In this document: in pieces, positions 1-20,494 of the stretch | Numbering within the stretch: the stretch's first letter is position 1 | Layout: each line of letters opens with the position of its first letter | IMG/VR virus record: IMGVR_UViG_3300033064_002438 | Coordinates: 1-20,494 of that record | Reading direction: 5' to 3' (one strand) | DNA from: a virus | Length of the DNA: 20,494 bases | Made by a program: the position numbers and the translations under genes | Notes under the pieces: model-generated | Databases searched by the model: none | Told to the model about the DNA's origin: nothing | What the model saw: the letters and a program-made list of their open reading frames with translations, nothing else

Positions 1-213
1 ATTAGCGAAAAACTGAGCAGTCAAGGAAAAATGGTTGACGAAGCGACTAAGGTTTTGTTTGGCGAAAGCGGAGTCGTGTCTACGCTGGCCAGGACAGACA
101 GCGACTTCAGGGCTTTCCATGCCCAGGCAATGAAAGCAGCTTACTGGCTGGTTGGCACGATGATCACTTCAATGGTCGGTTCCGTGATAGCTGTAATGTT
201 CAAAGTGATGTAA
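1..213 (+). CDS. Holin/XhlA-like small membrane protein, possibly 5'-partial
   Basis: The reading frame is open from the first base of the window. The first ATG is at 31 and follows an AAGGA motif, giving 60 residues. The in-frame upstream codons (ISEKLSSQGK) resemble the helical N-terminus of XhlA-type lysis proteins, so the true start may lie outside the window. A polar helical N-terminal half containing LFGESG is followed by one hydrophobic segment (about residues 38-58 counted from ATG 31) ending in a lone lysine. Known family: XhlA/holin-like proteins have a short helix plus one C-terminal membrane span and assist phage lysis. Its place before a peptidase gene suits a lysis role, but that is inference. 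It could equally be an unrelated membrane protein. Confidence 0.6.
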   Translation: MSEKLSSQGKMVDEATKVLFGESGVVSTLARTDSDFRAFHAQAMKAAYWLVGTMITSMVGSVIAVMFKVM

Positions 214-233
214 ACAGGACAGGGAGGTCCGAA

Positions 234-1379
234 ATGCGTTTGTTTTTTATCAGCATCCTTGTCGCCATATCCAGCGTGGCGATTGGGCAGGAACTTGACG
301 CTCCGAGCGAGATCGCTTCTGGAGCGCTTGCCGTTCTTGACGCAAGCGACATTCCGTCAAGCGGGAGAGCTTGGCAGGCAGTAAACGCTCCGCCTCTCTC
401 TTATCGAGTGGTTGATGACGGTCAGCGATTGGTTTTCGCCACAGCAAAACCTGGGCGGTACTGGTTTGTGTTTGCGTACACTGAGGATATCAGTGAGACC
501 ATTATTGGCATTGAAGAGTCCCGCAAAGCCTTCGCACTCGCCATCGCTAAAGGTGACCAGCCAGAAGAGCTTAAGACTGCTCACGAGTCGTTGTTGACGA
601 TCACTTCAAAGCTTGTCAGCTTGAAGACTCAACCGCGTCAGATTACGCATGAGCTTGTGGTTACCGGCGTCGTTCCTGACGACAAAGAAGAAGCTAAGCC
701 TGAGCCTGAACCTGTTATCCCGGATGGCCAGTACAGCCTTGCTCTGCTTAGCCGCTCCGAAGCGATGAAGCTGACTGATTACTCTGCAGCAGGAAAGGTC
801 GAGGCCGTCTACGCCTCGATCGTCAAGCGGATACTGAATGGTGAGCTGAAGACTGAGGCTGGTGCAGGCAAGTTTGGCCAGAAGGTGTTCGGAGCCACTG
901 GGATTGCACTCGCTGCGTCTATCACTCCTGCAGAAGCTGGTATCTGGAAGCCGTGGGGCGCTTCGATATCAGATGCGATCAACTTCCTGAGCGATAATGG
1001 TGACGTCAAATCAGACGCCGATCTCGCCACGGCATACAGCGAGATTTCGATTGGGCTGAACTCGCTTAACGCTAAGCCGACGCCTGTCGTTAAGAAGGAT
1101 GTCGCCTGGGTAATCGTAATCGAAGAAACGGCTGAGCGGACTCCTGAGTCTGCTCTTGTAATGACTGATCTCGACTGGTGGACTTCATTGTCGTCCCGTG
1201 GAATCACGTGGAGACATTACGACGATGACTCCGAAGAAGCCAAGGAGTACCTGCAAGCGGTTGGAAGCACGAAGTTGCCAGCGGTGCTGCTACTTGAAAC
1301 TGACGGTAGCGTGATCAGTACGTTCACACTACCCAACAGTAAAGAATTGCTTGATAGTTCGATTCGAGGTGGGAAATGA
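234..1379 (+). CDS. Secreted protein with cysteine-less thioredoxin-like C-terminal domain
   Basis: 381 residues. ATG 234 is preceded by a GGGAGG ribosome site. Residues 1-18 form a clear signal peptide (MRLFFISILVAISSVAIG), so the product is probably exported. A beta-rich region (about 25-150) ends in a Pro/Glu-rich linker (150-162). An alpha/Ala-rich middle (165-280) follows. The last 95 residues start with DVAWVIVIEE and contain TKLPAVLLLETDG, which looks like the cis-proline strand of a thioredoxin fold (P349). There is no CxxC, so a redox enzyme is unlikely and a binding or structural role is more plausible. The gene overlaps the next by 4 bases (ATGA), indicating translational coupling. 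The specific function is unknown. The thioredoxin-fold reading rests on pattern only. Confidence 0.7.
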   Translation: MRLFFISILVAISSVAIGQELDAPSEIASGALAVLDASDIPSSGRAWQAVNAPPLSYRVVDDGQRLVFATAKPGRYWFVFAYTEDISETIIGIEESRKAFALAIAKGDQPEELKTAHESLLTITSKLVSLKTQPRQITHELVVTGVVPDDKEEAKPEPEPVIPDGQYSLALLSRSEAMKLTDYSAAGKVEAVYASIVKRILNGELKTEAGAGKFGQKVFGATGIALAASITPAEAGIWKPWGASISDAINFLSDNGDVKSDADLATAYSEISIGLNSLNAKPTPVVKKDVAWVIVIEETAERTPESALVMTDLDWWTSLSSRGITWRHYDDDSEEAKEYLQAVGSTKLPAVLLLETDGSVISTFTLPNSKELLDSSIRGGK

Positions 1380-2191
1380 GCAATACGGAAATCACACTCG
1401 GAAAGCGTGTTCGTCAACTTGGATGCCTCAAGCCACCAACGGGATTCGTCTCGTCGATCCCAGTCTTCAAGGACCATGTCGAACCGCTCGACAAGGCGTG
1501 GCTGGAGCGGATGGCTAAAGACCCCGTTTCTGTTGGCCGCACAATCTTCGGGACTGACTACATCAAAAGCCAGGTCGGCAACAGTTGCAACGGCGTTGCT
1601 GGAGCAATGGCGTTAACGAGATCTCGTGTCCGTCGCGGCCTCAAGCGTGTCGACCTGTCGGGGGGCTATCTGTACAGCCTGATAAATGGCAATCGCGATA
1701 ACGGGAGCATGCTGGATGCTGGTATGAAGGTTATTCAGGATAAGGGGATCGCTCCTGTCGATCTTGTTCCGCTCGACAGGCTTTTCCGTAAGCAGTACGA
1801 CACTTCTGCAGCTGACCGTGCAGCAAAGAAGTACATGGCTTACGAATGCTATCGGTGCGAGGAGATCGAGGACTTATGGACTGCTCTCGCTCTCGGATGG
1901 GATTGTGTGGTAGTTGTTCACGTCGGCAACGGCTTCGAACGATTCGATAGTAATGGCCTGGCCGGATACAGCCGTGGCCAGGGAAACCATGCGGTCGGAG
2001 CTCAGGGAATACTCTGGGCTGGTGGAGAAATTGTCGCCGACGCTTACAACTCGTGGGGTAAGGCGTGGGGCAATCGGGGGCATATGCTCCTATCTAAGCG
2101 ACACTTCGAACAGACAATCGGCGTCCATAGCTTCTACGCAATCCGGTCAGCATCTGACGGTGACGATTCACCGCCAAAACCAATACGTTAA
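1376..2191 (+). CDS. Papain-like (C1 family) cysteine peptidase
   Basis: 271 residues. The papain catalytic layout is readable in order: Q66 and C71 in SQVGNSCNGVAG (oxyanion-hole Gln and nucleophile), H205 in GNHAVGAQG, and N225 in DAYNSWGKAWGNRGH, which closely matches the papain NSWG-WG-G signature. The length suits a bare C1 catalytic core. No signal peptide is seen, and the ~60-residue N-terminus could be a short propeptide-like segment. It is coupled to the preceding secreted protein by an ATGA overlap and lies two genes after the holin-like gene. Possible roles are cleavage of a host or virion protein, or of envelope cross-links during entry or lysis. The sequence does not say which. 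All catalytic residues are present, so it is probably active. Confidence 0.85.
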   Translation: MSNTEITLGKRVRQLGCLKPPTGFVSSIPVFKDHVEPLDKAWLERMAKDPVSVGRTIFGTDYIKSQVGNSCNGVAGAMALTRSRVRRGLKRVDLSGGYLYSLINGNRDNGSMLDAGMKVIQDKGIAPVDLVPLDRLFRKQYDTSAADRAAKKYMAYECYRCEEIEDLWTALALGWDCVVVVHVGNGFERFDSNGLAGYSRGQGNHAVGAQGILWAGGEIVADAYNSWGKAWGNRGHMLLSKRHFEQTIGVHSFYAIRSASDGDDSPPKPIR

Positions 2192-2202
2192 GGAAAACGG
2201 CT

Positions 2203-2631
2203 ATGACTATTGATGAGTTCACAGACAATTGTGTGGCGAGAGCTCAAACTAAGGTTAGCTCTGTCGCTCCGGAGAACGTTGCCGGACCAGGGAACGTCGC
2301 AATCTTCGACTTCGGCTTGATTCTTGTCCCGCTGATCCAAACGGCGATCGAATTCATTGTCAGTAAACTGGCAAACTGTGGGCAGAACAACACTGAGAAG
2401 GTCAATCAGATCAACGACGGCAGTTTTAGCAGCCGATACATCGTCAATGTCGCGGTTCGTAAGGCTGCTGAAGAGACTGACATTCCGTGGGCGGCAAGGG
2501 GAGCAGCTCGCAATCTGGCAAAGACGGCAATCCTCGATGAAGCCAAGGAGACGGGAGATGATCAACTGCTTACCTTGTTTGGTGAGGGCGATTCTTACAG
2601 CTTCGATGCTCGTTCTGCCTGGGATTTCTGA
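2203..2631 (+). CDS. Unknown protein with internal hydrophobic helix
   Basis: 142 residues. ATG 2203 has an AAGGA site about 9 bases upstream, and the gene starts 11 bases after the peptidase gene. Visible features are a hydrophobic stretch around residues 34-54 (FDFGLILVPLIQTAIEFIV), long enough for a membrane or buried helix, and an acidic, Ala-rich helical C-terminal half. No recognised motif. Its place between a peptidase and an exported thioredoxin in a late operon suggests a virion or lysis-associated role, which is inference. Its 3' end overlaps the probable start of the next gene by about 50 bases in another frame. Confidence 0.65.
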   Translation: MTIDEFTDNCVARAQTKVSSVAPENVAGPGNVAIFDFGLILVPLIQTAIEFIVSKLANCGQNNTEKVNQINDGSFSSRYIVNVAVRKAAEETDIPWAARGAARNLAKTAILDEAKETGDDQLLTLFGEGDSYSFDARSAWDF

Positions 2632-3037
2632 GGGGAAGAGCTGGAACGTCTTCGAGTTCAATAGGAAAAGCGAAGCGGCGGCGGCATGGGCATTCACTGC
2701 TACTAAAGCGCTAAAGGTGAAAGTGCCGCCGCCCATCGCTGTCGTTAAGTCCGAGCGATCTCGTCGTATACTTCTACTAACGGCCACGTGGTGTGCTCCA
2801 TGTAAGGCTCTGATTGCAGACGCACAGCCGTGGCTTGAACGCGGTGGATGGGAAGTCGGAACGAGCAATACAGGCCACATCCAAATAATTGATGTGGATG
2901 AAAACCCAGGCATATGGGCAGCGGCGAAGGCCAAGTTCATCCCGCTCGCTATCCTTTTCGAGAATGGTAAGGAAGTTGGACGCGTTCAGAGTCCGACCCG
3001 GCAGGGGCTGGTTGATCTGTACAACGAAAAGAAATGA
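2582..3037 (+). CDS. Exported thioredoxin-like protein (WCAPC)
   Basis: A start at GTG 2582 gives 151 residues beginning MRAILTASMLVLPGISEG, a plausible signal peptide. The alternative ATG 2606 would remove its positive n-region. Neither has a strong ribosome site, so translation may be coupled to the upstream gene it overlaps. The thioredoxin fold is clear: beta strand RRILLLTAT, active site W70-C-A-P-C74-K, then FIPLAILF with cis-proline P121, and a GKEVGRV strand pair. The WCAPC motif indicates a disulfide reductase or oxidase. With a signal peptide it would act outside the cytoplasm, for example on disulfides of exported or virion proteins. The 3' end overlaps the TerL start (AAATGATGA). 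Confidence 0.82.
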   Translation: MRAILTASMLVLPGISEGKSWNVFEFNRKSEAAAAWAFTATKALKVKVPPPIAVVKSERSRRILLLTATWCAPCKALIADAQPWLERGGWEVGTSNTGHIQIIDVDENPGIWAAAKAKFIPLAILFENGKEVGRVQSPTRQGLVDLYNEKK

Positions 3038-5247
3038 TGAATTCTTACCTTTCTGGAGATCAGGTCCACGTCCTTGTTAATGCCTACAGGGCTGGGGGTT
3101 ACCGTGCAGGGACAAAGCTCATCTCAAGGCCGGGCCTGAAGGTTGATATCGTTGAGGGCCTTTACCTCGAGGGCTACCTCTCGAAGAATGGTCGACAGTA
3201 CAAGTCAAACCGCAAGACAGAAACTGCTCTGGTTGACCACGACTTCATACTGGACGAGCTGGATGTCGAGAAGGCGGTCAGGAAGAAGCCCGCCGTTGAT
3301 AAGCGTGAGTCTAAAATCGACTCGTTGAGGCAACACGTCAATGCCCACAATGAACTGAGCACTGATGTCTTGTCGAGCCGCTCCAATCTGCAGGGCCTGT
3401 TACTGCAGATTGCGATTAACAAAGCCCGTGCTGGCGACCCGTGGGACTTCATCCGTCGCCAGTGGCCTGAGCTTGTAATTACAGACGAGCTGGATCTCGC
3501 TTACTTCAAGAAGTATTGCGAGCGCGACCACAACCTGGACTTGAGACTGGACGATATACAGGTCAAGCTGATTGAGCACGGACTTGACCCAAGCCTTAAA
3601 GAGATCGCCATTAAGGGGTCAACATCTCCTGGTAAAGGATTCGCGACAGCGCTACTTCTGAACATCTTCTACTCGATCTACACTAACGATCGAATTGTCA
3701 TTGTCTCGCAATCATCGAAGCATGCCAAAGACGTCATGTTTGCTGAAATGGTGACATGGCGAAAGAAGATGAGGTACTCGGACGGCTGCGACATCCTTAC
3801 GGCTGAGATCAAGGATCCGAATAATCCTCGACATGTAGTAATCATTGCAAACCCGGACACTGGGGAAGGTTTGTCCGGTCGCCACGGAGAGCATACGACG
3901 TTTTGCTTCGACGAAACTTCAAGTTGTCCGGACGATTTGCCAATCAACGCTCGCAAGCAAGCGGCGATGATTATCTATGTTTCCAACCCTCGAATCCTGT
4001 CTGGCTTCTTCTTCGATCTGTTCCCGAAAGATAACCCAGACGACAATCAGGTCATTGTCGACAAGGGTATTAAGCGAGCCTTGTTGACGTTCGGCGGGAA
4101 TGGAGCACTGAATGTTCGTGCGAAGAGACTCAGGGCTCCGTTCGGCCCACCAGGCGGCATGGACGTAGATCTTATTGACGGAACGACAGCATTCATCGCT
4201 GCTGGCGATAAGGTTCCTGAAGACCTTATTCCGCACACCAGGCCGTTGATTCCTGGGCAGATGGACTACGACAAGTACGCTACGATCATGCTGTCGCCGA
4301 ACGAAACTGAGAGGGCGTGGTCTGGCGAAGGAAAGTTTCCGCCTGAAGATGCTGACTTCCAGATCATTCCGCCGTCATGGCTGAAAGATCCGTGTGCATT
4401 GTGGACAGTTCATCACGAGAAGATCGAGGTAACTGGCTTCGGTCTCGACCTTGCAGCGTCTAAAGACAAGGACGAGACGGTTCTCGCTGCCGGTGGGATA
4501 CTAGGCATCAAGAAGCTGTTTCGAACCCGCAAGGCAAACTCCATGCAGACGCTTGCCTGGGTGCATGGATGCGCGATGAGCCTTGGGATTGACCTGAAGC
4601 GAGGCGAGGTTCCAGTTGCAATCGACGCAATCGGTGCAGGCGGTAACGTGATGGCAGACATCATGGAACAGGCCGGTTGCATTATGCTAAGAATGGTGGG
4701 TAACGCAACAGCTACCAATGCAAGCCTGTATCGAAACGTTCGCGCAGAACTGTATGGGGAATTCGGAAGCCGGCTCAACCCGGAAATTGACAACATGGAT
4801 CCATACCTGCTTCCGGACGACTCAAAGCTCCGTGAAGAACTTAGTGCCCATGAGCGGCTCTACTCGGCGGACATGACTCGCTTCTACGTCACTCCGAAAG
4901 ACAGGACGCGTGGCGAGTTCCGCGACGTACAGCCTATCAAGGAACGCATTGGGCGGTCCCCTGACTCTTCGGACGCCGTCGTGCTCTGCTACTGGGTCGT
5001 GAGGGACACTGAATTCGACAGCTCGGTCGTTAACCAGTTCGTGCCTGGCGAGGTACTGGACAGGGTCGGGTCGAAGGATTCGAAGATCGTAGTCACGACC
5101 GGAGATGGCGAGGAAGAAGAGATGTCCGAGGACGACTTCATGTCGAGCTGGGGCAGCAAAGAGACATCAATCGAGCAGGAAATGGCACTGTTCCGTGCAG
5201 CACTTAGCGGCGTCCGAAACGCCCCTGGCGGGTCAATGTTCCTATGA
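3034..5247 (+). CDS. terL: Terminase large subunit (packaging ATPase/nuclease) with long N-terminal extension
   Basis: 737 residues. ATPase: Walker A-like KGSTSPGKG (194-202, with Gly where Ser/Thr is usual) and Walker B CFDE (291-294) followed by TSS, the TerL coupling region. RNase H-like nuclease: D472 in GFGLDLA, D531 in VAIDAIGAGG, and D647 in PDSSDAVV, matching the three-acidic TerL nuclease. In other phages TerL cuts concatemeric DNA and pumps it into the prohead. About 190 residues precede the Walker A, much longer than typical. Residues 5-50 (LSGDQVHVLVNAY to LEGYLSK) look like a small helical, possibly winged-helix, domain that could bind DNA. The start overlaps the thioredoxin stop. 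The acidic tail (EEEEMSEDD) is variable-looking. Confidence 0.92.
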   Translation: MMNSYLSGDQVHVLVNAYRAGGYRAGTKLISRPGLKVDIVEGLYLEGYLSKNGRQYKSNRKTETALVDHDFILDELDVEKAVRKKPAVDKRESKIDSLRQHVNAHNELSTDVLSSRSNLQGLLLQIAINKARAGDPWDFIRRQWPELVITDELDLAYFKKYCERDHNLDLRLDDIQVKLIEHGLDPSLKEIAIKGSTSPGKGFATALLLNIFYSIYTNDRIVIVSQSSKHAKDVMFAEMVTWRKKMRYSDGCDILTAEIKDPNNPRHVVIIANPDTGEGLSGRHGEHTTFCFDETSSCPDDLPINARKQAAMIIYVSNPRILSGFFFDLFPKDNPDDNQVIVDKGIKRALLTFGGNGALNVRAKRLRAPFGPPGGMDVDLIDGTTAFIAAGDKVPEDLIPHTRPLIPGQMDYDKYATIMLSPNETERAWSGEGKFPPEDADFQIIPPSWLKDPCALWTVHHEKIEVTGFGLDLAASKDKDETVLAAGGILGIKKLFRTRKANSMQTLAWVHGCAMSLGIDLKRGEVPVAIDAIGAGGNVMADIMEQAGCIMLRMVGNATATNASLYRNVRAELYGEFGSRLNPEIDNMDPYLLPDDSKLREELSAHERLYSADMTRFYVTPKDRTRGEFRDVQPIKERIGRSPDSSDAVVLCYWVVRDTEFDSSVVNQFVPGEVLDRVGSKDSKIVVTTGDGEEEEMSEDDFMSSWGSKETSIEQEMALFRAALSGVRNAPGGSMFL

Positions 5248-5317
5248 GTAGCTTCCATATGGTTCGGCGTGTTATCAACCGGCTCGTGTACCAATCGCCT
5301 TACCTCTCGCTGAGCTG

Positions 5318-5815
5318 CTAACAGTCCTGTTGCTTTAGTTTTCGCATAAGTATCCTCGCTTCGTTTATTGGCAAATCAATATAGATCCTCCCCATGTCGT
5401 AATCCAGACTCAGGAATCCCATTGATCTGAAAGTTTTCATTTTGGGGCTATTGCTTTTCATCGTAGACGCAATAGAACAGGACGGTGAACCTGAATCTGG
5501 CGTGAGGTCTGACTGTAATGACAAGGAATCCGTCTCTGGATTGTGTGGATTCAATACGATTCCGCTTTGCCCGTCACCGTCCGTAAGGGCTAACCATTGC
5601 TTGAAACGAACTCCATCTAGCGGGAACGACGCTATTTGCATGCGAACATCTTGCTTGTCCGTTTCGGCGTGTACTGTGATTCTGTATTCGTCCGCCTCGA
5701 CCGACAGCCCATCATGAATATTGGCTCGTCTCCATTGCCTGTCAATGCACAGCACGAACCCGAGACGCATGAATATTGCGTCAACATGAGTGCCGATACC
5801 GTTTATATTTCCCAT
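5318..5815 (-). CDS. Unknown protein
   Basis: 165 residues from ATG 5815, chosen because GCAGGAG lies just upstream and the preceding gene ends 1 base before. The open frame extends to 5881 but with no better start. The N-terminus (GNINGIGTHVDAIFMRLGF) and central strands (EYRITVHAETDKQDVRMQIASF) suggest an alpha/beta protein. A Ser-rich stretch precedes a C-terminal segment (GRIYIDLPINEARILMRKLK). No known domain recognised. It is the last gene of the long - strand train and converges with TerL across about 70 bases in which I see no clear terminator hairpin. Confidence 0.65.
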   Translation of the reverse strand: MGNINGIGTHVDAIFMRLGFVLCIDRQWRRANIHDGLSVEADEYRITVHAETDKQDVRMQIASFPLDGVRFKQWLALTDGDGQSGIVLNPHNPETDSLSLQSDLTPDSGSPSCSIASTMKSNSPKMKTFRSMGFLSLDYDMGRIYIDLPINEARILMRKLKQQDC

Positions 5816-5816
5816 G

Positions 5817-6062
5817 TCAATCTCCTGCAACCGAGTCCTTATTGTGGTTGATTGCATAGGCAACCGCCTCGTTAATCTCATCCGACAATTCGTCCAACTG
5901 GAAGTCGGTTGTTGATTCGCCTTCAGGATCAGAGAGCACGACGGTCACCTCTCCGTCCCATATGTAAATCTGTATTCCGTACCCAGGCGGCAACGCCTTT
6001 GAGGCGTTATCGATAGAAGATCCCAGCTTCGCGTCATGAAGCCTTCGCGATAAGTTGTCCAT
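5817..6062 (-). CDS. Small acidic unknown protein
   Basis: 81 residues from ATG 6062, which has CAGGAG 6-11 bases upstream. The longer start at 6083 would run into the tRNA-like element and is rejected. The sequence has an N-terminal helix (MDNLSRRLHDAKLG), a two-strand core (IQIYIWDGEVTVVLSDPEG) and an acidic helix (LDELSDEINEAVAYAI). Its stop lies 1 base from the next ATG, so the two genes are coupled. No family recognised. Confidence 0.65.
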   Translation of the reverse strand: MDNLSRRLHDAKLGSSIDNASKALPPGYGIQIYIWDGEVTVVLSDPEGESTTDFQLDELSDEINEAVAYAINHNKDSVAGD

Positions 6063-6077
6063 TAGTTCTCCTGATAA

Positions 6078-6212
6078 AAGCAATCGCCGGATTCGAACCG
6101 GACACTCTCCATGCCTATGCGTAGGCGGCGGAGAAGTGCAGCCCTACGCAGCTGTCCGGCTCTCCAGTGCGGCTTAGTTTCCATGTCCGCCTTAACTCCG
6201 GATTCGATTGCT
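6078..6212 (-). tRNA. tRNA-like element, 135 nt, isotype unclear
   Basis: The ends look like a tRNA: a perfect 7-bp acceptor stem (AGCAATC with GATTGCT) and a T arm with loop TTCGAAT between CCGG and CCGG. The length of 135 nt is far above 73-95. A possible D stem is TCCG/CGGA right after the acceptor. I could not place a normal anticodon arm. The middle holds strong competing hairpins: TGCGTAGG with CCTACGCA, and CCGGAC with the T-arm strand GTCCGG. It may be a tRNA with an insertion, a degenerate tRNA or another tRNA-like RNA. No CCA is encoded. The ribosome site of the next gene follows directly. Confidence 0.4.
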
Positions 6213-6218
6213 AAGAAA

Positions 6219-6323
6219 TGTTCGCGACGGGACTCGAACCCGCAAAGCCAGACGCCCCGCGATGGCGACCTTGGTACCCGTTCCTCGTTTGCATCAGTTT
6301 GCGGTATTGTTAGCCACGCGAAC
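6219..6323 (-). tRNA. tRNA-like element, 105 nt, isotype unclear
   Basis: Perfect 7-bp acceptor stem GTTCGCG/CGCGAAC, discriminator A, and a good T arm (GCGGG-TTCGAGT-CCCGT, four Watson-Crick pairs plus G-U). The element begins one base after the SNase-like gene's stop. It is too long for a class I tRNA and slightly long for class II. One possible anticodon arm is CGCC-ATCGCGG-GGCG (U33, anticodon CGC, Ala), but it leaves about 45 nt for the D arm. The loop ATGCAAA (GCA, Cys) has poor stems. A real tRNA with an insertion, or a derivative, is plausible. Confidence 0.42.
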
Positions 6324-6324
6324 C

Positions 6325-6678
6325 TCAATACTCCTGATAAACCGCGTGTCCGCAATCGACCAATCTCTGATTCAGGGATCCTAACTCGCTGGGGCACAGC
6401 GTGACAAGGTACCGACCGTACTTTTCTTTCTTATCCTTGTGGGTTTCGATCGTGATCTTGAAGTCTTCGCCCCTGGCATCTTCGAGCATCTGGGACAAAG
6501 CGATAGTGGCGGCAATGCCTCGCTTCCGATCTTCACCCCGTCGCTCCCAGGCGTTGATTCCGTACAAGCGGAATCTCTCTGTGGCCCGCATTCCAAACCC
6601 AAGATCAACATCAAGGTCGACAGTGTCTCCGTCAACAACCTTAACGACCTTTGCCGTGTACGTGTATCGAAAGTCCAT
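6325..6678 (-). CDS. Staphylococcal nuclease (SNase)-fold thermonuclease-like protein
   Basis: 117 residues. ATG 6678 follows a TAGGAA site that overlaps the end of the phosphoesterase gene. The SNase signature is readable: VVDGDTVDLDVDLG (D16, D18), then ERFRLYGINAWE (catalytic-type R37 and E45; the usual Asp of GIDxPE is Asn42), and KYGRYLV with R89. The family cleaves nucleic acids with calcium. Asn at the Asp position could lower metal binding. No signal peptide, so the product is cytoplasmic and may degrade host DNA or process nucleic acid. It is shorter than secreted nucleases but normal for phage versions. Confidence 0.85.
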   Translation of the reverse strand: MDFRYTYTAKVVKVVDGDTVDLDVDLGFGMRATERFRLYGINAWERRGEDRKRGIAATIALSQMLEDARGEDFKITIETHKDKKEKYGRYLVTLCPSELGSLNQRLVDCGHAVYQEY

Positions 6679-6681
6679 TTC

Positions 6682-7446
6682 CTACCCAATAACTAAAGGG
6701 ACCATGTAGCTCTTGCCGTCAACGATCGGCACGTTGATATGCAGGAACGTTCCATCTTTATTGACGAGCTGGAGACCGTACCCGTGAGACCAATCGGTCA
6801 AGCCAGTAAGCCCATAGTATGGCTGAATCTGACACAGACAGCCTGGGTTCCACGCACCAATCGCACCTTCCTTCACTGTTCGCTTAATGAATGTTTGAGC
6901 GCGGTGAGTGTGCCCGAAGACGACCGAACCACCAAAGATGTCAACCATTCTTGCGGCTGCGTGCTTTGCTGCCGTCGACCCGTGAGTAAAGTGGCATCGG
7001 CCCAGCTTGATTGTTCCGCGAATCGCAAGGCCGTGATGGAAGACTTCTTCCTTGTAGTATTGGATGCCTCGCTCGGCAATGTGCATTACGATCTCTGGCG
7101 ACAGTAGATCGTTCAGGTACTTCGCATCCTTCTCGTTTCGCAATACCTGAGTGACTATCCATCGCTCAATTCGGCGCTCGTGATTTCCGCACAGCATGTG
7201 GATTTTAGCGCGAGGAGCATTCTTCTGAACATGGTCAAGGAATTCGTTTGCTGCCATGATGTCGTGAGCGAACGAATATTTTGATTCGGCCACATAGCTC
7301 AGCGTGTGATGCTGTGCGAGGAACCCACCACAGTCCAGATGGTCGCCAAGCATCACAATCTCTTGAGGATTGATCTGCTTGAGGTCATGCAGGAATGCAG
7401 CCGCAGCCAGATGCTCAATCATACTGCCGTGCGTGTCGGGAATCAC
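6682..7446 (-). CDS. Calcineurin-like metallophosphoesterase (probably the C-terminal part of a frameshift product)
   Basis: 254 residues from GTG 7446, where the frame has its first standard start. All metal motifs are present: D4-x-H6 (PDTHG), GDHLDCGG (D35), GNHE (87-90), FTHG (H155) and GHTH (178-181). The family hydrolyses phosphomono- or diesters, often nucleotides or nucleic acid ends. The GTG start is odd: it falls inside the first core beta strand (FARVVIPDTHG) and has no suitably spaced ribosome site. The frame stays open upstream to 7539. Together with the slippery site at 7503-7509, this suggests translation as a -1 extension of the helix-turn-helix ORF, giving a fused protein of about 347 residues. 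Confidence 0.85.
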   Translation of the reverse strand: MIPDTHGSMIEHLAAAAFLHDLKQINPQEIVMLGDHLDCGGFLAQHHTLSYVAESKYSFAHDIMAANEFLDHVQKNAPRAKIHMLCGNHERRIERWIVTQVLRNEKDAKYLNDLLSPEIVMHIAERGIQYYKEEVFHHGLAIRGTIKLGRCHFTHGSTAAKHAAARMVDIFGGSVVFGHTHRAQTFIKRTVKEGAIGAWNPGCLCQIQPYYGLTGLTDWSHGYGLQLVNKDGTFLHINVPIVDGKSYMVPLVIG

Positions 7447-7490
7447 GACCCTTGCGAATGTTCCGGTCGGCTTGGGGATCGCCTTACTGG

Positions 7491-7724
7491 TTAGTGTCCG
7501 CTTCCCTTTGCGGAACGATTTGATCTGTTCAGTCTTTCAACAAGCAGCTCAAGCTCCCTCAGCCGTGACCGCAGCTGAGCACCAGGCAATGCATCAGGTA
7601 CAGCTCCTGGCCTGTCCAGCCTGTCCCTGAAGGCTGATCTCGAAATGCCTAGTAGTCTGGCAGCTTTCGATTTGTTTCCGTTAGTCTTATCGAGAGCAGC
7701 TAACGCCTCATCCTTGAGCGACAT
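7491..7724 (-). CDS. Fis-type helix-turn-helix protein, likely N-terminal part of phosphoesterase fusion
   Basis: 77 residues from ATG 7724. Residues 7-38 (ALAALDKTNGNKSKAARLLG, then ISRSAFRDRL) match the Fis/NtrC C-terminal HTH, with the typical NKSKAARLLGIS turn. A helical, charged segment (LRSRLRELELLVERLNR) follows, then a short tail SAKGSGH. Just before the stop, codons GCA AAG GGA contain the -1 slippery heptamer A AAG GGA. A slip there enters the open phosphoesterase frame. Alone, the product could be a small DNA-binding protein. Fused, the HTH would target the phosphoesterase to DNA. No strong ribosome site is seen. Confidence 0.75.
   Translation of the reverse strand: MSLKDEALAALDKTNGNKSKAARLLGISRSAFRDRLDRPGAVPDALPGAQLRSRLRELELLVERLNRSNRSAKGSGH
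7503..7509 (-). promoter_or_regulatory. Putative programmed -1 ribosomal frameshift site (A AAG GGA)
   Basis: On the - strand the heptamer A AAG GGA fits X XXY YYZ exactly in the HTH frame, four codons before that frame's TAA (7493-7491). After a slip, reading continues AAG CGG ACA and on, without a stop, into the phosphoesterase. The -1 frame is closed upstream at 7539-7537, so a slip must occur between 7539 and 7491. A possible stimulatory hairpin (CGACC with GGTCG) lies about 35 nt downstream, farther than is usual. The claim is inference from sequence and frame logic. Confidence 0.55.
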
Positions 7725-7744
7725 ATATCATTCTGACTACCCGC

Positions 7745-8251
7745 TCAATCCGTCATGAGCGAGAATAGAGTTTCTACGTTCCTCGTCATATCGCCCTCCC
7801 CTCTGTTGTTGTCGATCACAAAATCTGCACACGAAATGTCGAGACTGAAAGAGTCCGCAGGTTCTGGTTCTTCCCTCCTTGACGCGTCAACCCAGAACAC
7901 AAGGTCAACTAGCCCCTCTTCCCTGGCCGCTTCGAGCTCGACCCGAGACCGAATGCCAACGTACATGTCGTATTCACTGAAGATTTCCCGACTCAGCCTT
8001 GCTGGGTCGGTCAGGTTGTAAGAAGTGATCAGGCCATGCCAGAGAGCGCGGTGATTGCTCCGATCGTCGTAGCACTCCTGAACGGAAGCGTACCCAAGTA
8101 TCGGCCTCAACGCCTCATAGATGAACAGCCTTGCACAGAACATACTCGAAGACTCAAATGTGAGTCCAGTGACATCGCTGATGATTTGTGCCGCAGTGTC
8201 TTTTCCGTGCCGCCCATGTCCTACGACGTAAATCTTAGGCTTACTGTTCAT
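7745..8251 (-). CDS. P-loop nucleoside monophosphate kinase-like protein
   Basis: 168 residues. Walker A GHGRHGKDT (11-19) has the GKDT ending typical of phage deoxynucleoside monophosphate kinases. A later VDLVFWVDASRRE resembles their second strand and arginine-containing lid region, and CADFVIDNN near the C-terminus is typical of this fold (adenosine/dephospho-CoA kinase-like). The likely role is phosphorylating dNMPs for phage DNA synthesis; the substrate, including a modified nucleotide, cannot be read. The start overlaps the stop of the upstream sulfotransferase-methyltransferase gene (ATGA). Confidence 0.75.
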   Translation of the reverse strand: MNSKPKIYVVGHGRHGKDTAAQIISDVTGLTFESSSMFCARLFIYEALRPILGYASVQECYDDRSNHRALWHGLITSYNLTDPARLSREIFSEYDMYVGIRSRVELEAAREEGLVDLVFWVDASRREEPEPADSFSLDISCADFVIDNNRGEGDMTRNVETLFSLMTD

Positions 8252-9336
8252 GATGCCACTTTCTGTACAGTCATCTGGTAGTCATTGTCATTGGATAAAC
8301 GCTGGAACCTACCTGGTTTCGAGGCCAGGAATTCATCCACCGATACTTTCACTTCCGGACACTCGGTTGGAATGTCCTTGCCGCCATAATCGTCCCATAT
8401 GACGATTCCGCCAGGCCCGATAACGTCCCAGGCTAACGTTGTGTCGTTGGTGCAGTTTGCGTAGTCGTGTGCCCCATCTACATGCACGACATCGTATTTC
8501 CGATCACGGACACGCAGCCGCGAATCAAGCAGTCGATGCTTCCCTTCACTTACGAAACTGATATTCCTTTCAGCACGATACCTCGGATTCATTACCCATA
8601 TGTCATGCCCAGTGTACGTGCTGCATGGGTGGTGCAGTAACTCGTCAAAGAACGAGACTGCGCCGCCGCCTTCGCATACGCCAATTTCAAGGACATGGAC
8701 CGGCCTTCCCCTTAGCCTTGGTATGCAGTATTTGCGAATCGTGTCCTTCAGCCAGCCCGAATAGTCTTTACTGAACGAGAATTGAACCCCATCCGGAATC
8801 TCGTACCCATACCGTTCGCAGAAAGTCATGTTGTCGCAATTGAAGGCGTCCCCCGTTTCCTTCTGAGCGTATTCCTGGTAACTGTTCGTTCCGTTCACGT
8901 TGTCCCGGATCGGCAACTCCAGACCAAACTGACTAAGCAGGTTCTCTGATTCGGACATGAGGTGCTCGTACTTGATGATGAAGTCCGCACCAGCCGTAAA
9001 GCCCTCTTCGAAATCACTACAGATTCCGTGATGATTCCTGATAATATTGCCCATGTAAACATCAACCGAATTATCGGTACACCTATCGAGCACGTCCTTT
9101 TCTGAATGCCACCCCGAATGGTGTTTTCGATACCTGAATAAGCTTTGGATCCATGACGACGGCTCCCGCACGATCGTGACGATCTGGAGATCCTTAAACT
9201 CTTCCGGGATGTCCGAAATCTTTCCGTGCGGCAGGACATCAATAACCTTTGTCTGGCTTTCAACGTTCTCTCGGAAGAACGTACCGCCAGTACGTGGAAA
9301 GTGACTGAAGACAAACTTCCCTGGTACGACCCACAT
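8248..9336 (-). CDS. Sulfotransferase-like / class I methyltransferase fusion protein
   Basis: 362 residues, ATG 9336 with GAAGGGA upstream. N-terminal part (about 5-150): FSHFPRTGGTFF (10-21) is the 5'-phosphosulfate loop of PAPS sulfotransferases, and REPSSWIQS (57-65) the 3'-phosphate motif. C-terminal part (about 190-360): SAM motif I VLEIGVCEGGG (215-225), VVHVDGAHDY (283-292) and GPGGIVIWDDYG (308-318), matching the Methyltransf_24 type acting on small molecules or sugars. Expected activities are sulfate transfer from PAPS and methylation from SAM. It lies 11 bases after a glycosyltransferase gene, so glycan decoration is a reasonable inference. The sulfotransferase domain is short and could bind rather than catalyse. 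Confidence 0.8.
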   Translation of the reverse strand: MWVVPGKFVFSHFPRTGGTFFRENVESQTKVIDVLPHGKISDIPEEFKDLQIVTIVREPSSWIQSLFRYRKHHSGWHSEKDVLDRCTDNSVDVYMGNIIRNHHGICSDFEEGFTAGADFIIKYEHLMSESENLLSQFGLELPIRDNVNGTNSYQEYAQKETGDAFNCDNMTFCERYGYEIPDGVQFSFSKDYSGWLKDTIRKYCIPRLRGRPVHVLEIGVCEGGGAVSFFDELLHHPCSTYTGHDIWVMNPRYRAERNISFVSEGKHRLLDSRLRVRDRKYDVVHVDGAHDYANCTNDTTLAWDVIGPGGIVIWDDYGGKDIPTECPEVKVSVDEFLASKPGRFQRLSNDNDYQMTVQKVAS

Positions 9337-9347
9337 TTAGGATCCCT

Positions 9348-10790
9348 TCAGAATATCGAGTAGGTACTTTTAGTGAGCGGGCTGTCTTTGTTATCCACGT
9401 GGCTTGCCGTGACGCCAGGGTCGATGACGTACTCACCCCATCCGTCCATTTCTACATCCTCAGCGAACGCGGGGTCTTCGCTTCTCGGCTTGCCATGCTC
9501 TTTTCGGGACACTCCCCAGCGGAACTGATATCGCTCGCACAGAACACGACTCAACAGCTGGTATCCGCACGTTCCCCAGGAGCATGTAAACTGCTTCCCG
9601 TGGTACGGGAGCCGTCTGCCGAACGTCATTTCGACATTCCCGTGCTCGCCTCGGCCATGAACGAACCCGCCGCACATTGCCGTCTGAATCTTGATCAGAT
9701 TCTTGAGTCCATACTCAGAATCGACAGAGATATCAGAGTCAATGAACAGTAGATGCGTGTATTCTTTGTTGATCCTCATCAGGTCGAGGCACATGTTTCG
9801 ACCGGCAATAATGCGAGGGAGACGATACAGCTGGTCCTGATCGTTTACTGGCGTTTCCGGTAGAGCGCACTGAGTACCGATCGTCCAGTTCGTAATTGAA
9901 TCGAAATTATGATCAGGTGGCGTGTTTCCCTCGTAGTTCACGTGGGCATGGCTAACGCCACGCAGCCTTCGAATCGATTCGATACCGGCATTCGAGTACG
10001 ACTTCCGGTCGCACGACAGCACACAGGCCAGCACCTTCACCTTCTCAAGGAATGAACTCTGGCCATCTCTTAGCGACGCTTGATAATCAAGATTCAGCCG
10101 CTTGAATGTGCTTGACTCGTGCAGGTGATCGGCGAATGCATTAGTACTGAGTAGGAGATGCCATCCAGCCTGGGTTGCCCTGAGGTTCCACTCGTCGTCA
10201 GCGAACAGGCCGGAAGCGAAGTTCTCTTCATCGAGATATCCGATCTCACTCAGAACCTTCGTTCGGACCATAATGCACGTCCATGGGATGTGCGTCCGCT
10301 TCTGAGGTGGAGTCTTGAACTTCATCACCACGTCTTCCCGCTCTTCCGGGGTGCGGATGGTCGAGAAGACGTTGTTGCACTTGGAAATCCTGCGTGCGTA
10401 CGGACTCTCAATACTGCACTTTCCGGCATCACTGGTCAACGGACAGACAGCAGCGGCCATCGAATCGGCAGCAAGATCCCTCAGCAGGTTCTCGACAGCA
10501 AAACGCCCGACTTCGCAATCATTATTAACCACGAACGAGTAGAGTGTTTCAGCAAGGCGAAGCCCAGTGTTCACGGCACCACTGAATCCGACGCCACCTG
10601 ATGTAGATACTAGCTGACAGCACACAGTCTTTGCTGTTGCAGCCACCAGCTTGTTTAGCTTAATGGACGGTGATTCGTCCGACACAATGATTATCTTCTG
10701 TGGCCTCTTCGAGCCGGAAAGCACCCTGGAGACACATCTCTCAGTCAGGTCGTCCCCCTGCCGAGTCGGAATCACGACTGTTACTGACAC
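9348..10790 (-). CDS. Two-domain family 2 (GT-A) glycosyltransferase
   Basis: 480 residues, GTG 10790 preceded by AGAGGG. Domain 1 (1-240): VTVVIPTRQGD, IIIVSDES, the GVGFSGAVNTGL pattern of rhamnosyl/GT2 enzymes, NND (89-91) in place of DxD, and an ADDEW acidic motif (197-201). Domain 2 (252-480): VLACVLSCDRKSY, IIAGRNMCLDL, the DxD motif LLFIDSDIS (348-355), and EDVEM (444-448) with H464. Such enzymes transfer a sugar from a nucleotide sugar. Two domains suggest two linkages by one chain. Domain 1 lacks the second Asp, so it may be weak or metal-independent. No membrane segment. Likely works with the neighbouring GT4 and sulfo/methyltransferase genes. Confidence 0.88.
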   Translation of the reverse strand: MSVTVVIPTRQGDDLTERCVSRVLSGSKRPQKIIIVSDESPSIKLNKLVAATAKTVCCQLVSTSGGVGFSGAVNTGLRLAETLYSFVVNNDCEVGRFAVENLLRDLAADSMAAAVCPLTSDAGKCSIESPYARRISKCNNVFSTIRTPEEREDVVMKFKTPPQKRTHIPWTCIMVRTKVLSEIGYLDEENFASGLFADDEWNLRATQAGWHLLLSTNAFADHLHESSTFKRLNLDYQASLRDGQSSFLEKVKVLACVLSCDRKSYSNAGIESIRRLRGVSHAHVNYEGNTPPDHNFDSITNWTIGTQCALPETPVNDQDQLYRLPRIIAGRNMCLDLMRINKEYTHLLFIDSDISVDSEYGLKNLIKIQTAMCGGFVHGRGEHGNVEMTFGRRLPYHGKQFTCSWGTCGYQLLSRVLCERYQFRWGVSRKEHGKPRSEDPAFAEDVEMDGWGEYVIDPGVTASHVDNKDSPLTKSTYSIF

Positions 10791-10871
10791 GCTCGGCCCT
10801 CTGGTAATGAATCATCACGATTCGACATGTTAGATAGAGAAACGGAAGAGTACCTGCCATCCACTTGGCAG

Positions 10872-11441
10872 TTATCGCGACCGAACGTAGAACCGCTCTC
10901 GTTTCTCTTCGCCGATCTGGGCTATCCTGGACTCCAGCCTCAACTCCCGACAGAGGTCTATCAACTTGTCCTTCGTCATATTCAATGGGCAATAATACTC
11001 CTCCGGGTCAATCAATCCCTTGATTTCAGCCCAGCGAGCAACAAGCCCGAGCTTGTCAGCCTTCGTACGGACAGCCCTCTCTGTCGCAGCATAGAACACT
11101 TCGTCGCCGTATCCAATATCCATCCGAATTATATGGAAGACAGGACTCCTGCGGTCATATGTAACGATACGCTTAATGTCATCCCACGGAACCTTCGTTC
11201 CCTCATGGATAGTGAGGAAATCGCAGAGCGGATTCTTAGTGATGAACTTCTTGACTGCTTCGTACTGAGTTGGCGGAATCGGCAAAACGCCAGTCCTGAT
11301 TCGCTTCAGGAGCACGAGCCGCCTCTCGGCGTACATGCCACACCTGGCCTTATCCGGGCGGTATTGCTCGGATAAGGCACACAGGTGGAAATACTCATCC
11401 CACTCCCGGCAATCAACTGAGAGTTTGGTCGTCATCTTCAT
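10872..11441 (-). CDS. Unknown protein, basic, in glycosyltransferase group
   Basis: 189 residues from ATG 11441; ATG 11435 is equally possible, while the longer 11477 start would overlap the previous gene more and has no ribosome site. Visible features are aromatic- and charge-rich segments (CREWDEYFHLCALSEQY), a basic stretch (AERRLVLLKRIRTG), and a beta-like centre (SPVFHIIRMDIGYGDEVFYA). No recognised motif or membrane segment. It overlaps the acidic-tailed upstream gene by about 29 bases and is followed by an 81-base gap before the GT2 gene. It could be an accessory or glycan-acceptor protein of the sugar group, but nothing shows it. Confidence 0.6.
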   Translation of the reverse strand: MKMTTKLSVDCREWDEYFHLCALSEQYRPDKARCGMYAERRLVLLKRIRTGVLPIPPTQYEAVKKFITKNPLCDFLTIHEGTKVPWDDIKRIVTYDRRSPVFHIIRMDIGYGDEVFYAATERAVRTKADKLGLVARWAEIKGLIDPEEYYCPLNMTKDKLIDLCRELRLESRIAQIGEEKRERFYVRSR

Positions 11442-11772
11442 CGGAGTCTTCGCCGGTATCCGTATCGGCGGCTCCATCAGCAGGCGTCGTTTCTTCGATG
11501 TCAGTTGAGGCTCCTTCCTCTACTTGTTCAATTACGCTGGCGACCGCAGCTTCATGATGCGGATCGTCAGTCTTTTCGATACGTCGCACGAGATCGTTCA
11601 GCAGGTCAGCGTGCTTCAAAAGCCACACATTGGCGGCGAGTTCGCCGTCCGGATGGTATGTGCCAACGACGCTATATTCTCCAGAAGGATCAATAGCAAC
11701 ATACTTGCCTTCGACATCGACGCAAACAGGGCCAACAGCGTTAGACAGCGAACAATCAATCAATACGTCCAT
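11413..11772 (-). CDS. Unknown protein with strongly acidic C-terminal tail
   Basis: 119 residues, ATG 11772 with AAGGA upstream, overlapping the GT4 gene's end. The N-terminal 65 residues look like a compact beta domain (VCVDVEGKYVAIDPSGEYSVVG, then HPDGELAANVWLLKHADLL). The last 45 are low-complexity Asp/Glu/Thr (TDTGEDSDEDDDQTLS). Acidic tails occur on chaperone-like, DNA-mimic or capsid proteins, but no choice is justified here. Placed between two glycosyltransferase-side genes. Confidence 0.65.
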   Translation of the reverse strand: MDVLIDCSLSNAVGPVCVDVEGKYVAIDPSGEYSVVGTYHPDGELAANVWLLKHADLLNDLVRRIEKTDDPHHEAAVASVIEQVEEGASTDIEETTPADGAADTDTGEDSDEDDDQTLS

Positions 11773-12703
11773 TCGTCAATTCCTTGTAGCAGAAGGGTTT
11801 GGGAGTTACCCCGGAAATCAGTAACTCGAACACCCTGAAAAACAGCTTCGATCGTTCGATCCATGACCAATCTCTGAGGCTTTCCAGAACATTCGCAGAC
11901 ATCTCTTCGATGTTATCGAAAGCATAATCAATGCCACGCTCAAAGGCTTTGATGTTCCTGTCGACGAATACGCAGTTCGATTCATGCTCGCCGAACTCCA
12001 TCAGGTTTCCGACTCGGGTCGTGACAGGGACCAATCCGCACGCCATCGCTTCCAGCACGTAGTTTGGCGTGGCCTCAGTAACTGAAGAGCAGAGTACAAC
12101 TCTTGCCGAGTTGCACCAAGCTCGCATAGTCGCTGTATCCCAGACTCGATGCCTGATCGGGTTTCCCATGGAGTCCCAGTCGGAACCGCGAATGGGATGC
12201 AGGATAATTCCCCTATCGCCCCCTCGTACGTCGAATCTGTCCTGAAGCGGACACAGGATTTCGCGATACCCTTTGGCTTCTGTTCCTGTCCAGACGGCGT
12301 AGTTCCTTCTGTTTCCGATCGGTCGGACTGGGTAGAACTCATCGAAATCGACCCCATTTGATATGTTGCACGTCTTCGGCACCCTGCCGTAGTGATCGAA
12401 GGCTTCCTGATTGTTCATGATGACGAAGTCGGCAAACCTCAGCGACATCTCGAACCGGTCCTTGACTCGGCGATGGTCGGCGTTGTGCGAATTGACAAGC
12501 AGCGTCTTCTTGCACAGAGCTTTGATCACGGGAGTCAACGAGTACTCAAGGTTGAAGACCAGGTCGTAACTGTCAACTCCGCTGAGCGACTTCGAGTACT
12601 GAATATCAACTTCGAATCCGTCCGGCGCATTCTTCTGCAGTGCTTTCGCGCGACGCTCGTAGGCCCAGCCTGGAACGTCAGCAATAATCAGGATTCGTGC
12701 CAC
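11756..12703 (-). CDS. GT-B glycosyltransferase (GT4/group 1 type)
   Basis: 315 residues. GTG 12703 is preceded by AGAGGAAC. Typical group 1 features are ILIIADVPGWAYERRAKAL at the N-terminus, NISNGVDFDEFYP (113-125) at the domain hinge, and the donor-binding E-x7-E motif SSVTEATPNYVLEAMACG (206-223; E210, E218) followed by PVTTRVGNL. The family transfers a sugar from a nucleotide sugar, with retention. No membrane helix. Compared with typical 360-400 residue members it is slightly short but complete. It overlaps the downstream acidic-tail gene and the upstream HNH-like gene. Confidence 0.9.
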   Translation of the reverse strand: MARILIIADVPGWAYERRAKALQKNAPDGFEVDIQYSKSLSGVDSYDLVFNLEYSLTPVIKALCKKTLLVNSHNADHRRVKDRFEMSLRFADFVIMNNQEAFDHYGRVPKTCNISNGVDFDEFYPVRPIGNRRNYAVWTGTEAKGYREILCPLQDRFDVRGGDRGIILHPIRGSDWDSMGNPIRHRVWDTATMRAWCNSARVVLCSSVTEATPNYVLEAMACGLVPVTTRVGNLMEFGEHESNCVFVDRNIKAFERGIDYAFDNIEEMSANVLESLRDWSWIERSKLFFRVFELLISGVTPKPFCYKELTNGRID

Positions 12704-13067
12704 TCTGTTCCTCTTTCGTTATCTTCGACGCTTCCGCATAGACTTCATTTGGCGTCACGTAGCTTAGCGGCCTGCCGGATATATTCAGCCATGCAGTCAG
12801 ATCGAAACTCATGAAGTCTCGAAGGTACTTATAGGCGAGCTGCCTTACATGAGGCATTGCCGCGAACGGACCAGCATGGCACGTCTGACACAATAGTAAC
12901 GCCGTCGACCGGTGCCACCAATTGTTCGACGCATGAGACCGCCGCTCAATCTCATGTATCTCAAGATAGTGCTGACTGCCGCAACACATGCACTTATGCG
13001 GCCTTGTGTCACGCCACAGATCACGATCCTTCTTGATTGAACGGTAGTACGCTGTCGCTTTTGACAT
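12678..13067 (-). CDS. HNH-like zinc-binding protein
   Basis: 129 residues, ATG 13067 with GGTGGG/AAGG upstream. Two cysteine clusters frame the core: HKCMCCGS (C26, C28, C29) and LLCQTCHAGP (C60, C63, H64). Between them LEIHEIERRSH (H38, E39) resembles the beta-beta-alpha-metal HE catalytic part of HNH nucleases, with C-x2-C zinc supports. HNH proteins near packaging genes often nick DNA for packaging; others are homing nucleases. The lack of a clear third HNH histidine makes activity uncertain. The gene's end overlaps the GT4 start by 26 bases. Confidence 0.7.
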   Translation of the reverse strand: MSKATAYYRSIKKDRDLWRDTRPHKCMCCGSQHYLEIHEIERRSHASNNWWHRSTALLLCQTCHAGPFAAMPHVRQLAYKYLRDFMSFDLTAWLNISGRPLSYVTPNEVYAEASKITKEEQSGTNPDYC

Positions 13068-13126
13068 CCTTGTCCCACCTGGATTGTTGCCAGCTTAACG
13101 GCAAACTGCCGCCATCATGTTCATGG

Positions 13127-13759
13127 TCACGTCTGCCCAACAGGGCAAAAAGGTTTCTTCTTCGTCGCTACTTGCCTAGCTGGCAACTGTTCCCATCTAA
13201 TTTGTCCAATGTGATCATCTGAGTGAAGCGTCTGTAACTGCTGAAATGTCATCTGGTTCAGTTGGTGCAAAGCGAACTTGCCGGCATGCTGGCCTTCCTG
13301 CAGGTGCTCAATCAGATCGCTTCTCGTTGAGCCTGGGAATGTCCACTGCGCTATTGATGTGCCTCGATATCCCGACCTCTTGGTTGTCGCTTGCGTTAAT
13401 TCCCATGACGCCACCAGTTCGTCGACTCCAGCCCAGCCATCTTGCTTCCGGTACGTCTTGTCCGCTGCCTGCCAATAGAACGTCGGATAAGTCTTTACCC
13501 AGCTCGGCACCTTCCCGGTACCCGATCGAATGACTTTGACCTGCACTGGCAGTGTGATCGACTGCCTGGCCAGGCTCATCCGCCCGATACTGCACCAGCC
13601 ACAATTGTCCGTCACGAACACAGTCAGTATTGGTCGCGTGTCAGCTTTCTTGACCGGCGAAGGGAGCACGATCGCCTGGCCGCGACCGCTGTAATCTATA
13701 GTCTGGGCGTCAGCGGCAGTCGCCATCACTAGAAGCAGCAGTAAGGAAACTATTCGCAT
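13127..13759 (-). CDS. Secreted thioredoxin-like protein (CGWC) with extra C-terminal domain
   Basis: 210 residues from ATG 13759, chosen for the TAGGAG upstream; a GTG three codons earlier lies inside that site. Residues 1-18 form a signal peptide (MRIVSLLLLLVMATAADA). The thioredoxin-fold part (40-120) has ILTVFVTDNCGWCSIG with C53 and C56 and KTYPTFYW with cis-Pro P92. The remaining 90 residues include a His-rich pattern (SDLIEHLQEGQHAGKF, LQTLHSDDH) of unknown function. Like the + strand thioredoxin at 2582-3037, it is predicted to act outside the cytoplasm, but the surrounding genes are not late genes. Confidence 0.75.
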   Translation of the reverse strand: MRIVSLLLLLVMATAADAQTIDYSGRGQAIVLPSPVKKADTRPILTVFVTDNCGWCSIGRMSLARQSITLPVQVKVIRSGTGKVPSWVKTYPTFYWQAADKTYRKQDGWAGVDELVASWELTQATTKRSGYRGTSIAQWTFPGSTRSDLIEHLQEGQHAGKFALHQLNQMTFQQLQTLHSDDHIGQIRWEQLPARQVATKKKPFCPVGQT

Positions 13760-13781
13760 GTCGTTCACTCCTAAGTGAATT

Positions 13782-14123
13782 CTACAAATCAGCCATCACG
13801 ATGTTCACACAAAGCCCTCGGTAGTTCTCCCCGGAAATTATACCCTCGCCATCGCTACGGAACAGCCACCATCTCCCGTCCTGCTCTTTGACGCAATGCC
13901 CATCAGTCAATAATCTTTGCATAATATCCATGATGGGCCATATGGCAATACGTTCATTCCATGCGGCAATGGATTCATTATCGTCCCGCCAATGCCCGCT
14001 AAGCTCGCAACCGCACGGGCATTGTATAGATCTCGGCTTCGCCCCGCAGCACCCCTCTTCGCAATAGTCAATCTCCATGAACGAGTGGCCGCAGAACGGG
14101 CATGGATCCATTACGGCGTTCAT
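13782..14123 (-). CDS. Lar-like zinc-ribbon protein
   Basis: 113 residues. DPCPFCGHSFMEIDYC (C8, C11) plus later cysteines (CCGA, CPCGC) and IAAWNERI match the CPFCG...WN-R layout of the Lar/restriction-alleviation family in phages. Known Lar proteins modulate host type I restriction; many homologues are only known by this pattern. The C-terminal half (IMQRLLTDGHCVKEQDGRW onward) is not part of Lar. It starts with an ATGA overlap with the upstream gene. Function as anti-restriction is inference. Confidence 0.62.
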   Translation of the reverse strand: MNAVMDPCPFCGHSFMEIDYCEEGCCGAKPRSIQCPCGCELSGHWRDDNESIAAWNERIAIWPIMDIMQRLLTDGHCVKEQDGRWWLFRSDGEGIISGENYRGLCVNIVMADL

Positions 14124-14509
14124 GGCCGGCTCCCTAAAAAGTCGAACCTTACTGTCATGCCGATGCGGAAGATTGGTGGGCCTCCCGATACTGAAAATCC
14201 GGCTGACGTGTCGAGTCGAACGCGACTGGTTTTAGTAACAATGGTTTTAATTCTGGCAGACAGGAGTCTTGTTAGTTCATGATTTATAAATCCGTGTGCC
14301 GACAACGTGCTCGAGAACTTCATAAACTGTTTAGTAACGGTAACACTAACCGTTTCTTCTCGAGCCTCGTCGTCAAGCTCTACACACTCAATCCCGTTAA
14401 GAGGCCCCTTTTTCGCAATAACCTTAAACGGAAACCGGCAACTCCCCTTCCCTATAGAAAGCACAAATCCGATTCCGTCTGATTCAATCGTATCGTATTG
14501 CGGCATCAT
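14120..14509 (-). CDS. Unknown protein
   Basis: 129 residues. ATG 14509 (or 14506) has AAGGGGAA upstream. No motif recognised. It looks like an alternating strand protein (FVLSIGKGSCRFPFKVI, VSVTVTKQFMKF) ending in a second beta-like part (GPPIFRIGMTVRFDF). It ends with an ATGA overlap with the Lar-like gene, so the two are probably co-translated. Confidence 0.6.
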   Translation of the reverse strand: MMPQYDTIESDGIGFVLSIGKGSCRFPFKVIAKKGPLNGIECVELDDEAREETVSVTVTKQFMKFSSTLSAHGFINHELTRLLSARIKTIVTKTSRVRLDTSAGFSVSGGPPIFRIGMTVRFDFLGSRP

Positions 14510-14517
14510 GATTCCCC

Positions 14518-14760
14518 TTAATCACAAAACGTGATGCTTATCGGCTTCCGTCGCAGACTCATCAGGTCGCGAATCTCAGCGGCTAATTCGAAGTCGCATT
14601 CCGCACAAGCCTGTTCTTTGGCCGCGTGCAGCAGTTGCGAAGACGTCCCGAGGTACGTCCGCTGGAACGCCGCAGTCCCAACATGAACCTGGTACCGATA
14701 CATTTCGCATGGATCCGGATTAAGCATCTTGTCCAATGCGGCCTCTTGTTGCCACGTCAT
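14518..14760 (-). CDS. Small protein with UVR-like motif
   Basis: 80 residues, overlapping the SWIM gene's stop by ATGA. Residues 49-71 (ACAECDFELAAEIRDLMSLR) resemble the UVR motif (LDFExAAxLRD-I-L) that in UvrB and UvrC mediates their contact; the same short helix pair occurs in other proteins. The N-terminal half (RYQVHVGTAAFQRTYL) is not recognised. Possible link to DNA repair is only inference. Confidence 0.6.
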   Translation of the reverse strand: MTWQQEAALDKMLNPDPCEMYRYQVHVGTAAFQRTYLGTSSQLLHAAKEQACAECDFELAAEIRDLMSLRRKPISITFCD

Positions 14761-14951
14761 CTACGGTTCTCCTTCATCAATTTGAGTAACGCCCTGACAT
14801 GCTTACATCCGTGTGAATCCAACCCTTCTCGCTTCCATTCGTGGTTACCGCAATCACACTTCCCGTACGTCATGTCGATCCCGTACTTCTCGCCGGTATA
14901 CAGGTTCTTCAAGTGGAACTCACGCTCGCTCAGCCGCCAACAGCGGTACAC
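14757..14951 (-). CDS. Small SWIM-type zinc-finger protein
   Basis: 64 residues from GTG 14951. The frame is open to 15116, but the upstream part is antisense-like filler inside the glycosyltransferase gene, so a GTG start overlapping that gene by 22 bases is preferred. No ribosome site is visible, which suggests coupling. The SWIM pattern C-x-C-x14-C-x-H is exact: KCDCGNHEW (C32, C34) and GCKHVRALL (C49, H51). SWIM domains bind zinc and join proteins or DNA. Function here is unknown. Confidence 0.65.
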   Translation of the reverse strand: MYRCWRLSEREFHLKNLYTGEKYGIDMTYGKCDCGNHEWKREGLDSHGCKHVRALLKLMKENRR

Positions 14952-15754
14952 GACAGGAAATCCGTTAGGCCTTGGTATTCGGATAAGGAATGGGGGTTCT
15001 TCCTGAAAGCTTCCTGTGCTTCGAGTCTCGCCCGCTTCACCCGCATTACCAAGTCCCATTGAGCGCCCCAGTACCCATCCTTGAGGTGAAGTGCAGCCCC
15101 GTCCCGCTCTGACCATTCGCCATTAGGGTTCGTCAGTCGAGTCAGTTCCGTGTCGGTCGCCGGTAGTGCTTTCCATAGCCCGTAGAACGTCGTGAAGATT
15201 CTATCGCCAAACCGCCTGAAGTCATCCATCGTTACGATCTGATTCTGCAGCAGATACCGGAACGCATTGACTGGCCAGCTCCGATTGAACAGGCAGCCGT
15301 ACCCAACATTCACGTACGGTGGCGTGTAGGCCGTCTGGTATTGGCTCCCTGCGACGGGTATCTGGCAAATGATGTTCTTGTTGTCCCACTGATCAATGAG
15401 TTTCTGCCAGCCATCCGGAGTCACCACGTAATCGTCATCAACCGAAGCGATAACATTCGACGCTGTCGGAAAGTCAATCGTCACGTATCTCGCAAGGGTC
15501 TTGACGTTTCTCGTCCCTCGATACAGCCGCACCTTTCCGTCTTTGCGTAGTTCCTGGATGCTTCCGTAGCACTTGCTCAAGTACTCGTCGCTACACCAGT
15601 TGTCAGCAATGATGACCCTGTCGAATCCGAAGTCCAGCATCGAATCAACTATCAATGGCACATTCCACGGCCTGGCGTAGCTTACAATCATTCCAGTAAC
15701 GTGTTTTGCTTCGACCTTCCGTATCAAGTCGGGCCTGAATGTCGTTTTGAACAA
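14930..15754 (-). CDS. GT-A fold glycosyltransferase-like protein
   Basis: 274 residues. The start is TTG 15754, with the previous gene's stop 3 bases upstream. The N-terminal strand GMIVSYARPWNVPLIV and FDRVIIADNWCSD look like the nucleotide-sugar domain. SVDDDYVVTPDGW holds the DxD motif (D106-D108) used with a metal ion. The rest (PYVNVGYGCLFNRS, DRIFTTFYGL, then LHLKDGYWG) is typical of GT-A acceptor halves. It has no membrane segment. It is separated from the main sugar group (8.2-12.7 kb) by six small genes, so its acceptor may differ. Confidence 0.78.
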   Translation of the reverse strand: MFKTTFRPDLIRKVEAKHVTGMIVSYARPWNVPLIVDSMLDFGFDRVIIADNWCSDEYLSKCYGSIQELRKDGKVRLYRGTRNVKTLARYVTIDFPTASNVIASVDDDYVVTPDGWQKLIDQWDNKNIICQIPVAGSQYQTAYTPPYVNVGYGCLFNRSWPVNAFRYLLQNQIVTMDDFRRFGDRIFTTFYGLWKALPATDTELTRLTNPNGEWSERDGAALHLKDGYWGAQWDLVMRVKRARLEAQEAFRKNPHSLSEYQGLTDFLSCTAVGG

Positions 15755-15757
15755 GTC

Positions 15758-15934
15758 TCATCCAATCAGGTAGTTAGCGGAAACGGTAATCGTCCATAGG
15801 ATGCACAATGCCGCAAACGCAGAAAGCACTCCATGCACGAAGCCAATGTCGTATCCATCCTTACGTGCCTTCTCTGTGAGCGGATCATGGAACATATCAG
15901 GATAGTCCTGCAAGGAGAATCTCGTACCCTTCAT
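15758..15934 (-). CDS. Small single-span membrane protein
   Basis: 58 residues from ATG 15934 (the frame is open further but inside the clamp gene). A polar N-terminus (DYPDMFHDPLTEKARKDGYD) is followed by one hydrophobic span (IGFVHGVLSAFAALCILWTI, then TVSANYLIG). The start overlaps the last 38 bases of the clamp gene. Could anchor a complex in the host membrane; no family recognised. Confidence 0.6.
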   Translation of the reverse strand: MKGTRFSLQDYPDMFHDPLTEKARKDGYDIGFVHGVLSAFAALCILWTITVSANYLIG

Positions 15935-16997
15935 ACTCGAACCCGATTCCGAGCTCGTTGTAACGAGCCGTAATATGCCCCACTCCACGCCAGCACTCCA
16001 TAGCGATCCTTAACTTGTCCATGTCTACGGAGACTTCGCCTTCAATCACTCCCGTGCAACTCACCACGTGATCCGACTTCCCAAGCGAAGTCGCCGACTG
16101 CTTCAGCATCAAACCGTCACTAGCTTTCCTGAGAACAACCGTACGAGACTCGGGCGGTGCAATGATCGTCATTATCTTCATCGCCTCGGATATCTCTCCT
16201 GGCACAACAGCGATTTCGGTAGTCCATCCCTTATCTCTCAACAGGTAAGGGGTCGGAACGTACCCAACCGCAAAGTCCTCAAGCGACCGCATGCAGATAC
16301 TGCACGATGACATCACAAACGTGGTGTGTGACTCGCAGAAGATAACGTCACACGTATCCTCACTCCCCTCTTTCTTCAGGAGCGAATTAACAATCGCGAC
16401 ACACTCTGTCTTGACGCAGACTCGATTCTGGTTCACTGACTCAAACAGGTCAGTCTTCAAGTGACCAACAACGCTCGCGCTCGGCTTCGTCCCGACAATC
16501 GAATCAGTAGCCAACAGGCCGTAGGCTGGAACAAACTGAACTGCCCTCTCCCCGCTGTTGGCGCCGTCAACCTTTGATATCGGCATCAGCAACGAAAGCA
16601 TCCTTGACAGCTCGTGAGAATTAAGCGTGACCTTTGTGCCGTCAGTTTCAATTGAACGTGTGCATTCAGAGATTTCACGGCTCGGCAGACTGACCTTTGT
16701 GTTCCCACATTCGATCAGGATCTCTGACCCATTCTGGCCGAGAAATAAATCACCCTTCTTCATGCTCATTAACAGGTCGCACAGCTTCGGCCCATTAAGC
16801 AACGCGTCGAAGTCGCCGCCCTGCTTGCCATTCCAGACATACGTCTTGTACCCATCATGAGCACTAACTGAAACGAATCCGTCATGAATTTCAATCAGGA
16901 TGCAATACTGAGCCTCGACAGTGCTTCGAGTTGAGCAGAACCGTCTCGCTTCGCTAACCGCCGTCCTGAACGCTTCCGGGTTCTCGATCTGAAACAT
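15897..16997 (-). CDS. Divergent beta sliding clamp (DnaN-like)
   Basis: 366 residues, the normal length for bacterial clamps. ATG 16997 follows AGAGGG. Clamp-like features are VSVSAHDGYKTYVW near the start, a centre with SREISECTRS and AVQFVPAYGLLATDSIVGTK (the usual 'v-tDg.Rl' region), SLEDFAVGYVPTPYLL resembling the FPDYxxVIP loop, and the tail GFEYEGYEILLAGLS where clamps end in an IMPMRL-like strand. Clamps tether DNA polymerase. Homology is faint, so a fold search is needed. It overlaps the zinc-ribbon gene and is coupled to the helicase region. Confidence 0.62.
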   Translation of the reverse strand: MFQIENPEAFRTAVSEARRFCSTRSTVEAQYCILIEIHDGFVSVSAHDGYKTYVWNGKQGGDFDALLNGPKLCDLLMSMKKGDLFLGQNGSEILIECGNTKVSLPSREISECTRSIETDGTKVTLNSHELSRMLSLLMPISKVDGANSGERAVQFVPAYGLLATDSIVGTKPSASVVGHLKTDLFESVNQNRVCVKTECVAIVNSLLKKEGSEDTCDVIFCESHTTFVMSSCSICMRSLEDFAVGYVPTPYLLRDKGWTTEIAVVPGEISEAMKIMTIIAPPESRTVVLRKASDGLMLKQSATSLGKSDHVVSCTGVIEGEVSVDMDKLRIAMECWRGVGHITARYNELGIGFEYEGYEILLAGLS

Positions 16998-17178
16998 TAT
17001 CGCCCTCTTCTACTAACGTGTACTCGCACAAGAACAGGAAAGCTTTGCATTCATCGCACGGCAGCATGTACGTCCCGGCAATCCTGCGATTGACCTTTCC
17101 GCAGCCGCACTTGATGTCCAGCAACTGCCCCTTAGAAAAATGCGCTGAGCTGTTCGGCTTCTGAGTCTTCTTCAACAT
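16954..17178 (-). CDS. Small zinc-ribbon protein
   Basis: 74 residues from ATG 17178 with TTAAGGGGAC upstream. Two metal knuckles: IKCGCGKVN (C23, C25) and LPCDECKAFLFLC (C40, C43), a zinc-ribbon layout. It overlaps both the helicase (by 47 bases) and the clamp gene (by 44 bases), a tight block of three replication-type genes. It might bind DNA or the helicase; not recognised. Confidence 0.65.
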   Translation of the reverse strand: MLKKTQKPNSSAHFSKGQLLDIKCGCGKVNRRIAGTYMLPCDECKAFLFLCEYTLVEEGDNVSDREPGSVQDGG

Positions 17179-18757
17179 CTGGCGTTGTCCCCTTAAGGCT
17201 ATGGATAACTCTCTGCATGTCACCAACCTTCGTACGCAGGTTCCGAATCTCGTCGATCATGCGAGGCAGCAATAGTGTCGCCGCAGTGTGGCTATCGGAA
17301 GGGTTCTCCGTACGAAGCACATCATACATCGCATCCATTTCTGGATCAGACGCGAACTTCCCGGTGGTCGCCCCCGAGCGGATTTCGTCCATCGGACTCA
17401 GGACTTCCACGCCACCGAAATTCGTAATCTCGTCCTGAATGAATTCAAGGTAGTGCCCGGAATTCATAGCGTTCGTCATGAACGCAGACAGTAGCTTGTC
17501 GGCACGGATATCAGCCTTCGCCAGCTTAGCCTTCAGGATGATCCCATCAAGGCTTCGGCATCGACTCAACGCAACATAAGTCTGGCCATCGGCGAATGAG
17601 CCGCCCGACATGTCGATGATAACCCTGTCGAGAGTTACCCCTTGGCTCTTATGGATAGTACACGCATACGCAACCCTCAGCGGAATCTGCCTGAAGCAAC
17701 CCTCTGATTCGCCAACAAGCTCGTCGTTCTGGACTCGAGTGGAATGCATTTCCCACTCTTCGTACCCAATGCTGTGGACCCTGCCGTCAATCTCGACATC
17801 AACAGACTCAGCATGCAGAGTCTTTGCGATGCCAACTTTCCCATTAGGGATCATTCTCTTGTCTTCGAGGTAGATATTCTTGATTACCATTACCTGGCAA
17901 CCCACCTTGAGGTGAACAACCTCATCATTTGGCAGCTTGTTGGGCACTTTCCCATCACACTCGCAGTGGTACTTGACGCCCACGCCAGGCAGGTTCGAAA
18001 GTCTTGCCGCATTGATCTTGTCGACGTCGACGTTCCTCGGGCTCAGCGTTACGAATCCATCCGCCGCCTCAAAATCTGGCCGATACCTCGTGTTCAGCGT
18101 GTCGATCGCTTCGCGGGTGACGTTCCCAACCCTCGCTTCGTTCAGGATCTTAATGAACTTGTCGTCCTTCTGGCGGAAGACCCGTGTCATCTCGACGACT
18201 TCGAATGGAGCCGACTTCATTGCTTTGGCTGAGAAGAAGTATGGCGAACCATACTTCTCATTGATGAACTTGATCTCGTGATTGCTAACGATTGGCGGCA
18301 GCTGATACAGATCCCCGAAACAGATGATCCTTAGCCCACCGAATGGCTCGTCGCACCTCTTGATGACCCGCAGCAGCCTGTCAATCAGATCCCACATGTC
18401 AGACCTGACCATGCCAATCTCGTCACAGACGAGAACTGACGCTGCCCGGACAGCCTTGTTCGCTCGCTTGGCGATATCCTTGACTTCGCTATCGCCAACC
18501 GGCTTAATCGGCAGGGCGAACATCCTGTGAATTGTCTGGCCTTCGCAGTTAATGGCCGCAATCCCTGTCGGCGCCACAACGAGAGCCCTGTTGCCGTTCC
18601 TCTCAATGTACCGCTTCAACTGGATCGATTTCCCTGATCCAGCCTTGCCTGTCACGAAGATGTTGTGGCCCGTCTTCTCGATGTAGTCAACGAGATCGCC
18701 GTTGACGGCCATCTTCAGACTTTGGCTCGCGACACTCTTCGATGATCCCAGTCCCAT
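17132..18757 (-). CDS. PIF1/Dda/RecD-like SF1B DNA helicase
   Basis: 541 residues from ATG 18757, chosen for the strong AAGGGAGGG just upstream; a GTG start at 18796 lacks one. SF1 motifs in order: Walker A GKAGSGKS (37-44), Ia VAPTGIAA, TIH (75-77), II CDEIGMV (111-117), III FGDLYQLPP (147-155), IV EMTRVFRQKD (189-198), V ACTIHKSQGVTLD (365-377), VI GQTYVALSRCRSLDG (391-405). This is a 5'-3' DNA helicase of the PIF1 type. The C-terminal 130 residues (helical, EIRNLRTKVGDMQRVIHSL) are extra. It likely opens DNA in phage replication or recombination, beside a clamp. The region after 18757 lacks another clear gene until the small zinc-protein ORF ending at 18862. Confidence 0.92.
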   Translation of the reverse strand: MGLGSSKSVASQSLKMAVNGDLVDYIEKTGHNIFVTGKAGSGKSIQLKRYIERNGNRALVVAPTGIAAINCEGQTIHRMFALPIKPVGDSEVKDIAKRANKAVRAASVLVCDEIGMVRSDMWDLIDRLLRVIKRCDEPFGGLRIICFGDLYQLPPIVSNHEIKFINEKYGSPYFFSAKAMKSAPFEVVEMTRVFRQKDDKFIKILNEARVGNVTREAIDTLNTRYRPDFEAADGFVTLSPRNVDVDKINAARLSNLPGVGVKYHCECDGKVPNKLPNDEVVHLKVGCQVMVIKNIYLEDKRMIPNGKVGIAKTLHAESVDVEIDGRVHSIGYEEWEMHSTRVQNDELVGESEGCFRQIPLRVAYACTIHKSQGVTLDRVIIDMSGGSFADGQTYVALSRCRSLDGIILKAKLAKADIRADKLLSAFMTNAMNSGHYLEFIQDEITNFGGVEVLSPMDEIRSGATTGKFASDPEMDAMYDVLRTENPSDSHTAATLLLPRMIDEIRNLRTKVGDMQRVIHSLKGTTPDVEEDSEAEQLSAFF

Positions 18758-18861
18758 GAATATCCCTCCCTTGAAGTTTCCTTGATTTAACGACACTAAG
18801 CCCCAGAAGCGACTTCGTCAAACTCTGCGATGGGCAATTCCGTCGTGATTGTCCGGCAATC

Positions 18862-19047
18862 CTAGCCGTGACCTGTGCCGTGCCTCGTTTCATACGTGTT
18901 CTCTTTCATCTCTGAAGTTCTTCTCGAACTTCCGCCGCCCCCTTTTCCGGTAAATCGCCCCGCTTCCCTTTCGTAGCAGTCTCGGCAAACCCCATGCTTA
19001 AGTGTCGCCCCTGTGGTTGAATTGGCATGCACTGACACTCGCGACAT
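18862..19047 (-). CDS. Small zinc-binding protein, apparently frameshifted
   Basis: The 61-residue frame from ATG 19047 contains GATLKHGVCRDCYEREAG and a Gly/Ser-rich tail, with one clear CxxC. This ATG has no ribosome site. In another frame, an ATG at 19067 has a good AAGGTG site and begins MANDKTKCRECQC, with a CxxC that would pair with the second one. That frame runs 53 codons to 18906 without recognisable sequence. The natural product could be MANDKTKCRECQ joined to HANSTTGATLKHGVCRDC. A single missing base, a -1 slip or a sequencing error near 19034-19050 would explain the split. Confidence 0.5.
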   Translation of the reverse strand: MSRVSVHANSTTGATLKHGVCRDCYEREAGRFTGKGGGGSSRRTSEMKENTYETRHGTGHG

Positions 19048-19077
19048 TTTGTCTTGTCATTCGCCATCTTGTTCACC

Positions 19078-19302
19078 TTAATAGTCGCCTACTGGCGTGT
19101 TAATTTCCGTTCTGATCAGGGTTTCTTCAATCCCATCCACCACGTCGCCCGGAGCGATAAAAGGCTCGACTCCATTTATCGCATACCCAATCAATTGTCC
19201 GAGCCGACCAGCGGTTTGACAGTCGACGTCACTGAACTGAACAATTGCCTCCAAATGTCCTTCTTCGTCAGTAGTCTCGATTATAACTTTCAGTCCCATC
19301 AT
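19078..19302 (-). CDS. Unknown small acidic protein
   Basis: 74 residues. ATG 19302 (or the next ATG) follows AAGGGAGAGGA, a strong ribosome site. An acidic strand-rich start (GLKVIIETTDEEGHLEAIVQF) and a helix (QTAGRLGQLIGYAI), then GVEPFIAPGDVVDGIEETL. No known family. It lies in a run of small - strand genes typical of phage early regions. Confidence 0.6.
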   Translation of the reverse strand: MMGLKVIIETTDEEGHLEAIVQFSDVDCQTAGRLGQLIGYAINGVEPFIAPGDVVDGIEETLIRTEINTPVGDY

Positions 19303-19394
19303 TCCTCTCCCTTATGTTTTACTCAGCAACTGGCGGAAACATCCGAACCCCGTACACAACCTTCGATTTCTCGTACATCTCGTCATACGGGTAT

Positions 19395-19655
19395 TCATTC
19401 CGGCCTGTTTCTCGTTACAACGACATCGGCCATCGGAATCTCGCGAAGCCTTTTCGTTGAATAGTCCTTGATGATTGCCAGCGAACAGGACGTTCCTATG
19501 GTGCCAATAACATCATGCTTCAGGGTGAATCCCATGAGGCCACCTTGTCGCCACCCGTCCCCGAACGGCGATGATTCACTCGCCACCTGGTGCCAGCAAT
19601 CCGTTGATGGCAGTTCATTATTAGATCTTGCTTCTTCAGACATTTGAGTCTCCAT
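19395..19655 (-). CDS. Unknown small protein, likely C-terminally shifted
   Basis: 86 residues from ATG 19655 (AGGAAAGG upstream). Ends ...REIPMADVVVTRNRPE at a TGA. In the +1 frame, immediately after, the text TGRNEYPYDEMYEKSKVVYG, then VRMFPPVAE and a stop at 19321-19319 reads like a natural C-terminus just before the next gene's ribosome site. One A too many in a run of three As near 19407-19420 would explain it. Function unknown. Confidence 0.55.
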   Translation of the reverse strand: METQMSEEARSNNELPSTDCWHQVASESSPFGDGWRQGGLMGFTLKHDVIGTIGTSCSLAIIKDYSTKRLREIPMADVVVTRNRPE

Positions 19656-19962
19656 TACCTTTCCTGTTAGGTCTCTCCCAGAACAAATCGTTCCCATCAA
19701 CGGATCCGCCGTCTATTATCTCGCACTCTTCGCAGCATGACAGAGTGCAGCGGTGAGCCTTTTCGAGCGACCCGCTGTCGTGAATATCGCCGACATCAAC
19801 CGCATATAAATAGGCGCCATCTTTATGTATAATCCTGTCGGAAGTAACCCTGACGACAAGCTTGTACATGTATACCTTGCGGCGCCGCCTCGCTGCTCGG
19901 AAATGAGGAATCTTCAGTAAATCCCCAGCCTTAATTTCTCGCCCATTAGAGTCGAGCTGCAT
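19636..19962 (-). CDS. Unknown protein with beta-rich and zinc-like C-terminal part
   Basis: 108 residues from ATG 19962, which follows the previous stop by 5 bases and has TTGGAG upstream; the longer open frame to 20040 overlaps that gene. The start NGREIKAGDLLKI resembles small beta-barrel phage proteins with an opening 'G-I--GD-l' turn. A basic patch ARRRRKVYMYK and the cysteines LSCCEECEII stand out. No recognised function; binding to nucleic acid is one possibility. Confidence 0.6.
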   Translation of the reverse strand: MQLDSNGREIKAGDLLKIPHFRAARRRRKVYMYKLVVRVTSDRIIHKDGAYLYAVDVGDIHDSGSLEKAHRCTLSCCEECEIIDGGSVDGNDLFWERPNRKGNGDSNV

Positions 19963-19967
19963 TTCAT

Positions 19968-20321
19968 CTACTCCAATCCAAGTATTGACCTGTCCGCCTT
20001 GCTCAGCTTGGACAACGCTTCGCTTCTGGCCTTTTCCCAATTCGTGTAGTCAGACCGATCCCCGGCCTTCATGTGCTCCAGAGCGAACCACAGCACATTA
20101 ACGAAGCTCTCGTGCGTCGCCTCAATTCGATCTCCTTGATGGTGAACTTCGATTGACCACTCACCAAACATTTTATCATCGTCGTTGCCGCTAGTCGGTT
20201 CGTAGTGGATATCCACAGAATCAGCCGTGAGCAAATCTGATAAGAATGCGTTGCGTACCATCTGGGTTTGCTGATTGTCCGTAAACTCAGATGGCATGTC
20301 ATTCGGAGTCTTTGGCGTCAT
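19968..20321 (-). CDS. Unknown protein
   Basis: 117 residues, ATG 20321, weak GGGAAT upstream. Strand-helix pattern (SVDIHYEPT, EWSIEVHHQGDRIEATHE) followed by a Leu/Ser-rich tail (SEALSKLSKADRSIL). It starts 4 bases after the previous frame's stop. No family recognised. Confidence 0.6.
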   Translation of the reverse strand: MTPKTPNDMPSEFTDNQQTQMVRNAFLSDLLTADSVDIHYEPTSGNDDDKMFGEWSIEVHHQGDRIEATHESFVNVLWFALEHMKAGDRSDYTNWEKARSEALSKLSKADRSILGLE

Positions 20322-20325
20322 CGTG

Positions 20326-20494
20326 TTAATTCCCGCAAAGTTCGTAAAGATACATCAGCATGCTGATCTCTTCTGTTATCTTCGGCTCGTTGATGTATGC
20401 ACCACCTTCCAGGTTTATGTCGGTGAACTTCACGGCGAACACCGTGCGTATCGATTGCCGAATATCACGGAGCGTCTGGTTCCGCTGTTCAAGA
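20326..20494 (-). CDS. Unknown protein, 5' end beyond the window
   Basis: Open - strand frame entering from the window's right edge and ending with TAA at 20328-20326. 55 residues are visible (LEQRNQTLRDIRQSIRTVFA to MLMYLYELCGN). A helical, charged N-part and a C-terminal helix (ITEEISMLMYLYEL) are seen; no motif. Position 4 bases before the next start agrees with a real gene of the same operon. Confidence 0.55.
   Translation of the reverse strand, partial: LEQRNQTLRDIRQSIRTVFAVKFTDINLEGGAYINEPKITEEISMLMYLYELCGN

Follow-up and report, generated by a model that had tools for sequence, protein, structure and literature searches.

Two overlapping reading frames of a phage contig, an HTH ORF and a metallophosphoesterase frame, are very probably the two halves of one phage protein, judging from homology. 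The window, that is, the whole stretch analysed, comprises 20,494 nucleotides (IMG/VR record IMGVR_UViG_3300033064_002438). In our model, one gene on the minus strand (7724-6682) would encode a protein of about 347 residues made up of a Fis-type HTH, a coiled-coil helix, a basic linker and a calcineurin-like metallophosphoesterase, and its reading frame would be broken once in the record by a net -1 shift inside 7536-7491. We consider it likely that the gene is normally continuous and that this single -1 break comes from a small change of length within the A/G-rich linker, due to a sequence or assembly error or to a recent indel. The features of the locus, including those defined by comparison with the relative L093 (see below), are as follows.

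7724-7491, minus strand: N-terminal HTH half, 77 aa, with a TAA stop at 7493-7491; Pfam HTH_8, E 2e-10
7536 to 6682, minus strand: phosphoesterase frame, -1 relative to the HTH ORF, open from 7536 (past the TGA at 7539-7537) to the stop at 6684-6682
7536-7491, minus strand: overlap of the two open frames, 15 codons by ORF reading, within which the frame change must fall
7509-7503, minus strand: heptamer A AAG GGA, of the X XXY YYZ form, in the HTH frame (codons GCA AAG GGA)
7447-7503, minus strand: basic linker KRTLTSKAIPKPTGTFARV in the -1 frame, homologous to the L093 linker
6682-7449, minus strand: metallophosphoesterase domain; phrog_221, E 5e-23; Metallophos_2, E 2e-7; 66% identity to L093

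The HTH ORF contains a Fis-type HTH at residues 9-38, followed by the start of a charged coiled-coil helix. The metallophosphoesterase domain carries the catalytic motifs DTH, GDH, GNHE and GHTH, and an alignment of relatives recovered the whole calcineurin-like signature (D-x-H, GD, GNH(E), H, GHTH) as invariant D97, H99, G127-D128, N181, H182, H248, H272 and H274. A -1 slip at A AAG GGA gives a joined protein of 347 residues. The coordinates of both parts, the -1 offset, the phase of the heptamer and this total, all given by the first-pass annotation, were recomputed and found to be correct. Its doubt about GTG 7446 was also justified: this codon, the earliest ATG, GTG or TTG of the -1 frame, sits within the first core strand (V-V-I-P-D-T-H-G), with an AAGGG just 2 bases ahead. 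A second frame oddity may exist on the plus strand of the window, where a frame with a thioredoxin domain and the ORF ahead of it overlap in different frames (2203-2631 and 2357-3037).

A scan with an alignment of relatives identified L093, a 45-kb IMG/VR contig (IMGVR_UViG_3300009130_001184) in which Fis HTH, coiled coil, basic linker and phosphoesterase are encoded by a single uninterrupted ORF of 348 residues; HTH_8 and Metallophos were both detected in it. The joined window protein is collinear with the L093 protein, with the same order of parts, nearly the same length (347 versus 348 aa) and 58% identity across residues 9-343, nearly the whole protein. Unlike the window gene, L093 is one ORF, lacking both A AAG GGA and the frame offset. 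When the HTH ORF was compared with the L093 N-terminus, none of 5000 shuffles aligned as well. For the linker read in the -1 frame (7503-7447), the score against the L093 linker was 38, a value matched or bettered by 1 of 5000 shuffles; the remaining two frames of the same DNA scored 14 each. This homology extends upstream of GTG 7446 and past the HTH stop, and hence coding in the -1 frame starts before GTG 7446, probably inside the overlap. A homologue with both parts in one ORF, the search for which had been proposed with the first reading of this DNA, therefore exists over the full joined length; together with the linker homology upstream of GTG 7446, it supports the proposal that HTH, helix, linker and phosphoesterase form one protein.

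A scan with the phosphoesterase only returned 80 relatives with 43-57% identity. In those whose contig spans the region, a coiled coil and a basic linker precede the phosphoesterase in the same frame, without a fused HTH. The window phosphoesterase retains 59 of the 65 columns that are invariant in 14 relatives. Near-identical phage copies were sought by HTH, kinase-like, terminase and L093 searches and by a scan with a degenerate HHTLSYVAE pattern, in which only L093 showed the architecture; the record of a terminase relative, L091 (64%), contained no match to the joined protein. An HTH match in L082 was set aside, as it lies at a contig end on the strand opposite to a long tail-like ORF. The window gene thus has the collinear parts of a phage HTH-phosphoesterase fusion of the L093 type, matching phrog_221, and in the record its frame is interrupted within 7536-7491. 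None of the relatives compared shares the out-of-frame junction of the window sequence.

HTH and phosphoesterase also occur as neighbours rather than as a fusion. In L061, L062, L066 and L069, the coil-phosphoesterase gene starts at or beside the end of a separate HTH-like gene, which indicates that separate HTH and phosphoesterase genes exist in the family. The window could also hold a 77-aa HTH protein and a phosphoesterase translated on its own, from GTG 7446 or from a non-standard start by re-initiation after the TAA at 7493-7491. We regard this as very improbable. The phosphoesterase gene of the same four relatives starts well ahead of the core strand and takes in the coil and the linker, and the corresponding parts lie, in the window, in the HTH frame. 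A start at GTG 7446 would, moreover, truncate the first strand. Independent starts at GTG 7446 or at ATC 7479 were rejected on the basis of the -1-frame linker homology upstream and the poor Shine-Dalgarno spacing. A separately started phosphoesterase in close relatives had been named in the first-pass annotation as a result that would refute the proposed frameshift joining the two parts. This is borne out in so far as the coil-phosphoesterase of most relatives has a start codon to itself; this codon, however, precedes the coil and is located some 58-85 codons upstream of the core strand.

The first-pass annotation had further proposed a programmed -1 frameshift at the junction, with two products. 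If restricted to this lineage, such a frameshift at A AAG GGA would let most ribosomes make a 77-residue HTH-coil regulator and a minority the 347-residue fusion. The homology to L093 indicates that the fusion itself is real, and the heptamer has the correct form and phase within the overlap. Across the plausible genes of the window, 0.17% of codons carry an in-frame X XXY YYZ heptamer; one would therefore be met by chance in the 13 usable codons of the overlap in about 2% of cases, a rarity that is suggestive but not decisive. The window heptamer contains A_AAG, which in E. coli is the shiftiest tetramer, and most heptamers shift above background in that species; however, codons of the GGN type in the A site shift less on average than AAN and UUN, and without a stimulator the three best heptamers themselves do not go beyond about 0.3%, E. 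coli figures that serve only as a guide for this phage (PMC4066793). When the position of the frame change was scored on hybrids of the two frames, the profile of the relatives preferred, by 2-4 bits, a site at 7512-7503, where the heptamer lies, whereas L093 alone weakly favoured 7539-7530, the two references differing by a few bits. The A3G3 run that forms the heptamer is also a likely spot for a length change.

Comparison with the relatives did not bear out a programmed site. This heptamer is absent from the linker of L093 and of 28 other diverse relatives, and the frame offset was seen in none of the relatives, which read through the linker region in one frame; neither is thus conserved, a check that had been suggested together with the proposal. 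The 1160 codons of these 29 relatives contained a single, different heptamer, an in-frame G GGA AAG in the single-ORF relative L166, whose linker sequence PKGKRT resembles the joined AKGKRT spanning the frame break of the window. Downstream of the heptamer, stretches of 93 and 121 bases fold worse than the average shuffle (z +1.32 and +0.87), a crude scan revealed no H-type pseudoknot, and inspection by eye just upstream showed no SD-like (GGAG-like) stimulator. The -1 frameshift cassettes of the IS3 family and of dnaX share with the window an X XXY YYZ-type heptamer within a two-frame overlap; the window site differs from them in that a stimulatory structure, an SD-like element and conservation were not found. 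Given the unconserved heptamer and offset and the lack of a detected stimulator, we judge a lineage-specific frameshift to be unlikely. If true, it would represent recoding that arose recently and away from its usual settings (transposases, dnaX and tail genes), giving an HTH-coil regulator and a full HTH-phosphoesterase from a phage DNA-metabolism gene that relatives read straight through.

These results are most consistent with a continuous gene that has been broken once, the cause being, we infer, an error or an indel. Singleton frame breaks validated by BLAST but without clustered relatives are expected to be mainly sequencing errors or indels (Antonov et al., PMC3711429). The family includes inactivated copies: in L045 and L046, which come from two samples, a shared Trp-to-stop change interrupts the phosphoesterase domain, L040 being otherwise identical over 1174 bases. 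A real defect in the window gene would therefore be unsurprising. Both halves look intact, with the invariant columns largely kept, suggesting that the break is an error or happened very recently. The same apparent integrity of the two halves, as read from their sequence, also counts against an error or indel, as do the presence of a well-formed heptamer within a 15-codon overlap, with its low chance expectation, and the placement of the frame change on that heptamer by the profile of the relatives. If the break is an error, the phage would make the whole protein through ordinary translation; if it is real, a 77-residue HTH-coil fragment would be made with little or no phosphoesterase.

A single-protein annotation is accordingly appropriate for the HTH ORF and the phosphoesterase, and the window gene provides a second example, if a broken one, of a Fis-HTH fused to a phage phosphoesterase of the L093 type. 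It also calls for caution: when the nearest relative reads through, a short overlap containing a heptamer that looks slippery does not suffice for a recoding call.

A structural model of the L093 protein (mean pLDDT 82.6, pTM 0.73) comprises HTH helices at residues 3-41, a helix at 51-77 and the phosphoesterase from residue 94. The frame break of the window maps to about the end of the 51-77 helix. The intact protein would probably dimerise via the coil, with the HTH and basic linker holding DNA and so probably placing a two-metal phosphodiesterase on it. In the window, a dNMP-kinase-like gene lies upstream and a nuclease gene follows after 3 bases on the downstream side; genes for a sliding clamp and a helicase are found elsewhere. 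With these genes around it, the phosphoesterase would belong to a phage DNA metabolism operon, and the most reasonable guess is that it functions in the DNA metabolism of the phage as a DNA-tethered two-metal phosphodiesterase. This 20-kb phage contig also encodes, on the minus strand, three glycosyltransferases (9348-10790, GT2; 11756-12703, GT group 1; 14930-15754, GT2) and an ORF (8248-9336) in which a sulfotransferase-like N-terminus (FPRTGGTFF, by eye) is fused to Methyltransf_24 (PF13578). No tRNA or Rfam matches were obtained within the window.

Profile searches of PDB sequences gave no match. With the L093 model, Foldseek retrieved Mre11/SbcD, PolD DP1, Vps29 and other calcineurin-like enzymes (about 10-15% identity, TM-score 0.29-0.44 over the model), as well as phage phosphoesterases, that of ISF9 among them. 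The core fold is thus common to the L093 model and the Mre11/SbcD, PolD DP1 and Vps29 type, the matches over the whole model being weak. The likeness to the SbcD/Mre11 nuclease, whose hallmarks include a capping domain and a Rad50/SbcC partner, is one of fold. The same catalytic domain as in the window protein is found in phrog_221 and phrog_20266, which include proteins of Verrucomicrobia phage P8625 and Microbacterium phage ISF9. Both of these proteins are encoded by single ORFs and share only about 24-29% identity with the window protein, but like it they carry an N-terminal extension, which in ISF9 reads as an HTH by eye, and in P8625 a dNMP kinase gene adjoins the phosphoesterase gene, as in the window.
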